Source: Lysobacterales bacterium (GTDB lineage: Bacteria; Pseudomonadota; Gammaproteobacteria; Xanthomonadales; SZUA-38). Taken from it: a stretch of DNA of 64,000 bases. Shown here one piece after another: positions 1 through 64,000 of the stretch. The stretch lies in the NCBI GenBank assembly GCA_030065125.1, contig JASJDM010000027.1, positions 1 to 64,000 of the forward strand, read 5' to 3'. The position numbers and the translations under genes were made by a program. The stretch's first letter is position 1. Each line of letters begins with the position of its first letter. The notes under the pieces were generated by a model that worked only from the letters and a program-made list of their open reading frames with translations, was not told where the DNA came from and searched no databases.

Positions 1-710
1 ACCTGCTCGCCGGCGAACTGTGCCAGATTGTAGGTGAGTGTGCGTTGTTCGCCCGGTGTCAGCTTGTACTCTTCCAGCTTGTGGTCGTTCCACCATTGGT
101 CGCCAATGATGATTTCGATCTCCAACTGAGCGCCATGTGGGATGGCGTCATTGGCGGTCAGGTCGAAAGAGAGGAATCCATAGTGATCCGGGTATAGCTG
201 AACCTTGCGCAGAGCGCCGGAATCCACGTAGCTGTCCGCCTTGAGATAGAGTTTTCCGTTGTCTACCCATGCGTGCCCGCTGGAGGGGCCATTGTTCTCG
301 TCGGATTCGTTCCAGTTGTTGAGCCAGCTCGTGTTCCCGTCGTTGGCGCTGTAACTGTGGTCGGTCTCGAACTGGTCCATCACCAGCCATTCCTCACAGG
401 AAAGGGGGTCGCCGGCAGTCTCTACGGTCAGCTTGCGGTCCCGAAACAGGCGCAGACCATCCACCCGGTCCAGCTGGTCAATCTGTGATGGCGTCAGTTC
501 GGCACTCACGGCGTTGATAATGTCGAGCTGGGCCAGTACTGGAATGTCTTTTTCCGCCAGGTGCCGTTCAATGGTGCTGATGTTCTGACCGGAGATAATG
601 TAGGACTGAGTGGCCTCGGCGGCGGAGTCTTCCTTGCCAACTACGGCCATGGTGGTGATGCCCAAAGATGCGGTCACGATTGCCGCGATCTGAATTTTTT
701 TTGTGTTCAT
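1..710 (-). CDS. secreted protein, partial (runs off left edge)
   Basis: The reading frame is open from an ATG at 708-710 to the window edge, about 236 codons, with the C-terminus missing. A GGAAGGA Shine-Dalgarno sequence lies just upstream. The N-terminus (MNTKKIQIAAIVTASLGI) looks like a signal peptide. Residues about 35-95 (YIISGQNIST, then DQLDRVDGLRLFRDRKL) resemble an I9-type propeptide of subtilisin-like proteases, which would make the missing part an S8 protease. The following 140 residues look like a beta-sandwich or jelly-roll segment rich in Asp, Asn and Trp. The protease assignment is inference because no catalytic motif is in view. It is transcribed away from the TetR/RND locus. 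Confidence 0.7.
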   Translation of the reverse strand, partial: MNTKKIQIAAIVTASLGITTMAVVGKEDSAAEATQSYIISGQNISTIERHLAEKDIPVLAQLDIINAVSAELTPSQIDQLDRVDGLRLFRDRKLTVETAGDPLSCEEWLVMDQFETDHSYSANDGNTSWLNNWNESDENNGPSSGHAWVDNGKLYLKADSYVDSGALRKVQLYPDHYGFLSFDLTANDAIPHGAQLEIEIIIGDQWWNDHKLEEYKLTPGEQRTLTYNLAQFAGEQ

Positions 711-1137
711 GAGTCCTTCCAAGATCCGTATGGAACGATGTGATGGCGGTGGTTTTAGCAGGAAATCCCAGTTGTATGTTTTAAACCTTGCAAGTAACCG
801 AATCTAACGAACTGTGTCGTACTGTAACCGTAAGATCCGGCGGAGACGGCAGGAACTACCGACCTTCGACGTTACCTGCAAGCAACAGTCGTGCCATAAT
901 TTAACTTGTTGATTTTACTGGTTTTATGAGACCAGGCTATTGAAAAAAATGGCTCCCCACCGTTTTTTTGGGAAAAAGGTGATCCATGGACAGTCATTTT
1001 TTTGCTGTCAGGCGCCTCCAGCTGGATTTCGCAGAGCAGGGGTACAGAGAAAGGCCAGGAAGGGTTCCTGGGCGATTTATTGTTTTGAACCCCTCAGATT
1101 GAGATCAGGAAAACGGTCGCGCTGGGGCACAACCCAG
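711..1137. other. intergenic, no gene seen
   Basis: This gap holds the promoter region of the left-edge gene and the 3' end of the TetR transcript. The plus-strand frame that begins here and continues to 1767 is antisense to the TetR gene and is not coding. Several A/T homopolymer runs occur at 940-1000. I see no RNA gene and no convincing terminator. Confidence 0.5.
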
Positions 1138-1761
1138 TTACCCCTTGGTGCCATAGACGGTCATGAACAGCTCAACACAGGATTCCACGTACCGGTCAGT
1201 CTCTTCAGCAGAAGGCGCCTCCGAGATGTTGAGCAGGGCCATCATGTGGGCATCGCCCTGGATCATGTACAGAAAGTGTCTGGCCGCCAGCGCCGTGTCT
1301 TCGATCTGAAGCTGTCCCCGGGCCACCTGGCGATCCAGATAGTCGGCAAAGATTTCCTTCATCATCGCTGGACCCGCCTGGTAGAACAGTTCGGACAGCT
1401 TGGGATTGGATTCGGCATGGGCGCACATCAGGCGTTTCATGCGCACGGCCTCGGGCGACAGGAGCAGCGCGTTGAAGTGCTGACCGATGCGGCTCAGTCC
1501 TTCGCGGGCTGGGAGGTCGTGATCCAGCAGGGCGGGTCCGAGGCCATATTCCTCCATCTTGCAGGTGACGCAGGAGGCAAACAGCGCATCCTTGTTGCCG
1601 AAATGGCTGTACACGGTCTGCTTGGACACGCCCGCCCGATCGGCGACCAGGTCCATACTCACTCCGTCATAGCCGTTTTCCAGGAACAGGTCCGCGGCCG
1701 CGGACAGCATCGCCTCTTTCTTTTCTTCGCTTTTGGGGCGCCCTTTGGCGGCGGTCGACAC
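1138..1761 (-). CDS. TetR/AcrR family transcriptional regulator
   Basis: A 207-residue protein with the TetR N-terminal helix-turn-helix at about residues 18-62 (LFLENGYDGVSMDLVADRAG, then VSKQTVYSHFGNKDALF). The all-helical C-terminus resembles the AefR-like ligand domain. The start is GTG at 1761, preceded by GGAGGAG nine bases upstream. It is divergent from the RND efflux pair (start 1880), and the 118-bp gap carries a perfect inverted repeat, so by family precedent it should repress the pump and itself until an inducer binds. The ligand cannot be read from sequence. Confidence 0.9.
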   Translation of the reverse strand: MSTAAKGRPKSEEKKEAMLSAAADLFLENGYDGVSMDLVADRAGVSKQTVYSHFGNKDALFASCVTCKMEEYGLGPALLDHDLPAREGLSRIGQHFNALLLSPEAVRMKRLMCAHAESNPKLSELFYQAGPAMMKEIFADYLDRQVARGQLQIEDTALAARHFLYMIQGDAHMMALLNISEAPSAEETDRYVESCVELFMTVYGTKG

Positions 1762-1818
1762 GATTAAGACTCCTCCAGGCCTGATCTATGGCATTCACAC
1801 GGCCATGACTTTTATCAC

Positions 1819-1860
1819 ACTAGACTGTCCAGTCTAGTTATTCTAGACTACATTCTAGAC
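1819..1860. promoter_or_regulatory. probable TetR operator between repressor and RND genes
   Basis: ACTAGACTGTCCAGTCTAGT at 1819-1838 is a perfect 9-bp inverted repeat around a 2-bp centre. Two further TCTAGAC half-sites follow at about 1842 and 1854, spaced about 12 bp. It lies midway between the divergent TetR and efflux genes, the standard position for a TetR-family operator. No clean -10/-35 pair could be assigned; a TATAGT at 1873-1878 sits almost on the adaptor start. Confidence 0.75.
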
Positions 1861-1879
1861 TCATCGGTCCAGTATAGTA

Positions 1880-3022
1880 ATGGCGGCGTCAATGAAAAAT
1901 TCAAGACCTTTTTCTTTTTCTTTTCAATCGGTTGCGATCAGGACTGCCCTGGTTTCGATGATTGGCCTGGCTGTTGCTGCCTGCAGCGACAGTTCCGCCA
2001 CTCGCCAGGAAACGGTCATTGTTCACCCAGTGACCGTGCATACCCTGTCCCGCCAGAACGAGTTTAGCATCACCCGGGACTTCGCCGGGCTGGTGATCAC
2101 CGCTCAGAGCACGGACATCGGCTTCGAGCTGGCCGGCAAGGCCGTGGAACTGGCCGTTGACGAAGGCGAAACGGTGCAGCAGGGCCAGATTCTGGCGCGG
2201 ATGGACGTGCAGCTGCTGCAGGCTGAGCGGGACGAGCTGACGGGCCAGAAGCAGGAGCTGCAGGCCCAGCTGGAACTGAACCAGCTCGACACCGACCGAA
2301 TCAGCGAACTCAAGCAAAACAACTTTGCCTCCCAGCAGAGATTCGACCAGCTGCGCACCGAAAAGGCCTCTCTTCAAGCGCGGCTGGGCCAGGTCAACGC
2401 CAGCCTGGACGCCAACGCGACGCGACTGGACAAATCAGTGCTCAGGTCACCGTTTTCCGCCACTGTCAGCCGACGGTTCGTTGATCAGGGCACTGTGGTG
2501 CAGGCTGGAGACCCCGTGTTTCGTCTGCTGGATGCCGGCCCCCTGGAGGCCCGCGTGGGCCTGCCCGTTCGGGTTCTGGACTCTGTACAGCCCGGTGATG
2601 CGGTCGAAATGAGCGTTGGCGGGCAGCCTTACCAGGGCGTCGTCATTGCCCGGGGTCGCGATGTCACCCGGTCTACCCTGACCGTGCCCGTTCGCGTCGC
2701 ATTACCTCTGGAGGTCCAGGCGGTTGCCGGCGACCAGGCCTATCTGCGCCTGGACGAGTCCATTGCCCAGGAAGGATTCTGGGTGCCCCTGGAGGCGCTG
2801 ACCGACGGTCTGCGTGGCTTGTGGAACCTTTACGTGGTGATTGACGGAGCTGCCGGTTCACCGGTGCTCGAAGCCCGGGATGTCCGCGTGCTGTACGCCG
2901 ACCAGACCCGGGCCTTCGTCAGCGGCGCCGTTACCGACGGTGAGTCCATTGTTTCTTCCGGGCTGCATCGACTGGTGCCGGGGCAAACCGTCCGGGTCCA
3001 GCAGCCAATGGCGATGAGGTAG
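1880..3022 (+). CDS. RND efflux periplasmic adaptor lipoprotein (MFP)
   Basis: A 380-residue membrane fusion protein linking an inner-membrane RND pump to an outer-membrane channel. The lipobox LAVAAC gives Cys35 as the lipidated residue. A lipoyl/biotinyl-like half motif (VELAVDEGETVQQGQILARM) is followed by a Gln/Leu-rich coiled-coil hairpin at about 115-190, the second lipoyl half (LRSPFSATVSRRFVDQGTVV) and beta-barrel domains. The ATG at 1892 (MKNSRP) is an equally good start; neither has a clear ribosome site. The gene ends 4 bp before the pump gene, so the two form an operon facing the TetR gene. Confidence 0.9.
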   Translation: MAASMKNSRPFSFSFQSVAIRTALVSMIGLAVAACSDSSATRQETVIVHPVTVHTLSRQNEFSITRDFAGLVITAQSTDIGFELAGKAVELAVDEGETVQQGQILARMDVQLLQAERDELTGQKQELQAQLELNQLDTDRISELKQNNFASQQRFDQLRTEKASLQARLGQVNASLDANATRLDKSVLRSPFSATVSRRFVDQGTVVQAGDPVFRLLDAGPLEARVGLPVRVLDSVQPGDAVEMSVGGQPYQGVVIARGRDVTRSTLTVPVRVALPLEVQAVAGDQAYLRLDESIAQEGFWVPLEALTDGLRGLWNLYVVIDGAAGSPVLEARDVRVLYADQTRAFVSGAVTDGESIVSSGLHRLVPGQTVRVQQPMAMR

Positions 3023-3026
3023 CGAC

Positions 3027-6000
3027 ATGCTGGGAGACTACCTGCGAAATGGCCGCTTTCTGGCCCTGTCCATCGCCCTGCTGCTGGTGGCGGGCATGGC
3101 TGCCCTTAGTACGCTGCCGAGGACCGAAGACCCGCGGGTCATGAACCGTATGGCCCTGGTGCTGACCCCGTTTCCCGGCGCCACAGCAGAGCGGGTGGAG
3201 GCGCTCATATCAGAGCCCATCGAGAATGAGCTGCGCCGGTTGCCCGAGGTCAAGGTGATCGAGTCAACCTCCAGACCTGGCCTGTCCTCGGTTCGCATCG
3301 AGCTGAAAGACTCGGTCAGCGACACGTCCCCGGTGTGGTCCAAGGCCCGGGACTACGTGGCCGACGTGCAGCCTGAACTGCCCGCCGGAGCCGGCGTTCC
3401 CCAGGTGTTTGACGATCGCGGCTATGCCTTCACCACCATGATTGCGCTGACCTGGAACGGTCCCGGTCAGGCTGATCGGGGCATTCTCTACCGCTACGCC
3501 CGGGAACTGGAAACCCGCATGCGCAGCGTCAGCGGCACCGACCTGGTGCGGGTTTATGGCGATCCCGGGGAAGAGGTGCTGGTAGAGGTGGACGCCGCGC
3601 GCCTGGCCGACCTGGGCCTGCCGGCTGACGCCGTGGCCACCGCCATCCGCCGGAGCGACTCCAAGGTTGCCGCCGGCGTGCTCAGCAATACAACCAACCA
3701 GATCCAGGTGGAAGTCGCCGGCGAGCTGGATTCCCTGGAGCGCATTCGCGAAATCCCGGTGGTAGTGGCCCGCAGCGGCGAAACAGTCCGCGTCGGTGAC
3801 CTCGCCCAGGTCAGCCGAACCGTCGAGTATCCCGCGCCTGAACTGGTCTACGTGGACGGTGAGACGGCCCTGGTGGTGGCGGTGCGGATGCTGCCCGATG
3901 TGCGGGTCGATCGCTGGCACGCCTCGGTAATGGAATCGCTGGAGCTGTTCAAGGCTGGCGCCGCGGCCAATATCGGGTTCGAAGTGATCTTCGAACAGAA
4001 CTCCTATACCCAGGATCGCCTCGGGTCCCTGGTGATGAACGTGGTGATGGGCTTCCTGCTGATCCTGTCCATCCTGCTGGTCACCCTGGGCGTCCGTGCC
4101 GCCGTGGTGGTGGCCCTGGCCCTGCCCCTGACCGCTGCATTTACCCTGGCGGTGATGAAGTTCTGGGGTCTGCCCATCCACCAGATGTCGGTGACCGGCC
4201 TGGTAGTGGCCCTGGGGATCATGGTGGACAACGCCATCGTGATGGTCGACCTGATCCAGCAGAAAAAGCGCGAAGGCAAACGGGCTTTGCAGTCCATGCT
4301 GGAAGCCATCAGCCACCTGTGGCTGCCGCTGATGGGATCCACCCTGACCACGATCCTGGCTTTTGCCCCTATCGCCCTGATGCCGGGCCCGGCCGGGGAA
4401 TTTGTGGGTGGCATTGCCCTGTCGGTGATTTTCTCCCTGGTGGGTTCCTACATTATTTCTCACACCGTCATCGCCGGACTGGCCGGACGCGTGCTGCGCC
4501 TGTGTCCTCGCGGCGACCAGGGCGGGATGATGTGGCACGGAATTCAGGTGCCGGCCCTTGCCGGGTGGTTTCGCTCGCTGTTGGGCAGGGCCCTGGACCG
4601 GCCCAGGCTCACTCTGGCCCTGGTTCTGGTGCTTCCGGTGACCGGTTTCTGGGCGGTTACACAGATGACCGAGCAGTTCTTTCCGCCAGCCGATCGGGAT
4701 ATGTTCAATATCGAAGTCCGGCTGCCGCCCCAGAGCAGCATTCTGCGAACCGACACCCTGGCGGAAGCCATCAGCCAGCGGCTGGCCGACGAGCCATCCC
4801 TGGTTCGCCAGGCCTGGTTCCTGGGCAATGGCGCACCCTCGTTTTACTACAACATGATGACCAACAGCGACGGCGAGCCGCAGTTTGCCCAGGGCATGAT
4901 CGAAGTAGCGTCCTTCGACGATGCCAACCGGCTGATCCCGCAGCTGCAGCAGGAACTCGACAACACCTGGCCGGAAGCCCAGATCCTGGTGCGCAAGCTG
5001 GAACAGGGCCCGCCATTCAAGGCGCCCATCGAGATTCGTCTGTATGGTCCCAGCCTGGACCGCCTGACGAGCCTGGGCCATGAAGTGCGCCGACTGCTGC
5101 ACGAGACCCCGGACGTGGTCCACACCCGGGCCTCACTGGAGGGCGCGCGGCCCAAGGCCATGCTGCGGACCCGAGAGGAGGTCTCGCGCCAGACTGGATT
5201 GGAACGCACCGATATTGCGCGCCAGCTGCAGGCTGGTCTGAGCGGCACCATGGAGGGGTCACTGTTGGAAGGGACCGAGGAGCTGCCGGTGCGCGTGCGC
5301 GTGGGAGAAGCCAGCCGCAATGACCTGGGCGACCTGGGCGGGCTGTACCTGGCGCCGGAGGCGTTTACCGACAGCCGGGATTTCGGCGGCCTGCCTGTTT
5401 CGGCCCTGGCGACCCTCGAGCTGACCCCGTCCCGGGGCGCCATCAGCCGGCGTGACGGCGAGCGTGTCAACACCGTGGAAGCTTACCTGCGTGCCGATAT
5501 TCTGCCGGAGATCGTTCTGGCTCGTTTCCAGCAGAAGCTGGACGAATCCGGGTTCATGCTGCCGGCCGGATATCGTCTGGATTACGGCGGTGAGTCGTCC
5601 GGACGAAACGATGCGGTGGGCAACCTCATGGCCAACGTGGGCATCATCGCGGTGCTGCTGGTGCTGGTGGTGGTGATGTCGTTCAACTCGTTCCGTATCA
5701 GCGGCATTATTTTTTCGGTAGCGGCACAGTCTGTTGGGCTGGGCCTGCTGTGCGTCTACGCCTTCGGGTATCCGTTCGGCTTTACCGTCATCGTGGCGCT
5801 CATGGGCCTGATGGGGCTGGCCATCAATGGCGCCATCGTGATCCTGGCCGAACTGAAATCCAATTCGGCAGCCTGCCGCGGCGACCGTGACGCCATCATC
5901 GAGGGCGTCATGACCTGCAGTCGGCACATCAGCTCCACCACCATCACCACGGTGGGGGGATTCATGCCGCTGATCCTGGAAGGGGGTGGGTTCTGGCCGC

Positions 6001-6182
6001 CGTTCGCCATAGCCATCGCCGGCGGCACGGTGCTGACCACCACGCTGTCGCTGGTGTTTGCTCCGGTTTTGTTCCGGCAGTTCGCCCGGAGACGCGCATT
6101 CGACTCCACCACCGACATCCCGCTGTCGGTGCCACGCATCAAGCCCCCAGCGGACCTGCCGGCGTTCAAGCGGAGCGCGTGA
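3027..6182 (+). CDS. RND efflux pump permease subunit
   Basis: A 1051-residue inner-membrane proton-driven exporter of the AcrB/heavy-metal RND superfamily, normal full length. It has TM1 at the N-terminus, a large periplasmic loop, a TM2-6 block near residues 335-490 with the proton-relay segment GLVVALGIMVDNAIVMVD at about 391-408, a second periplasmic loop and TM8-12 at about 870-1030. Substrate is unknown; drugs, detergents or lipids are possible. It is translated right after its adaptor. No outer-membrane channel gene is nearby. The 3' end is followed by a 60-bp palindrome shared with a convergent gene. Confidence 0.93.
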   Translation: MLGDYLRNGRFLALSIALLLVAGMAALSTLPRTEDPRVMNRMALVLTPFPGATAERVEALISEPIENELRRLPEVKVIESTSRPGLSSVRIELKDSVSDTSPVWSKARDYVADVQPELPAGAGVPQVFDDRGYAFTTMIALTWNGPGQADRGILYRYARELETRMRSVSGTDLVRVYGDPGEEVLVEVDAARLADLGLPADAVATAIRRSDSKVAAGVLSNTTNQIQVEVAGELDSLERIREIPVVVARSGETVRVGDLAQVSRTVEYPAPELVYVDGETALVVAVRMLPDVRVDRWHASVMESLELFKAGAAANIGFEVIFEQNSYTQDRLGSLVMNVVMGFLLILSILLVTLGVRAAVVVALALPLTAAFTLAVMKFWGLPIHQMSVTGLVVALGIMVDNAIVMVDLIQQKKREGKRALQSMLEAISHLWLPLMGSTLTTILAFAPIALMPGPAGEFVGGIALSVIFSLVGSYIISHTVIAGLAGRVLRLCPRGDQGGMMWHGIQVPALAGWFRSLLGRALDRPRLTLALVLVLPVTGFWAVTQMTEQFFPPADRDMFNIEVRLPPQSSILRTDTLAEAISQRLADEPSLVRQAWFLGNGAPSFYYNMMTNSDGEPQFAQGMIEVASFDDANRLIPQLQQELDNTWPEAQILVRKLEQGPPFKAPIEIRLYGPSLDRLTSLGHEVRRLLHETPDVVHTRASLEGARPKAMLRTREEVSRQTGLERTDIARQLQAGLSGTMEGSLLEGTEELPVRVRVGEASRNDLGDLGGLYLAPEAFTDSRDFGGLPVSALATLELTPSRGAISRRDGERVNTVEAYLRADILPEIVLARFQQKLDESGFMLPAGYRLDYGGESSGRNDAVGNLMANVGIIAVLLVLVVVMSFNSFRISGIIFSVAAQSVGLGLLCVYAFGYPFGFTVIVALMGLMGLAINGAIVILAELKSNSAACRGDRDAIIEGVMTCSRHISSTTITTVGGFMPLILEGGGFWPPFAIAIAGGTVLTTTLSLVFAPVLFRQFARRRAFDSTTDIPLSVPRIKPPADLPAFKRSA

Positions 6183-6213
6183 AGATTGCTCCGCCGTCAC
6201 GGCCGGCACCGAT

Positions 6214-6273
6214 GGGGTCAGAGTAAAGGGACAGAGTAAATCGGGATTTACTCTGTCCCTTTACTCTGACCCC
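6214..6273. repeat. 60-bp palindromic repeat, copy 1 (GGGGTCAGAG family)
   Basis: Two perfect 29-bp arms (6214-6242 and 6245-6273) separated by 2 bases; each arm begins GGGGTCAGAGTAAAGGGACA. Further copies occur at 14075 and 35949. It lies between convergent genes and its right arm supplies the last codons and TAA stop of the serine hydrolase gene. A symmetric hairpin here could act as a bidirectional terminator, although no T tract follows. The neighbouring coding sequence carries a 15-bp tandem duplication that includes the repeat end. Confidence 0.9.
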
Positions 6274-7796
6274 GGCTTTGGTGACCCCGGCTTTTGGTCG
6301 CCGCGCTCCCTGCGAAAATTCCCGAAGGGACCCTGCAGATACAGCTCACCTTGGTGAGCCGCGAAAACCGTCGTTGCCACGGGTTCAAATCGCCGGCGGA
6401 ACTGGCCACTGCCCAGGGGGATCATGTGCTGACGGCGCCCGCTTCGATTCAGGTAGAGGCGGCCGTCGGCGTACTCCACGTTGAGACCGCCCGGCATGCC
6501 GCCAAACCTCCGTGTGACCTCCCGGTATTTCCCGGTCAGACGCCGCAATTCCGCCTCGGGTTGGGGAACGCCTGGCGCAAAGCTGGGTTTCAGGCCCTTG
6601 ACCAGGGCCGACTCCACGGCGGCGCGCATTTCCCTGAGGACGTCGTTGCGAAAGGCATTGATTACGAGGAAATACCCCAGCCCGGCGTCGCGGCTGTAGC
6701 CATAGTGGCTGAGGTAGCCGTCGGCGTCGCCACCATGTCCATGAAACACGAAGCCGTTTCGAACGTACGCGTAATTGCCCAGCCCGTATCCGAAGGACAC
6801 GCCATGTCGCGCCGCAAGGGTGGAAACGGGCACCTCCATGCGGGCGATGGAACCGGCGGGGAATACCTGTTTTCCGTCCAGCCGGCCCTGGCCCAGCATC
6901 ATCTGCAGGAACGGCGCCATGTCCTGGATGCGGGCGTTCATGGCACCGAACGGACGATACAGCATGTGCCAGTAGGGCAGAGGGGTTTTTCCATCGCGGT
7001 CATAACCCGCGATCAGACCCGCCATGACCTGGCGGGTGGGTTGCAGGGTAGCGGACACCATGCCCAGGGGCTCGAACACCTGTTCGGCCAGGTAGGCCTC
7101 GAAATCCCGGTTGGTGGCGACCTCCATGGCGTAAGCCGCCAACCCCGCGCCCGAGTTGGTGTAGGAGCTGTGCAGCCCCGGTGGCCAGCGCAGCAGGCGT
7201 GATTCAGGGTCCAGCCTCAGGGCCTCGTCCAGCGGCAGAGCCTGCCGGTTTTCCCATTCCACCCGGCTCATATCGGCCAGGCCGGCCGTGTGCTCCAGCA
7301 ACTGGGCAACGGTAACCGGATGGGTCTTCAGCCAGGGGTTTATGAAACGGCGCTCTCCGGTCAGGCCTGCAAACGACTGGTCAAGCTTCAGTTCATCGTC
7401 CAGTTCCAGCCGCAGGAAGGCCAGGGCGGTGAACGACTTGGTGACAGATCCGACTCGAATGTAGCGATCCGGAGTGACCGTTTGTTTTTGTGTCCAGCTG
7501 TCGATGCCGAATCCACGAACGTCGATCAGTTTGTCGACCCCGGTCACCAGCAGCGCGCCACCGGCGATGGATTCACGCTGGCGGATGCGGTCCAGCTCTG
7601 ACAGCAATTGATCGAAGGCGGCTGAGTCGAACGACGGCTTTGCGCTGAGCGGCAGGCACGAGGCCAGGCAGACCATCAGCGCGCCGAACTGGCGGAGCAG
7701 GGGGCTGATGACGGCGTCCGTCCGCGGGTCGATGGAACGCTCCGGCCTCAGTAGAGCTGGTAGGCGTAGACCAGCAGGCCGGTCAATGCCAGCCAC
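6261..7796 (-). CDS. serine hydrolase, beta-lactamase (class C/PBP) family
   Basis: A secreted or periplasmic penicillin-binding-protein-like hydrolase of up to 511 residues. The nucleophile motif is SVTK (SxxK), the second motif YTN (in SSYTNSGAG), and an HGHGGDADG stretch stands at the usual KTG/HxG position. The C-terminal 100 residues form a typical extra beta domain. The GTG start at 7796 overlaps the upstream permease gene by 49 bp and has no clear ribosome site; a hydrophobic segment (GALMVCLASCLPLSA) at about residues 38-52 may be the real signal peptide. The C-terminus (KPGSPKPGSE) is encoded partly by the 60-bp palindrome. Substrate unknown: an esterase or peptidase role is likelier than beta-lactam resistance. 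Confidence 0.85.
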   Translation of the reverse strand: MAGIDRPAGLRLPALLRPERSIDPRTDAVISPLLRQFGALMVCLASCLPLSAKPSFDSAAFDQLLSELDRIRQRESIAGGALLVTGVDKLIDVRGFGIDSWTQKQTVTPDRYIRVGSVTKSFTALAFLRLELDDELKLDQSFAGLTGERRFINPWLKTHPVTVAQLLEHTAGLADMSRVEWENRQALPLDEALRLDPESRLLRWPPGLHSSYTNSGAGLAAYAMEVATNRDFEAYLAEQVFEPLGMVSATLQPTRQVMAGLIAGYDRDGKTPLPYWHMLYRPFGAMNARIQDMAPFLQMMLGQGRLDGKQVFPAGSIARMEVPVSTLAARHGVSFGYGLGNYAYVRNGFVFHGHGGDADGYLSHYGYSRDAGLGYFLVINAFRNDVLREMRAAVESALVKGLKPSFAPGVPQPEAELRRLTGKYREVTRRFGGMPGGLNVEYADGRLYLNRSGRRQHMIPLGSGQFRRRFEPVATTVFAAHQGELYLQGPFGNFRRERGDQKPGSPKPGSE

Positions 7797-9577
7797 ATGA
7801 TGAATATCAGGGGCACGCCCACCCGGACAAAGTCATTGAACTTGTAGCCGCCCGCGTTCATCACCAGCAGGTTGGTCTGGTAGGCCATGGGCGTGCCAAA
7901 ACTGAGGTTGGCGCCAAACAGCACCGCCAGCACGAACGGTTCAGCGGGCAGCCCCAGCCGGGTGGCGATCTCGATGGCAATAGGTGTGCCGATAACCGCG
8001 GCGGCATTGTTGGAGACCACGTTGGTCATCAGGCCCATCAGCAGGATCAGACCCGCCAGTACCAGGGCCGGCGGCAGGCCGAAGGTGGCCGCCAGGAACA
8101 CCTGGGCCATGAAGGCCGCGCCACCGGTTTTCATCAGCGCGGCACCCAGGGCCAGGCTGGAGACCACGATCAGGATGACCTGGGCCGACAGAGCGCCGGT
8201 CGCGTCGCGCCAGCGGATGCAACCGGTAATGATCATCACCAGGCAGCCTGCCAGGGCGCTGACCTCGATTGGCAGCAATCCCAGGGCGGCCAGGGCGACC
8301 ACCCCCACCATGGTGAGCAGGGCGATGGGCGCCTTGCGGGTGTGGGGCAGCTCAGTAGTGCCGTCCAGCACCAGGAAGTCACCGCTGGATTTACATACAC
8401 CCAGGTTCTTCGGTGTGGCCTGGACCAGCAGCACGTCGCCGCTCTGCAGCACGACTTCGTCGATGTCCCGGCTCATGCGGTTTTCTTCTTTTTCCTGACG
8501 GTGCAGCGCCAGAAACTCGATGCCGTAACGGGACTGCAGCCGCGCCTGGTTCAGGCGGGTGCCTACCAGGGGCGAGGCGCCGGTGATGGCCACCTCGGCC
8601 AGCTGTTCGTCACCCGAGGCCAAGGGATGATCCTCGTCCACCGGGTGCTGCCCGGAATACAGCGTGCCGCCCAGGGTGCGGGCGAATTCCCGCAGACGGG
8701 TCGGTGTGTCCGAGGTGCTGAGACGGTCACCGGCGCGCAGCTCAACGTCGGGCAGGGGGGTGACAAAAGCGCCCGGGCCGCGCTGAATCTTGTCTACCCG
8801 CAGCGCTCCCTCGGTGCGCATCATGGCGGCTGACAGGGTCTCGCCCACCACTGGAGAGTCCTCGTCCAGCACCAGCTGGGCGGTGAACACCCGGGGCGAG
8901 GTGCTTTCCAGGGGTGCCTGGCGATCCGGCAGCAACCTGGGCGCAATCAGCCAGAGGTACAGGATGGCGATCAGCCCCGCAATGCCCGCTGGCAGCAGGA
9001 AGTCAAACATCTGGAACGGCGCAACGCCCATGTCCTCGGCCACGGACACCACCAGCAGGTTGGTGGATGTGCCGATGGTCGTGGACATCCCGCCTACCAG
9101 GCTGGCCAGTCCCATGGGCAGCAGCATCCGGGTTGGCGAGGTGTTGCTGCGCATGGCAACACCCACCAGCAGCGGCAGCATCAGCACGACGATGGGGGTG
9201 TTGTTGATAAACGCACTGAGCGCTGCGGTCACCAGCAATGTGGCCAGGAGGGACACCAGCGGGCCGCGTTTCCACAGCCGCGCCAGACTGCGACCCACCG
9301 GCTCCAGCGCGCCCGTCCGTACCAGGCCGTTACCGACGATCATCAGCGCGCAAACCGCCACCAGCGCCTTGTGGCCGAAGCCGTAGAAGAACTCGCTGAC
9401 CTCGACCACGCCGTCGGCTGCCTGGTAGGGAAACAGTCGAAAGCCGACCGCCAGTACCACCAGGACAAACAGGCTGGTGCTTTCCAGCGGGATTTTTTCC
9501 CGGGTAAACAGGAACAGCGCCAGCATGGTCAGCAGCAGGACCGCAATAGCGTGTGGATCTGGCAACGCAATATTCAT
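7748..9577 (-). CDS. SLC13/ArsB-type permease with two RCK_C (TrkA_C) domains
   Basis: A 609-residue integral membrane transporter with hydrophobic blocks at residues about 5-190 and 405-609. Between them lie two cytoplasmic TrkA_C/RCK_C domains (about 205-290 and 305-390), the layout of SLC13-family permeases for anions such as sulfate or dicarboxylates. The hairpins TTIGTSTNLLVVSVAEDMG and MTNVVSNNAAAVIGTPIAI carry the SNT-like substrate motifs of the family. The start is ATG at 9577. The downstream serine hydrolase frame overlaps its end, so the two may be co-transcribed. Substrate not determinable. Confidence 0.88.
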   Translation of the reverse strand: MNIALPDPHAIAVLLLTMLALFLFTREKIPLESTSLFVLVVLAVGFRLFPYQAADGVVEVSEFFYGFGHKALVAVCALMIVGNGLVRTGALEPVGRSLARLWKRGPLVSLLATLLVTAALSAFINNTPIVVLMLPLLVGVAMRSNTSPTRMLLPMGLASLVGGMSTTIGTSTNLLVVSVAEDMGVAPFQMFDFLLPAGIAGLIAILYLWLIAPRLLPDRQAPLESTSPRVFTAQLVLDEDSPVVGETLSAAMMRTEGALRVDKIQRGPGAFVTPLPDVELRAGDRLSTSDTPTRLREFARTLGGTLYSGQHPVDEDHPLASGDEQLAEVAITGASPLVGTRLNQARLQSRYGIEFLALHRQEKEENRMSRDIDEVVLQSGDVLLVQATPKNLGVCKSSGDFLVLDGTTELPHTRKAPIALLTMVGVVALAALGLLPIEVSALAGCLVMIITGCIRWRDATGALSAQVILIVVSSLALGAALMKTGGAAFMAQVFLAATFGLPPALVLAGLILLMGLMTNVVSNNAAAVIGTPIAIEIATRLGLPAEPFVLAVLFGANLSFGTPMAYQTNLLVMNAGGYKFNDFVRVGVPLIFIMWLALTGLLVYAYQLY

Positions 9578-11429
9578 GTTCGTTGCGCTATCTCTTTCCT
9601 TTGTTGGTCAAAAAGGGCGGTGTCCGAAAGTTCCAATAAACGGAGGTATTCCAATAGGCTGCGGTGTGCCTAAGGCCAGAAACGACCCATTGCTTACACC
9701 GCTCCCGCACTCCCGCAAGCCTGGGCCTGAGGGGATGCAAATTCCTGCCGATCTTTGTACTGCTTTAGGTGAATACAGTCCTATGGATCATCCGACCAAG
9801 CGAGTCTCACCACATCAATTAAGCGCTGTCCGATGATGCAGGACAGCTTCAACAGCAGCGGAATGTGGGGCCCGGTCCGCTTGTTGGACTTCCCAAAACT
9901 CCCAGTCACTGAAGTATCAATGTCAGAGCGTAAATCGATCTCCCGGTTTGCCGACGATCTGAACTGCCGGGCGTTCAAATACTGGGCGATCCTTAGATTA
10001 CCATACGCGGATTGTCATTCCGTAAGAGTCGGTCAATCCGTGATTGTTCTGGTTGGACCAGGTTCTCGTGACACAGATTTAACTTAAATACGCCGTTGCA
10101 TTGGAAGACCCATGGCTAATTCCCGTTTGGCTATGCCGACGCGTACAGCCCTTCCATTTATTCCCGCCGTTACCATGGCCCGGCACGTCAATTGCGCGCG
10201 TTCGACGGAATGTGAATCCGAGCTTTGCGTCGGTAGTTTCGGTCAATACAAACAGCCCCGGATTCTAAAACAGCGTGAACGAGTGACGATTCCACCCGGC
10301 GTGTTCTTTAAACTTTCTGATGGAGGTCGTCATGCCTAGATTGGGTTTTCGGATCATCGGCACTGGTGTCTGGATGGCATCAACTGCGAACGTTCTCGTG
10401 GGCTTTCATCCTTCGGATACGCCAGCCGGCAGCGCACCAACGGGTGGAGGTAGTGAAAGGCTGTTCCAATTTCGCGATTGGGGAGGAGGCGGTGCGGGGC
10501 CGCTGGCGATGGGTTATGTTTTTTCAGAAGTGGAAGGCGGCTTTCGGATTCCAACTCGAGACTCATCCAATCGGACATTTCCGACCAATCTGGCGGGAAA
10601 ACATCTGGAACTCGATTATGGTGGAGGCGTGCTGCTGCCAGGCCACACTGTGGAGAAAGACGTGAAGTTCACTTTTTTTGAACTTGATTCGTCACAGAGA
10701 AGATCCACTCTTTTCGAGGACACGTTCCATGTTCCTGTCCACTCAATCATCACGCTGGCTGGTGGCATCAAAGTCGACGGAGTTCTCAACCAACGAAATC
10801 TCAGTTCCTGGTTTGCGCAATTTGATTACAACGTAGTCATGAGATATTCCGGCTGAACTGAACAGCGTCGAGACCAGAGCGGACTCGGAACGGTCAAGAG
10901 TATTAGCGCCGACCGCACCGCGCTTAAGGGAGCCATGCACCATATGGGATTTGCTTTTGGCCCCGTGCGGACTGGAGCAAAACCCTCCTGTTGGCCGCGA
11001 GAGCTGTTCCAGGACTGACTCGCACCAAGAAATTTGCCGCAAGAAGAATTCCAAAATGTTGCACGGCACCCTGGGAAAAAAGCGGGTCCAATGGGCCTGC
11101 AGTTTTGGAAGTACTGGACCTAAGTAGTTGAGGGTAGGGAAATACGAACAGAATATTCATGTTCGTTGTCGGATGATCTACCTGGTAGCCCGGGGATTGA
11201 CGGCGCGGAAGCACCGCCGCTGCGTGCCCAACGAGATTTCCTGGACTAAAAAATCGAGAAACCAAAACGTTGATTCTGGTGCACTTTCGTAAGGGACAGG
11301 CAGGCTCTGCAAGCGTCCGCCGCCACGCATGTCAGCCGTCGTTTGCAGCGCGGTCGCGGTGGCGAGTATCCTCAGGGTGTAGGCCGTGCCTCAACCAGGA
11401 GCAAAAGTACCCATCGGGACCCGTTGACC
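9578..11429. other. AT-richer island with one orphan gene
   Basis: This 1.85-kb stretch is visibly lower in GC and has flatter codon use than its surroundings. Apart from the orphan gene at 10332-10856 I see only short, unconvincing frames on both strands. A 17-bp direct repeat, AATATTCATGTTCGTTG, occurs at 9569-9585 (overlapping the start of the permease gene) and at 11152-11168, bracketing about 1.57 kb. No transposase, integrase, tRNA or other attachment target was recognised. Lateral insertion is possible but unproven. Confidence 0.5.
10332..10856 (+). CDS. hypothetical protein in AT-richer island
   Basis: A 174-residue protein of no family I recognise. The ATG at 10332 has a very good ribosome site (GGAGGT, 6 bases away), which favours it over the ATG at 10320. 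The N-terminus (LGFRIIGTGVWMASTANVLV) could be a weak membrane or export segment, then a Gly-rich stretch (FRDWGGGGAGPLAMGY) and a predicted beta-rich body ending QFDYNVVMRYSG. Third-position GC is lower than in flanking genes, in line with foreign origin. It stands alone with no operon partner. No function proposed. Confidence 0.55.
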   Translation: MPRLGFRIIGTGVWMASTANVLVGFHPSDTPAGSAPTGGGSERLFQFRDWGGGGAGPLAMGYVFSEVEGGFRIPTRDSSNRTFPTNLAGKHLELDYGGGVLLPGHTVEKDVKFTFFELDSSQRRSTLFEDTFHVPVHSIITLAGGIKVDGVLNQRNLSSWFAQFDYNVVMRYSG

Positions 11430-12053
11430 ATGAGTGAACAGACTGACCTGCCGACACCGTCCAATGCCCTTCCCGGGCGTTCCGACGCCATGCCGGTTCC
11501 GGCCAAGCATTATGTGTCGGGCAACGCCCTGGCGCCGCCGTTTCCGGACACCACGGAAACGGCCATATTCGGGCTGGGCTGTTTCTGGGGAGCAGAACGG
11601 GCCTTCTGGGAAATCTACGGGGTTTACTCCACCCAGGTGGGATACGCCGGTGGCAGCACTCCCAATCCGACGTATCAGGAAGTCTGCACTGGACGGACGG
11701 GACACGCCGAGGTGGTTCGAGTGGTGTTCTACCCCCAGGAGGTCGGCTATACCCAGCTGCTGCGGATGTTCTGGGAAGCCCATGACCCGACCCAGGGCAT
11801 GCGCCAGGGCAATGACATTGGAACCCAGTACCGCTCCTGCATCCTGACCTGTACCGAGCCCCAGGCCGACGCGGCCGTTGAAACCCGGGACGCCTTCCAG
11901 GCCTCGCTTTCAGAATCCGGATTTGGAAGGATTACCACCGAAATCGCGCCGGCCAGGCAGTTCTACTACGCCGAGGAATACCATCAGCAATACCTGGCCA
12001 AGAACCCTGACGGCTATTGCGGCCTGGCCGGAACCGGGGTGGCTCTTGGCTGA
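11430..12053 (+). CDS. msrA: peptide methionine-S-sulfoxide reductase MsrA
   Basis: It reduces the S epimer of methionine sulfoxide in proteins or free, using thioredoxin as reductant. The catalytic motif [12 protein letters not shown] is present with its nucleophilic Cys, followed by VGYAGG, the TGHAEVV segment, [10 protein letters not shown] and a late [20 protein letters not shown] that holds the likely resolving Cys. The product is 207 residues from the ATG at 11430; frames further upstream lack family similarity. The long N-terminal lead before the catalytic motif matches the E. coli-type MsrA. Its stop overlaps the likely TTG start of the S9 peptidase gene. Confidence 0.95.
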
Positions 12054-14058
12054 CCCGCGCCGCTGGTGCACGGCGTCACTGATCGCACTGCTTTTCGCCC
12101 CGCCACTGCTGGCAGCGGCTCCGGCTCAGGAACAACCCCCGGTACAGACTCGGACCGTCAACGACGGCCAGCTCATCCTGCAGGACGTGCCGGAACTGTC
12201 TGCGGAGCTCGCGGCTTCGCTCAATCGCTATCAAAACGTGCGGTCCGCTTCCTTTGCGGACTGGACCGGCGACAGCCGATCCATGTATGTGCTGACCCGG
12301 TTTGGCCAGGTGCAGCAGCTGCACCGGGTGGACATGCCCGGTGGCGCCCGGCACCAGCTCACTTTCACCGACGAGCCAGTGCGCAATGTTTCGCGGCAGC
12401 CGGGCGGGGATCTGCTGGTGTTCAGCATGGACGCTGGTGGCAACGAATTCTCCCAGGTGTACCTGATGGACCCCGCTACCGGCAGCTACCGGATGCTGAC
12501 CGACGGCCGCTCCAGGAATACCACCGTCCGCTGGTCCGAGGATGGCCAGCGTATCGCCTGGCAAAGTACCCGGCGCAACGGCCGCTCCAACGACGTGTGG
12601 ATCATGCAGGTGGCTGACCCGGCGTCGGCCCGTGTGGCGCTGGAGTCTCCCGACGGATCGCTGTGGGGCCCGGTGGAATTCTCCCCCGACGGCGGATCCC
12701 TGCTGGTGCAGCAGTACGTCAGCGTCACGGATTCCAGGATTCACCTGCTGGACCTTGACAGCGGTGAAAGCCAGCGAGTGCTTGGCAGCTCCGAGCGGCC
12801 CGCGGCCAACCGGGCCGGTGGTTTCGACCATGCCGGCAACGGCCTTTTCTACATCACCGATCGGGATGCGGAGTTTTCCCGCCTGGCTTACCGCACGCTG
12901 GAGCCAGGCGCCACGGAACAGATTGTTACCGGCGATATTTCCTGGGATGTGAACGGATTCCAACTGAGTCCGGACGGCACCCGGGCCGCGTTTACCGTAA
13001 ACGAGGATGGGTTTGGCCAGCTGTACCTGCTTGATCCAGGCAGCCTGCGCTACCGCAAGGCGCCTGACATGCCCGCCGGCCTGGTTTCTTCCATTGAGTT
13101 CAGCCCGGACAGCCGACGGCTTGCGGTGGTGCTGAACTCGCCCCAGACGCCCAGCGACAGCTACGTGCTGGACCTGGGTGAGGGCCCGCTGGATTCCGGC
13201 AAACTGGTCCGCTGGACTTACAGCGAGGTCGGTGGACTGGACACGAGCCGGTTTGCCGTGCCGGAACTGATACGCTACCCGACTTTCGACCGCGATGGCG
13301 ACAGGCCCCGGGAGGTCCCGGCGTTCGTATACCGTCCCCAGGGTGAGGGTCCATTTCCGGTCATCATCTCCATCCACGGCGGCCCGGAAAGCCAGTATCG
13401 ACCCTCCTTCCGTACCAGCGTTCAGCAGTGGATCGACCTGCTGGGTGCCGCAGTGATAGCGCCCAACGTGCGGGGCTCCAGGGGCTACGGTCGCAGCTAC
13501 GTTTCCCTGGACAACGGCATACTGCGCGAGGATTCCGTTCGAGACATCGGCGCGCTGCTGGACTGGATCCAGACCCAGGATGATCTGGACGCGGACCGGG
13601 TGGCGGTCATTGGCGGCAGCTACGGCGGTTACATGGTTCTGGCTTCGGCCGTTCACTACAGCGACCGGTTGAAAGCCGCCGTGGACGTGGTGGGCATCAG
13701 CAGTTTTGTCACTTTTCTTGAGAACACCCAGGACTACAGGCGTGACCTGCGCCGGGCCGAATACGGCGACGAGCGGATTCCCGAAATGCGCGAGCACCTG
13801 GAGAAGATCAGCCCCCTGAATAACGTGGAGAAAATCAAGGTGCCTCTGATGGTTGTGCAGGGACAGAATGATCCGCGGGTTCCTGTGAGCGAGGCGGAAC
13901 AGATCGTCAAGGCGGTCCGCTCCCAGGGTCACGAAGTCTGGTACATCAACGCCCTCAACGAAGGTCACGGCTTTCGCCGCAAGGAGAACCGGGAAGTTTA
14001 CGGTCAGGCACGAATCGAGTTTTTCCGCAGATATCTCCTGCCGACGTCACCCGAATAA
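12046..14058 (+). CDS. secreted S9 (prolyl oligopeptidase family) peptidase
   Basis: A 670-residue serine peptidase with a signal peptide ([15 protein letters not shown]), an N-terminal WD40/PD40-like beta-propeller (repeats such as SPDGTRAAF and SPDSRRLAV) and a C-terminal alpha/beta hydrolase domain. The triad is Ser525 in GGSYGGY, Asp609 in NDPRVP and His641 in NEGHGF. It resembles dipeptidyl or acylaminoacyl peptidases that cut short peptides in the periplasm. The start is uncertain: the frame is open back to 11878, but TTG at 12046, overlapping the msrA stop with GGGGTGG upstream, leaves a proper signal peptide. Translational coupling to msrA is likely. Confidence 0.88.
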
Positions 14059-14074
14059 TGGGGTCACGAATAGT

Positions 14075-14134
14075 GGGGTCAGAGTAAAGGGACAGAGTAG
14101 AGTCCACTCTACTCTGTCCCTTTACTCTGACCCC
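14075..14134. repeat. 60-bp palindromic repeat, copy 2 (GGGGTCAGAG family)
   Basis: Perfect 29-bp arms at 14075-14103 and 14106-14134 with a 2-base centre. The outer 25 bp of each arm match copy 1; the inner bases differ (GAGT/ACTC instead of AATC/GATT) yet still pair. It lies between the convergent S9 peptidase and alpha/beta hydrolase genes, and its right arm encodes PGSE plus the TAA stop of the hydrolase. Immediately to its left the 15-bp unit CGAATARTGGGGTCA is present twice in tandem. Confidence 0.9.
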
Positions 14135-14967
14135 GGGGTTTCCGGGGTTTCGTGGGACTCAATAAACCCCAGCATGTCCCGCGCGGCATCTTCGGGAAAT
14201 GCGTTCAGAAAGCCATGGCCCCACTGGGGGTAGTCCACCCGCCTGCCGTTGTTGAGGTACGCATCCATACGCAGCGTCTGCTGGTAAGTGTCGTCCTGGG
14301 GATTCATCACCAGCAACGGCTGGGTGACCCTGGATAACCGTTCCGGGTATTTCGGCGCGTAGGCGAAGGCGGCGTCATGGCCCCATTCGTAGCAGTCCCC
14401 TGCGCGCAGGTTTTCAGCCAGGGACGCGGCGGCCATCTGCAGCGTCATTCCTGGTCCTCGATGATGCAGGATGCGCTCCCACATGACCTTGAAACGGGTA
14501 CCCGCTTCATCCACGGGGATGGGCTGGAAGTATTCCAGGGCCGCCTCCAGTTCCTCTTTGCTGAACGCCGGGGCGCCAATGTTGATTACGCTCAACACCT
14601 GCCCGGGCCGCTGCAGGGTGGCTTCCACCGCTACCATGGAGCCGGTGTGATAGCCGGCCAGGTGGACGGGCATGTCCCCCAGCCGGTCATCGATTACCGC
14701 CCAGACGCAGCGGGCAAAATCCTCCACAGTAACCGCGGGCTCCGCCGGCGGCAGGTCCGATTCGCCGTGGCCAGGATAGTCGGGGGCAATGACCGTGCGG
14801 TGCGTTGCCAGCCAGGGCATCACTTCGTGGAAGGAACGCCCGGACTTGGGGCTCATGTGCAGCAGTACCAGGGGCGCCCGGCTGGGTGAACCCGGGTAAA
14901 TACCGCGGCAGTGCAGCTGACCGTAGGGACCGTCGGTGTAGCTCTTTCTGATCGATGGACCGGTCAC
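14122..14967 (-). CDS. alpha/beta hydrolase with atypical nucleophile elbow (GYHTG)
   Basis: A 281-residue alpha/beta hydrolase. Visible landmarks are the oxyanion segment VLLHMSPKSGRSF, the early DYPGHGESD, the strand-5 elbow LAGYHTGSMVAVE, the acid region VMNPQDDTYQQT and the final YPQWGHGF with the catalytic-type His. The elbow has His where GxSxG hydrolases have Ser (GYHTG), so the chemistry is unclear. Starting at GTG 14967 places it 10 bp after the upstream gene; an earlier TTG at 15015 would overlap that gene. The last residues TPETPGSE come partly from the palindromic repeat. No signal peptide, so probably cytoplasmic. Confidence 0.82.
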   Translation of the reverse strand: MTGPSIRKSYTDGPYGQLHCRGIYPGSPSRAPLVLLHMSPKSGRSFHEVMPWLATHRTVIAPDYPGHGESDLPPAEPAVTVEDFARCVWAVIDDRLGDMPVHLAGYHTGSMVAVEATLQRPGQVLSVINIGAPAFSKEELEAALEYFQPIPVDEAGTRFKVMWERILHHRGPGMTLQMAAASLAENLRAGDCYEWGHDAAFAYAPKYPERLSRVTQPLLVMNPQDDTYQQTLRMDAYLNNGRRVDYPQWGHGFLNAFPEDAARDMLGFIESHETPETPGSE

Positions 14968-14977
14968 GGTCAGGCAG

Positions 14978-15760
14978 TCAGTCTTTCCTTGCCCGGAACA
15001 TCCCGAGACCGCCAAGGATCAGCGCCAGCAGCAGCAGGCCCGGGAGCCCCATGGTCGGGACGGCAATCGGGCCCGTTTGGCCTACGCCGGTGGGCGCCGT
15101 GTAGGTGACGGTTAGCTGGGGGCGATCAGCCGGATTGACCGCTTCCCGGGAATCGTAGCGGACAGCATTCTGCAGGCCGGCCTCGTCGCCGACCAGGATC
15201 CAGCCACGGTTGCTGCCAGGGTTGTTGATCCAGCCCTGCACGTCAGAAATCAGGCCAGCCCCGGTCCAGTCATAGGGTCCGGTAAGGTTGATGATGGTAG
15301 TGGAGGCCGATGGTGAATTGGCAAAATCCCCGCCGGGATCAGCCCAGCTGTCGGTGCTGAACGAGCGAAAATTCCAGGTGGCGTCTCCCTGGGTCGGCGC
15401 GGCCCCTTGACCGCCGGGGGAGCCAGCGTTGGAGGTTCCCTCGGCCCAGTCCGCCCTAACCTCATGCAGACTCACCGTTGTGCTGCTGAGCACCGGTGCC
15501 ACCAGGGAGACGTTGAGGGTCAGGGTGACATCGGTCACCGTGGCACCGGCAGGGATTCCCGAGAGGTTGAATGCGATCAGGCTGCGCCGAAAGTCACCCT
15601 GGCGGGTGACCCCTGAGAACAGATAGGTGCCGATTCCATTGGAATTATCATTCTCGGAATAGATAGCCGTGTCCCGGGCAGCAGACGGATTGCTCACGGT
15701 CTGGGCCCAGGCCGGAAACACGCTGGACAGGAGAATGACAGCCAGAGCCACTGCTTTCAT
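14978..15760 (-). CDS. secreted DNRLRE-type protein with IPTL/PEP-CTERM-like anchor
   Basis: A 260-residue exported protein. A signal peptide (AVILLSSVFPAWAQ) is followed by a beta-rich domain of the DNRLRE type (DTAIYSEN, RRSLIAFNLSGIPAGA, SLHEVRADWAEGTSN, VQGWINNPGSNRGWIL, and DRPQLTVTY at the end). The C-terminus is a sorting-type tail: VPTMGLPGLLLLALILGG then a basic FRARKD, which resembles the IPTL-CTERM signal recognised by an exosortase-like system. It is likely surface-located or processed for release. ATG at 15760 has AAGGA upstream. No exosortase gene is in this window. Confidence 0.85.
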   Translation of the reverse strand: MKAVALAVILLSSVFPAWAQTVSNPSAARDTAIYSENDNSNGIGTYLFSGVTRQGDFRRSLIAFNLSGIPAGATVTDVTLTLNVSLVAPVLSSTTVSLHEVRADWAEGTSNAGSPGGQGAAPTQGDATWNFRSFSTDSWADPGGDFANSPSASTTIINLTGPYDWTGAGLISDVQGWINNPGSNRGWILVGDEAGLQNAVRYDSREAVNPADRPQLTVTYTAPTGVGQTGPIAVPTMGLPGLLLLALILGGLGMFRARKD

Positions 15761-15886
15761 GGAGAGATCCTTTTGATGATGGTTTGCAACGGCGGCTATT
15801 TAATCACCGCCGGGGTCGCTTGTCAGGGGGCGATAGCCAGGTGCGTGACGCCGGTCACTGAATAACTGGGACCAGGCCAGTTGCCG

Positions 15887-16429
15887 TTAACGCCCAGGGT
15901 CGGCAGCAACCGCCCGTTTTTCCGTCGACTGGCCGGCTTCCGGCGCAAATCCCGGAGGCAGATGCAGCAGCAGCGTATGCGTGGACCCGGCTTCCAGCTG
16001 AATCCGGTAAACCCGGGTGTACTCCCAGTCCTCCATATTCTCCGCCTCTCCGCCCAGGAACTGGACCAGCTCGGGCGTGGTATTGCTGTGGCCAACCACC
16101 AGAGCTGCGCCGTTGAGCCTGCGCAGCCGCCGGGCAAACCCGGTGAGGTCGGCCGGATCGTAGGACTGGACTTCCAGTTGCAGGGCCTCGGCCAGCGGCT
16201 GGGCCGTCTCCATAGTCCGGCGATAGCTGGTGCTGAATATGTGGCGGATGTCCGCATCTTTCAGCAGCAATGCCAGGTTGCGGGCTCTCTCCCGTCCAGC
16301 TTCGGTCAGTGATGGGTCGTTGCCGGCCTGCTTCTCTGCGTGCCGCACCAGGTAAACCGTTACCGCATGAGCCGGCACGGTTGCCATCAGCAGCATCAGA
16401 GGCAGTAGCAGTTGGATGGTGATCTTCAT
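15887..16429 (-). CDS. histidine phosphatase family protein, exported
   Basis: A 180-residue phosphoglycerate-mutase-like phosphatase. After a signal peptide (LLLPLMLLMATVPAHA) comes the catalytic RHAEK motif (VYLVRHAEKQAGND), then LTEAGRERARNL, the FSTSYRRTMETAQPLA segment and the second catalytic His in VVGHSNTTPELV. Length and order match small SixA/PhoE-like phosphatases. Physiological substrate unknown. The start ATG overlaps the stop of the upstream metal-permease gene as ATGA, so the two are translationally coupled. Confidence 0.87.
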   Translation of the reverse strand: MKITIQLLLPLMLLMATVPAHAVTVYLVRHAEKQAGNDPSLTEAGRERARNLALLLKDADIRHIFSTSYRRTMETAQPLAEALQLEVQSYDPADLTGFARRLRRLNGAALVVGHSNTTPELVQFLGGEAENMEDWEYTRVYRIQLEAGSTHTLLLHLPPGFAPEAGQSTEKRAVAADPGR

Positions 16430-17634
16430 GATGGCTGTGGCGTGAAGCCGGCCTCCGTTATGGCGGTTTCGATATCCTTCAGCCGGGCAGATCCACGGAT
16501 GAAAGCCCGGTTAGCGTCCAACTCGACCCGGACCTGTTCCACCCCGTCCAGGGACTGCAGTGCGCGCTCCACCTTGCGGGCGCAGTTGCCGCAGTTCATG
16601 CCGGCCACGCCGATTTCCACAGCCGGACTGGCGTCGCGGCTTCCGGCGAATCCCGCCAGACCGCGCCGGGCCCGCGACAGCGCGATAGCAGCCACCATGA
16701 TTGCCAGGACCACGCCTCCTGCGGTGCCCCACCAGGGAATGACCTCATGACTGTGGCCCGCCGTGGCGCCGTCGGTGGACAGCACAAAATCGAAGGTCCA
16801 TCCCAGCACCAGGCTTCCTACGATGATTGTGCCCAGGTAGATGACCAGTATACGGCTGCCGAATGCCCGCAGGATGGCGCCCATGGTGGCAACGTTGGTG
16901 GCCGGACCGGCCATCAGCAGGACCAGTGCCGCACCCAATGGCATGCCGGTGGTGACCAGGGCGGCGGCGATGGGCACCGATGCCGTGGCGCAGACGTACA
17001 TGGGCAGCGCGATCAGCAGCACCGCCAGGGCCGACAGGCCGCTGCCCAGGGACCACAGGCTGGAGAGCGCCGAGGGCGGAATGACAACGGTGATCAGCGC
17101 TGCCAGCAGCACGCCCACCACCAGCCATACCCAGATGGACGCCAGGATATCCCATGCGTGCCGGGTGCCACTGGCCAGCGGTTTCCTGGCTTCGGTGGTG
17201 CCTTGGCCCTCCAGGTCCGAGGCGATGCCTACGGGCTTGCCGCCCCATTTTTCTGCCAGGAAGCCTCCGACCCAGCCGGTGACCGCGGCACTGGCCACCT
17301 TGAACAGGGCAAACGGCCAGCCCAGCATGGAGGCACTGACCAGGATAGAGTCCACCCCGGTCTGGGGCGTGGAGATCAGGAAGCCGATGGACGCCCCGTC
17401 GCTGGCGCCGTCCTTCTTCAGTCCGATGCCGGCGGGAATCACGCCGCAGGAACACAGGGGCAGGGGCACCCCGACCAGGATGGCTTTACCTACGCCATGG
17501 ACGCCCCGCAGATGGCGCTGTACAAATCCCGCCGGCAGCAGCACGTGCAGCGCACCCGCGATGGCCATTCCCAGAAGCATCCAGGGCGATAACTCGGCCC
17601 AGACGCGCCAGACCTCGTTCAGGTATTCGGTCAT
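16426..17634 (-). CDS. SO_0444-type Cu/Zn efflux permease with C-terminal HMA domain
   Basis: A 402-residue membrane protein of the COG0701/DUF318 permease family: 8-10 hydrophobic segments with VPLPLCSCGVIPAGIGLKKD (CSC motif), GFLISTPQTGVDS and LLMAGPATNVATM. The last 70 residues form a heavy-metal-associated domain with the metal-binding GMNCGNC. Family knowledge points to export of copper or zinc; the exact metal is not readable. It is the first gene of a two-gene unit with the histidine phosphatase. Its upstream side is packed with hairpin repeats rather than an obvious promoter. Confidence 0.87.
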   Translation of the reverse strand: MTEYLNEVWRVWAELSPWMLLGMAIAGALHVLLPAGFVQRHLRGVHGVGKAILVGVPLPLCSCGVIPAGIGLKKDGASDGASIGFLISTPQTGVDSILVSASMLGWPFALFKVASAAVTGWVGGFLAEKWGGKPVGIASDLEGQGTTEARKPLASGTRHAWDILASIWVWLVVGVLLAALITVVIPPSALSSLWSLGSGLSALAVLLIALPMYVCATASVPIAAALVTTGMPLGAALVLLMAGPATNVATMGAILRAFGSRILVIYLGTIIVGSLVLGWTFDFVLSTDGATAGHSHEVIPWWGTAGGVVLAIMVAAIALSRARRGLAGFAGSRDASPAVEIGVAGMNCGNCARKVERALQSLDGVEQVRVELDANRAFIRGSARLKDIETAITEAGFTPQPS

Positions 17635-17670
17635 TCAGGCATCGTAGCAGATTGGGGGGTGGCAGGTGGC

Positions 17671-17995
17671 GGGGAACGGCCGCTGCGCGGCCTGGGGAAC
17701 GCTCGCTGCGCGAGCTGGGGAACGCGCCCTGGCGGGCGCTGGGGAACGGCCGCTGATGCGGCCTGGGGAACGCTCGCTGCGCGAGCTGGGGAACGCGCCC
17801 TGGCGGGCGCTGGGGAACGGCCGCTGACGCGGCCTGGGAAACGCGCGCTGCGCGCGCTGGGACGGCACCCGCTGGTGCGCCGGCAGGTTATCTTCAATCG
17901 GTCGATCGGGCGTAGAGGAGCTGCGGCCCGCGGGCGTTAATGGCCTGCCCCCAGCGCGCAGCGCGTTCCCCAGGGCGAAAAGCGCCCGTTCCCCC
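17671..17995. repeat. hairpin-unit array 1 (GGGGAACG family)
   Basis: Eight consecutive 23-24 bp units begin at 17671, 17694, 17717, 17741, 17765, 17788, 17812 and 17836. Each is a constant GGGGAACG (last unit GGGAAACG) followed by a 15-16 base inverted repeat. Three stem types recur in order: GGCCGC/GCGGCC, GCTCGC/GCGAGC and GCGCCC/GGGCGC, twice, then the first again and GCGCGC. Two units in opposite orientation (CGTTCCCC at 17964 and 17987) follow. The array sits between the divergent metal permease and TetR genes. Frames crossing it give Arg/Pro/Ser-rich peptides that are not genes. Confidence 0.9.
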
Positions 17996-18005
17996 TTCTC
18001 AAAAC

Positions 18006-18050
18006 TTGACATCAGAGTCCATTCCGGGTAACTTACTTACATGTAAGTTA
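18006..18050 (+). promoter_or_regulatory. promoter and operator of the second TetR gene
   Basis: A perfect -35 box TTGACA lies at 18006-18011, then 17 bp, then a weak -10 TAACTT at 18029-18034. The -10 is inside a perfect inverted repeat, TAACTTAC-N6-GTAAGTTA (18029-18050). The ATG of the TetR gene follows 16 bp later. Overlap of operator and -10 implies autorepression. Confidence 0.75.
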
Positions 18051-18065
18051 GAACTGGCCCCGAAA

Positions 18066-18644
18066 ATGCCCCGTCTCTCCAACGCCAAAGAACAGATCAT
18101 GGACCGAGCGCGCCGCTTGCTGCAGTCCCACGGGTTCGAGGGCTTCAGTTACCGGGACATTTCCAGTCAGCTGGGCATCAAGAACGCGGCGATTCACTAC
18201 CATTTTCCGACCAAGTCGGACCTGGGGCAGGCGCTGGTGGAGGACTTCTGCGAGGAAACGCGCCAGCAGATCGCCTTCGCCAGGGAGAACCTGACGGTGC
18301 GCAAGCAGCTGGACGCCTACTTTGAACGCATGGCCCAGGAGTTTGACCGTGACAACAGTCTTTGCCCGGTGGGCGCCATGACCACCAGCCTGGGCACCAT
18401 CTCCGATTCCATGAGAAATTCGCTCAACCAGCTGTCCGCCCTGGTGGTGGATTGGCTGACCGAGACTCTGGAGAAGGGACGCAATAACGGCGACGTGGAG
18501 TTCAGCGGCGACGCGCGCTCCAAGGCCATTCAGATTTCAGCCGCGATGCAGGGCGCACGCCAGCTTTCCCGGCTGAATTGCAGCAACCAGGTAGAGCGGG
18601 TTGCAGGACAATTCAAGGAAGAGCTCTACAAGGAACCCAGCTAA
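18066..18644 (+). CDS. TetR/AcrR family transcriptional regulator
   Basis: A 192-residue repressor. The helix-turn-helix spans about residues 10-52 (IMDRARRLLQSHGFEGFSYR, then DISSQLGIKNAAIHYHFPTK). The C-terminal part with a conserved CPVGAM resembles the TetR subgroup of short-chain or electrophile sensors; the Cys may matter but this is inference. The ATG at 18066 is preferred over upstream frames, which run through repeat DNA and the promoter. Near-identical operators lie before this gene (18029) and before the next one (18661), so it very likely controls itself and the membrane-protein gene at 18710. Confidence 0.9.
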   Translation: MPRLSNAKEQIMDRARRLLQSHGFEGFSYRDISSQLGIKNAAIHYHFPTKSDLGQALVEDFCEETRQQIAFARENLTVRKQLDAYFERMAQEFDRDNSLCPVGAMTTSLGTISDSMRNSLNQLSALVVDWLTETLEKGRNNGDVEFSGDARSKAIQISAAMQGARQLSRLNCSNQVERVAGQFKEELYKEPS

Positions 18645-18660
18645 AAAAATTTGGGTTCAA

Positions 18661-18680
18661 TACTTACCTTCATGTAAGTA
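18661..18680 (+). promoter_or_regulatory. second TetR operator, before the 18710 gene
   Basis: TACTTAC-N6-GTAAGTA, a 7-bp inverted repeat with the same spacing as the operator at 18029-18050 and a similar spacer (CTTCAT against TTACAT). It lies 30 bp upstream of the membrane-protein start, with a possible weak -35 (TTGGGT) at 18651. Confidence 0.7.
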
Positions 18681-18709
18681 AAAATGGACACTGAAAACAG
18701 GAGACGACC

Positions 18710-19168
18710 ATGTTAATGCAAACCATCGCGAATCCGACCACCGGTACCGAGCGTTTCGGGCGATCGACGGCGCAATGGCTGCCCCAGTTCCCCGAAGTTG
18801 GTGCGAGCCTGTTCTTCGGCTGGCTGGCCGTGGGCGTCGCCATCACGGTGGCCGTTCACGCCGGCTTTGCCGGAATGGAAGCCACTGATCAGATTCGCAT
18901 CCTGGCGGCCCTGGCTGCCGGGTTTGGCGCCGTGAACCTGTGGCTGGCGTTTGACGTAGTCAAGCCTGTTGCCAAGGCTGCCCTCGGACTGTCCGGCGCC
19001 GCCATGATTGTGCTGGCGGTGAACGCCCTGCCGGGTAACCCTGCGCTGATCGCTATGGCTTACCTGATTGGCGCGCTGGCGATGGTGTTTGGCACCAGGC
19101 GAACGGCACCCCTGCTGATCGTCAGCGGCAGCGGCCTGGCCGTGCTGGCCCTGCTCAGCATGTCGTGA
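18710..19168 (+). CDS. small integral membrane protein, TetR-controlled
   Basis: A 152-residue protein with four predicted transmembrane helices (about 30-50, 60-80, 88-105 and 110-150), rich in Ala, Gly and Leu. I do not recognise a family. An AGGAGA ribosome site precedes the ATG. It lies directly behind the TetR gene and its own copy of the operator, so it is the probable regulated target, for instance in membrane stress or efflux; that is inference. Its last 14 bases overlap the end of the convergent AmmeMemoRadiSam A gene. Confidence 0.8.
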   Translation: MLMQTIANPTTGTERFGRSTAQWLPQFPEVGASLFFGWLAVGVAITVAVHAGFAGMEATDQIRILAALAAGFGAVNLWLAFDVVKPVAKAALGLSGAAMIVLAVNALPGNPALIAMAYLIGALAMVFGTRRTAPLLIVSGSGLAVLALLSMS

Positions 19169-19736
19169 CCGGAGAGACCTGGTCATACAGGTCGGTGTGG
19201 TAGGAGTAGAACTCGGCCGCTGACGGCCATTGGGTGAAGCCACCCTTCAACAGCAGGTGGTCGATAAACTGCCCGGGGTCTGGGAGCGACTCCCAGACCT
19301 TGGGTAAAAATGTCGCCCGGCGCGGACCCTCACTGATCACCAGTCCGTCGACCCCCGGCCGCAATGCTCCCAGAAGCTGCTCCCGGCTGTGGACTCCCTC
19401 AAGCTGAACCAGCGGGGACAGAACTGACAGTTCCATGGTCAGTTCCGGGATTTCCAGCGCCCCAACGGGCGGAAACCTTGGATCCGAAAACGCGGTGGCC
19501 CAGGCGTTGGCGGCCACGTCCACTACCAGCGGCCGGGTAGCCTCCAGCCGGCCGCAACAGCCGCGCAGCTCTCCTGATCGGGAAAGGGTGACAAAACTGG
19601 ACTGCACGGACTGCAGCGGCGGGGGGAAGTCGTTGGGGTCGGGGGCAGCCCGCCTGACGCCGGCAGCGCCGTCATGGATCACCGCCCAGCTTTCCTGGAA
19701 CAGCAGGTCCACCGCGGCGGGATCAAGCCGGGTCAT
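19155..19736 (-). CDS. amrA: AmmeMemoRadiSam system protein A (AMMECR1 domain)
   Basis: A 193-residue AMMECR1-domain protein. The family signature is visible as SFVTLSRSGELRGCCGRLEA, close to the canonical LRGCIG, followed by DPRFPPVGALEIPELTMELS and the tail FLPKVWESLPDPGQFIDHLL, then WPSAAEFYSYHTD. ATG at 19736 overlaps the stop of protein B as ATGA; a longer upstream frame is inside the B gene. The system is known only as a conserved co-occurrence of this domain, a Memo-like protein and a radical SAM enzyme, all present here. Biochemical role unsettled. Confidence 0.9.
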   Translation of the reverse strand: MTRLDPAAVDLLFQESWAVIHDGAAGVRRAAPDPNDFPPPLQSVQSSFVTLSRSGELRGCCGRLEATRPLVVDVAANAWATAFSDPRFPPVGALEIPELTMELSVLSPLVQLEGVHSREQLLGALRPGVDGLVISEGPRRATFLPKVWESLPDPGQFIDHLLLKGGFTQWPSAAEFYSYHTDLYDQVSPVTTC

Positions 19737-20521
19737 GGGTAAACCGCAAACGCACCGTAGCCCACCACCCGCTGGCGGTCTCCCGCGGTATCGCCGGAGT
19801 TGCACAAATCCACCAGGTCCACCCGCCAGTCGTCCTCGCGGGCCAGTTGCAGCATCCCGTTGATACCACGGCAGCCGCAGGCCTGCTCTCCGGCCAATCC
19901 GCCCTGGCGGGCACAGATCAGATCAGCGGTTTGCCTGTCCAGCCGGTTGGCGGTGTCGTAATCATGAAAATGGCTGAGGTCTGAGCTGACCAGGAGCAGC
20001 GAACCGGGTTCCATTGCCTGGTCCAGGACCGTGGCTACCTGGTCAGCGTCGGCATCGCCGGCGACCAGGGGTACCAGGGTGAACTCGTCCAGGGTGCGCA
20101 GCAGGAACGGCAGCTGCACTTCCAGCGCATGCTCCTGGGCGTGGGCCTGGTCCAGGGTACGCACATGCGGCAGTGCCAGCAGCCGGTCGATGGTGGGTCG
20201 ATCCAGGGCAACCGGTCCCAGGGGCGTATCGAACAGGTCTACCGACGGCACCGCGATTCCGCGAAATCCAACCCGGTGAGACGGGCCGATCAGGACGACC
20301 TTTCGAATATCCCCGGCGTAGGGCCGCAGCAGGCCGTAGGCTCTGCCGGCAGTCGGTCCGGAGTAGATGTATCCGGCATGGGGCACGATGAGGGCCAGGG
20401 GCCTTGGATCCCCACTGGATTCGCCCGCCTGCTCCAGGTAGCGGTCAACGCTGGCCGCAAGGTCCGCGGGCCTGTCCGGGTAAAACAGCCCTGCAACTGC
20501 TGCGCGGCGGTGGGTACTCAT
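19733..20521 (-). CDS. amrB: AmmeMemoRadiSam system protein B (Memo family)
   Basis: A 262-residue Memo-like protein related to class III extradiol dioxygenases. Landmarks: AAVAGLFYPDRPADL at the start, IVPHAGYIYSGPTAGRAY (metal-type His), VLIGPSHRVGFRGIAVP, then QEHALEVQLPFL and VSSDLSHFHDYDTA near the C-terminus. The His residues of these motifs form the metal-like pocket in the fold. It is the first gene of the minus-strand pair B-A and is divergent, with a 54-bp gap, from the radical SAM gene. Confidence 0.92.
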   Translation of the reverse strand: MSTHRRAAVAGLFYPDRPADLAASVDRYLEQAGESSGDPRPLALIVPHAGYIYSGPTAGRAYGLLRPYAGDIRKVVLIGPSHRVGFRGIAVPSVDLFDTPLGPVALDRPTIDRLLALPHVRTLDQAHAQEHALEVQLPFLLRTLDEFTLVPLVAGDADADQVATVLDQAMEPGSLLLVSSDLSHFHDYDTANRLDRQTADLICARQGGLAGEQACGCRGINGMLQLAREDDWRVDLVDLCNSGDTAGDRQRVVGYGAFAVYP

Positions 20522-20575
20522 GGTTTTTTGCTTGCATTAACAGACACTTGCCTATATTTAAATGCTAACAAGCTC

Positions 20576-21667
20576 ATGAATCAAGCAAGTATCAACCAGG
20601 GAATAGCGGACACCGTTTACTGGCATCAACTGGAGGACGGTCGACTGCAGTGTGACCTGTGTCCGCGCTACTGCCGGCTGCGTGAGGGCCAAAGGGGCCT
20701 GTGCTTCGTGCGCAAGCGACAGGAGGGATCCATCAAGCTCACCAGCTACGGGCGGTCCAGCGGCTTCTGCGTCGATCCCATCGAAAAAAAACCCCTGAAC
20801 CATTTCCTCCCCGGCACGCCGGTCCTGTCTTTCGGCACCGCCGGCTGCAACCTGGCCTGCAAGTTCTGCCAGAACTGGGACATGAGCAAATCAAGGGAAA
20901 TGGATTCCCTGATGGACACGGCTTCACCCGAGGCCCTGGCCGACACCGCGGAACGGCTGAACTGCAGCAGCATCGCTTACACCTATAACGATCCGGTGAT
21001 TTTTCTGGAATATGCGGTAGACGCGGCCCAGGCCTGCCGCGAGCGGGGAATTCGCAGTGTCGCCGTGACCGCCGGCTATATCTGCGAGGCGCCCCGCGCC
21101 GAGTTTTTCCGGCATATGGATGCGGCCAACGTGGATCTGAAAGCCTTTACCGAACGGTTCTATCGCAAAATCTGCGGCAGTGAACTGGCGCCGGTGCTGG
21201 ATACGCTGCAATACCTTCGGCACGACACCGATGTCTGGTTTGAACTCACCACCCTGCTGATACCGGGAGAGAACGACTCCAGCGCGGAACTTGAGGCCAT
21301 GACCCGCTGGATCGTTGACCACCTTGGCCCGGACGTGCCGCTGCACTTCACTGCCTTCCATCCCGACTGGAAAATGCTGGACCATCCACCCACGCCGCCG
21401 GCCACGTTGTCCCGGGCCCGGGATATCGGGCTGGCCCAGGGATTGCGTTACGTGTACACCGGCAACGTGCATGACGCCCGGGGCGGCAGCACCTGGTGCT
21501 GCGGATGCGGCGCCCTGCTGATCGAGCGTGACTGGTACCAGTTGGGACACTGGGGACTGGACGGGCAGGGCAACTGCGCGAGTTGCCAGACGCCCCTGGC
21601 GGGCGTATTCGATCCCAGCCCGGGTGACTGGGGCCGCAAGCGGCTGCCGGTCAGGATTTCGGCCTAG
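20576..21667 (+). CDS. amrS: AmmeMemoRadiSam system radical SAM enzyme
   Basis: A 363-residue radical SAM protein related to pyruvate-formate-lyase activating enzymes. The [4Fe-4S]-binding CxxxCxxC is CNLACKFC at about residue 90. An N-terminal Cys set (CDLCPRYCRLREGQRGLC) and a C-terminal one (CCGCGALLIE, then NCASCQTP) look like extra metal or cluster sites. The ATG at 20576 begins MNQASINQG; frames further upstream are antisense to protein B. It shares a short divergent control region with the B-A pair. The product of the system is unknown; protein modification or activation is a reasonable inference from the PflA relationship. Confidence 0.93.
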   Translation: MNQASINQGIADTVYWHQLEDGRLQCDLCPRYCRLREGQRGLCFVRKRQEGSIKLTSYGRSSGFCVDPIEKKPLNHFLPGTPVLSFGTAGCNLACKFCQNWDMSKSREMDSLMDTASPEALADTAERLNCSSIAYTYNDPVIFLEYAVDAAQACRERGIRSVAVTAGYICEAPRAEFFRHMDAANVDLKAFTERFYRKICGSELAPVLDTLQYLRHDTDVWFELTTLLIPGENDSSAELEAMTRWIVDHLGPDVPLHFTAFHPDWKMLDHPPTPPATLSRARDIGLAQGLRYVYTGNVHDARGGSTWCCGCGALLIERDWYQLGHWGLDGQGNCASCQTPLAGVFDPSPGDWGRKRLPVRISA

Positions 21668-21711
21668 TATTCAAGGACACGATGTTCGAGGACACGAGCC
21701 TCCCCTGACAC

Positions 21712-21881
21712 TAGCCCGGATTTTTTTGCACCAAGGCGCGAGGATTTCGGTTAAGAATTTGAATTCACAGTGGATTTTTCGGCCGAGCGGAATACCAGAG
21801 TGTATTTCCGAATGTCGAAAAATTTGCTTTGGAATCAAAGACTAAGCGAGATTCCGCGAGCTTGGCGCAGTATCCGGGTTA
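21712..21881. mobile_element. 170-bp element with TARCCCGGAT terminal inverted repeats
   Basis: The left end TAGCCCGGAT (21712-21721) and right end ATCCGGGTTA (21872-21881) are inverted repeats with one mismatch. The interior is AT-richer, has no reading frame and contains partly self-complementary stretches. The last three bases of the right end are the TAA stop of the stomatin-like gene. The outer TA on both sides would fit a TA target duplication as in IS630/mariner-type MITEs. Family assignment is inference. Confidence 0.55.
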
Positions 21882-22622
21882 ATCTTTATCGTCAATCAGC
21901 GGCCGGATCAGCTCCACCGGCAGCGGAAACACCAGGGTTGAATTCTTGTCGCCGGCGAACTCGGTCAGGGTCTGCAGGTAGCGCAGGGTCATGGCCCTGG
22001 GGTTGCCTGAAAGGGTGTTGGCGGCGTCTACCAGGGTGGTGGAGGCCTGGGCCTCACCCTCGGCATGGATCACCTTGGCCCGGCGTTCGCGTTCGGCCTC
22101 GGCCTGCTTGGCGATGGCCCGGATCATGCTTTCATCCAGGTCCACGTGCTTGATTTCAACGTTGGACACCTTGAGGCCCCAGGCATCGGTCTGGGTATCC
22201 AGGATCTTCTGGATGTCGGCATTGAGCTTGTCGCGTTCGGACAACATGTCGTCCAGTTCGTGTTTGCCCAGCACCGACCGCAGGGTGGTCTGGGCCAGCT
22301 GGCTGACGGCCTCGTAGTATCGCTCCACCTTGATGATGGCCTTTTCCGGGTCCACCACCCGGAAATACACCACGGCGTTGACCTTGACCGAGACATTGTC
22401 CTGGGAAATCACGTCCTGGGTGGGAACGTCCATCACCACGACCCGCAAATCGACCCGCTCCATCTGCTGGATGACGGGAATCACCAGAATCAGGCCTGGG
22501 CCCTTGACCTTGTAGAACCGGCCCAGCTGGAAGATGACGCCGCGCTCGTATTCGCGCAGGATCTTCAGAGCGCTGGCGATCAGCAGCACCAGCCCGGTCA
22601 GTACGATATACCAGCCGCTCAT
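21879..22622 (-). CDS. slipin/stomatin-like SPFH-domain protein
   Basis: A 247-residue membrane-scaffold protein. One N-terminal TM segment ([18 protein letters not shown]) is followed by [13 protein letters not shown], the SPFH core with [18 protein letters not shown] and [13 protein letters not shown], and a coiled coil ([20 protein letters not shown]). GGAG lies 8 bases before the ATG. It is 1 bp after the NfeD-type protease gene; the pairing is a known conserved operon in which the protease cleaves the stomatin partner. Its stop codon lies in the end of a repeat element. Confidence 0.93.
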
Positions 22623-22623
22623 A

Positions 22624-24012
22624 TCAGTCTCCTTGCTCTATTTTCTCGATGTTGAGGGTAACCCCCTCGATGCCGACCACGCGCACCGGCTGGCCCTCGG
22701 CCAGGGTGCTGCCAATGTCCGTGGTCCAGTCTTCGCCCTCCACGTGGACCCGGCCGGAGGGGTCCATCACCGTGGTGACCGCACCGATGATGGTGTCCTT
22801 GCCGATGGCCAGTGGCCTGCTCCGCGCCTTGACCAGGGCGATGGTCACCGCCAGGAAAGCCAGGCCCGAGGTGACCGCGATGCCGCCGATCAGGCTGCGG
22901 GACACGCCAAATCCGGGCAGGTCGGTGTCCACCATGATCAGGGATCCGATCACCAGCGCGATGATGCCGCCAATGCCCAGGGCACCGAAGGAGGGCGCGA
23001 ACGCCTCCGCCACCATCAACACCAGTCCCAGCACGATCAGCGCTACGCCGGCGTAGTTGATGGGCAGCACCTGGAAGGCATACAGCGCCATGATCAGGGA
23101 GATGGCGCCCACGATACCCGGCACCAGCACACCCGGGTTGTAGCCCTCCAGCAGCAGGCCGTACAGGCCCACGATGAAAAGCAGGTAAGCCACGGTGGGA
23201 TCGGTGATCTTGCTGAGCAGCCGGTTGCGCCAGTCAGGCTCGATCCGGTTGATGGCGGCGTCAGCCGTGGCCAGGGTGATGGTTTCTCCGCGTACTTCGA
23301 CTTCCCGGCCGTCCAGGGCCTGCAGCAGGTCCGTCAGGGAGTCGGCCATCAGATCGATGACGCCGATTTCCAGCGCCGCACTGGCGCTCAGGCTGGCCGC
23401 TTCGCGAACGGCTTTTTCGGCCCAGTCCGCGTTGCGACCCCGTTTTTCCGCCAGGCCGCGGATGTAGGCGACAGAATCGTTGATCGCTTTGCGGCTCGTG
23501 GCATTGTCCGGTTCCGCGGCCGCGGGTTCCGGCGTGGATTCAGTGTCCTCACCATCCTCGGTTTCGGAGTCAGCGGGTTTGGTGCGCGGCTTACCGCCGG
23601 GCTGTTGGCCGCCCATGATGTTGACCGGGGTCGCGGCGCCCAGGTTGGTGGCCGGCGCCATGGCGGCGACGTGAGATGCGTAAAGAATATAGGTGCCGGC
23701 GCTGGCGGCCCGGGCTCCCTCGGGCGACACATAAGTGACCACGGGCACCGGCGAGGCCAGGATGGCCTGGTTGATGTCCCGGGTGGCGGCATCCAGCCCA
23801 CCCGGCGTGTCCATCAGAATGATGACCGCTTCGGCCCCGTCAGCGGCGGCCCGCTCCATGCCGCGCACCAGGTAGTCCGTGGTGGCCGGCCCGATGGCAC
23901 CCTTGACCTCCAGAACCGCGACCGAACGCTGCACCTGCCCGGTTGAGATCTGCACCAGGGTGAACCATCCCAACAGGGCCAGACAAAGCATCAGCGGCAG
24001 TCTGTACCTCAT
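22624..24012 (-). CDS. NfeD-family membrane-bound serine protease (ClpP class)
   Basis: A 462-residue protein: a signal/anchor segment, an SppA/ClpP-like serine protease domain (about 30-240), four or five TM helices (about 275-385) and a C-terminal NfeD OB-fold domain (about 390-462, [20 protein letters not shown]). The protease segment shows [20 protein letters not shown], then [20 protein letters not shown], where the Ser of ARAASAG is the likely nucleophile. A Glu/Pro/Thr-rich insert (about 150-175) is variable in the family. It precedes the stomatin-like gene and probably cuts its C-terminus. Confidence 0.93.
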
Positions 24013-24061
24013 GGATTCAAGTCTAGCACCTGAGCAGGCACCCCGACTTCCGCAAAAACCG

Positions 24062-25054
24062 CTAGGCTTTCAGAACTTTATAGCCGCCAGCTTCCGCCAC
24101 ACAATGGCAGCGGCCGAAGGTTTCCTGCATGACCCGGGGGTAATCCAGGAAGGCATTGGCCACGAGCAGCAGGCTGCCGCCGGGTTTCAGGTAGGCCGGC
24201 GCCTGGCGGATCAGGCCATGGGCCGCCTGGCTGGTGGTCTGCACGCCCTGGTGAAACGGGGGATTGGAGATGATGAGGTCAAAGCTGCCGTTAACCTGGC
24301 TGAAGCCGTCGGAAACCATGACGTCTCCGGTGAGACCGGCTTCGGCCAGGGTGCGGCGGGTGGAGAGCACCGCCAGCAGATCCGAATCCAGGGCGGTGAC
24401 CCGGGCTCCGCCCCGGGCTGCTGCCAGGGTGATGGGGCCGGCACCGCAGCCAAAGTCCAGGACCTTCTGGCCCGGAGACGTCTGCAGGTGTCCCAGCAGC
24501 AGTTCAGTCCCGGGATCCAGCCGGCCCCGGGCAAACACGCCGGGCAGGCTGAAAAGCGTATGCGGCCCGCCATCGACACCGGGTAATGACACCGGAAATG
24601 ACTCCCAGTAGGCATCCAGATCAAACGACCTTGCCGTGTCACCTGGACCTGCCTGGAACAACATACAGTGCCGGGCAGCGTCTGTTTTCCGGACCGTCCC
24701 ACCGTCGGTCAGAGCCAGGCCAAACTGGCGTGCGGCTGAGGCGATGCCTTCCTTCTTGGCGCCCACCAGCCACGTTCGCCCGCCGATCGCCGTCCGGCTC
24801 AGGGCCAGGTCGATCAGCATGGCAATGCGTGCCCGGGACTTGGGCAGGAACAGCACCACGTTCTCGCTGCGTTCGCCTGACCGTAGCTGTTCAACGGATG
24901 GCTGGTCCGATCCATGGGCGGTCAACCGCAGGCCGCCGTCAGCCTGAAGCTGGCGCATGATGCCGTCGGCCGGGGGATTGATTAAAAACGAGCCGGAAAG
25001 TGCATCGGCATGACGCATCAGCAGCTGGCTGGGATTGGACAGGCTGCCGCTCAC
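24062..25054 (-). CDS. rsmC: class I SAM methyltransferase, RsmC-like (16S rRNA m2G1207)
   Basis: A 330-residue methyltransferase with two tandem domains, as in RsmC/RlmG proteins: an N-terminal degenerate domain and a C-terminal catalytic one. SAM motif I is VLDFGCGAGPITLAAA, and the N-methyltransferase motif is NPPFHQG. It would methylate the N2 of G1207 in 16S rRNA. The GTG at 25054 has no clear ribosome site, but the gene begins 13 bp after the rimO stop, so it is likely translated by coupling. An ATG at 25018 is an alternative start. The RsmC call over RlmG is based on overall length (330). Confidence 0.82.
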   Translation of the reverse strand: MSGSLSNPSQLLMRHADALSGSFLINPPADGIMRQLQADGGLRLTAHGSDQPSVEQLRSGERSENVVLFLPKSRARIAMLIDLALSRTAIGGRTWLVGAKKEGIASAARQFGLALTDGGTVRKTDAARHCMLFQAGPGDTARSFDLDAYWESFPVSLPGVDGGPHTLFSLPGVFARGRLDPGTELLLGHLQTSPGQKVLDFGCGAGPITLAAARGGARVTALDSDLLAVLSTRRTLAEAGLTGDVMVSDGFSQVNGSFDLIISNPPFHQGVQTTSQAAHGLIRQAPAYLKPGGSLLLVANAFLDYPRVMQETFGRCHCVAEAGGYKVLKA

Positions 25055-25067
25055 GGCGATCGCGGTG

Positions 25068-26381
25068 TCAGTCCGTGATGACCCGGGCGTGCAGGTCGTA
25101 TTCGTCGGTGCCGGTGACTTCCGCCGTCACCAGCTGGCCGGGCATCAGCGAGTCCCCGTCCAGGTATACCAGTCCGTCGATTTCGGGTGCGTCCGCCCAG
25201 CTCCGCCCAACGGCGCCTTCGCCGGTCACTTCATCCACCAGGACCTCGATCTGTTGACCCTGGCGCCGGGCCAGCTTGTCCACGCTGATGGACTGCTGCA
25301 GTTCCATGAACCTTTCCCAGCGTTCCTGCTTGACCTCGTCCGGCACCGGCTCGCCGATGTCGTTGGCCCTTGCGCCCTCCACCGGGCTGTACTGGAAACA
25401 TCCCACCCGGTCCAGCTGTGCTTCCTGGATGAAGCCCAGCAGCTCCTGGAACTCGGACTCGGTCTCCCCGGGGAAGCCGACGATGAAGGTGCTGCGGATG
25501 GTGATGTCCGGGCAGATGTCCCGCCAGGCCTGGATCCGCTCCAGGGTGTTTTCCGCCGCCGCCGGTCGCTTCATCGCCTTGAGCACCCGGGGACTGCCGT
25601 GCTGAAACGGGACATCCAGGTACGGCAGGATGCGCCGCTCAGCCATCAGTGGGATGACCTGGTCAACGTGGGGGTAGGGATAGACGTAGTGCAGGCGGAT
25701 CCAGATGCCCAGCGAACCCAGGCCTTCGCACAGATCCTGGAAGCGGGTCGCATACTCCCGCTCCCGCCAGGTCCCTTTCCGGTACTTGAGATCCGAGCCG
25801 TAGGCGCTGGTGTCCTGGGCAATGACCATCAGCTCCCGCACGCCGGCCCGGGCCAGCCGGGCGGCTTCACCCAGCACCTGTTCCACCGGTCGGCTCACCA
25901 GCCGGCCGCGCATGGAGGGGATGATGCAGAAGGTGCACTTATGATTGCAGCCCTCGGAAATTTTCAGGTAGGCGTAGTGGCGCGGGGTCAGCTTGATGCC
26001 CTGGGCCGGCACCAGGTCCTGCAGCGGATCTGGAGCCTGCTGGGGCACGTGACGATGGACCGCGGCCACCACCTGCTCATACTGCTGGGGTCCGCTGACG
26101 TCCAGCACCCGTGGGTGGACCGACAGTATGTCGCTTTCATTGGCGCCCAGGCATCCCGTCACCAGCACCTTGCCGTTCTCATCCAGGGCCTCGCCGATGG
26201 CCTCCAGGGATTCCGCCTTGGCGCTGTCGATGAAGCCGCAGGTGTTGACCACCACGACGTCGGCATCGTCGTAGCTGGGCACAATCTGGTAGCCGTCGAT
26301 GCGCAGCTGGGTCAGAATACGCTCTGAATCCACCAGGGCCTTGGGACAGCCCAGACTTACAAATCCCACCTTGCCGGACAC
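25068..26381 (-). CDS. rimO: ribosomal protein S12 methylthiotransferase RimO
   Basis: A radical SAM enzyme that adds a methylthio group to Asp89 of ribosomal protein S12. The 437-residue product has an N-terminal UPF0004 domain ([20 protein letters not shown] and [10 protein letters not shown]), the cluster motif [23 protein letters not shown], and a C-terminal TRAM domain. The start is GTG at 26381, with AAGGAG six bases upstream; a longer frame to 26483 adds residues the family lacks. It heads the minus-strand run rimO-rsmC-nfeD-stomatin. RimO is preferred over MiaB because of GCPK and IIPSMRG. Confidence 0.95.
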
Positions 26382-26489
26382 CAGTGACTCCTTTTTTGCG
26401 TCTGCTGCGGTGACAGGATTATCAACCAAAACAGGGATGAGAATAAGAGCCAGGAACCTCGCGGTGCCGGCGATTTCTAACAACAGATC

Positions 26490-28214
26490 ATGCAGCCGGG
26501 AACACTACAGTATCCACCCAGCCGGCCGGGGCAATGCCTCTTCGGGTTTTGCGGTCTGCTGCTGGTCGTGCTCTTCCCGGGACAGCTCCGGGCGGACGAT
26601 GGCCTGCTGGCCCTGCTGGAGACCGAGCTCAATCGATCCATGCAGGAATTGGGTTCTCAGCCGGTGCCGCCTTACTTCCTGGCGTACCGGGTGGCCGACC
26701 AGGAGCAACAGGTGCTGGCGGCCAGTTTTGGCGCGCTGGAGCGTGAGTATCAGCGCGCCAGCCGCCGACTGTACGTGGAGTCGCGCACCGGAACCTACGA
26801 GCGGGACAATACCCACGCCATGCGCAGCGACGGGTTCAGCTGGGGTATCAACTATCGTGGCAACTGGACCGATCTGCCCCTGCAGGACGATCCCGCGGCC
26901 ATCCGCGCCCAGATCTGGCAAGCCACCGACCGGGTCTACCAGCAGTCGGTAGAGCACCTGGGCAAGGTCCAGGCCAATACCATCGTCAAGGTTGACGAAG
27001 AGGACCAGTCCAACGACTTCTCCCGGGAGTCGCCGGTAACTCACCTGGAGCCGGTGACGCCGCTGGAGTTCCAGGCGTGGACCTGGCAGGACCGGGTCCG
27101 CCGCTACAGCCGTCGCTTTGCCGGTGACGCCCGCATCCTGGTGGGGCGGGTCAGTATCAGCGCCGAAAAGTCCGTCCAGCGCTTCGTCAACACCGAGGGA
27201 ACCCGGATTCGCCAGTCCAGCCGTGTGTTCCGCCTGGTCCTGACCGCCATGGCCAAGGCTGATGACGGCATGGAGCTGCCCCTGAGTCGTACCTTCCTGG
27301 CCCGGAGCGCGGCGGAATTGCCTTCGGATGAGGAGGTGATGGCCGCAATCGACCAGATGATGGCCTTGCTGTCAGCCATGGAGACCGCACCCATTGTGAC
27401 CGCTTACCAGGGTCCCGTGCTGCTGGAAGGGCGGGCCAGCGCGGTGTTTTTCCACGAGCTTCTGGGCCATCGGGTAGAAGGCCATCGGCTGCGTCGGGAA
27501 GAGGATTCCCAGACCTTCAAGCGCAAGATTGGTGAACGAATCCTTCCGCCGGGTTTTGACGTCTATTTCGATCCGACCGTTGAATCCCATCAGGGCACGA
27601 GCCTGATGGGCAGCTATCGGGTGGACGACGAAGGGGTCAGGGCACGCCGCGTGGACGTGGTGAGCGACGGCGTTCTGAAGGAGTTCCTGATGTCCCGCAT
27701 CCCCATCGACGGGCACCCCGGTTCCAACGGTCATGGCCGCGCCCAGACAGGCTCCACGCCGGTGGCTCGCCAATCCAACCTGTTTGTGCGCTCCCGCCAG
27801 GCGGTGCCGGCTGAGGAACTGCGGCGGAAGTTTGTCGAAACGCTCGAGCGCCAGGAACGGGACTGGGGCCTGGTGATTCGCGACGTGCGCGGTGGCCTGA
27901 CCAGCACCCGGCGCACCCAGACCAGCGCGCTGCAGGTGGTGCCCACCGAGGTCTATCGCCTGTACCGGGACGGGCGCGAGGAACTGGTCCGGGGCGTAGA
28001 CGTGATTGGGACGCCCCTGCTGACTCTGAGCCACCTGGCCGCGGCCGCGGACAGCGCCCAGGTATTCCATGGGTGGTGTGGTGCGGAATCCGGTTCGCTG
28101 CCGGTATCACTGGTGGCGCCGAGCGTGCTGCTGGATCGGCTGGAAGTGCAGCGCAAGAGCAAGTCCCAATCGCGCCGACCCCTTTTGCCCAATCCGGTGC
28201 CGGAGGACCAGTGA
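26490..28214 (+). CDS. secreted TldD-family metallopeptidase (HExxxH present)
   Basis: A 574-residue protein with an N-terminal signal peptide ([18 protein letters not shown]) and a TldD/PmbA-type body. The metal site is [11 protein letters not shown] at about residue 322, in the context [16 protein letters not shown]; TldD itself has HEAVGHGLEGD. Later landmarks are [20 protein letters not shown] and [11 protein letters not shown]. Cytoplasmic TldD works with TldE as a heterodimer that degrades unfolded peptides or matures peptides; this copy should act in the periplasm. The next gene begins on its stop codon (TGATG) and encodes a paralogue without the motif. No ribosome site is visible before the ATG. 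Confidence 0.88.
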
Positions 28215-29962
28215 TGCCTCGGCTGCTGATGCTGTTGGCCCTGATTGCCACACCCCTGCCCGGCTATACCGAGGATGAGGTGGCGTTCAGGGCCATGGCC
28301 GACGAGATGGAGCGCAACTTCGAGCAGCTGCGCCTGGGGGAGGAACCGGCACCGTATTTTATCGAGTACCGGATGGAAGACAGCTACCGACTGCGGGTCA
28401 AGGCAGTACTGGGGGCGGCCACCTCGGACTCGGTCAGCCGCAGCCGACGCGGCAGTGCCCAGGTGCGGGTAGGCAGTCACGAGTTGGACTCGAGCCTGGT
28501 CCAGCGATTCAATCAGCGGGGCTCAACCATGCACCGGTATTACGATCCACGCGGATTTACGCTGCCGGTAGATCAGGACTATGCCGGAATCCGCCGGGCG
28601 TTTTGGGTCGCCACGGACCTGGCGTACAAGCGGGCCCTGGAAGACTTCGCCGTGAAGCAGGCCGACGCGGACCGGGTCCTCGACCGCGACGGAATGCCGG
28701 ATTTCTGGAAAGTTGAACCGGCTGAGATGATGGAAGACATCAGCGCTGAGCCCGTGGACGAAGCGGCGGTTCGAAGCCTGGTGGGAGAACTCTCACGAGT
28801 ATTCGAAGGCATTCCCGAGATACACGAGTCCGCGGCCTGGGGCAGCGTCGGTTTTCGCGTGGTGCGCCAGCTCAATTCTGAGGGTACCCGGGTCAGGCGC
28901 ACCGTGTCCGAGGTTACCCTGGGCATGATCGTGCGAACCCAGGCCGACGACGGCGCGGTGCTGTGGGACTTTGAGTTGTACAAGGTGCCCGGTTGGTCCC
29001 AGCTACCCTCGGCGACCGAGCTGAAACGTGCCGCGCATGCACTTGCCCGTCGCCTGATAGACGCGCGCAAGGCCCAGCGCCTGGACCAGTACATCGGCCC
29101 GGTGCTGTTTCAAGGCCAGGCCGCCGCCGTGCTGTTTGCCAACCAGTTCGCCACCCAGCTGATGTCGGTCCCCCGCATGGTGGCGGCGGAACCCGCCGTG
29201 CGCCGCTGGGTTACCGATCTGCAGGAGCGGGAGCAGCGCTTCGGCCGCAAGATCGGCGCCCGGGTTCTGCCCCGGGGCAGCACCCTGGTGGATGACCCGA
29301 CTTTGAAGGAGTTTGCCGGCCTGCCCCTGGGCGGATCCTTTTCGGTGGACGACGAGGGTGTGCCGGGGCGTCCCAAGGTGCTGGTGGAAGACGGCCGCCT
29401 CCAGCAGATTCTTTCCACCCGGGTGCCCATGTACGGCACCACGGGCAGCACCGGCAATAATCGGGGTGGTTTCCCCATGCCCAGCAACCTGATCCTGACT
29501 TCCCAACAGCCGGCGAATCCCAAGGAGCTGCGGGCGAAATTCGAGGAACTGCGGGTAGACGCCGCTACTGACTTTGTCATCGAAATCGAAAAGATGGCTG
29601 TCAACGAGGTACGCCAGGCGCTGGAGTCCATGCAAAGCATGCCGGCGTTCAGCTACGGCGACCGCCTGCCCCAGGCGCTGGTGGCCTGGAAGGTCTATCC
29701 CGACGGGTCCCGCGTGCGCATCCGCAACCTGAACATTGAGCCCTTCGCGGTGCGCGAGTTCCGCCGGCTGGAGGCCGTGGGAGACGACCCTTACGTCCAC
29801 ACCACCACGCCGCCGTTCCCGTCAGGAGGGACCTTCCTCAGCGGCGTTCGCGGTCGCATGGAGCCGGCCAGCTTCGTGGTGCCGAGTCTGTTGTTCGAGG
29901 AGCTGGCGGTGGGAGACAGCAAAGCCATGGATCGACGGCCGCCGGTTTTGTCGAGGCCTTAG
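28214..29962 (+). CDS. secreted TldD/TldE-like paralogue lacking the metal motif
   Basis: A 582-residue paralogue of the preceding protein, with a signal peptide (RLLMLLALIATPLPGYT). The segment matching the HExxxH region reads GPVLFQGQAAAVLFANQFAT: the frame of the motif is kept but both His and the Glu are gone, as in TldE/PmbA relative to TldD. Downstream landmarks are conserved (FSVDDEGVPGRPKVLVEDGR, then GTTGSTGNNRGG). The ATG overlaps the previous stop by 1 base, so the two are made together. Most likely it is the non-catalytic partner of a periplasmic heterodimer. A structured repeat begins 5 bp after the stop. Confidence 0.87.
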   Translation: MPRLLMLLALIATPLPGYTEDEVAFRAMADEMERNFEQLRLGEEPAPYFIEYRMEDSYRLRVKAVLGAATSDSVSRSRRGSAQVRVGSHELDSSLVQRFNQRGSTMHRYYDPRGFTLPVDQDYAGIRRAFWVATDLAYKRALEDFAVKQADADRVLDRDGMPDFWKVEPAEMMEDISAEPVDEAAVRSLVGELSRVFEGIPEIHESAAWGSVGFRVVRQLNSEGTRVRRTVSEVTLGMIVRTQADDGAVLWDFELYKVPGWSQLPSATELKRAAHALARRLIDARKAQRLDQYIGPVLFQGQAAAVLFANQFATQLMSVPRMVAAEPAVRRWVTDLQEREQRFGRKIGARVLPRGSTLVDDPTLKEFAGLPLGGSFSVDDEGVPGRPKVLVEDGRLQQILSTRVPMYGTTGSTGNNRGGFPMPSNLILTSQQPANPKELRAKFEELRVDAATDFVIEIEKMAVNEVRQALESMQSMPAFSYGDRLPQALVAWKVYPDGSRVRIRNLNIEPFAVREFRRLEAVGDDPYVHTTTPPFPSGGTFLSGVRGRMEPASFVVPSLLFEELAVGDSKAMDRRPPVLSRP

Positions 29963-29967
29963 TTAAT

Positions 29968-30123
29968 CCCCAAGATCGCACATCCCGAAGTGGGCATCGC
30001 TTAGCGCATTCGGATGATGCAGGGCTTGCCCGTAGACACATACTGCGACTTGGGGTCGCGATTGGAAAATGCGATTTCCCAATCACTCGCGGCCTCCGGC
30101 CGTTGGCACATACCTGTGCCAAA
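29968..30123 (+). repeat. multi-hairpin structured repeat, copy 1
   Basis: Its last 78 bases (30046-30123) match the reverse complement of 56087-56164 with only a few differences, and CCCCAAGATCGCAC at 29968 also matches the other copy. Helices visible: CCCCAAG with CTTGGGG, GATTGG...CCAATC around TGCG, GGCC...GGCC, and TTGGCACA with TGTGCCAA. This copy has about 55 extra bases in the first loop. It starts 5 bp after the secreted TldE-like gene and has the same orientation. Confidence 0.75.
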
Positions 30124-30144
30124 GGGCTGATATCCCACTCTCCC

Positions 30145-30795
30145 GTCACCCCGGACTTGATCCGGGGTCCATCAGCGAGAGGTCACGGTGCCTACAGTCG
30201 CACGAGTGTTCCAGGACGAAGTTTCCGGTTCATGTCTTTGTACTTTGATCTCGGCATTGGCTTCGTTCAGCAGAACGAGGCCTGGGAGTGGTCGCGGACG
30301 ATGCGACATAGCTGCGGCGTTTAGAGTCGCTGTCTTCGTTTGGGCTCAGAGGGATCCCGGGTCAATCCTCCACCGTCATCCTGAACTCGATCCCGGATCA
30401 GGTCCGGGATGACAGATTGAGAGGTGCCCTTCGGGCTGTTGTATCAATTCAGGATCCATCTGAGATCGGGGTCTGGAAAGACTTCGATCCAGGAATCTGA
30501 TTTATCGGGGGCTACGGTCGAACTCGCGGGCCATCTGAAGAGTCACGGACGAAGGTTTCGCTGAGACGAGTAGTGGCTTTATTCGGGATCGACTTTGCTG
30601 GGCTCAGATGGATCCCGGATCGGGGTTTTGCTCTCCGTCATGCCGGGCTTGATCCGGAATCCATCGGCTTCTGAAGCCAAGTGCTTTCGACGGGAGTGTG
30701 GTCCTGATCGGGGGTGTTGTTGTTCATCCCTGCGGCCTTCAATGGTTGCGTGATCTTCAATGCTGATGGATCCCGGATCGGGGTCCGGGATGACG
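30145..30795. repeat. intergenic region with scattered REP-like GTCATCCCGG units
   Basis: About 800 bp without a credible gene. REP-like units of the GTCATCCCGGACTTGATCCG kind occur at 30145-30173, 30375-30413 (two halves facing each other), 30450-30476, 30609-30665 and 30765-30795. Each has a short inverted repeat such as ACCCCGGA/TCCGGGGT and several end in the GGATCCAT tail. Related units flank the tandem repeat at 57634-57894. The bases between 30796 and 30958 hold the start region of the exporter operon; no clear promoter was picked out. Confidence 0.75.
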
Positions 30796-30958
30796 TTTTA
30801 AGGAGCGCCTTGCTGGCGCCGCTGCGCCAGCTTTGGCGGTTGGGTTAAACCTCCCATGACTTCCGGGCGTCTAATTCTGAGGACGTCCTGTGTAACCTCT
30901 TGGCGGGTTGCGACGTCTAATACAGGACGCGTTGTCGAACTGCGGGAGGATTAGGGGC

Positions 30959-32290
30959 TTGTCTCAGGCACAGTTGCCAAATCATGACCAGGGATCTGCC
31001 CAGGGCAATCCCCGTCTCAAGATCGCCGATACATCGGGCCAGGACGTGGTGCTGGAGCCGCCGGGAAACACCCGTCGCTGGGTGCTGGCCGGTGTGGGCG
31101 CCGTTGTGCTGGTTGTGCTGCTGGTGCTGGTTGTCCCGTGGTTCCAGCGCTGGACCCAGGCCTCCATCAGCGTGCCGCTGGACCGGCTGCGCCTGGGTAC
31201 CGTCGAGCGTGGCGACCTGGTGCGCGACGTCTCGGTCCAGGGCCGTGTGGTGGCCGCCGTCAGTCCCACCCTGTTCGCGCCAGCCGCAGGCACCATCAGT
31301 CTTGAAGTCGAGGCGGGTGCCCAGGTTTCCGAAGGACAGATCCTGGCCCGCGTAGACAGCCCGGAGCTGACCAGTCAGCTGGAGCAGGAGCGTTCAACCC
31401 TGGACCGACTGGGCATCGAGCTGGAGCGCCAGCGCATCGAGGCCCGCCAGAAGCTGCTGGACAACCAGAAGAACGTGGATCTGGCCCAGGTGACCCTGAC
31501 TGCGGCAGACCGGGAGAAACGTCGGGCCGACGCGGCCCGGGATATTGCCGCGATCTCCGAAATCGACTTTGAAAAGGCCCAGGACGATCTGCGCAACGCC
31601 CAGCTGGCCTATGACCATTCGGTGCAGGACGCCAAGCTGGACGAAGAGCGCCTGTCCTTCGAGCTGAAGACCCGGGAACTGCAGGTGGAGCGCCAGCGCC
31701 TGCTGGTAGATGACCTGGCCCGCCAGGTGGACGAATTGGCCATGCGCTCCCCGGTGAACGGCATCGTCGGCAATCTGCTGGTGGAGCAGAAATCCGCAGT
31801 GACCCGCAACCAGTCCGTAATGGCGGTAGTAGATCTCGGCGTGTTTGAAGTGGAGGCACAGATTCCAGAGAGTTATGCCGATGACCTGGGGCTGGGAATG
31901 CCGGCTGAAGTCCAGTCCGGTACGGCCGGCTACCCGGCCAGCGTGGTGGCGGTATCCCCGGAGATTATCCAGAACCAGGTGACAACACGGATTCGATTCC
32001 AGCAGCAGTCGCCGCCAGGGCTGCGTCAGAATCAGCGTCTGACCACCCGCATCCTGCTGGAAGAAAAACCCGATGTGCTGATGCTGCCCCGGGGCCAGTT
32101 CCTGGACACCGGTGGCGGCCGGGTGGTGTACGTGGTGGAAGACGGCCTGGCCAAGCGCCGCTCCATCGAAACCGGTGCCCGCAGCCTGGCGTCGGTTGAA
32201 ATTGTCGCGGGTCTTGCGCCCGGCGAAACCGTGGTGCTGTCCAGCATCGATCAGTTTCGCGGCGCCGAGACCGTTCTCATTACCCAGTAA
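30959..32290 (+). CDS. HlyD/MacA-type periplasmic adaptor of an ABC exporter
   Basis: A 443-residue membrane fusion protein. After a soluble lead of about 40 residues comes one TM helix (WVLAGVGAVVLVVLLVLVVP), a lipoyl half motif (AGTISLEVEAGAQVSEGQIL), a long coiled-coil hairpin at about 125-260 (many Arg, Gln, Leu), the second half motif (MRSPVNGIVGNLLVEQKSAV) and beta-barrel domains ending VLPRG-like (VLMLPRGQF). The start TTG at 30959 has GGGAGGA eight bases upstream. It opens a four-gene operon with an ATPase and two permeases, as for MacAB-type export systems. Cargo unknown. Confidence 0.87.
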   Translation: MSQAQLPNHDQGSAQGNPRLKIADTSGQDVVLEPPGNTRRWVLAGVGAVVLVVLLVLVVPWFQRWTQASISVPLDRLRLGTVERGDLVRDVSVQGRVVAAVSPTLFAPAAGTISLEVEAGAQVSEGQILARVDSPELTSQLEQERSTLDRLGIELERQRIEARQKLLDNQKNVDLAQVTLTAADREKRRADAARDIAAISEIDFEKAQDDLRNAQLAYDHSVQDAKLDEERLSFELKTRELQVERQRLLVDDLARQVDELAMRSPVNGIVGNLLVEQKSAVTRNQSVMAVVDLGVFEVEAQIPESYADDLGLGMPAEVQSGTAGYPASVVAVSPEIIQNQVTTRIRFQQQSPPGLRQNQRLTTRILLEEKPDVLMLPRGQFLDTGGGRVVYVVEDGLAKRRSIETGARSLASVEIVAGLAPGETVVLSSIDQFRGAETVLITQ

Positions 32291-32341
32291 ATCAACCGCG
32301 GCCCGGGAATGCCCGGCCGGTGACAGCGAGAGGATGCTCAC

Positions 32342-33076
32342 ATGCTGAAGATGGAAAATATCTCCAAGGTCTATCGTACCGACACTGTGGAGACCCACGC
32401 CCTGCGGGAACTGTCGCTGTCGGTGGAGGAGGGCGATTTTGTCGCGGTGACCGGTCCGTCCGGTTCCGGCAAGACCACCTTTCTGAATATCGCCGGAATG
32501 CTGGAGACATTCACCAGCGGACGTTACGAGCTGGACGGCCGCGATGTGTCGGGCCTCAACGACAGCCAGCGTTCCCGGGTCCGCAACGAGAAGATCGGGT
32601 TCATTTTCCAGAGCTTCAACCTGATCCCGGACCTCAACGTGTTCGACAACGTTGACGTCCCCCTGCGCTATCGGGGGTTCAGCTCAAAGGAGCGCAAGCG
32701 CCGCATCGACCACGTGGTGGAGATGGTGGGACTGGGGTCCCGCATGAAACACCTGCCGTCCCAGCTGTCCGGTGGTCAGCAGCAGCGGGTGGCCATCGCC
32801 CGGGCCCTGGCCGGGGAGCCCCGCTTCCTGCTGGCGGACGAGCCCACCGGCAACCTGGATTCGCAGATGGCCCTGAGCGTGATGGAGCTGTTGGCCGAGA
32901 TCAACGGCGCCGGAACCACCATCATCATGGTGACCCACGATCCCGCCCTGGCAGACCGGGCCCGGCGCAACATCCATGTCCGCGACGGCCGGATCAGTGA
33001 CAACGGTACCGGCGATACCCAGCTGCCGTCCGCGGCGGCCGAGGCCGCCACGCCGTCCCTGGAACTGGCGGGCTGA
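32342..33076 (+). CDS. ABC transporter ATP-binding protein (MacB/LolD type)
   Basis: A 244-residue ATPase. Walker A is GPSGSGKTT, the Q-loop lies in FIFQSFNLIPDLNVFDNV, the signature is LSGGQQQRVAIARALA, and Walker B is FLLADEPTGNLD, followed by the H-loop (VTHDPALADRA). The NLIPDLNVFDNV pattern is typical of the LolD/MacB mechanotransmission group. AGAGGA precedes the ATG. It sits between the adaptor gene and the first permease gene (2-bp gap), so it energises both permeases. Confidence 0.94.
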   Translation: MLKMENISKVYRTDTVETHALRELSLSVEEGDFVAVTGPSGSGKTTFLNIAGMLETFTSGRYELDGRDVSGLNDSQRSRVRNEKIGFIFQSFNLIPDLNVFDNVDVPLRYRGFSSKERKRRIDHVVEMVGLGSRMKHLPSQLSGGQQQRVAIARALAGEPRFLLADEPTGNLDSQMALSVMELLAEINGAGTTIIMVTHDPALADRARRNIHVRDGRISDNGTGDTQLPSAAAEAATPSLELAG

Positions 33077-33078
33077 TC

Positions 33079-34389
33079 ATGTTTGGCTACTACCTGAAGC
33101 TCGGCCTGCTGAGCCTGCGCCGCAACCCGGTCCTCAGCGGCCTGATGATCCTGGCCGTTGCCACGGGCATCGGCGCCTGCATGGTGGTGATCACGGTGAA
33201 CTACGTGATGTCCAGCAACCCCATTCCCCACAAGTCGGACCAGTTGTACTACGTGCAGCTGGACAGCTGGGGTGCCGACGGTGAGCCCGAGGAGTTCGAG
33301 CCGCCGGACCAGGTGACCTACACCGACGCCATGAACCTGATGAAGGCCGACCGGGCCTTCCGCCAGGTGGCCAGCAACCGCACGGGCCTGGTGCTGGAGC
33401 CGGAAACCGAGGGTGAACTGCCGTTCCTGGTGGACGCCCGCAGCACCCACGCCGATTTCTTCCCGATGTTCGACCTGCCGTTCCTTTATGGCTCCGGATG
33501 GGACGACTCTGCCGACAACAATGCCGAGCAGGTGGTGGTCTTGAGCAAGGCCATGAACGAACGGGTGTTTGGCGGCGAAGACTCAACCGGCCGGCGGGTG
33601 ATTCTCAACGGCATGAACTTCCGCGTGCTGGGCGTGACCGACGACTGGCATCCCGTGCCCAAGTTCTACGACGTCACCAACGGCGCTTTCAACGATCCGG
33701 AAGACCTCTACATCCCGTTCAGCGTCGCCATCGAAAACCAGCTTCCGCGTAACGGCAACACCAACTGCTGGAAGCCGGCCGATGGCAACGACTTCAATGC
33801 GTTCCTCAATTCCGAGTGCGTCTGGATCCAGTTCTGGGCCGAACTGCGCGACGAAAACGAGAAGGCGGAGTACATGAGTTTTCTCAACGCCTATGTGGAA
33901 GAGCAAAAGCTGCTTGAGCGGTTTCCACGGCCACTGAACAACCGCCTGTCCAATGTCATGGAATGGATGGAAATCGAAGAAGTGGTCGAAGAAGACGCCA
34001 GGGTCATGCTGTGGATGTCCGGGCTGTTTCTGGTGGTCTGCCTGCTCAATACCATTGGCCTGCTGCTGGCCAAGTTCCTGGCGCGGGCTGGCGACATCGG
34101 ACTGCGCCGGGCGTTGGGGGCAACCCGGTCCACCCTGTTTGCCCAGTACATGACCGAATCGGGCCTGATCGGCGTGGCGGGCGGCATTCTGGGCCTGGGC
34201 TTCGCCTGGCTGGGCCTGCGCGGCATCGACGTGCTCTACGGGGAGTTCATCCAGGACATGACGAGCATGGACCTGGTCATGGTCACTACAGCCATTGGAT
34301 TGGCCATCGTTTCCGCCCTGCTGGCGGCGGTTTACCCGACCTGGCGCGCCTGCAACATTACCCCGGCCAGCCAGCTGAAGACGCAGTAG
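33079..34389 (+). CDS. ABC exporter permease, MacB/FtsX type (first)
   Basis: A 436-residue permease with the four-helix MacB topology: TM1 (NPVLSGLMILAVATGIGACM), a periplasmic MacB-PCD domain of about 270 residues, then an FtsX domain with three helices (LFLVVCLLNTIGLLLAKFLA) and the conserved LRRALGATRSTLFAQYMTES. It is the first of two unequal permeases in the operon, which could form a heterodimer. The TAG stop (34387-34389) is also the first three bases of an inserted 303-bp MITE, so the original C-terminus may have been altered. Confidence 0.9.
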   Translation: MFGYYLKLGLLSLRRNPVLSGLMILAVATGIGACMVVITVNYVMSSNPIPHKSDQLYYVQLDSWGADGEPEEFEPPDQVTYTDAMNLMKADRAFRQVASNRTGLVLEPETEGELPFLVDARSTHADFFPMFDLPFLYGSGWDDSADNNAEQVVVLSKAMNERVFGGEDSTGRRVILNGMNFRVLGVTDDWHPVPKFYDVTNGAFNDPEDLYIPFSVAIENQLPRNGNTNCWKPADGNDFNAFLNSECVWIQFWAELRDENEKAEYMSFLNAYVEEQKLLERFPRPLNNRLSNVMEWMEIEEVVEEDARVMLWMSGLFLVVCLLNTIGLLLAKFLARAGDIGLRRALGATRSTLFAQYMTESGLIGVAGGILGLGFAWLGLRGIDVLYGEFIQDMTSMDLVMVTTAIGLAIVSALLAAVYPTWRACNITPASQLKTQ

Positions 34390-34689
34390 TGTCCTGTCAT
34401 GTCCCCAACAGGGCCAAGAACAAGGCGCATTGCGCCGGCAATGGCGGGCCCTTGGCAAGCAATGCAACGCTGTTATTGGCCCTGTTGGGGTCGCCCGAAG
34501 GGCGCGCACCACATGGCCCGGCGCGGCGTTGCGACCCTTGGCGAGACAGTCTTCGGCCTGAAATCAGCAGTTGATTCAGGACGGAGACAATCGCTGGCCA
34601 TGGAATGACCATGGCGCTTCGGGCCGCGCCTTGCTCCGGACCGTGTGGACACGCGCTGATATTCAACCAACTGACATGACAGGACACTA
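34387..34689. mobile_element. 303-bp MITE with 17-bp terminal inverted repeats
   Basis: TAGTGTCCTGTCATGTC at 34387-34403 is repeated exactly inverted at 34673-34689. Inside is a second 15-bp perfect inverted pair, CCCCAACAGGGCCAA (34403-34417) against 34476-34490. There is no reading frame of note. Outer TA dinucleotides could be the duplicated target, as in IS630/mariner elements. It separates the two permease genes of the exporter operon: the left end gives the stop codon of the first, and the ribosome site of the second (AGGGAG) begins at the right end. Confidence 0.85.
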
Positions 34690-34702
34690 GGGAGTCATCG
34701 AT

Positions 34703-35926
34703 ATGCAAACCAATATGGAATGGGGTCCGATCTGGCGGGCGATGCTGCGCAACAAGACCGGTGCCATCCTGATCGCCCTGCAAATCGCCGTGACCCTGGC
34801 CATCATGGTCAACGCCATCTCCATCATCCAGGAGCGGGCCGAGGCCATGGCCCGGCCCAGTGGCGTGGACGAGGCCAATATCTTCTATCTCTCAAGCATC
34901 GGGTTTTCCGAGGATTTCAACGAACAGGTGGCCATAGAGGAAGACCTGGCGGCCATCCGGCAGACGCCGGGTGTGATCAATGCCATCCAGTCGAACTCGG
35001 TGCCCCTGTCCGGCGGCGGCTGGTCCATGGGGCTGGCAAGGGAGCCTGGTCAAGGCCAGGATTCGGTGGGCGTCGCCATCTACTTTATCGATGAGCACGG
35101 GGTGGATACTTTTGGCCTGAAAATGCGGGCCGGGGAAAACTTTGCCAAAGCCGATGTGGGCTGGCGCGAACGCACCAGCCAGCAGTGGCCCACCAAGGGT
35201 CTGATCACCTGGGCCATGGCGGAGGCACTGCTGCCGGATGATCCGGACTCGGCCCTGGGCCAGACTTTCTACATCGGTGATGATGAGCCGGTCACCGTGA
35301 CCGGAATTGTCGAGCAGATGCAGGCCCCCTGGAACGGCTGGAGTGGCGTGGAGCGGGTCCTTCTGGTGCCCCAGCACACCCTGTTCGGCTCGACCCGTTA
35401 CATTATCCGTACGGAACCCGGCCAGCGTGACCAGCTGATGGCTCAGATCGAAAAGATGCTGGCTGAAAGCAATCGCAACCGCATCGTGCGCGGCATGCAG
35501 ACAATGACCGAAACCCGGGAACGCAGCTACCAGGCCGACAACGGCATGGTGCGCATGCTGATCTTCGTGGTGGCGCTGCTGACGGCAATAACCGCCCTGG
35601 GAATCGTCGGTCTGGCCAGCTTCAGCGTCAACCGGCGTACCCGCCAGATCGGCACCCGCCGTGCCCTGGGCGCGAGCCGGGCCGCCATCCTGCGCTACTT
35701 CCTGACCGAGAACTTCCTGATCAGCCTGGTCGGGGTGGTTGCCGGTGGCGCGCTGGCCGTGGGTCTGAACATCTGGATGGTGGAAGAATTCAGCCTGGCA
35801 CCGATGGCGTGGTACCTGATACCCACGGCCATGCTGATTCTGCTGCTGGTGGGCCAGGCGGCAGTGCTGGGCCCGGCGCGACGTGCGGCATCAGTACCGC
35901 CGGCCGTAGCGACCCGGACCGTTTGA
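34703..35926 (+). CDS. ABC exporter permease, MacB/FtsX type (second)
   Basis: A 407-residue permease, same topology as the first but clearly different in sequence: TM1 (AILIALQIAVTLAIMVNAIS), a periplasmic domain, and a C-terminal FtsX domain with TRQIGTRRALGASRAAILRY and NFLISLVGVVAGGALAVGLN. AGGGAG lies just upstream of the ATG and directly after the MITE. Together with adaptor and ATPase it makes a complete tripartite exporter lacking only the outer-membrane channel. A 61-bp palindrome follows the stop. Confidence 0.9.
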   Translation: MQTNMEWGPIWRAMLRNKTGAILIALQIAVTLAIMVNAISIIQERAEAMARPSGVDEANIFYLSSIGFSEDFNEQVAIEEDLAAIRQTPGVINAIQSNSVPLSGGGWSMGLAREPGQGQDSVGVAIYFIDEHGVDTFGLKMRAGENFAKADVGWRERTSQQWPTKGLITWAMAEALLPDDPDSALGQTFYIGDDEPVTVTGIVEQMQAPWNGWSGVERVLLVPQHTLFGSTRYIIRTEPGQRDQLMAQIEKMLAESNRNRIVRGMQTMTETRERSYQADNGMVRMLIFVVALLTAITALGIVGLASFSVNRRTRQIGTRRALGASRAAILRYFLTENFLISLVGVVAGGALAVGLNIWMVEEFSLAPMAWYLIPTAMLILLLVGQAAVLGPARRAASVPPAVATRTV

Positions 35927-35948
35927 GCCAGGGCGGGGTCAGCAGGGC

Positions 35949-36009
35949 GGGGTCAGAGTAAAGGGACAGAGTAAAACTGGGTTTTACTCTGTCCCTTTAC
36001 TCTGACCCC
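35949..36009. repeat. 61-bp palindromic repeat, copy 3 (GGGGTCAGAG family)
   Basis: Perfect 29-bp arms (35949-35977 and 35981-36009) with a 3-base centre. The outer 25 bp are as in copies 1 and 2; the innermost bases are AAAC/GTTT, again different but paired. It fills the gap between the convergent second permease and the propeller-CehA gene. On the permease side the 14-bp unit CAGGGCGGGGTCAG is exactly duplicated in tandem at the repeat boundary. Confidence 0.9.
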
Positions 36010-36030
36010 GTGCTTCGCAGCGTTGAGGGG

Positions 36031-38508
36031 TTATTCGAGCATGGTGCGCAGCGCCGTGCGGGCCTGGTCGAAGCGGGCCTGCAGCCGCGGCGTCTCTACG
36101 TCACCGTAGGCCTCCCGGGCCCGCTGTTCTGCGGCATCGATGGCCCGAATCAGGTCGCTGGCGGCCTTGCCCCGAGCTGACCGCTCGGTACTTCCCCTGG
36201 CGCCGATCCATACCGGTGAACTGTGGGCAAAAGGCCTGGCGTGCATGGTTGGCCATGCGTCTTCCACCCGCTTTGAGGAATAGGCACGCGCCGCGACCCA
36301 GCCGCCGTCGGGCAGTTCAATACTGCCGTCGTAGCTGCGCGTGGCGCCGGCCCTGATACCGTCAAGCCGATCGACCACGGTGCCGTTGACCACCAGCTCC
36401 AGTACTTCGACGTCGGTTGTGCCCGCCAGCGTCGCCCGCCATTGCTGCATGCCCGACTGGACGACACCGCCGGGTTGAATACGGTCTCCGACCTCGAACA
36501 GCAGGGCAGGGCCCGTGGTGACAAAGCCACGGCCCGCCATGGCTGCCTCCAGGACGGTCGGGGATGTCATTTCCTCGCCGTCCAGGCGCAGGTAATTTCG
36601 ACCCGTGCCTACGGCAGGTGTGCGGTGAAAATCGACCCAGGCGTCGGTGCCGGACATGGCCGCCACCGGACGGCCGATATTGAGCAGGCGATACCACAGT
36701 TCGGAGGTTCCGAGCGGGCTGGTCCAGGCGCACACCAGTTCCAGGCCCAAACCTTCAGAGAGCACCGCATCGGAAACCAGCTCCAATGGAATGCCTTCCA
36801 CCTGTTCCCCCTGGAACGGTCCTGCATCGTCCACCACCGGGTGGACATAGGTGGCGATTGCACCGACGGATTCGGCGAAGGCGATCACGTCTCCATTGGT
36901 CAGGTCCGGGTTACCCAGTGTCGGGTTGTACGGACCGAAGAACCAGGGGGCAAAGGGCTGTCTGCCGGCGCCGGACAGCCCGACGTGGCCGTGGAAATGG
37001 GAACGGACCTCCTGGCCCTGGGTAACGATGCGCCCGTCGCCGGGTGTTTCGACACCGAGCAGTGGCGCGTCGATGCGCCGCTGCCAGCGGTTCCATGACA
37101 TAGGCCCAAGCACATCGAGATTCTCACCGGCCATAACGCGCAGGGCGTCCTGGTGGGTGGCGCGATGATGGCCGTCACCGTTGAGATGGACATGGTGGTC
37201 GGCCGAGACATATCCGGCAGACCTTGCATCCCAGATTGTCCGGGAGACGACACCGACCTCAGCCAGGCCATTGCTGCGTACACGAACTGTCTCCTCAACG
37301 ACGGTTGCCATGGGGCCGCGCGCGGCGAGGACGCGGTAACGACCGGCGGGCAGGGTGAACTCCGACTGGCCCTGCACGTAGAAGTAATGGCGCCCGGTCT
37401 GGGAGTCGAAGTAGGTCGCGTCCTCATGAGAGGCCACCGGGTGGCCATCCAGCTGCGTTATGGACACCCTTGCCGTGACTGCCGTCCCTGACGCATCGGT
37501 GATCGCCACTGACAGCGTCCCGGTTGCGCCGCCGTACTCCCATTGGCTGATGTCCACGGGCGTTGGTGTGCCGCCATGGGTCGGGATCCGCATCAGCCTG
37601 AACTGGCGTGATTCTCCAAGCTCAGTGAAATACACGTGGTCTCCGTCGGCGCTGAACGCCGGCGTCAATGCATACGGGCTGCCATGGGTGAGGCGGTGCT
37701 TCACCCGGGTATCCTCCAGGTCCAGGGTCCAGAGGTGGTAGTCGTTATCGATGGGAGCGCTGTAGACGATGAGCCGCTGGTTCGGGTGGCTGTCCCCGGT
37801 CAGGTGGTAGGTGAGCGTTTCGCCGTGGATGATCTCATCGCTGCCCGCGATAAAGTCCCGCTCCCGCAGGACGCGATGTGCGCCGTTTCCGTGCAGATAA
37901 ACAATGCCGGTCCCCCCTGCCAGCCGCCGGGCGTTGCGTTCTACCTGGGGCAGGTCGGTAAGCCGGGTGTCGAGCCCTGACGCGAGGTGTCGGCGCCACA
38001 GACTCAGTACGTCTCCAGCACCTGATGTGTAGTAGAGGGACTCTCCGTCAGACGAGAACTCCGGATCCAGTTCGATAGTCGGGGTATCGATGACCGTTTC
38101 GCTGCGGCCGCCCATTTCCATGATGACGATCGCAGTGTCGCGGCCGCTGTCGCGAACAAAGGCCAGCCGGCTACCGTCCGGCGACCACCGCGGCCGGGCG
38201 TCCATGCCCGGTCCGTCGGTCAGGCGTTCCGCAATTCCCGTTTCAAGGTCGAGCAGCCACAGCCAGCCCTGGGCGGCGAATGCCAGGTGCCGCCCGTCCG
38301 GCGCCGGCGCCGGGTCCGTGGGGCCGTGGGCCAACACCGGCAGCTCGTGCTGTTCCAGGTAAACGTGGTGATTGAAATCGGACAGCTTGGCGTAGCGGTT
38401 CTCCCATTGAGCGGACGCCGGTCCGGCCATGGCAAAACTGACAGTTATTGCTGCAAGAAATTGAAATTGCGCTGTGGCATCAACGCAGGTTGTTCGACCT
38501 GAGCCCAT
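36031..38508 (-). CDS. secreted beta-propeller / CehA-McbA-type metallohydrolase fusion
   Basis: An 825-residue exported protein. After the signal peptide (FLAAITVSFAMAGPASAQ) comes a TolB/PD40-like propeller at about 50-310 (RWSPDGSRLAF, EFSSDGESLYY, AFSADGDHVYF). A linker domain precedes a PHP-like metallohydrolase of the CehA/McbA family, with SADHHVHLNGDGHHRATHQD and further His/Asp (YVHPVVDDAGPF, GTDAWVDFHRTP). CehA is known for carbaryl ester hydrolysis, but the natural substrate here is unknown. ATG at 38508 has GGAGGGAG upstream; a GTG at 38541 is less likely. Divergent from a second propeller-hydrolase gene. Confidence 0.87.
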   Translation of the reverse strand: MGSGRTTCVDATAQFQFLAAITVSFAMAGPASAQWENRYAKLSDFNHHVYLEQHELPVLAHGPTDPAPAPDGRHLAFAAQGWLWLLDLETGIAERLTDGPGMDARPRWSPDGSRLAFVRDSGRDTAIVIMEMGGRSETVIDTPTIELDPEFSSDGESLYYTSGAGDVLSLWRRHLASGLDTRLTDLPQVERNARRLAGGTGIVYLHGNGAHRVLRERDFIAGSDEIIHGETLTYHLTGDSHPNQRLIVYSAPIDNDYHLWTLDLEDTRVKHRLTHGSPYALTPAFSADGDHVYFTELGESRQFRLMRIPTHGGTPTPVDISQWEYGGATGTLSVAITDASGTAVTARVSITQLDGHPVASHEDATYFDSQTGRHYFYVQGQSEFTLPAGRYRVLAARGPMATVVEETVRVRSNGLAEVGVVSRTIWDARSAGYVSADHHVHLNGDGHHRATHQDALRVMAGENLDVLGPMSWNRWQRRIDAPLLGVETPGDGRIVTQGQEVRSHFHGHVGLSGAGRQPFAPWFFGPYNPTLGNPDLTNGDVIAFAESVGAIATYVHPVVDDAGPFQGEQVEGIPLELVSDAVLSEGLGLELVCAWTSPLGTSELWYRLLNIGRPVAAMSGTDAWVDFHRTPAVGTGRNYLRLDGEEMTSPTVLEAAMAGRGFVTTGPALLFEVGDRIQPGGVVQSGMQQWRATLAGTTDVEVLELVVNGTVVDRLDGIRAGATRSYDGSIELPDGGWVAARAYSSKRVEDAWPTMHARPFAHSSPVWIGARGSTERSARGKAASDLIRAIDAAEQRAREAYGDVETPRLQARFDQARTALRTMLE

Positions 38509-38730
38509 GTTTTTCTCCCTCCAGCCCCGGCGGAGCTTCACAGGATCGGGAGCATAGCAACAACCCGTGCGATTTTGGTCTGTTGGTCATTGGTATGAGA
38601 GCACCCTGACGCCGGTAGTATTCCCCCGGCACTCCTAACCCTGGTTGCGACTTGGTTACCCCTCGTGGACAATGGCGCGCCACGAACGGCCTGCCGGGGG
38701 GCGGGCTCAGCAGACTTCCTGGATAGCATT

Positions 38731-41700
38731 ATGAAGCCAATGATCGCCGGCGTGATCGCCGTACTTCTCTCCGCCATGTCCCCACAGTCAGCGCTCGCTG
38801 ACAGCCACGAAACCGAGGAATCCGAAAAGCCCACCTGGGATATCGAGAACCCGCCCGGAGAATGGCAGACCGTGTCCATCGACACCGACAGCACCACCTG
38901 GTCGAATGTCGACGTCAGCCCGGACGGCAAGACCGTGGTGTTCGACATGCTGGGTGATATCTACGCGGTGGACCTGGCCGGTGGTGAGGCCCGGGCGCTG
39001 ACCGCCGGCATTGCCTGGAACATCCAGCCCCGCTTCAGCCCCGACGGCCGCCAGATCGCTTTCGTTTCCGATCGCAAGGGCGGCGACAACCTGTGGGTGA
39101 TGAACGCTGATGGCTCCGATCCCAGGGCGGTGACCAGTGAAAAAAATCAGCTGTTCCACAACCCGGCGTGGACGCCGGATGGCCAGTGGCTGGCGGCGCG
39201 CAAAGGTTACGTTTCGACTCGCAGTATTCCCGCCGGTTCCATCTGGATGACCCACGCCAGCGGCGGCAAGGGATTGGAGGTGGTTGAGCGGTCCCACGGC
39301 GAGCAGAGCCAGAAAAACATTGCGGAACCGGCGTTCTCGCCGGACGGCCGTTACCTCTACTACAGCCAGGACACCACGTCCGGCCAGACCTGGCAGTACA
39401 ACAAGGATTCCACCGGTTCGGTTTTCTCCATCAAGCGGTTGGACCGGGAAAAGGGCGAAACCGTGGTCATGGTGTCTGGGCCGGGCGGCGCGATCCGGCC
39501 AACGCCCTCCCTGGACGGCAAGCAACTGGCCTTCGTGAAACGGCATCCGGACATGACCAGCGCCATCTACGTCAAAGACCTGGATTCCGGCAATGAGCGG
39601 CAGGTGGCGCAGGGGCTTGACCGTGATCTGCAGGAAACCAACGGGACCCATGGCAATACGCCCGCCATTGCCTGGACGCCGGATTCCCAATCCCTGGTTT
39701 ACTGGGCCGGCGGGTATCTGCACCGGGCGGCCCTGGACGGCGGCGAGCCGCGTCGGATCCCGGTCCGGGTCAAGGCCGAGAAGAAGGTTCGCCAGGCCCT
39801 GCGATTCCCGGTGGAGGTTTCCCCGGACAAGTTCGACGTCAAGGCCATACGCTTTGCCAGCTATTCGCCGGATGGTTCCAAGGCCGTATTCCAGGCGCTG
39901 GGATACCTGTATATCCGGGACGTGGCCAGTGGCCGCCAGAAACGATTGACCAGGCAGACCGATCACTTTGAGTTCTGGCCCAGCTTTTCCTCGGACGGCC
40001 GCTCGATTGTCTACACCACCTGGAACGACCAGGAACTGGGCAGCGTGCGCATCCTGTCGGCTCGGGGTGGATCCGGCAAGGTTGTTTCAGAGCAGCCCGG
40101 CCACTACGTGGAGCCCCGGTTTTCCCCCTCAGGTGAGCAGGTGGTCTACCGCAAGTTTTCCGGCGGCTACCTTCTGTCGCCCAAGTGGTCCGGTGAGCCC
40201 GGCCTGTACGTGATGGATCGCGACGGCGACAACTCCCGGAAGATCAGCAGCAGCGGCTTCAACGCCCAGTTCAGCGCTGACGGTTCCCGCATCCTGTATT
40301 CCGCCCAGGAGGACAATACCAAGCTCGTGCTGAAGAGCGTCAACCTGCAGGGCCTGGACGAGCGCACCCATTACAAAGGGTCCAAGGTCACCGAGTTCAG
40401 CGTGTCCCCCGACGGACGCTGGCTGGCCTTTGCCGAACACTACAACGCCTACCTGGCGCCTTTCGCGGCCACTGGCAAATCCGTGGACATCGGCAAGGGC
40501 AGCGACAGCTTTCCGGTACGGCAGGTGGCCAGTCGTTCCGGCGAAGGGCTGCACTGGTCTGGCGACTCGTCCAGCCTGCGGTGGGCCCATGGGGCAACCC
40601 TGTACTCGCGGGATCTGAAAGACGCATTTGCCTTCGTTTCCGGGGCGCCGGAGGAATTACCGGAGCCGCTGGAGTCCGGGCTGGACCTGTCCTTCCAGGC
40701 CGGTAGCGACCGGCCAGATGGCACCATTGCCATCACCGGTGCGCGCATCGTGACCATGCGCGACTCCAACCGCTTCGAGGAAGTGATCCAGAGCGGTACG
40801 GTCCTGGTGGAAGGGCATCGAATTGCCGCCGTAGGCAGCGCCGACCAGGTGGAGATTCCGGAAGGCGCTTTTGTGGTGGACGCATCGGGCCAAACCGTGA
40901 TCCCCGGCCTGGTGGATGCCCACGCCCACGGCGGTATGGCCAGCCTGGAAATCACCCCCCAGCAGAACTGGATGCAGTTCTCCAACCTGGCGTTTGGCGT
41001 GACCACCATCCATGATCCGTCCAACGACACCACCGAGATTTTTTCTCACGCTGAGCTGCAGCGCGCCGGTCAGGTGGTAGGGCCGCGTACCTACTCCACC
41101 GGCACGATTCTTTACGGTGCGCTCATCCCCGGGTACACGGCGGTCGTTGACACCTACGAGGACGCGCTGTTCCACGTGCGTCGGTTGAAGGAGATGGGAG
41201 CCATCTCGGTCAAGAGCTATAACCAGCTGCGCCGGGATTCCCGCCAGATGGTGATCGAAGCCGGTCACCAACTGGGCATCATGGTGGTGCCCGAGGGCGG
41301 CGCCAAGTTCCAGCACAACCTCAACCAGATCGTGGACGGTCATACCGGCCTTGAACATGCGGTACCGGTGGCGCACCTCTACGACGATGTGATCCAGCTC
41401 TGGTCCCAGACCGACGTGTTCTATTCACCCACCTTCGGCGTGGCCTACGGCGGCCTGTCCGGTGAAACCTACTGGTATGACCGAACGCCGGTGTTCGAGA
41501 ACAAGCGGCTGCTGCGCTACTCGCCGAAATCCCAGGTGTTTCCTGCGTCTTTTCGACGAATCACCGCTCCGGACGATCACTACAACCACATCTACGTAGC
41601 GCGGCACGCCAGGACCCTGCGGGAAAAAAATGTTCCTGTCGTGATCGGTGCCCACGGACAGCGGGAAGGCCTGGCCGCCCACTGGGAGATGTGGATGATG

Positions 41701-42042
41701 CACCAGGGCGGATTCACACCCTGGCAGGCCTTGCGCGGCGGCACCATTGACGGCGCCAGGTACCTTGGCCTTGACCAGGATCTGGGTTCCATCGAGGTGG
41801 GCAAACTGGCGGACCTGGTCATCATCGACGGCAACCCGCTGGACGACCTGCGCCAGTCCGAGATGGTGTCCCACACCATGATCAACGGCCGGCTCTACGA
41901 GGCCGCCACCATGAACCAGGTGGGCAACGAAACCAGCACTCGCCAGCCGTTTTTCTTCGAGCTCGAAGGCGGGGACGCGTTTCCCGTTGCCGCGCAGAAG
42001 GCGTTCTTGATGAAGGCGCGGTTGCACGGTTGGAGGCACTAG
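38731..42042 (+). CDS. secreted beta-propeller / amidohydrolase fusion
   Basis: An 1103-residue exported protein: signal peptide (MIAGVIAVLLSAMSPQSALA), a large PD40/TolB-like propeller region to about residue 660 (SPDGKTVVFDM, SPDGRQIAFVSD, SPDGRYLYYSQD, SSDGRSIVYTT), then an imidazolonepropionase/prolidase-like amidohydrolase (about 670-1080). The metal motif is VIPGLVDAHAHGG; later GHTGLEHAVPVAH, VIGAHGQREG and the closing GKLADLVIIDGNPLDDL are typical. The ATG at 38731 removes a non-conserved lead of 22 residues. Substrate unknown; a peptide or dipeptide is plausible. Its TAG stop is followed at once by a hairpin array. Confidence 0.9.
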   Translation: MKPMIAGVIAVLLSAMSPQSALADSHETEESEKPTWDIENPPGEWQTVSIDTDSTTWSNVDVSPDGKTVVFDMLGDIYAVDLAGGEARALTAGIAWNIQPRFSPDGRQIAFVSDRKGGDNLWVMNADGSDPRAVTSEKNQLFHNPAWTPDGQWLAARKGYVSTRSIPAGSIWMTHASGGKGLEVVERSHGEQSQKNIAEPAFSPDGRYLYYSQDTTSGQTWQYNKDSTGSVFSIKRLDREKGETVVMVSGPGGAIRPTPSLDGKQLAFVKRHPDMTSAIYVKDLDSGNERQVAQGLDRDLQETNGTHGNTPAIAWTPDSQSLVYWAGGYLHRAALDGGEPRRIPVRVKAEKKVRQALRFPVEVSPDKFDVKAIRFASYSPDGSKAVFQALGYLYIRDVASGRQKRLTRQTDHFEFWPSFSSDGRSIVYTTWNDQELGSVRILSARGGSGKVVSEQPGHYVEPRFSPSGEQVVYRKFSGGYLLSPKWSGEPGLYVMDRDGDNSRKISSSGFNAQFSADGSRILYSAQEDNTKLVLKSVNLQGLDERTHYKGSKVTEFSVSPDGRWLAFAEHYNAYLAPFAATGKSVDIGKGSDSFPVRQVASRSGEGLHWSGDSSSLRWAHGATLYSRDLKDAFAFVSGAPEELPEPLESGLDLSFQAGSDRPDGTIAITGARIVTMRDSNRFEEVIQSGTVLVEGHRIAAVGSADQVEIPEGAFVVDASGQTVIPGLVDAHAHGGMASLEITPQQNWMQFSNLAFGVTTIHDPSNDTTEIFSHAELQRAGQVVGPRTYSTGTILYGALIPGYTAVVDTYEDALFHVRRLKEMGAISVKSYNQLRRDSRQMVIEAGHQLGIMVVPEGGAKFQHNLNQIVDGHTGLEHAVPVAHLYDDVIQLWSQTDVFYSPTFGVAYGGLSGETYWYDRTPVFENKRLLRYSPKSQVFPASFRRITAPDDHYNHIYVARHARTLREKNVPVVIGAHGQREGLAAHWEMWMMHQGGFTPWQALRGGTIDGARYLGLDQDLGSIEVGKLADLVIIDGNPLDDLRQSEMVSHTMINGRLYEAATMNQVGNETSTRQPFFFELEGGDAFPVAAQKAFLMKARLHGWRH

Positions 42043-42313
42043 GACCGCCTGGACGGCGGTCCGGGGAACGGCTGGCCTTCGGCTGCCTGGGGAACGCTCG
42101 CTACGCGAGCTGGGGAACGACCGCTGGACGCGGTCTGGGAAACGGCCGGCCTTCGGCGGCCTGGGAATCGCAACGAGCTGGGATCGGAGGTGTGCTTCTT
42201 CCCAGCACGCGAAGCGTGCGTTCCCCAGGCCGCGCAGCGGCCGTTCCCCAGCTCGCGTAGCGAGCGTTTCCCAGTGCCCGCAGGGCGCGTTCCCCAACGC
42301 GCGTAGCGCGTTT
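42043..42313. repeat. hairpin-unit array 2, inverted halves
   Basis: Units with constant GGGGAACG/GGGAAACG start at 42063, 42089, 42112, 42137 and 42163. After a short unrelated core (about 42171-42200) the constant appears inverted (CGTTCCCC or CGTTTCCC) at 42219, 42242, 42265 and 42288, with a last partial one at 42309. Stems between them vary (CTCGC/GCGAG, ACCGC/GCGGT, GCCGGCC/GGCGGC, GCACGC/GCGTGC) but remain complementary. The array fills the whole gap between the stops of two convergent genes. Confidence 0.9.
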
Positions 42314-43624
42314 CTAACAAAAAAACGCCCGAGCACTGAACCCCAACTCCCCATCCACAAAATCCCGCTTGATCTGCCGCTGCTGGTCATCCTTGGCCAG
42401 GTTGACGGCGTTGGGGCGGGCCAGTTGGAATCCGTCGGCGTCGGTCAATCGCCAGATGACCGGCTTCAGGTGGTTGCGTCGGGCGCCGGCTACGACGATG
42501 CCGGCTTCCCGGGAGGAAAGCTGGACTGAAGTTCCGGCGGGGTAGATGCCGATGGCGGAGATAAAGGCCTCCACCAGGTCTTTCTGAAACTGCTGGTCGC
42601 GCAGGCTGTAGAGCTCCTTGGTGGCCCGGGACACCGTGATGGGACGGCGATGGGGTCCGGTGGAAATGAGCGCCTCGAATGTGTCGATGATGCGGGCAAT
42701 CCGGGCATACAGGTCGATGTCTTCTCCCGCGACCGCATTGGGATAGCCGGAACCGTTGATGTGCTCATGGTGTTGCGCCACCATTCGCCGGATCACGGGG
42801 TCCACGTCAACGTGTTCATCCAGCAGTTCCAGGCTGAAATTGACGTGTTCCCTGACCACCTCGATTTCCCAGCTCGACAGTTTTTTGGGCTGTCCCAGCA
42901 GTGAGTGGGGCAGCTTGGCCCGGCCCAGGTCGCACAGGGTGGCACCGGTGCCGAGCAGCGCAAGGTCTGATCGCGGCAGTCCCAGCTGGCGGCCCAGGCA
43001 AATGCACCAGATCGCCATGTTGACGCAGTGACGCAAGGTGTAGTTATCCTGCTTGCGTCCGATGGCGAATCCAATGGCGGGGTCGGGATTGCGCAGGATG
43101 CTGGCTACCAGTTCCTTGACTGCCTCGGTAATGGCGCGGAGGTTGATGGATTCTTTCTCGGCAATGGTCTCCATGGCGAATGCCACGGTCGCCTCCAGGT
43201 TCACCACGGCGATGCGCGCGTCCGGTAATTCTTCGGTCACCGACGCCTCGTCCTCGTAGCGAATCACACCGCCGGCGCCGGGCAGGGGCGCACCCTGTTC
43301 GTCCCGTGCGGGGGGCGTCCAGTCATCCATACGCCGCTGGGAGTGGGGTTCGCCGACCACCGGGATGGGACCCGAGACATGGGGGGGAGGTGGACCGGAG
43401 GCAGTCTCCTGGTCCATATCGGTCAGGCTGTCAGACAGGTTCTTGTCGACGTAGACGTAGCGGCAGCAGCGCTGGACTTTCTCAATGTCGGCCACGGATT
43501 CCATCCACATGCCCTGCAGTGTGAATGGCGAGTCTTCCCACGGCCGGTCCAGCCTGGAAACGTACATTCCCAGTTTCAGCTGGCCAACATCGATGCGAAC
43601 TTCTTCTTGGGTTGAGCCCTGCAA
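42314..43624 (-). CDS. HD-GYP domain protein with degenerate HD motif, DUF3391 N-terminus
   Basis: A 436-residue protein. The DUF3391 domain (VGQLKLGMYVSRLDRPWEDS) occupies the first 60 residues, then a variable Pro-rich linker and an HD-GYP domain at about 160-345. HD-GYP proteins degrade cyclic di-GMP. Here the HD pair reads CD (ATLCDLGRAKLP instead of LLHDIGK-like), while VREH, HHEHINGSGYP and the GYP remain, so metal binding and activity are doubtful and a sensor role is possible. The TTG start at 43624 lacks a strong ribosome site but no better one is in frame. The stop touches hairpin array 2. Confidence 0.85.
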   Translation of the reverse strand: MQGSTQEEVRIDVGQLKLGMYVSRLDRPWEDSPFTLQGMWMESVADIEKVQRCCRYVYVDKNLSDSLTDMDQETASGPPPPHVSGPIPVVGEPHSQRRMDDWTPPARDEQGAPLPGAGGVIRYEDEASVTEELPDARIAVVNLEATVAFAMETIAEKESINLRAITEAVKELVASILRNPDPAIGFAIGRKQDNYTLRHCVNMAIWCICLGRQLGLPRSDLALLGTGATLCDLGRAKLPHSLLGQPKKLSSWEIEVVREHVNFSLELLDEHVDVDPVIRRMVAQHHEHINGSGYPNAVAGEDIDLYARIARIIDTFEALISTGPHRRPITVSRATKELYSLRDQQFQKDLVEAFISAIGIYPAGTSVQLSSREAGIVVAGARRNHLKPVIWRLTDADGFQLARPNAVNLAKDDQQRQIKRDFVDGELGFSARAFFC

Positions 43625-43716
43625 CGCCGCTGATGGTCCCTCTTATACGACGCCTATTAAATCATAATCCCGCCAAGAGAGTTCAGTCACTTAGCGGCAC
43701 ATGCGAAGAAGATTCT

Positions 43717-46281
43717 TCAATCTGTCGTGCAATCCAGTCCGGCAAGATTGGTCAGCCTGGTCAGGTTCTGACTGCCGGAGCCATACTGCGGCAGCACAGA
43801 CTGGTAGTTTACCGATCCGGAATTGCAGCCGAGGCTGAACTGCAGCTGGCCCCAGGGTTCCAGGCTGACGGTGTCGGGGTCAAACGCGTCGCCGAACACG
43901 CCACCGCTGGCAATAAAGGCCTGCTCGATATTGACCTGACCGTTGTCAAAACTGCCGTCACCGACGATCCATGCCTGGTTGCCCGCGTCGTCATAGGTGA
44001 ACCAGTAGACCACCACCCGGTCCGGTCCCGCGGCGCTGATCACGAATCCCTCGCCATCGTGCTCCAGGTCATACCAGGACCCGGTAAAGGGCAGCAGTGA
44101 AAAGCGGTCGGTATCGAATTCACAGCCCGAGCCGGTACTGTCGGTCAGTCGCAGGGCGGCCTGCCGCTGGTTGCGCACATCGACGTTGTGGCGCATCCGG
44201 AATGCACCGCAGTCCGACCAGACAAAGCTGGCGTTGCCGGCATTGCTGAATTGCACCTGCGCCGGATCGAATGCGTCGCCGAAGATGCCGCCGCTGGATT
44301 CCAGCAGTTCGGGGAATACCACCTCGTTGCCTCGGACCTGTCCGATCCCGATCATCCAGCGCTGATTGCCGGCTTTGTCGTAGGTGAACCAGTACACCAC
44401 GGCCCGCTGGTTATCCAGCACCTCGATCACGAATCCTTCGCCGTCGTGGGTGGGATCAAACCACACCGCGCTGACGCCGGGGGTGATCACGAACGGGTCG
44501 TCCAGCGCTGCGCTGGTTACGGCAAAGGTCAGCGTGTCATCACTGCCGCCCAGGTCGGTTTCGACGCCGTTGGTGTCCTCGTAACCCACCCAGTTGCCCA
44601 CGATGCCCCAGTCGGCAGGGGTGGCGGGGTCGCCGTCCAGCAGCTGGCCCACCATGTCCTGGGCTGAAAGGTTCAGGGTCACCTGGGTCTCGCCTGTAAT
44701 GGCGGCCGCCAGCGGCGAACCGGCAAGGTTGAAACTGGCTGAATAGGCGTCGTCCCGGTAGCGGTAGTAGCCGTCCGGCGCGCCGCCGGCGTTGGCCAGC
44801 CACTGGCCCGAGCTATCCTCGGGCGACTGGGTCACGTCTTCCAGCAGCAGGTCCGCAGTCACCTCGGTGGTGCGGGTGGCCTGTCCAGGCAGTGGCGCAA
44901 TCTGGCCGTTGTCGTTGCGCCAGCGCATGGGCTTGTCGAAGGCCAGCCACAGGGTATAGCTTCGATCCAGCTGCAGCGGCTGAACCTGGTTGAAAAACAG
45001 GCTGCGCTGGGTGGCGGACTGCACGTCCCATTCCGCGTCAGCCACCACCGCGCCGGTGGCGTCATCGATCCAGCGCACCGCGGTCACCGACGGCGGCCCG
45101 GCCTGGCCGTAATAGGCGATGGGAAACGTCTGGCCCAGGTTTTCCCGGACCCGGCGGATCTCGGACTCGGGCAGGATGAATCCGTCGTGGCAGTTGCTGG
45201 CAAAGCCGCCGTAGTCCGCGCCGCAACCCGGCAGCGAAGGGTGGGCGTCGGGGCTCAGCGTTCCGGACGGCTCAATTTCCAGGGTCCAGGAGGGAACGGC
45301 GTAGGTGACTGCAAAAAACTCATCGGTGGAACCGATGGCCTGGCCCTGGCGGGCGTCGCTGGGCCGGTCGATGTAGACCTTGCCGCCCTCCAGCTGGGCA
45401 TGGAAGCTGGAAAAATCCCCCAGCAGGTTGCGCTGGATCACGTTGCGCCGGGTGTTGTTCGTATTGACCGAGAAGTGCACCTGGCTGAAAGAGTGGACGT
45501 CGGTGTACATGCGCAGCCGGTCCTCTGGCCCCAGCCGGGCCGCCGCCACCATGGCCAGGCTCTCAGGCTCCGAATGCGGCCCGGAACCGTGGTGGACAAT
45601 GGAGCCCGGGTCGCTGGAACTGGCGCCGGAGTTGGTGGCCCAGAACGGCGGGCTGTTGCGGTTCAGGTCCACCCCCAGCAGCCGGTCGCCGGAGGTGTTG
45701 ATGTCTTCATCCACGCCCAGCATGTTTTTCCGGCGCATGCGCCCGTCCCGGGGGGCTGAGCCTTCCAGGTAGACCTGGCGCGGGTAACGCTGGGTTTGCA
45801 GGTAGCCGTCCACGTTGAGTACCGGCAGCAGCACCATGTTCATGTTGTCCAGCAGGTAGCGGTGCAGCCACTGGTCGCCGGCATTGGCCACCAGGTGCTC
45901 CATGATGCCGGTCAGCACTTCCGGCGACTGCCATTCCCGGGCATGAATGCCGCCCTGGGTGTAGATGGCCGGTTCCGGCAGACCCGTCACGGTAATGCTG
46001 TCGGCGTCGCTGTACCGGTAGGCCCAGATATCCCTGCCGGCCTCGGAATTCCCCACCACCTCACCAGCGATGAATTCGTGATTGAGCATGAAATCCTGGT
46101 GCCGGGTCAACAGGCCGTTGTAGCTGCGAAAACCGTCAAAGGGCAGCGGGGTGTCCACGGGTTCCGGTACCGGGAATCCCAGGCCGAGAATGCCAGGCTG
46201 CTCGGTCCATTCGATCACGCTCTGGGAGGCAGCGGCGCCGCACCACAGCAATGCGCCCAGTACGATCGTCCGGCGCTTCAT
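43717..46281 (-). CDS. secreted M14 zinc carboxypeptidase with two C-terminal repeat modules
   Basis: An 854-residue exported protein. Zinc ligands are visible in GGIHAREWQSPE (HxxE) and YTDVHSFSQVHF, with the catalytic Glu in PSWTLEIEPSG. After the peptidase domain (about 50-390) and a beta-rich middle come two copies of a module of about 110 residues starting SAVWFDPTHDGEGFVIEV and TGSWYDLEHDGEGFVISA, each with VVYWFTYDxAGNQxW. The tail LTRLTNLAGLDC matches that of the PQQ-type dehydrogenase at 50604. It is the second gene of a pair with the HEAT-like gene (ATGA overlap). Confidence 0.9.
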   Translation of the reverse strand: MKRRTIVLGALLWCGAAASQSVIEWTEQPGILGLGFPVPEPVDTPLPFDGFRSYNGLLTRHQDFMLNHEFIAGEVVGNSEAGRDIWAYRYSDADSITVTGLPEPAIYTQGGIHAREWQSPEVLTGIMEHLVANAGDQWLHRYLLDNMNMVLLPVLNVDGYLQTQRYPRQVYLEGSAPRDGRMRRKNMLGVDEDINTSGDRLLGVDLNRNSPPFWATNSGASSSDPGSIVHHGSGPHSEPESLAMVAAARLGPEDRLRMYTDVHSFSQVHFSVNTNNTRRNVIQRNLLGDFSSFHAQLEGGKVYIDRPSDARQGQAIGSTDEFFAVTYAVPSWTLEIEPSGTLSPDAHPSLPGCGADYGGFASNCHDGFILPESEIRRVRENLGQTFPIAYYGQAGPPSVTAVRWIDDATGAVVADAEWDVQSATQRSLFFNQVQPLQLDRSYTLWLAFDKPMRWRNDNGQIAPLPGQATRTTEVTADLLLEDVTQSPEDSSGQWLANAGGAPDGYYRYRDDAYSASFNLAGSPLAAAITGETQVTLNLSAQDMVGQLLDGDPATPADWGIVGNWVGYEDTNGVETDLGGSDDTLTFAVTSAALDDPFVITPGVSAVWFDPTHDGEGFVIEVLDNQRAVVYWFTYDKAGNQRWMIGIGQVRGNEVVFPELLESSGGIFGDAFDPAQVQFSNAGNASFVWSDCGAFRMRHNVDVRNQRQAALRLTDSTGSGCEFDTDRFSLLPFTGSWYDLEHDGEGFVISAAGPDRVVVYWFTYDDAGNQAWIVGDGSFDNGQVNIEQAFIASGGVFGDAFDPDTVSLEPWGQLQFSLGCNSGSVNYQSVLPQYGSGSQNLTRLTNLAGLDCTTD

Positions 46282-47276
46282 GGTTGCCGCTCCAGAATCT
46301 GCAGGGCCTGGCGGCCGCCATGGCTCTGCAGCATCAGCCGGCCCCGAGCCGCCAGCATCGGCTGATCTGACTTGAGCAGCTCTGCTGCCCGGTCAACCAG
46401 CCCCGGTGCCTGGCTTTTGCCCAGGGCCAGGGCAGCGGCCGCGCCGAGGTCTGCGTCGCCCATCAGCGTGAACAGTTCCTCCGACACATCGGGGTCATCG
46501 GCAGCCATCCGGCCCAGGGCGGCAATGGCGGCGGCCTGGTCGGGCCCGGAGTCGAGGGACTTGAGCCACCAGGCCCGGGCGGCATCCGGACCGATAATCC
46601 CGTCGAGCTCCAGCACGGTCCGGAAACGGTCCGCGCCTTCCAGGAACTCCAGCGCAACAGCCGTCAGGTCCGGGTCGGACAGATTCGCTGCGGCAGCCAG
46701 CATGATCGGGGCCAGGGCCGGTTCCCGGGTCACCGCGGCGATCAGGTGAGGGATGGCGGGCTCCAGCAGTTGCACCGGCGCATGTTTCAGAGCGTCAGCG
46801 GCACCGGCCACTACCTGCATGTGGTTTGCAGACAGGCTGCTGAAATAGCCGTAGTCCTGGTTGGCCAGGGCCAGTTCACCGGCTGAGCGCTCCAGCTTGC
46901 GGGTCCAGACGTTCAGGGTACCCCGGGCGGGGGCGGCTACGTTGTGCACGGGCACCGCATTTTGCAGCGAATGAGAATGACTGACCAGGGCGCGTTCCCG
47001 ATAGCGGGACAGAAGTTCCGCCGCCTGCCAGTTGACGGCGTCAGGTGGCTCATCACGCAGCGACAGCACGTACTGCCGCAGGGCCGCCTCCCGGGTCTCC
47101 AGCGGTATGCTGCGGTCATCGGAAAAGCGTTCCAGTTCCGCCAGCACCGCCTGGGAGGGCAGTACCGAGGTCATCAGCAGCAGGCGCTGGGCCTGGGATC
47201 GGGCTTCAAGCTCGTCTGTCGCCAGTCCGGCGGCCGCATACAGGGCGAGCGCCAGCAGCGCCAAGGCTCTGTTCAT
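46278..47276 (-). CDS. exported HEAT-repeat-like helical protein
   Basis: A 332-residue protein with a signal peptide (ALALLALALYAAAGLA). The rest is all-helical with repeated Ala/Leu/Asp patterns (for example ALGRMAADDPDVSEELFTLM and DRAAELLKSDQPMLAARGRL) typical of HEAT or similar repeats. No catalytic motif was found. Its last bases overlap the start of the M14 carboxypeptidase gene (ATGA), so the two are coupled and may act on the same substrate or form a complex. A perfect TATAAT lies about 34 bp upstream. Confidence 0.75.
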   Translation of the reverse strand: MNRALALLALALYAAAGLATDELEARSQAQRLLLMTSVLPSQAVLAELERFSDDRSIPLETREAALRQYVLSLRDEPPDAVNWQAAELLSRYRERALVSHSHSLQNAVPVHNVAAPARGTLNVWTRKLERSAGELALANQDYGYFSSLSANHMQVVAGAADALKHAPVQLLEPAIPHLIAAVTREPALAPIMLAAAANLSDPDLTAVALEFLEGADRFRTVLELDGIIGPDAARAWWLKSLDSGPDQAAAIAALGRMAADDPDVSEELFTLMGDADLGAAAALALGKSQAPGLVDRAAELLKSDQPMLAARGRLMLQSHGGRQALQILERQP

Positions 47277-47309
47277 CGGTGTGAACCTACGAAGTGCTAC
47301 GTTGTTGCA

Positions 47310-47315
47310 ATTATA
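47310..47315 (-). promoter_or_regulatory. possible -10 box for the HEAT/M14 operon
   Basis: TATAAT on the minus strand, 34 bp upstream of the ATG at 47276. No good -35 hexamer is seen at 16-19 bp, so an activator or alternative element may be needed. Confidence 0.35.
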
Positions 47316-47414
47316 GACATAAACCGGCGGCGGGCGTTCAGCCGGATGACGCGGCGCCCGGACCGCGGGATGCGCAGGCAGGTGGCGCGGACCGACCGGC
47401 CCGCGCCCGTGGGT

Positions 47415-47804
47415 TCAGGTGTTTTCCTTGATGACCAGGTCCAACTGCTCCAGGGCCTTGTCCAGGTCGCCGGTTTCCTTGTGGATGTCACGCAGTTTGA
47501 AGCGCACCAGGTTGCGCACGGTCTGGTTGTCCGGGTTGGCTTCAAGGATTCGATTCAGATGCCGGACGGCGCCCGGTGCGTCCCGTCGCTGCTCGTAGAC
47601 CTCGAAAATTCCCTCGATGGCCATGAAGACTGCACCTTCGGGCGTCTCGGCCGTGGACACCACCTTGTCGGCCAGGTCCATGTATTCACTCATCAGTTCG
47701 ACGAACTGCATGGCTTCATCGGGCTGCTGGCCCTGGGCCGGCCAGGCCACGGTGGTCAGGGCCGCGCACAGGGTCATGGGAAGTATCAGTTTGCTCAGTT
47801 TCAT
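47415..47804 (-). CDS. small exported TPR-like protein
   Basis: A 129-residue protein with a signal peptide (LILPMTLCAALTTVAWPAQG). The mature part is helical with a TPR-like pair (AVRHLNRILEANPDNQTVRN and LDKALEQLDLVIKEN). GAGGAG precedes the ATG. It is the third gene of a compact unit after a membrane protein and an ECF sigma factor (17 bp behind the sigma gene), so it may be a target or modulator of that sigma. No enzymatic role is apparent. Confidence 0.75.
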   Translation of the reverse strand: MKLSKLILPMTLCAALTTVAWPAQGQQPDEAMQFVELMSEYMDLADKVVSTAETPEGAVFMAIEGIFEVYEQRRDAPGAVRHLNRILEANPDNQTVRNLVRFKLRDIHKETGDLDKALEQLDLVIKENT

Positions 47805-47821
47805 TGCTCTCCTCGTTCAGG

Positions 47822-48358
47822 TCAGCTCAATTCAGTTTTCAGGTGCTCCAGGCCGCGGTGCAGGTGGGTCTTCACCGAACCCTGGCTTATTCCCAGCAGG
47901 TCGGCGGTTTCCTCGGTGCTCATCCCCTCAAGGATCCGCAGCAGAACCACCTCTCTTTGTCGACGGGCCAGCCTGTCAATGGCCTTCAGGATGTCCATCA
48001 GATTCTGCTGGCTGGACTCGCCGACCTGGCCCTCGAGACCCGAGTCGTCCAGTTCCCACCGGTGTTTACGCCGATGATCCCGCACCAGGTTGGCGGCCAC
48101 CCGGTACAGCCAGGTTCTGAAGGCCGCCCGTCGGAACAGTTTCCTGCGGCCGGTTGCGACCCGGATGAAAACCTCCTGGGTCAGGTCCTCGGCAACCGCT
48201 TTGTGTCCAACCTGAGCCCAGATGGCCCGGTACACAAAGTCCCGGTGACGCCGGAACAGCAGGTCCAGGCTCCGGGGGTCGGTCCTGGCCTGGTTGGCCA
48301 GATCCCAGTCGTCGCTGCCCTGGCCGCCCTGCTTAATGGGTCCATTCATCAACAGCAT
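47822..48358 (-). CDS. ECF-type RNA polymerase sigma factor
   Basis: A 178-residue sigma-70 family protein of the extracytoplasmic-function group. Region 2 is visible as LLFRRHRDFVYRAIWAQVGH, then VAEDLTQEVFIRVATG and FRTWLYRVAANLVRDHRRK; region 4 as LARRQREVVLLRILEGMSTE and ETADLLGISQGSVKTHLHRG. The start is one of several close ATGs (48358 taken; 48349 possible). It follows a single-TM protein and precedes a TPR-like gene. No zinc-binding anti-sigma gene is adjacent. Confidence 0.92.
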   Translation of the reverse strand: MLLMNGPIKQGGQGSDDWDLANQARTDPRSLDLLFRRHRDFVYRAIWAQVGHKAVAEDLTQEVFIRVATGRRKLFRRAAFRTWLYRVAANLVRDHRRKHRWELDDSGLEGQVGESSQQNLMDILKAIDRLARRQREVVLLRILEGMSTEETADLLGISQGSVKTHLHRGLEHLKTELS

Positions 48359-48378
48359 TCGGGTAACGGCATAAAGGC

Positions 48379-48795
48379 TCAGGACACTTCGCCGGGTTTT
48401 GCCTGGGAAGGTTCCGGGGCGAAGCCACTGGCCCGGCGCGGCACCGGCGGCAGCCGGAACGCGCCAGGTCCCTGGTGCAACTCGCCATCTTCCACCGAAG
48501 GTTCGCCGCCGCGCTCGAGGGCCCTGCGAGCCAGGTCCAGCGCCTGGTAAGGGCTTTGGCTCTCGACAAAGTCCTGGCCAAAGCCGCCACTGCCCAAGCC
48601 GGGATCTCGAATCACCAGCACCATCAGCACCAGGGCGGCTGTTGCGGTGATCAATCCTGCGGGAAGCCAGTTCCGCCCGGACTCCGACGCTACATCGTGC
48701 AGCCGGCTCCTATCCAGGGCCGGACCGGTGTAGCCGATGCGCCGGTAGGATTGAGCGGCGTGGGTCAGCCTGCTGTCGATGGAAGGGTCCGTCAT
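48379..48795 (-). CDS. single-TM membrane protein upstream of the ECF sigma gene
   Basis: A 138-residue protein: about 40 cytoplasmic residues with Arg/Ser, one TM helix (AGLITATAALVLMVLVI) and a Pro/Gly-rich outer part. Position before the sigma gene (20-bp gap) and topology resemble an anti-sigma factor, but the HxxxCxxC zinc motif of the common class is absent. The order (membrane gene first) is also unusual. Assignment as an anti-sigma is therefore only a possibility. Confidence 0.65.
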   Translation of the reverse strand: MTDPSIDSRLTHAAQSYRRIGYTGPALDRSRLHDVASESGRNWLPAGLITATAALVLMVLVIRDPGLGSGGFGQDFVESQSPYQALDLARRALERGGEPSVEDGELHQGPGAFRLPPVPRRASGFAPEPSQAKPGEVS

Positions 48796-48816
48796 GGTTT
48801 ATCCTCGCTTTGACCG

Positions 48817-49599
48817 TTAATGGTCCGAGGGGCCCATTTGGTTGACATTGGCGACAATGTGCTTGAGTTGCGTCAAACCCTCCAACAGCCGGGGCCCGGG
48901 GCGTCCCAGATGCTCTTCTGACACGCAGTACACCTGATCCCGGCGCAGCGCCGGGGTGGCGGCCCAGCTTTCGCGCCGTCGGACCACCTCGGGCCGGTAC
49001 TTGGCGAAGGGGACACCACACCAGCTGATCACCACCGCGTCGGGCCGGGCGCGTAAAACCTCTGCATCAGAGACCGGTTCACTCTTTACGGGATTGTGCT
49101 GCCACGGGTTGCGGCCACCCGCCAGCTCGATCATGGCGGTCACCCAGGAGTCCCGCCCGGGCACGATGACCGGCTTGGGCCACCACTCCACCAGGATGGC
49201 GGGCTGCCAGTCCAGCTGCTGGGGTGTCATGGCGGTCCGGAACTCCTCTGCCAGTTCCCGGCCGCGTTGGGAAACCCCCAGGGCATCGGCAATGGTCTGT
49301 ATATCCCGGGGAACGTCGTCCAGGGATTTTGGTTCCAGTACCAGCAGCGGCAGACCCGCCTGCTGCATCCGCTCCAGGCCCTCCTCATGACCCGGCAGGG
49401 TGAGGGAGGTCACTACCAGGTCCGGGTTCAGTGCCAGGATACGATCCACATCCACCGTCAGGTCAGGGCCGATCCGGGGCAGTTTCCTGACCACCTCGGC
49501 GGGATAGTCCGAATGGTCGTCCACCGCCACCAGCTGGTCGGCCAGGCCCAGCGCGCACAGGATTTCCGTGTTGGAGCAGGTGTGGGAGACGATCCGCAT
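48817..49599 (-). CDS. BtuF-like helical-backbone substrate-binding protein
   Basis: A 260-residue periplasmic-binding-protein class III fold (MRIVSHTCSNTEILCALGLA, VAVDDHSDYPAEV, RILALNPDLVVTS, LEPKSLDDVPRDIQTIADAL). It matches stand-alone cobalamin-binding proteins found in many proteobacteria. No signal peptide is seen at this start, and the frame begins right at the family motif, so export is uncertain. No BtuC/BtuD transporter genes adjoin. Cobalamin or another corrinoid is the likely ligand by family, not by visible residues. Confidence 0.8.
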   Translation of the reverse strand: MRIVSHTCSNTEILCALGLADQLVAVDDHSDYPAEVVRKLPRIGPDLTVDVDRILALNPDLVVTSLTLPGHEEGLERMQQAGLPLLVLEPKSLDDVPRDIQTIADALGVSQRGRELAEEFRTAMTPQQLDWQPAILVEWWPKPVIVPGRDSWVTAMIELAGGRNPWQHNPVKSEPVSDAEVLRARPDAVVISWCGVPFAKYRPEVVRRRESWAATPALRRDQVYCVSEEHLGRPGPRLLEGLTQLKHIVANVNQMGPSDH

Positions 49600-49671
49600 G
49601 CCGGATTATGTCCACAATGCATGGCCGGATGCCACGTGGAATGCCAGCGCAGGGACGAGGATTTGGGTGAG

Positions 49672-49707
49672 TTGTTGGGCGGGTTGTTGGGCATGTTGTT
49701 GGGTGGG
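49672..49707 (+). repeat. three 12-bp G-rich tandem repeats
   Basis: TTGTTGGGCGGG, TTGTTGGGCATG and TTGTTGGGTGGG in tandem. GGG runs separated by 1, 5, 9 and 1 bases could fold into a G-quadruplex. It lies between the divergent binding-protein and dienelactone hydrolase genes. Confidence 0.7.
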
Positions 49708-49714
49708 GAGCGGT

Positions 49715-49743
49715 TTGCCCATACAATCCGTGCTTCGGATATT
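49715..49743 (+). promoter_or_regulatory. possible promoter of the dienelactone hydrolase gene
   Basis: TTGCCC at 49715-49720, a 17-bp spacer and GATATT at 49738-49743. Both hexamers match consensus at four positions. The predicted start is about 15 bp before the ATG at 49767. Confidence 0.35.
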
Positions 49744-49766
49744 TGGATGTGATGCAAGGTTTAGAC

Positions 49767-50495
49767 ATGACGGTACAGACGCGAGAAATTGACTATCAGA
49801 TTGGGGATCAGTCCTTCAAGGGATACCTGGCCTGGGATGACGCAACCGCCGGACCGAGGCCCGGCGTGGTCGTGGTCCATGAGTGGTGGGGGCACGATGA
49901 CTACGTGAAAACCCGGGCTCGCCAGCTGGCCGGCGAAGGCTTCGCGGCGTTTGCGCTGGATATGTACGGCGACGGCCGGGTCGGCGGCAACCCCGACGAA
50001 GCCGGTGAGCTGATGAATGCCGTGATGGGCCAGGCTGGCGCCATAGAACAGCGCTTCGACGCTGCCGTGGCGACCCTCGGCCAGCAGCCGGAGGCGGATG
50101 CCGGCAACATCAGCGCCATTGGCTACTGCTTCGGCGGTGCCGTGGTGCTCGGTATGGCCCGGGCCGGAAAAGACCTCAAGGCCGTGGCCAGCTTCCATGG
50201 TCTGCTGGAGACCCAGACGCCGATGCAGGCGGGCGCCTTCGGCGGCAAGGTCGCGGTGTTCAACGGGGCAGACGATCCCATGGTGACGCCGGAAATCCTG
50301 CAGGCCTTCGAGTCGGAAATGCAGGCAGCCGGGGCGGATTACTCGGTCAAGAGTTATCCCGGGGTGGTGCACGGGTTCACCAATCCAGCGGCCACCGGTC
50401 GCGGTGAGCAGTACGGCATGCCCCTGGCCTACGATGAAGCGGCCGACCAGGATTCCTACTCGGCCACCGTGGCACTGATCAAGGGTACCGCCTGA
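49767..50495 (+). CDS. dienelactone hydrolase family protein
   Basis: A 242-residue alpha/beta hydrolase. The catalytic Cys is in IGYCFGGAVVL, the acid in FNGADDPMVTPE and the His in PGVVHGFTNP, a Cys-Asp-His triad as in dienelactone hydrolase. GVVVVHEWWGHDDYVKTRA is the conserved strand-3 motif. The ATG at 49767 has AAGGT eight bases upstream; ATG 49752 and TTG 49743 are in frame but less likely. It is a single gene with no aromatic-degradation genes near, so the substrate may be a general ester or lactone. Confidence 0.9.
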   Translation: MTVQTREIDYQIGDQSFKGYLAWDDATAGPRPGVVVVHEWWGHDDYVKTRARQLAGEGFAAFALDMYGDGRVGGNPDEAGELMNAVMGQAGAIEQRFDAAVATLGQQPEADAGNISAIGYCFGGAVVLGMARAGKDLKAVASFHGLLETQTPMQAGAFGGKVAVFNGADDPMVTPEILQAFESEMQAAGADYSVKSYPGVVHGFTNPAATGRGEQYGMPLAYDEAADQDSYSATVALIKGTA

Positions 50496-50603
50496 ACCAA
50501 CCTGCTGACGGTGGCTTCGGCCACCGTCGGTCCGTCCCGGCGGTTGCCTCGGACCACTCCGGTGCTACGATGTTCCTCGTAGCCCACTTTCTCAGGAGTA
50601 TTC

Positions 50604-52133
50604 ATGGTGCGACCGATCCTGTTTCTCTGCCTGATCCTGCTGTCCGCCAGTGTCCACGCTCAGATTGATCTTCAGCTGACCCGAATCTCTGACCGGGCCT
50701 CGGTGACCGATATCAAGCACGCCGGGGACGGCAGCAACCGCCTGTTCCTGGTGAACAAGTTCGGGTTTATCGAGATCTACCGCAACGGGTCACTGCTGGC
50801 CACACCGTTCCTGGACATCCGGTCCATCATCTCCCGCTCAGGGGAACAGGGCCTGCTTAGCATGGCCTTCCCGCCGGACTATGCCCAGTCCGGCGTGTTT
50901 TACGTCTACTACACCGACCTGTCCGGATTCTCCACCATCGCCCGCTACCGGGTGTCGGACGATGCCGACGTGGCGGATCCCGAGAGCGCCGAAGTGCTTC
51001 TGACCGAGCAGCAGCCCTTTACCAACCACAATGGCGGCCGTCTGGAGTTCGGTCCCGACGGCATGCTCTATCTGGGCATCGGCGACGGCGGTGATGCCAA
51101 TGACCCGTTCGGCAACGGCCAGGACCTGAGGACGCTGCTGGGCAGCCTGATTCGCATCGACGTCAGCCAGGAAAGCGGCTACTCGGTGCCGCCGGATAAC
51201 CCGTTCCTGGGTCAGGCTGACGCCCGCGACGAAATCTGGGCTTATGGCCTGAGAAATCCCTGGCGCATGGCTTTCGATTCCATGACCGGTGACCTGTTTA
51301 TCGCTGACGTGGGACAGGACAACATCGAGGAAATCAATGTGCAGCCGGCCAGTTCCGGCGGCGGTGAGAATTACGGCTGGGCGCTGTTCGAAGGATGCGT
51401 CAGCGGCAGCTGCGACGGTACGGTGGTGCCGGCGTTCACGTACGACCACTCCGCCGGCGACTGCTCGATAACCGGCGGCCAGGTGTACCGTGGCCCGGAC
51501 TACCCCGCGCTGCAGGGCCTCTATGTCTACGGGGATTTCTGCACCGGGAGAGTCTGGGGACTGGACAGCAGCAGTTTCCAGAACCAGCTGCTGCTGGACA
51601 CGGGCACGCTCAGCAACGTGACCACCTTCGGCGAGGATCAACGCGGCAACATATATGTGGCCGGTTCCCTGGGCGTAGAGTCCGGCGTTTTCCTGATCAG
51701 CGACGGTCCGCCGGTGCAGTCCAACAGCATTCCCATTGATGGATCACTGTCCGGAACCTACGTGGTACAGGGGCTTAACGATCAGGGGTTTTTTGTCACC
51801 GTGGGATCCAACGAAAGCGGCTCTTTCGTTTTCATCGCCTGGTTCACCTTTGACGCCAGCGGCAGTCCCCGCTGGCTGGTGGGCGTTGATTTTTACGAGC
51901 CCGGGGCCAGCAGCATCACCCTGACCATGCAGGAGGTTTCCGGTCTGCCGTTCCTGGACTTTTCTGACAACACCGCGAGCCGCAATGACTTCGGCAGCAT
52001 GACTTTCACGGCGGTGGAGTGCGGGCTGTTCCAGGCGGACTACGATTTTGGTGCCAACGGCAGCGGCAGCCTGACCCTCGATCGCCTGACCAATATCGAG
52101 GGCAGGGATTGCGCGGCGTCTGGCCGGAGGTGA
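50604..52133 (+). CDS. secreted PQQ-type sugar (sorbosone/glucose) dehydrogenase
   Basis: A 509-residue exported protein: signal peptide (PILFLCLILLSASVHA), then a six-bladed propeller of the soluble glucose/sorbosone dehydrogenase family (GEQGLLSMAFPPDY, HNGGRLEFGPDGMLYLGIGD, WAYGLRNPWRMAFD, GDLFIADVGQDNIEEIN, ENYGWALFEG). After residue about 370 there is an added domain (GTYVVQGLNDQGFFV, FIAWFTFDASGSPRWLVGVD) ending LDRLTNIEGRDC, like the repeat modules of the M14 protein at 43717. CAGGAG precedes the ATG. PQQ binding is inferred from the family. Confidence 0.88.
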   Translation: MVRPILFLCLILLSASVHAQIDLQLTRISDRASVTDIKHAGDGSNRLFLVNKFGFIEIYRNGSLLATPFLDIRSIISRSGEQGLLSMAFPPDYAQSGVFYVYYTDLSGFSTIARYRVSDDADVADPESAEVLLTEQQPFTNHNGGRLEFGPDGMLYLGIGDGGDANDPFGNGQDLRTLLGSLIRIDVSQESGYSVPPDNPFLGQADARDEIWAYGLRNPWRMAFDSMTGDLFIADVGQDNIEEINVQPASSGGGENYGWALFEGCVSGSCDGTVVPAFTYDHSAGDCSITGGQVYRGPDYPALQGLYVYGDFCTGRVWGLDSSSFQNQLLLDTGTLSNVTTFGEDQRGNIYVAGSLGVESGVFLISDGPPVQSNSIPIDGSLSGTYVVQGLNDQGFFVTVGSNESGSFVFIAWFTFDASGSPRWLVGVDFYEPGASSITLTMQEVSGLPFLDFSDNTASRNDFGSMTFTAVECGLFQADYDFGANGSGSLTLDRLTNIEGRDCAASGRR

Positions 52134-52193
52134 AAAACCCCATTCATGGGACGCAGGCTGTCGAAAAACTGCGTCAAAAGCGGACAGGAAGGG

Positions 52194-52652
52194 TTAGATC
52201 GCAATGACCTGGCTGGTTCGGCGGCCCCGCAATACCCGCACGCGGTCACCGGGGCTGAGTGATGCGTCCATGTCCTGGATTACGGCAATGACGCCGCCGT
52301 TGTCCAGTTTTACAGTGACCTCCGCGGCAGTCTGACGGGTCCAGTGCTTTTCCGCCGCCCGCCCGGCCACGGCGCCCGCGACGGCGCCCACGGCGCCTGC
52401 AACCCGCCTGCCGCTGCCGCCACCCACGGTCCGGCCCAGGCTGTTGCCCACGGCGGCGCCACCAAGGGTTCCCACCACCGAGTGATTACCTTCCACGATG
52501 ACGGTTTCGACGGCCATCACGGTGCCTGACTGGGCTTTCAGGCTTGCTCCGATAGAACCTGGCGGATAGCTGCGATTGGGACCGTTGGCGGCACAGCTGG
52601 CGGCAAGCAAAGCCGCCAGCACGCTGATCAGAGCTCGGATTTCGAAATGCAT
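52194..52652 (-). CDS. glycine-zipper outer-membrane lipoprotein (SlyB-like)
   Basis: A 152-residue lipoprotein with lipobox LAASC (ISVLAALLAASCAANGPN). The middle has a glycine-zipper 2TM segment (GTLGGAAVGNSLGRTVGGGS, then AGAVGAVAGAVAG), and the C-terminus a small beta domain (DMDASLSPGDRVRVLRG). This is the SlyB/PcpB type of envelope protein. The ATG at 52652 has AGGAG seven bases upstream; a longer frame to 52793 overlaps the divergent gene and lacks a signal. It may stabilise the outer membrane. Confidence 0.87.
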   Translation of the reverse strand: MHFEIRALISVLAALLAASCAANGPNRSYPPGSIGASLKAQSGTVMAVETVIVEGNHSVVGTLGGAAVGNSLGRTVGGGSGRRVAGAVGAVAGAVAGRAAEKHWTRQTAAEVTVKLDNGGVIAVIQDMDASLSPGDRVRVLRGRRTSQVIAI

Positions 52653-52781
52653 TGGCCACTCCTGTGCTTCTGCATGTAACGCAAGCGGAGCCGACAGGTT
52701 GACAGGAACTTTCAATTTGGCGTTTGCGGCAGCCCTCGCTGCCGCTAGACTACGCGCCAGCAGGATTTCCGAGAGCAGCCC

Positions 52782-54929
52782 ATGACCTACCATCGCACCA
52801 CCACCATCATTCTGTGCGCCGCCGCAGTATTCCTGGCGGCCTGCCAGAAATCTGATACTGAACCGTCAGGGTCGGCGACACTGCCGCTGAAGTCTGTACC
52901 CAAAGCGGCCTGGCTGATCGACCGGCTGCCGCCGGAAACCGTGGGCTACCTGCGCATTCCCAGCCTGTGGAACGCATTGTTTGAGCCCAAGGAAGACGGA
53001 CTGCACAACGCCCAGGCCCAGGAAGAAAACCTGCGCCAGCTCGAGGCCATCAAGCAGGGATTGTCCAACAACCTTTGGAACCTGCTTCCGGCCCAGGCCA
53101 TCGGCCCGGTGCAGCTGCTGCTGGAGAAAATGAGCACGCCGCTGGAAGTGGCCGCGCTGATTCCGCCGGACGGTTCGTTTGTGCCTAACGTGCTGATGGG
53201 CACCACCCTGGAGGGCGTGGACCGGGCCGGATTTGGCCAGCTGATCGAGCAACTGACCGCCCTGAATCCCCAGCAGGTGCGGGTCCTGACCCCCATGGAC
53301 GACGCGGGCTACATGACGCTCTTTGCCGGCCCCATGCCGCTGTACATGCACTTCAGTGAGGCCAGCGGCCGCCTGTCCATGCTGTCCGGCGCATCCGCCA
53401 CCCAGGACAGCCTGACCGCCATGACCGACGGCCCGGAGACCGAGTCGCCCCTTCGCCAGCATGAATCCGGGCTGGACGCGGTCGGGCGCGGCCTGGCGGT
53501 CTGGGTGGACATGGATCGGATCTGGCCCATGGTTGCGCCCATGGCGCCTCCCGAGCAGGCCGCCATGGTCAGCGCCACGGGGCTGGACCAGCTGGATTAC
53601 CTGTACCTGGGTTCCGTCGCCAGCGGCGGCAAAGCCAGCCTGGTGGCCCACCTGCAGATGCCCCGGGTGGGATTCCGCCAGCTGCTGCCGGTGGTTTCAG
53701 GCGTGCCGGACGTGACCAGCGCGGGCGTGCCGGACTTTGCCGTCCGAATTGTTTTGCCGACCCAGCAGGAGTTCGAGCAGGCGCTGGATTACGTCCTGGC
53801 CCAGTCCGAGGACAGCGACAGCGCTCGCAAGGAACTCGCAGGATTCAAGGACCTGGTGGATCAATACCTGGGATTTGACTCGGCCAGGATCCTGGTCGGT
53901 TACGGACCCGATATAATGCTGGTGTCGGACCGGGCTGGCTACTGGGTCGCATACGAAATCCGCGACCGTGCGGCCCATGACGAGATGACGGCCGCGCTGG
54001 TAGAAAAGACAGGATCTCCGATCCAGCAGCGCAATATTGGCGGCCAGACGCTGTATCACTGGCCCATGAACACCATGACCCTGCTGGAAACGGACACTCT
54101 GCCCGACACGGTGATCCCCCCGGTGGTCAAACAGATTTTCGGCAACCTGCGGGAGCACGTCTTCTGGGTCGACGAGGGGCGCTACAGCGTGGGTGCCAGT
54201 GTGCCCCAGGTGCTGATGGCCCGGCACAGCCTGGATGATCCTGTGGACGTGGGCCGTTGGATCGGAGACAGCCTGCAGATTGACTGGTCCCATACGGTGA
54301 TCGGAGGTGCGGCGCGGACCCGCAACGTGTCGCGCAACATCTATCACTTCTACCTGCAGATGCTGTTGTTCATGGGAGACATGGCGGGTGCTGAGCTGGA
54401 TCCCTTTGCCATGCCGATCTGGACCGATGCCGGTCTGGCCGAGGAGGGGAGGCTGGGATTCCGCATCGATTCCAGTGAGTCGGCGCTGCGTCTGCAGCTG
54501 GACTACGAGGTTTCACCCCTGGAGGCGGTGATTGCCGGCAACACCATGACCAGCGTCGCCGTGGTTGGCATCCTGGCTGCCATCGCCATCCCGGCTTACG
54601 TGGACTATGAGGCCCGGGCTGCCGTGTCCGGAGCGCTGTCGGCGGCAGGATTGGTCAGGGAGCAGGTGTCGGAGTCCTACTATGCAAACGGCACCTTACC
54701 CGCTGCTGGTGAGTCATTGGCCGAAGCACTGGGGCAGGCTTCGTCCGCCAGCCGGGACGTTTACTACGAAGACGGCGTGATCAGCATCTACTTCAGTGCG
54801 GAGGCCAAGAAAGCCCTGCAGGGTAAATCGCTGCACCTGGAAGCCTCGGAAGGCGAGGGCGGCCTGGAGTGGACCTGCTACAGCCCGGACATCCCGGAAA
54901 ACCAGCTGCCTGTGTCCTGTCGCGGATAA
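52782..54929 (+). CDS. lipoprotein with C-terminal type IV pilin-like domain
   Basis: A 715-residue protein with lipobox FLAAC (Cys21) and a long periplasmic body (about 40-580) of no family I can name, rich in alpha/beta segments. At about residues 588-606 comes TSVAVVGILAAIAIPAYVDY, the pilin N-terminal helix, followed by ARAAVSGALSAAGLVREQVS, YYANGTLP and a C-terminal disulfide-type loop, WTCYSPDIPENQLPVSCRG, all as in type IVa major pilins. The prepilin cleavage site and Glu5 are not there. Thus a pilin domain has been joined to the end of a lipoprotein. Single gene, no pilus genes nearby. Confidence 0.85.
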   Translation: MTYHRTTTIILCAAAVFLAACQKSDTEPSGSATLPLKSVPKAAWLIDRLPPETVGYLRIPSLWNALFEPKEDGLHNAQAQEENLRQLEAIKQGLSNNLWNLLPAQAIGPVQLLLEKMSTPLEVAALIPPDGSFVPNVLMGTTLEGVDRAGFGQLIEQLTALNPQQVRVLTPMDDAGYMTLFAGPMPLYMHFSEASGRLSMLSGASATQDSLTAMTDGPETESPLRQHESGLDAVGRGLAVWVDMDRIWPMVAPMAPPEQAAMVSATGLDQLDYLYLGSVASGGKASLVAHLQMPRVGFRQLLPVVSGVPDVTSAGVPDFAVRIVLPTQQEFEQALDYVLAQSEDSDSARKELAGFKDLVDQYLGFDSARILVGYGPDIMLVSDRAGYWVAYEIRDRAAHDEMTAALVEKTGSPIQQRNIGGQTLYHWPMNTMTLLETDTLPDTVIPPVVKQIFGNLREHVFWVDEGRYSVGASVPQVLMARHSLDDPVDVGRWIGDSLQIDWSHTVIGGAARTRNVSRNIYHFYLQMLLFMGDMAGAELDPFAMPIWTDAGLAEEGRLGFRIDSSESALRLQLDYEVSPLEAVIAGNTMTSVAVVGILAAIAIPAYVDYEARAAVSGALSAAGLVREQVSESYYANGTLPAAGESLAEALGQASSASRDVYYEDGVISIYFSAEAKKALQGKSLHLEASEGEGGLEWTCYSPDIPENQLPVSCRG

Positions 54930-54931
54930 CC

Positions 54932-55186
54932 TCAGCCGCCGGCCAGGCTGGCCGCATTCAGCGGCTCGAAGGGTTTGAGGGAGAAGATGGCCTCGACCGG
55001 CAGCCCAAAGTACTCGGCTGCCTTCAGGGCGATTTCCAGCGAGGGCACGAATTCGCCCCGCTCGATGTAGCCGATGGTCTGGTAGTGCACGCTGAGAATC
55101 TCGGCCAATTCCTTGCGCGACAGGCTGCGTTCCGCCCGGAGCATGGGCAGCCGGGTGTAGACCCGGGCTTTTTCGCTTTTACCCAT
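54932..55186 (-). CDS. small XRE-family HTH regulator
   Basis: An 84-residue Cro/C1-type DNA-binding protein. The helix-turn-helix is RAERSLSRKELAEILSVHYQ, then TIGYIERGEFVPSLEIALKA, and the tail AEYFGLPVEAIFSLKPFE is typical of the YozG-type small regulators. The ATG at 55186 overlaps the stop of the membrane-protein gene and has GAGG upstream; ATG 55201 is possible. It is the last gene of a three-gene unit with two envelope proteins and may regulate that unit. Confidence 0.9.
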   Translation of the reverse strand: MGKSEKARVYTRLPMLRAERSLSRKELAEILSVHYQTIGYIERGEFVPSLEIALKAAEYFGLPVEAIFSLKPFEPLNAASLAGG

Positions 55187-55682
55187 GGGCGGCCTCTTCA
55201 TGCTCGGGTTCGTCGGGCAGCCGCCACGCCAGCATCACCGCGGGCAGGCCGAACAGGAATCCGCCCAGCATGCCGCCGATAGGGACAATGCTGAGCAACG
55301 GTCGTGACTCGCCGACGGTTGCGAACAGATACTCCTGGAGAACTATGCCTCCAATCAGCGCCAGCACCACGCCGATGTAGTAGGCGTCGTGAAACGCCCG
55401 GGCGCGCAGCTGGGCCAGGCGGTCGTCCAGGTGGCTGATGGGAATCTCGGTGACCCCGCGGACGGACATATTGATCATCGAAGCCAGGGGGAAAAACAAC
55501 AGGAACAGCGGACCCCAAAGCCACCAGGCCTCGGGCAACAGCAGGCAGAGCGCGGTGATGCCCGCCATCCACAAGCCCATGCTGATAACCAATGACCGTC
55601 GCCGCACCCGTGTTTGAAATTTCTCTACCAGCGGGCTCTGAAATACTTCGCTCATGATGTCGCCGTAGCTACGCTTTTCCAT
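55179..55682 (-). CDS. integral membrane protein, partner of XRE regulator
   Basis: A 167-residue protein with four TM helices (two at about 30-70 and two at about 105-150). The pattern (MEKRSYGDIMSEVFQSPLVE, then RAFHDAYYIGVVLALIGGIV) resembles uncharacterised proteins found next to small XRE regulators. GGAG lies nine bases before the ATG at 55682. It starts 11 bp after a 50-residue basic protein gene and overlaps the XRE gene by 8 bp, so all three are co-translated. Function unknown. Confidence 0.8.
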   Translation of the reverse strand: MEKRSYGDIMSEVFQSPLVEKFQTRVRRRSLVISMGLWMAGITALCLLLPEAWWLWGPLFLLFFPLASMINMSVRGVTEIPISHLDDRLAQLRARAFHDAYYIGVVLALIGGIVLQEYLFATVGESRPLLSIVPIGGMLGGFLFGLPAVMLAWRLPDEPEHEEAAHG

Positions 55683-55693
55683 CGATGGTCTCC

Positions 55694-55846
55694 TTACTGG
55701 CCCTTTCCCTCTGGCCATTCCAGTTGCAGCTTCAACCATGCCGCCAGACGACTACCCAGCCTGCCCAGCCAACGCTCCGCCAGCAGGCGTGCATAGGCTC
55801 GCTGCAGCAGGACGGTGCGTTGAGAGGAGGTGGGTTTCTTAGACAT
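55694..55846 (-). CDS. small basic amphipathic protein (50 aa)
   Basis: The frame runs from ATG 55846 to TAA 55694-55696 and reads MSKKPTSSQRTVLLQRAYAR, followed by LLAERWLGRLGSRLAAWLKL and QLEWPEGKGQ. The middle 30 residues form a strongly amphipathic Arg/Leu/Trp helix. A good sigma-70-like promoter ends about 35 bp upstream and the gene is followed at 11 bp by the membrane-protein gene. No clear ribosome site is seen. A membrane-binding peptide or leader is possible. Confidence 0.5.
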   Translation of the reverse strand: MSKKPTSSQRTVLLQRAYARLLAERWLGRLGSRLAAWLKLQLEWPEGKGQ

Positions 55847-55881
55847 GGTTTTAAATGATCCGAATTAAATAGTGTGTAGAA

Positions 55882-55910
55882 AATATAAAATTTTATACGT
55901 TTTAGGTCAA
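55882..55910 (-). promoter_or_regulatory. sigma-70-like promoter of the small-protein/membrane/XRE unit
   Basis: On the minus strand TTGACC (55905-55910), 17-bp spacer, TATATT (55882-55887): both hexamers match five of six consensus bases. The region is conspicuously AT-rich. The next gene start downstream is ATG 55846. Confidence 0.7.
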
Positions 55911-55962
55911 TATTACTAAGGGCATACCCGGAGGGGAGAGGTGCGGTTTTATTGGACTATTG

Positions 55963-56063
55963 GGGGAACGCGCCCTTTGGGCGCTAGGAAACGCGCCCTG
56001 CGGGCGCTGGGGAACGGCCTCTGACGCGGCCTGGGAAACGCGCGCTCCGCGCGCTGGTAACTG
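55963..56063. repeat. hairpin-unit array 3 (GGGGAACG family)
   Basis: Four units start at 55963, 55986 (AGGAAACG), 56009 and 56033 (GGGAAACG), period 23-24 bp. Stems are CGCCC/GGGCG twice, a less perfect GGCCTC/GCGGCC, and CGCGC/GCGCG. A degenerate GGTAACTG ends the series. It lies between the promoter of the small XRE unit and the structured repeat copy 2. Confidence 0.85.
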
Positions 56064-56086
56064 CCGCGAAGATCAGAACGAGGACA

Positions 56087-56187
56087 TTTGGCACATGGAT
56101 GTGCCAACGGCCGTAGGCCGTGAGTGATTGGGAAATCGCATTTTCCAATCACGTCCCCAAGTCGTACAGGGAGGTGCGATCTTGGGG
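56087..56187 (-). repeat. multi-hairpin structured repeat, copy 2
   Basis: On the minus strand this copy reads from CCCCAAG (56187) through the same hairpins as the copy at 29968: CCCCAAG/CTTGGGG, GATTGG...CCAATC, GGCC...GGCC and TTGGCACA/TGTGCCAA. Loops and a few stem positions differ. It is 76 bp downstream of the TonB-domain gene in that gene's orientation, as copy 1 is downstream of the secreted TldE-like gene. Confidence 0.75.
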
Positions 56188-56227
56188 CGAACAAAAGTGA
56201 AGCAAAACCGCGTTTTTGCGAAACGAC

Positions 56228-56259
56228 CGCTATTCGTCCATGGATGGACGAATAGCGGA
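56228..56259 (-). terminator. 15-bp perfect hairpin after the TonB-domain gene
   Basis: CCGCTATTCGTCCAT and its exact inverse around a 2-base centre, 4 bp after the stop at 56264. A second small hairpin (GCAAAA/TTTTGC) follows on the minus strand. There is no long T tract directly after the first stem, so termination by it alone is uncertain. Confidence 0.55.
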
Positions 56260-56263
56260 TGGA

Positions 56264-56638
56264 TCAACGCTCCTCCAGGCTGAAGCGGTAGGTGCGGCAC
56301 AGCTGTGCCGCCACGGGCTTGCCGTTGTGCTTCGCCGGCGTGTACCTGGACTTGCGGATGGCCTTGATGACGGGTTTGCGGAAAAGTTCGTTAGAGGATT
56401 GCACCACAACCACATCCCTGACCCTGCCTTTGCGGGTGATCGTGAAGCAGGCTGTGGCCAGGCCTCCGATTTCGGCGCGGATGGCCTCGCGTGGGTATTC
56501 CGGCGTGTGGGATGCCACCAGCACCGGGGCAATCTCCGGGGGTTGGTCGCTCCCGAGAATACGGACCTCCGGGGATGCGAATGTACTGCCCAGCCAAATG
56601 GTGAGCAGCAACCCGGCGAGCCGGCAGGGGAAGGTCAC
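56264..56638 (-). CDS. small exported TonB C-terminal-domain protein
   Basis: A 124-residue protein with a signal or anchor segment (LAGLLLTIWLGSTFA) and a TonB C-terminal domain: PEYPREAIRAEIGGLATACF, ITRKGRVRDVVVVQSSN and the end KPVIKAIRKSRYTPAKHNGK. There is no Pro-rich spacer, so it is not a full TonB but resembles stand-alone energy-transducer-like domain proteins. The GTG at 56638 overlaps the TPR gene's stop (GTGA); a longer frame to 56848 is antisense-like and inside the TPR gene. Confidence 0.87.
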   Translation of the reverse strand: MTFPCRLAGLLLTIWLGSTFASPEVRILGSDQPPEIAPVLVASHTPEYPREAIRAEIGGLATACFTITRKGRVRDVVVVQSSNELFRKPVIKAIRKSRYTPAKHNGKPVAAQLCRTYRFSLEER

Positions 56639-57120
56639 CGCTCGTCGACTACACTGACCTGGGGGCGATACCGCATGCTTCGGGCAACGTCCAGGATTTT
56701 CAGCAGGGTGCGGGAGTTCGGCCGAATGGCCAGGCCTTTTTCCACGGCTTCCTCGGCTTCCTCCAGCCGATCCATCTGCAGCAGGACGCCGGCGCGGTTG
56801 CTGTAGGCGTGCCAGTCGTTGGGATTGATACTCAGCGCTGTGTCGCAATGCTCCAGGGCCAGTTCCAGCTGATCCATTTTCATCAGGCCGGCGCAGAGGT
56901 TGTTATGGGCCGCGCCACGGTCCCTGTTGCTGCCGGCGAAGCGCAGCCCGATCTCCGTGAGGCGTACGCCCTCGGCATAGTCACCGGACATCAGGGCACT
57001 GGCGCCGTCGGCCAGGAAGGTGTTCTGGGGACCGATAATGGATTTGCTGGTCATGCTCTCGGTGGCCACGGCCAGGGTCGGGAGGAGGAGCAACAGCAGT
57101 GTTCGTACGGCAAACATCAT
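56635..57120 (-). CDS. exported TPR-repeat protein
   Basis: A 161-residue protein with a signal peptide (MMFAVRTLLLLLLPTLAVAT). The mature part has three TPR-like repeats (GDYAEGVRLTEIGLRFAGSN, DQLELALEHCDTALSINPND, DRLEEAEEAVEKGLAIRPNS). It would serve protein-protein contact in the periplasm. It is directly coupled to the TonB-domain gene (4-bp overlap), so the two products probably work together. Confidence 0.85.
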   Translation of the reverse strand: MMFAVRTLLLLLLPTLAVATESMTSKSIIGPQNTFLADGASALMSGDYAEGVRLTEIGLRFAGSNRDRGAAHNNLCAGLMKMDQLELALEHCDTALSINPNDWHAYSNRAGVLLQMDRLEEAEEAVEKGLAIRPNSRTLLKILDVARSMRYRPQVSVVDER

Positions 57121-57303
57121 GATCTACCTGCCGAAATATTAGCACTAATGGTTTTGACCTGCCCGGCGGTGGTTAATTCCGCTGGCCAATGCGGGGTCTG
57201 AAAAGCAGGGGATTGTTGGCGCTAACCGACTGAAAAACAAAAAATAAAAAATTTTTGCGATTTTCCACCAACTTTTTTGCAACCCGCTGGTAATTGTGAG
57301 TAA

Positions 57304-57498
57304 GGGTGGTTAATCAGGAATCGCAACATCAAAGCGTTCAACCTCATACTCAGTGTCCTGGCCGGAAGTGCCTGCCTGGCATACGACATCTGGTTGATCC
57401 ACAGCGGCCGATTTCCTACCGCGGTAATGGTTGGCCTGGTGGTCTGGACCGCTGTAGTGCTGACGGCCTGGTGCCGCAACCGCCGAACCGGCGGTTGA
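57304..57498 (+). other. membrane-protein-like frame without a start codon
   Basis: Between TAA at 57301 and TGA at 57496 a 64-codon frame reads like a two-helix membrane protein (FNLILSVLAGSACLAYDIWL, then AVMVGLVVWTAVVLTAWCRN). Codon use matches neighbouring genes. No ATG, GTG or TTG lies before the first helix; the only upstream GTG (57306) is in another frame. A strong terminator on this strand follows at 57592. It may be a frameshifted small gene or one with a non-standard start. Confidence 0.4.
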
Positions 57499-57591
57499 CC
57501 CGACATGATTCAGTTTTCCGTTCCGACATCTGCTGGGAAATAGGGGGCGGGTGAATCAGGCTCGAATCTCAGGGGCTTGATTCATACAACA

Positions 57592-57629
57592 GTCCGCAGT
57601 TCGGCAAAGCCGAACTGCGGACTCTTTTT
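57592..57629 (+). terminator. strong rho-independent terminator, plus strand
   Basis: Perfect 14-bp stem GTCCGCAGTTCGGC (57592-57605), loop AAA, inverse arm (57609-57622) and a T-rich tail (57623-57629). There is no accepted plus-strand gene upstream within 2.5 kb, only the start-less frame at 57304, so it points to an unrecognised transcript. Confidence 0.8.
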
Positions 57630-57633
57630 AAAC

Positions 57634-57980
57634 GTCATCCTGAACTCGATTCAGGATCCATCGTCATTCCCAACCCCAATTCCCTTTACGAGTTCCCAAC
57701 ATGCGACAACGCCTCTGATCCAACGAATGGCTCGATCGAAGCGGACCCTGACCCTGATCTCAGAGTCATTCCCGACCCCAACTCCCTTTACGAGTTCCGA
57801 ACAAGCGACAACGCCTCTGATCCAACGAATGGCTCGATCGAAGCGGACCCTGACCCTGATCTCAGATGGATCCTGAATCGAGTTCAGGATGACGCCCGGG
57901 GGGAGGCAGGATAACGCCGGGAGGCAGGATGACGCCGTGGGGTGGGATAACGCCGGGGGGTCAGGATAACGTCGGGGCCG
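57634..57980. repeat. composite repeat: REP pair enclosing two 102-bp tandem copies
   Basis: GTCATCCTGAACTCGATTCA (from 57634) and its inverted match (57866-57894) enclose two tandem 102-bp copies at 57663-57764 and 57765-57866 that differ at four positions. After the right REP half, five degenerate units with the core GGATAACGCCGG or GGATGACGCC follow at 18-22 bp spacing to about 57980. Frames through the tandem part repeat every 34 codons and are not considered genes. The rest to 58077 shows nothing further. Confidence 0.85.
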
Positions 57981-58077
57981 CCAGGGGACACGCAGGATGG
58001 CGAAATACGGTTCGATGCCGGCACATTGATTCTCCAACTCCGTGAACGACCCAATGTCCCGTCGCGATGGCAGTGAG

Positions 58078-59937
58078 CTACTCCTGTACCTCAACCCAAC
58101 CCACAATCCCATCCACCCGACTCTGGGTCAGCGGATGATAAGTTGGCCGGGCTTCAGCGTAGACCCGCCGGGCCATCTCCTGGCCCCAGTCGCTGTCCAT
58201 CAGCGCCGCGTAAACAGGCACGATCAGCTTGTTGCGCCCGATGGTTCGCAGGTATTGCTCGATGCGCTCATTGGCCGGAGCGTAGCCATTGGCAATGGCC
58301 TTGAGCAGCCAGCTGTGGGCGATTTCGTTGTTGCGGGTGGCGGTCAGCTGGTAGGCCTGGTCCAGTTCCGCCATCTGCTCCGCGCTCATGCCGCGGAGGT
58401 TGTTGACGAAGTAGAGCCACTCGTGGACGGTCCAGTCCCTGGTGTCCAGTCCGGCGGCGGCAATTTCGCCCTGCATCCAGCGGGTGCGCTGTCGGTCCAC
58501 AGCGGCAAAAGCGTTAGACTGCGGGACCACCACCGTGGGCGGCAGGCCGGGCTGGTGGATCCAGGCATCCAGGTCGGCCAATGAGACGACGCCGGGGTTG
58601 GGATTCAGCAGGTGGGCCTGGACGTCGGCCAGGAATTCGGCGGTTCCCAGGCTCTTGAAGCCGAACCGATCGAAATAACCCCGCAGGTAGGCGTCGAAGG
58701 TCTCGCGGCCAAACGCGTTCTCCAGGTAGACCAGCAGTAGCCGGCCTTTTTCGTAAGGCACGTTGGAGAACGCATCGTCCGGATCCCGGCCGGCCAGGTC
58801 CAGCTTTAGATGCTGATCGGCTTCGTCCAGCTCCGCCAGTTCCGCCACAAGATTTTCGTATCCCAGCACATCCTCCATAGCGCGGCGCTGTTCGCCGAAT
58901 ACCACCTCCATGATGCGGGCTTCCAGGTAGACCGTGAATCCCTCGTTGAGCCAAAGGTCGTCCCAGGTGGCGTTGGTCACCAGGTTGCCGGACCAGGAGT
59001 GGGCCAGCTCATGGGCAATCAGGGCCACCAGGCTGCGGTCGCCGGCAAGAACCGTGGGCGTGATGAACGACAGGCGCGGGTTTTCCATGCCTCCGAACGG
59101 AAAGCTGGGCGGCAGGATCAACAGGTCGTAACGGCCCCAGAGGTACGGCCCGAAAAGCTCCTCGCTGACCCGCATCATGGCCTCGGTGTCGGAAAACTCC
59201 CAGACGGCGGATTCCAGCACGGGCGCCTCGGCGTAAACCCCGGTGCGGTCGCTCATGGCCCGGAATTCCAGGTCACCCACGGCAATGGCCAGCAGGTAGC
59301 TGGGAATGGCCTGTGGCATTTGAAACTGGTAAGTGCCCGTTTTTTCCGCCTCGGGGTCGTTGTGTGCGCTCATCACAGCGCGCAGCTCAGCCGGCGTACG
59401 GATCAGCGCGTCATAGGTGAAACGCACCTGGGGGGTGTCCTGCAGGGGTACCCAGGAGCGGGCATGAATGGCCTGGGACTGGGAGAACAGGAAGGGGTGG
59501 TTGCCGCCTGCGGTCTGCACAGGATCCAGCCACTGCAGGCCGGTGGCCTCGGGAGAACTGCGGTACGCCACGGTCACGCTGTCCACCGACCCAGGTGTCT
59601 GGATCACCAGTGGCTGTCCCAGGGCGCCCCTGGCATCACCGAGGGACCATTCCAGGGCAGTGTCGCCGCTGTTGACGCCGCTGATCACCAGCTCCCGGGT
59701 GTCCAGGGTCAGTTGCGGTGCGTGGCCCTCCAGGGTCAGGGTGACTTCGCCCTCGAGCACCCGACGCTCGAAATCCACCGTCAGGTCCAGGCTCACATGC
59801 CGGGTTCGGGCCTCTTCGGGCCGGGAAAAAGAGTGGGGATCAGCCCGCCCGGAATGGGTCGGGTGCCCGGACGGCGGGCTCGGATCGTTGCCGCAGGCCG
59901 CCAGCAGGGCCGCCAGAACAAGAGTGATCAGTCTCAC
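58078..59937 (-). CDS. M1-family metallopeptidase lipoprotein
   Basis: A 619-residue zinc aminopeptidase with lipobox LLAAC (Cys15) and so periplasmic or outer-membrane anchored. An N-terminal beta domain is followed by the substrate motif FGGMEN and the zinc motif HELAHSWSGNLVTNATWDDL then WLNEGFTVYLE (HExxH plus the distal Glu). The C-terminal helical domain resembles leukotriene A4 hydrolase/ColAP rather than PepN. GTG at 59937 overlaps the upstream stop (GTGA); frames beyond it lie in the membrane-protein gene. It would trim N-termini of periplasmic peptides. Confidence 0.92.
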   Translation of the reverse strand: MRLITLVLAALLAACGNDPSPPSGHPTHSGRADPHSFSRPEEARTRHVSLDLTVDFERRVLEGEVTLTLEGHAPQLTLDTRELVISGVNSGDTALEWSLGDARGALGQPLVIQTPGSVDSVTVAYRSSPEATGLQWLDPVQTAGGNHPFLFSQSQAIHARSWVPLQDTPQVRFTYDALIRTPAELRAVMSAHNDPEAEKTGTYQFQMPQAIPSYLLAIAVGDLEFRAMSDRTGVYAEAPVLESAVWEFSDTEAMMRVSEELFGPYLWGRYDLLILPPSFPFGGMENPRLSFITPTVLAGDRSLVALIAHELAHSWSGNLVTNATWDDLWLNEGFTVYLEARIMEVVFGEQRRAMEDVLGYENLVAELAELDEADQHLKLDLAGRDPDDAFSNVPYEKGRLLLVYLENAFGRETFDAYLRGYFDRFGFKSLGTAEFLADVQAHLLNPNPGVVSLADLDAWIHQPGLPPTVVVPQSNAFAAVDRQRTRWMQGEIAAAGLDTRDWTVHEWLYFVNNLRGMSAEQMAELDQAYQLTATRNNEIAHSWLLKAIANGYAPANERIEQYLRTIGRNKLIVPVYAALMDSDWGQEMARRVYAEARPTYHPLTQSRVDGIVGWVEVQE

Positions 59938-60425
59938 GATGATTCCTCCGACAGACGGTGGTTGGGCCAGTGTCTCACCACTTCCCGCCAGCTCACCAGC
60001 AGCCCCCACAACAGCCCCACCACGACGCCGGCATCCAGCACTCCCCGCCATGGCTGGGGGATGTAGCGGAAGGTGATGACAAAACCAATGATCATCAAGG
60101 TCAGCGCGTAGGTGGTGATGATGACCCGGCGGGGCGCGCTGAAAAACCCCATGGCGTAAAACGGTGCCAGCAGGCATTCCACCAGCGTACCCTGCCGGTG
60201 CACGTGGGCCACCCGCAGCGCAAAGCGCGGAGAAAACTTAAGCTGGAAGCCTCGGTATCCTTCGGAATAGGCCATGAAAGCCACGTTGGCGATCAGCAGC
60301 GCCCAGTGCATCCAGTTCAGGCTGTCAGCCAGCCCCTCCAGGGCCATTTCACCCAGCCGGTGAATGGCGACGATCAGCAGCAGGCTGAACCCAATGACAG
60401 CCCAGAAGGCTCCCAGTAAGCGCAT
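59934..60425 (-). CDS. integral membrane protein upstream of the M1 peptidase
   Basis: A 163-residue protein with four TM helices (about 5-22, 40-57, 82-118 and 128-145) and the segment FMAYSEGYRGFQLKFSPRFA in the first loop. I do not recognise a characterised family. Its stop overlaps the GTG start of the M1 peptidase gene, so the two form an operon. A metal-binding or catalytic motif is not evident. Confidence 0.82.
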   Translation of the reverse strand: MRLLGAFWAVIGFSLLLIVAIHRLGEMALEGLADSLNWMHWALLIANVAFMAYSEGYRGFQLKFSPRFALRVAHVHRQGTLVECLLAPFYAMGFFSAPRRVIITTYALTLMIIGFVITFRYIPQPWRGVLDAGVVVGLLWGLLVSWREVVRHWPNHRLSEESS

Positions 60426-60538
60426 TGTTCTCCAAGGGTGGTTAAGGCGGCGCGCTATGGTCGCACAAATCGGCTCCGTAGTGGGACCCGATTTGATGGC
60501 CTTTTTTTGCCTCGGCGGCCGTTGGTCATGCCGCCGGT

Positions 60539-62062
60539 CTATTCAAATCCGTCTTCGAAGACATCTTCCCCGCGCTGGGACTCGTGGGCGCCTCGGTCCA
60601 CGACGGGGGCGCTGCCGCCCCCACCATCCGGGGCGCTGGGATCATCGCGAAAACGGGACTGGCCGTAGACGTCCAGGGGCGTTGGCTCGGACCGATCGCC
60701 GTCGCTGTCCAGGTCGGCCAGGTCCGGCGGCACCTGGGCGTTGTCACCGCTGTCGATGGCCGGCGAGCCCCCGATGGGGTCCAGTTCGTCGTCGATATTG
60801 CCCGGCGTGTTGTCTTCGCCGTCCAGGTCGAAGTACAGCGGATCCTGGTCCAGGTTTTCGTCCCCGGCGAAGCCGCCTTCGATGATGCTGTAGCTGATTA
60901 CCGGTGAGGCGCCGCTGCCGTAGTCCCCAATAGCCGGCAGGGTGTTGTCCCAGACGACGGTGTTGTGCACCGTTGCCGTGGAGCTGTCCAGCTTGGCGAT
61001 GGTGGCCTGGGATGCCACCGTATTGAGATTATTGGCAAAGGTGCCGTTGACGATCAGCGGGTTGCCGGGCGGAGCCGGGACGGAATTGAGGGCCGCAACG
61101 CCGGCGCCGTTGACGCCCGAGATGTTTCCGGTGAACTCGCAGTTCACTATCGTGGGACTCGATGCCTGGGCCGCCACCGCGCCGCCGTGCAGGCGGGCGA
61201 AGTTGTTGGTGAACACCACGTTGGTGATGGTGGGCCCGTCCGAGGGTGAGGTGCCTCGATTGTCCGAGAACAGCCCGCCACCCTGCTCCAGGGCACCGCC
61301 AATGCCATCGGCATAGCCATTCGCGACTACCACCGCGCTGAGGATGGCGCTGGCGTTGGCATTTAAGGCTGTCACCACGTGATAACTGTTATCGCCGTTG
61401 CCCGGTGCACCGATTTCGCCGGAGAGAATGGTTGGATCCTCGGTCCAGTCCCGTGGCCAGCGCAGGATCTCGTCGCCGGCGAAACCGCCGTGAATGGCCA
61501 CGCCGTTTTTCATGGGAAGCGTTGCGTTCCGATCCGTTTCGGTGGTGGGCCGGTAGGTTCCGCCCGCGACCCAGATTTCGCTGTCAGCGAGCGCCGCGGC
61601 CAGAGCATCACGCAGGTAGTTGTAGGCGTTGTCCCAGCAGGTGCCGTCATCCATTCCCGCGGCGTCGGCATCGACGTAGATAATATTGCCCAGGGCAATA
61701 TCGATGCCCTCCAGGTTAGCGTCGACAAAATCCACGGCGTCCGCCTGGCAGTCACCGTCGGCGTCGTACCAGCCCAGGGGCTCACCGGGATCCGGCGGAC
61801 CGCCTGAGCCGTTGAAGTCGACAAACGCCGAGATGAAGTAGCTGTCCGGGGGCAGACCGCCCAGGTCGTAATCACCGGCCGGACCGATCAGCGTGGTGTT
61901 GTCCACAGGGGGTTGCCCCTGTACCAGGTGGGCCGCCACGTCGATGACGGGTGTCCCGGCATTGTTGGAGTAGTACACCACCCGGCCCAGGATTGAGCCG
62001 GTGCCTTCACCCGCCAGCAGCGCCGTTGGTAACAGCAACAACAAGGCTAACAGTTTGTTCAT
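60539..62062 (-). CDS. secreted right-handed beta-helix protein with DGFE tail
   Basis: A 507-residue exported protein: signal peptide (LLALLLLLPTALLAGEG), an N-terminal carboxypeptidase-regulatory-like/SdrD-like beta domain (GSILGRVVYYSNNAGTPVID, then YDLGGLPPDSYFISAFVDFN), then a parallel beta-helix of the choice-of-anchor Q type (YVDADAAGMDDGTCWDNAYN, GVAIHGGFAGDE, VVFTNNFARLHGGAVAAQAS). A calcium-type Asp-rich part precedes the end, EDVFEDGFE. The start overlaps the end of the next gene by 4 bp (ATGA). Probably a surface or released structural protein. Confidence 0.87.
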   Translation of the reverse strand: MNKLLALLLLLPTALLAGEGTGSILGRVVYYSNNAGTPVIDVAAHLVQGQPPVDNTTLIGPAGDYDLGGLPPDSYFISAFVDFNGSGGPPDPGEPLGWYDADGDCQADAVDFVDANLEGIDIALGNIIYVDADAAGMDDGTCWDNAYNYLRDALAAALADSEIWVAGGTYRPTTETDRNATLPMKNGVAIHGGFAGDEILRWPRDWTEDPTILSGEIGAPGNGDNSYHVVTALNANASAILSAVVVANGYADGIGGALEQGGGLFSDNRGTSPSDGPTITNVVFTNNFARLHGGAVAAQASSPTIVNCEFTGNISGVNGAGVAALNSVPAPPGNPLIVNGTFANNLNTVASQATIAKLDSSTATVHNTVVWDNTLPAIGDYGSGASPVISYSIIEGGFAGDENLDQDPLYFDLDGEDNTPGNIDDELDPIGGSPAIDSGDNAQVPPDLADLDSDGDRSEPTPLDVYGQSRFRDDPSAPDGGGGSAPVVDRGAHESQRGEDVFEDGFE

Positions 62063-62349
62063 GGTTGAAGCTCCTCGAACCCGTCTTGAAACAGCAGGTC
62101 CGTTGCGTTTGCCCAGAAGCCTCCGGCCAGCACAAACTCACCACCTGCGGACTGCTGGGGATGAGCATCCGGCTGAGCGACGGTGCCGGTCAGCTCAAAC
62201 GAACCGCCTGACGAGGTGCCGCCCCCGGCGTCGATGGTCGCGCGGGTGATTTCAAAATCCCCGCCCGACGATTGGGCGAGAACGGCGAATGCAATGACGA
62301 GGGGAAGCGCAAGTACAGGGCGAGTCAAGTTGATGAGGCAATGAGGCAT
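62059..62349 (-). CDS. small secreted Gly-rich protein with FQDGFE tail
   Basis: A 96-residue protein with a signal peptide (PVLALPLVIAFAVLAQ). The mature part has two imperfect repeats (SGGDFEITRATIDAGGGTSS and SAGGEFVLAGGFW) of a type seen in various secreted proteins, and ends LLFQDGFEELQP. GGAGG precedes the ATG by eight bases. It leads the operon with the beta-helix protein (4-bp overlap), which ends in the same DGFE motif. Function unknown. Confidence 0.8.
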   Translation of the reverse strand: MPHCLINLTRPVLALPLVIAFAVLAQSSGGDFEITRATIDAGGGTSSGGSFELTGTVAQPDAHPQQSAGGEFVLAGGFWANATDLLFQDGFEELQP

Positions 62350-62485
62350 GGCCAGACCTCCAGATTTCCCGTAGTGAGGTCATGGGGACGGAGAGGGTCC
62401 ATGAAAATTCGGAGAATCCGCGATTTACAGGGGATTCAGCCGCAGCGCGGTGGGAGATTTCGTCGGGCTTTTTTCCTGGTCCAGC

Positions 62486-62520
62486 AAAAAAAAGACCGGG
62501 GTCACCCAATGACCCCGGTC
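62486..62520 (-). terminator. rho-independent terminator of the bactofilin-like gene
   Basis: On the minus strand GACCGGGGTCA, a 5-base loop, TGACCCCGGTC and then eight T. It lies 44 bp after the stop at 62564. Confidence 0.93.
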
Positions 62521-62563
62521 CACAAGCCGGTCTGGCCGGCTCAACGCTCTCGATTCCTGTCTC

Positions 62564-63259
62564 TTACCGCATGCGGCGGGACTCTTTCATTTCGACCTTG
62601 TCGCCGTGGATCTCACCTACCTGGGCCGACTTGTCCAGGGTCAGCTTGACCGCCTTGTCAAAATGCAGGTCGCCGTGGACGATGGTGCCCGGGCCGATAG
62701 TCACGCGGGTGGCTTTCTTGTTGCCAAAACCCCAGCCCTTGGGCTTCTTCACGAACAGGTCACCCATGATTTCCGCACCCTGCAGCTCGATGGCGCCGTT
62801 GTAGGTGATGATGTCACCTTCCACCAGGGTGCCCTGCAGGTCGATGGTGCCGTTGACGGAGCTTACGTTGCCGCCCACCTGGCCGCCGTCGGGTACCCGG
62901 ATGGTGCCATTCACGGTTTCGATGGACTTCAGCACGATGACGCCTTCACCCAGGCTGATACCGCCGTTGACGGCTTCCACCGCTTCCACCTGGGCCTGGT
63001 CGGAGATCTTGATTCCGCCGTTGACGGACTCCACCCGGCCGGCCATGGTGCCTTCGCCAATACGGATGCCGCCGTTGACGGTATCCACGTCACCCACCCG
63101 GGCATTGCTGCCGATGGAGACGGACTTGTTGACTGAGCTGTAGTCGGAGTTGGGGGCGTCGATGCCATCATCGACAGTGACCCCGGCCACGGCGGACAAA
63201 GGCAGCAGCACGGCACCGGCCAGCACCGCCAGGACAGGTTTGAAGGATGCTTTGTACAT
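62564..63259 (-). CDS. exported bactofilin-like beta-helix protein
   Basis: A 231-residue protein with a signal peptide (VLAVLAGAVLLPLSAVAG). The mature part consists of short beta-strand repeats with VNGGI or VNGTI about every 20 residues (DTVNGGIRIGEG, ESVNGGIKISDQ, EAVNGGISLGEG, ETVNGTIRVPDG, SSVNGTIDLQGT), as in bactofilin-type or polymer-forming left/right-handed helices. The C-terminus carries Lys-rich segments (VKKPKGWGFGNKKA). AAGGGG precedes the ATG; a clear terminator follows. It is probably an envelope structural protein. Single gene. Confidence 0.8.
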   Translation of the reverse strand: MYKASFKPVLAVLAGAVLLPLSAVAGVTVDDGIDAPNSDYSSVNKSVSIGSNARVGDVDTVNGGIRIGEGTMAGRVESVNGGIKISDQAQVEAVEAVNGGISLGEGVIVLKSIETVNGTIRVPDGGQVGGNVSSVNGTIDLQGTLVEGDIITYNGAIELQGAEIMGDLFVKKPKGWGFGNKKATRVTIGPGTIVHGDLHFDKAVKLTLDKSAQVGEIHGDKVEMKESRRMR

Positions 63260-63335
63260 GGTTTACCCCTTTTTGATTCGGTTTGTGATCTGATAGTTGG
63301 ATGACCGAAGTTGCCGTTGGGTTTAAACCCTGAAT

Positions 63336-63959
63336 ATGAGCGCCACAGGATTCCTCAGTTTTGGTGCCGAAACCTTTCGCTGGCCCGGTGCTGAGCTGCA
63401 CTGGTGGCCCGCTGCCGTGGCGCCGGACCTGGCAGATCGCTGGATGGAGGCTCTGCAGTCCGACATCGGCTGGCAGGAGGAACGATTGACCCTGTTTGGC
63501 CGCCAGGTGCTGGCGCCCCGGCTGATTGCGTGGCACGGCGATCCCGACAGCCGCTACCGCTACTCCGGCGTAGTCCACCATCCCAGGCCCTGGACGCCGC
63601 TGCTGTCAGAGATCCGCGACGCAGTCCAGCAGCTGGCGTCTGAATCCTTCAACAGCGTCCTGCTGAATTTTTACCGTCACGGCCAGGACAGCATGGGGTG
63701 GCACGCCGACGATGAGCCGGAACTGGGCCCGGAACCCGTGATTGCCTCACTCAGCCTGGGGCAGGCCCGGCGCATGCGGTTTCGGCGACGGCGGGATCAC
63801 TCCGACACCCATGAGCTGGTGCTGAGCCACGGCTCCCTGCTGGTGATGTCTGGTCAGACCCAGGCCAACTGGCACCACGCCATACCCAAGACCCGCCGGG
63901 CGCCGGGGCCACGAATAAACCTGACCTTCCGCCACATCACCACAAGCGGTCCAGGCTGA
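63336..63959 (+). CDS. AlkB-like alpha-ketoglutarate-dependent dioxygenase
   Basis: A 207-residue Fe(II)/2-oxoglutarate dioxygenase that removes methyl groups from damaged nucleic-acid bases. Iron ligands are visible in GWHADDEPE (HxD) and in NWHHAIPKT (distal His), and the 2-oxoglutarate Arg in RINLTFR; SLGQARRMRFRRR is the nucleotide-recognition lid region. The layout matches the ALKBH2/3-like bacterial group (alkylated DNA repair) rather than E. coli AlkB, which has a different lid. ATG at 63336; divergent from the bactofilin-like gene. Confidence 0.92.
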   Translation: MSATGFLSFGAETFRWPGAELHWWPAAVAPDLADRWMEALQSDIGWQEERLTLFGRQVLAPRLIAWHGDPDSRYRYSGVVHHPRPWTPLLSEIRDAVQQLASESFNSVLLNFYRHGQDSMGWHADDEPELGPEPVIASLSLGQARRMRFRRRRDHSDTHELVLSHGSLLVMSGQTQANWHHAIPKTRRAPGPRINLTFRHITTSGPG

Positions 63960-63993
63960 TAAAATAGCGGTTGACTGATCAAGAGAGTACGAC

Positions 63994-64000
63994 ATGCCTA
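63994..64000 (+). CDS. possible start of the next gene (truncated)
   Basis: ATG at 63994 follows an AAGAGAG ribosome-site-like sequence seven bases upstream and the end of the AlkB gene by 34 bp. Only two codons are inside the window, so the product cannot be named. Confidence 0.35.

What the first reader, a model, noticed from the sequence alone, without database searches (positions are those of the whole stretch)
52782..54929. Type IV pilin domain fused to the end of a 580-residue lipoprotein
The C-terminal 130 residues have a pilin hydrophobic helix (GILAAIAIPAYVDY), alpha1-C region and the disulfide loop WTC...PVSC, but the prepilin leader and Glu5 are missing and a lipobox is at the protein's N-terminus. 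The protein would be tied to the membrane at both ends, or the pilin helix could insert in a pilus-like filament or the inner membrane. I know of no such described architecture.
Basis: partly seen in the sequence, partly recalled or inferred. Interest (0 to 1): 0.7.

Follow-up and report, generated by a model that had tools for sequence, protein, structure and literature searches.

The report
Exported lipoprotein with pilin C-terminal tail
This gene makes a periplasmic lipoprotein whose C-terminal end is a type IV pilin that has lost the leader and the glutamate needed to become a pilus subunit; the same fusion is conserved in scattered gamma-proteobacteria that also have type IV pili, so it looks like a real, undescribed protein family rather than a sequencing error.

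Summary
Window 52782-54929 encodes one 715-residue protein with a lipobox at its start and a type IVa pilin module at its end (Pfam PF00114, E=1.9e-12). It is not an assembly error. About 45 homologues share the layout: 21 relatives of the same order, 12 further genomes among 369 sampled across the class (14 of 369 in all), and Kangiella, Wenzhouxiangella, Tahibacter and Luteibacter. Every N-domain hit in the class-wide sample carried the pilin tail.

The pilin helix is marginally hydrophobic, with no overlap with true pilins on two scales. Glu5 is lost in 45 of 46 members, while both disulfide cysteines are kept in 45 of 46. A few members have an ordinary signal peptide instead of a lipobox. 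This fits a pilin module exported by Sec into the periplasm better than a second membrane span. The helix is nevertheless the most conserved stretch of the whole protein, so it has a job. All 34 carriers tested have T4aP machinery, although most of the class does too.

The best reading is an envelope-anchored pilin mimic that docks on type IV pilins or their machine. Function is inferred. It is a reversed, leaderless variant of the known 'modular pilin' idea.

The parts
52782..52844 (+). Lipoprotein signal peptide and lipobox (residues 1-21, FLAAC; Gln at +2)
   Evidence: Sequence. A canonical lipobox is present in about 40 of 44 aligned members; L041, L120, L122 and L130 have type I-like signals instead.
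52899..54521 (+). N-domain (residues 40-580), no Pfam family; two alpha/beta units with the same order of secondary-structure elements
   Evidence: AlphaFold2 pLDDT 90.0, pTM 0.85. No Pfam match in 17 members. No PDB sequence match. Best fold matches are TP0453 (Z 10.6) and PsbP/Mog1-like lipoproteins.
54522..54551 (+). Flexible, often Gly-rich linker (about residues 581-590)
   Evidence: pLDDT about 50 in the full-length model; variable in alignment A1.
54552..54599 (+). Leaderless pilin alpha1N remnant (residues 591-606, SVAVVGILAAIAIPAY), Glu5 missing
   Evidence: Most conserved 16-residue window of the protein (about 1.0 bit at 594-609 against 1.39 for the best window elsewhere). Marginal hydrophobicity.
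54600..54929 (+). Pilin alpha1C and globular head with disulfide loop Cys699-Cys713; stop codon at 54927-54929
   Evidence: PF00114 hit; structural match to PilE; both Cys kept in 45/46.

Best explanation
The gene encodes a member of a conserved, undescribed family of exported gamma-proteobacterial proteins. Sec exports it and, in most members, signal peptidase II lipidates it, leaving the whole chain in the periplasm on a membrane leaflet. The pilin module is exported passively behind the N-domain, so it is neither cleaved by prepilin peptidase nor built into a pilus as an ordinary subunit; its disulfide forms in the periplasm. The conserved alpha1 remnant and the head then act as a pilin mimic: they dock on type IV pilins or on periplasmic parts of the T4aP machine and tether the lipoprotein N-domain there. 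Shown: architecture, conservation, loss of leader and Glu5, marginal hydrophobicity, conserved cysteines, presence of T4aP machinery in all carriers tested. Inferred: compartment and topology of the tail, the docking partner, the role.
For: Conserved fusion: all 14 N-domain hits in 369 evenly drawn class genomes carry the tail, as do 22 genomes of the own order including the window. Export signal always present, either lipobox or type I-like. Helix hydrophobicity does not overlap that of canonical pilins: 42 members against 61 pilins, Kyte-Doolittle 1.14-2.45 against 2.61-3.09. By contrast, most leaderless pilin tails on N-in membrane proteins (M48, RDD, DUF2628, TM2) keep a strong span. Glu5 kept in 1/46; exactly two Cys in the tail in 45/46. 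The helix 594-609 is the most conserved window, also when loci fetched through the helix are left out. Head dN/dS 0.12-0.18 in three pairs. PilP in 34/34 carriers.
Against: No direct evidence for a T4P partner. The gene does not lie in a conserved pil neighbourhood. PilP is also common in the class (299/369), so 14/14 is only about p=0.05. One head dN/dS is higher (0.56, L027/L029). The hydrophobicity is marginal rather than low, the positional weighting is approximate, and the scale values were entered from memory. One relative (L047, Saccharospirillum) keeps N-domain and helix but lacks the head, which fits a helix-only role such as membrane attachment.
Confidence: 0.45

Rival explanations
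1. Double membrane attachment: lipid anchor at the N-terminus and the pilin helix as a real transmembrane span or a re-entrant segment in the inner or outer membrane.
For: A hydrophobic stretch is kept in all members and is the most conserved part. L047 keeps the helix but not the head. Members without a lipobox (L041, L120, L122, L130) would otherwise have no membrane attachment.
Against: Marginal insertion energy in all 42 members, with no overlap with true pilins. A full span would put the conserved Cys pair in the cytoplasm. A pure anchor would keep hydrophobicity, not the exact residues A600, A602, P604, Y606 and Y609.
Confidence: 0.25
2. The pilin module is only a structural or stability domain captured by an old fusion, with no link to pili.
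For: No pil neighbourhood. Tails cluster away from canonical pilins in the tree, although support is weak.
Against: The helix is the most conserved segment. All 34 carriers have T4aP machinery. The head is under purifying selection in most close pairs.
Confidence: 0.25
3. It is assembled into the T4P as a special minor pilin, for example at one end of the filament.
For: Complete pilin fold. Tip subunits naturally lack Glu5 (PMC10191384).
Against: No leader or prepilin peptidase site. The N-domain sits on the end of alpha1 that is buried in the filament. Lipid anchor and Sec route in most members.
Confidence: 0.04
4. Assembly or frameshift artefact joining two genes.
For: None found.
Against: The same fusion in about 45 independent contigs, including isolate genomes.
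Confidence: 0.01

Closest known systems
Modular type IV pilins, e.g. PilB of Streptococcus sanguinis (PMC8179133)
   Same: A pilin module joined through a short linker to an unrelated domain.
   Different: Known modular pilins have the pilin module and its class III signal at the N-terminus and are built into the pilus. Here the order is reversed, the leader and Glu5 are lost and export is by Sec, mostly as a lipoprotein. That survey searched only N-terminal IPR012902.
Type IVa major pilins (PilE/PilA)
   Same: Head fold, alpha1C, disulfide loop and the GILAAIAIPAY motif.
   Different: No leader, no Glu5, first five residues of alpha1 missing, weaker helix, 560-residue domain in front.
TP0453 of Treponema pallidum and PsbP/Mog1-like lipoproteins (DcrB, TiME, SciW)
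   Same: Lipoprotein; fold similarity to the N-domain (TP0453 Z 10.6, 5.5 A over 215 residues, 8% identity).
   Different: No sequence similarity, weak superposition, one unit rather than two, no pilin tail.
C-terminal leaderless pilin tails on M48 peptidase, RDD, DUF2628, TM2 and GYF_2 proteins (Marinobacter, Duganella, Pseudoxanthomonas and others)
   Same: Pilin module without leader at the C-terminus of another protein.
   Different: Most of these front parts are membrane proteins that present the pilin helix from the cytoplasm and keep a strong span; the N-domain here is exported.

Membership tests
Type IV pilin (assembled subunit) | Class III signal peptide with prepilin peptidase site (Gly | Phe/Met) | tested here: not met
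   No leader; the helix follows a 580-residue domain.
Type IV pilin (assembled subunit) | Glu5 | tested here: not met
   Asn in the window; Glu in 1 of 46 members.
Type IV pilin (fold) | Pilin head, alpha1C and D-region disulfide | tested here: met
   PF00114 full profile, PilE Z 12.9, two Cys in 45/46.
Bacterial lipoprotein | Lipobox with invariant Cys | tested here: met
   FLAAC at 17-21; canonical in about 40 of 44 members. Lipidation itself is not testable here.
Modular pilin (PMC8179133) | N-terminal pilin module plus an extra C-terminal domain | tested here: not met
   The order is reversed.
PsbP/Mog1-like lipoprotein (TP0453) | Shared fold over most of the domain | tested here: inconclusive
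   Z 10.6 at 5.5 A over 215 residues; Foldseek E 3e-6, TM 0.51 on the target; no sequence support.

The most novel reading that the evidence does not exclude
A family of Sec-exported pilin mimics: pilin modules uncoupled from prepilin processing and used in the periplasm as docking domains that attach a lipoprotein to type IV pilins or their machine.
Probability: 0.35. Interest if true: 0.7.

Novelty: new variant of a known kind. Interest (0 to 1): 0.5.

Why it matters
Pilins are thought of as proteins that reach the periplasm only through their own leader and the inner membrane. A conserved family that sends a pilin head out behind a lipoprotein signal breaks that rule and gives a simple test: does it touch the pilus machine from the outer or inner membrane side? 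It also shows that surveys keyed on the N-terminal pilin motif miss C-terminal pilin modules, which here also occur on M48, RDD, DUF2628, TM2 and GYF_2 proteins.

Tried and rejected
Assembly error or missing stop: rejected by relatives. Plasmid origin: tblastn of the full protein found no plasmid record. Viral origin: only ordinary pilin-like tails in the IMG/VR hits. Pil operon context: neighbours are conserved only within families. Sequence repeat between the two N-domain units: hhalign gives no signal although the secondary-structure order repeats. A named Pfam family for the N-domain: none. Literature searches for a described lipoprotein-pilin fusion found none in the open library held; subscription papers are not covered. 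The tree of pilin heads has too few columns to resolve how often fusions arose. The N-domain search in 349 phylum genomes hit only two, both already known.

Full report
What is there. Window 52782-54929 (+) is a single 715-codon frame. It starts with a lipoprotein signal (lipobox FLAAC, Cys21). A 540-residue domain follows, then a short linker, and it ends in a type IVa pilin module: Pfam PF00114 over its full length (E=1.9e-12), Neisseria PilE as best PDB sequence match, and PilE as best structural match of the tail (Z 12.9, 2.2 A, 104 residues). The full-length model has mean pLDDT 81.8 and pTM 0.69; the N-domain alone has 90.0 and 0.85.

Is it real. The genome search found full-length relatives in about 21 of 100 relatives. 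A class-wide even sample of 369 genomes gave 14 N-domain hits, and all 14 carry the pilin tail. Named carriers include Wenzhouxiangella sediminis, Kangiella taiwanensis, Tahibacter caeni, Luteibacter and Saccharospirillum impatiens. Frames are uninterrupted. In close pairs the N-domain has dN/dS about 0.08-0.36 and the head 0.12-0.56, most below 0.2, with dS near saturation in several. The junction is therefore not an artefact.

Anatomy of the tail. Counting from the conserved Pro22 (P604), alpha1 begins at pilin position 6: the leader and the first five residues, including Glu5, are gone. Position 5 is Glu in only 1 of 46 members; two cysteines are kept in 45 of 46, the exception being L047, where the head is absent. 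I compared the best 19-residue stretch of the helix in 42 exported fusions with 61 canonical pilins fetched in the same searches. An approximate Hessa-type energy gave median +0.43 (-0.86 to 1.94) against -1.91 (-2.57 to -1.00); Kyte-Doolittle gave 1.14-2.45 against 2.61-3.09. There is no overlap. Four rows printed under 'N-in fusion' (L004, L030, L031, L119) belong to the exported family. Of the other 18 N-in tails, 15 score -0.88 or lower. The scale values and weighting are approximate, so this is support, not proof.

Conservation. The window 594-609 is the most conserved 16-residue stretch of the protein (about 1.0 bit; best elsewhere 1.39), also when loci fetched through the helix pattern are excluded. 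Exact residues (A600, A602, P604, Y606, Y609) are invariant in 22 aligned members. A mere anchor would not need this, so I infer a specific contact, most simply with other pilin helices or with a Pil protein.

Export and location. The N-domain always follows an export signal. About 40 of 44 have a canonical lipobox; L041, L120, L122 and L130 have type I-like signals. The residue after the Cys is Asp in 10 cases and other residues in the rest, so inner- or outer-membrane residence is not settled; the window protein has Gln, which the E. coli rule (own knowledge) would send to the outer membrane.

N-domain. It has no Pfam family and no PDB sequence relative. Its best fold match is TP0453 of Treponema (Z 10.6, 5.5 A over 215 residues; Foldseek E 3e-6), then TM1622, DcrB, TiME, SciW and PsbP. 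These are mostly PsbP/Mog1-like exported proteins. The match is weak and does not give a function.

Link to type IV pili. PilP was found in all 34 carriers tested, but also in 299 of 369 class genomes, so the association alone is weak (about p=0.05 for 14 of 14, ignoring kinship). The gene has no conserved pil neighbours.

What is known. Modular pilins carry extra domains behind an N-terminal pilin module (PMC8179133; PMC10191384). The present family is the reverse and leaderless. Leaderless pilin tails also occur on M48, RDD, DUF2628, TM2 and GYF_2 proteins, which appear not to be described either in the library searched.

Verdict. A real, conserved, undescribed architecture. Best mechanism: an exported, mostly lipid-anchored pilin mimic that docks on pilins or the pilus machine (0.45). 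Main rivals: double membrane attachment, or a structural leftover.

Noticed in passing
G000:C123:115708-116106 (L006:1495-1893 +): A 133-residue pilin-head protein (PF00114 E=3.9e-15) right behind a lipoprotein-like signal LLGVAGC, with no pilin helix: a pilin head that appears to be a lipoprotein itself. No close relative in 40 relatives searched.
   Followed up: partly
L047 (Saccharospirillum impatiens), ORF ending at 7771: Homologue that keeps the N-domain and the pilin helix but stops right after it (YSDI*); no pilin head downstream in any frame.
   Followed up: partly
L050, L053, L060, L070, L082, L084, L086, L093 and others: Leaderless pilin tails at the C-terminus of M48 peptidase, DUF2628, RDD, TM2 and GYF_2 proteins in gamma- and beta-proteobacteria; possibly a wider undescribed theme.
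   Followed up: partly
L180:1109-1645 (IMGVR_UViG_3300014502_000030): A canonical prepilin gene on a viral contig, next to a hypothetical protein that may be a capsid decoration protein.
   Followed up: no
window 50604-52133 and 52194-52793: Neighbours: a glucose/sorbosone dehydrogenase-type protein (PF07995), conserved beside the fusion in three relatives of the same family, and a glycine-zipper protein on the opposite strand.
   Followed up: partly
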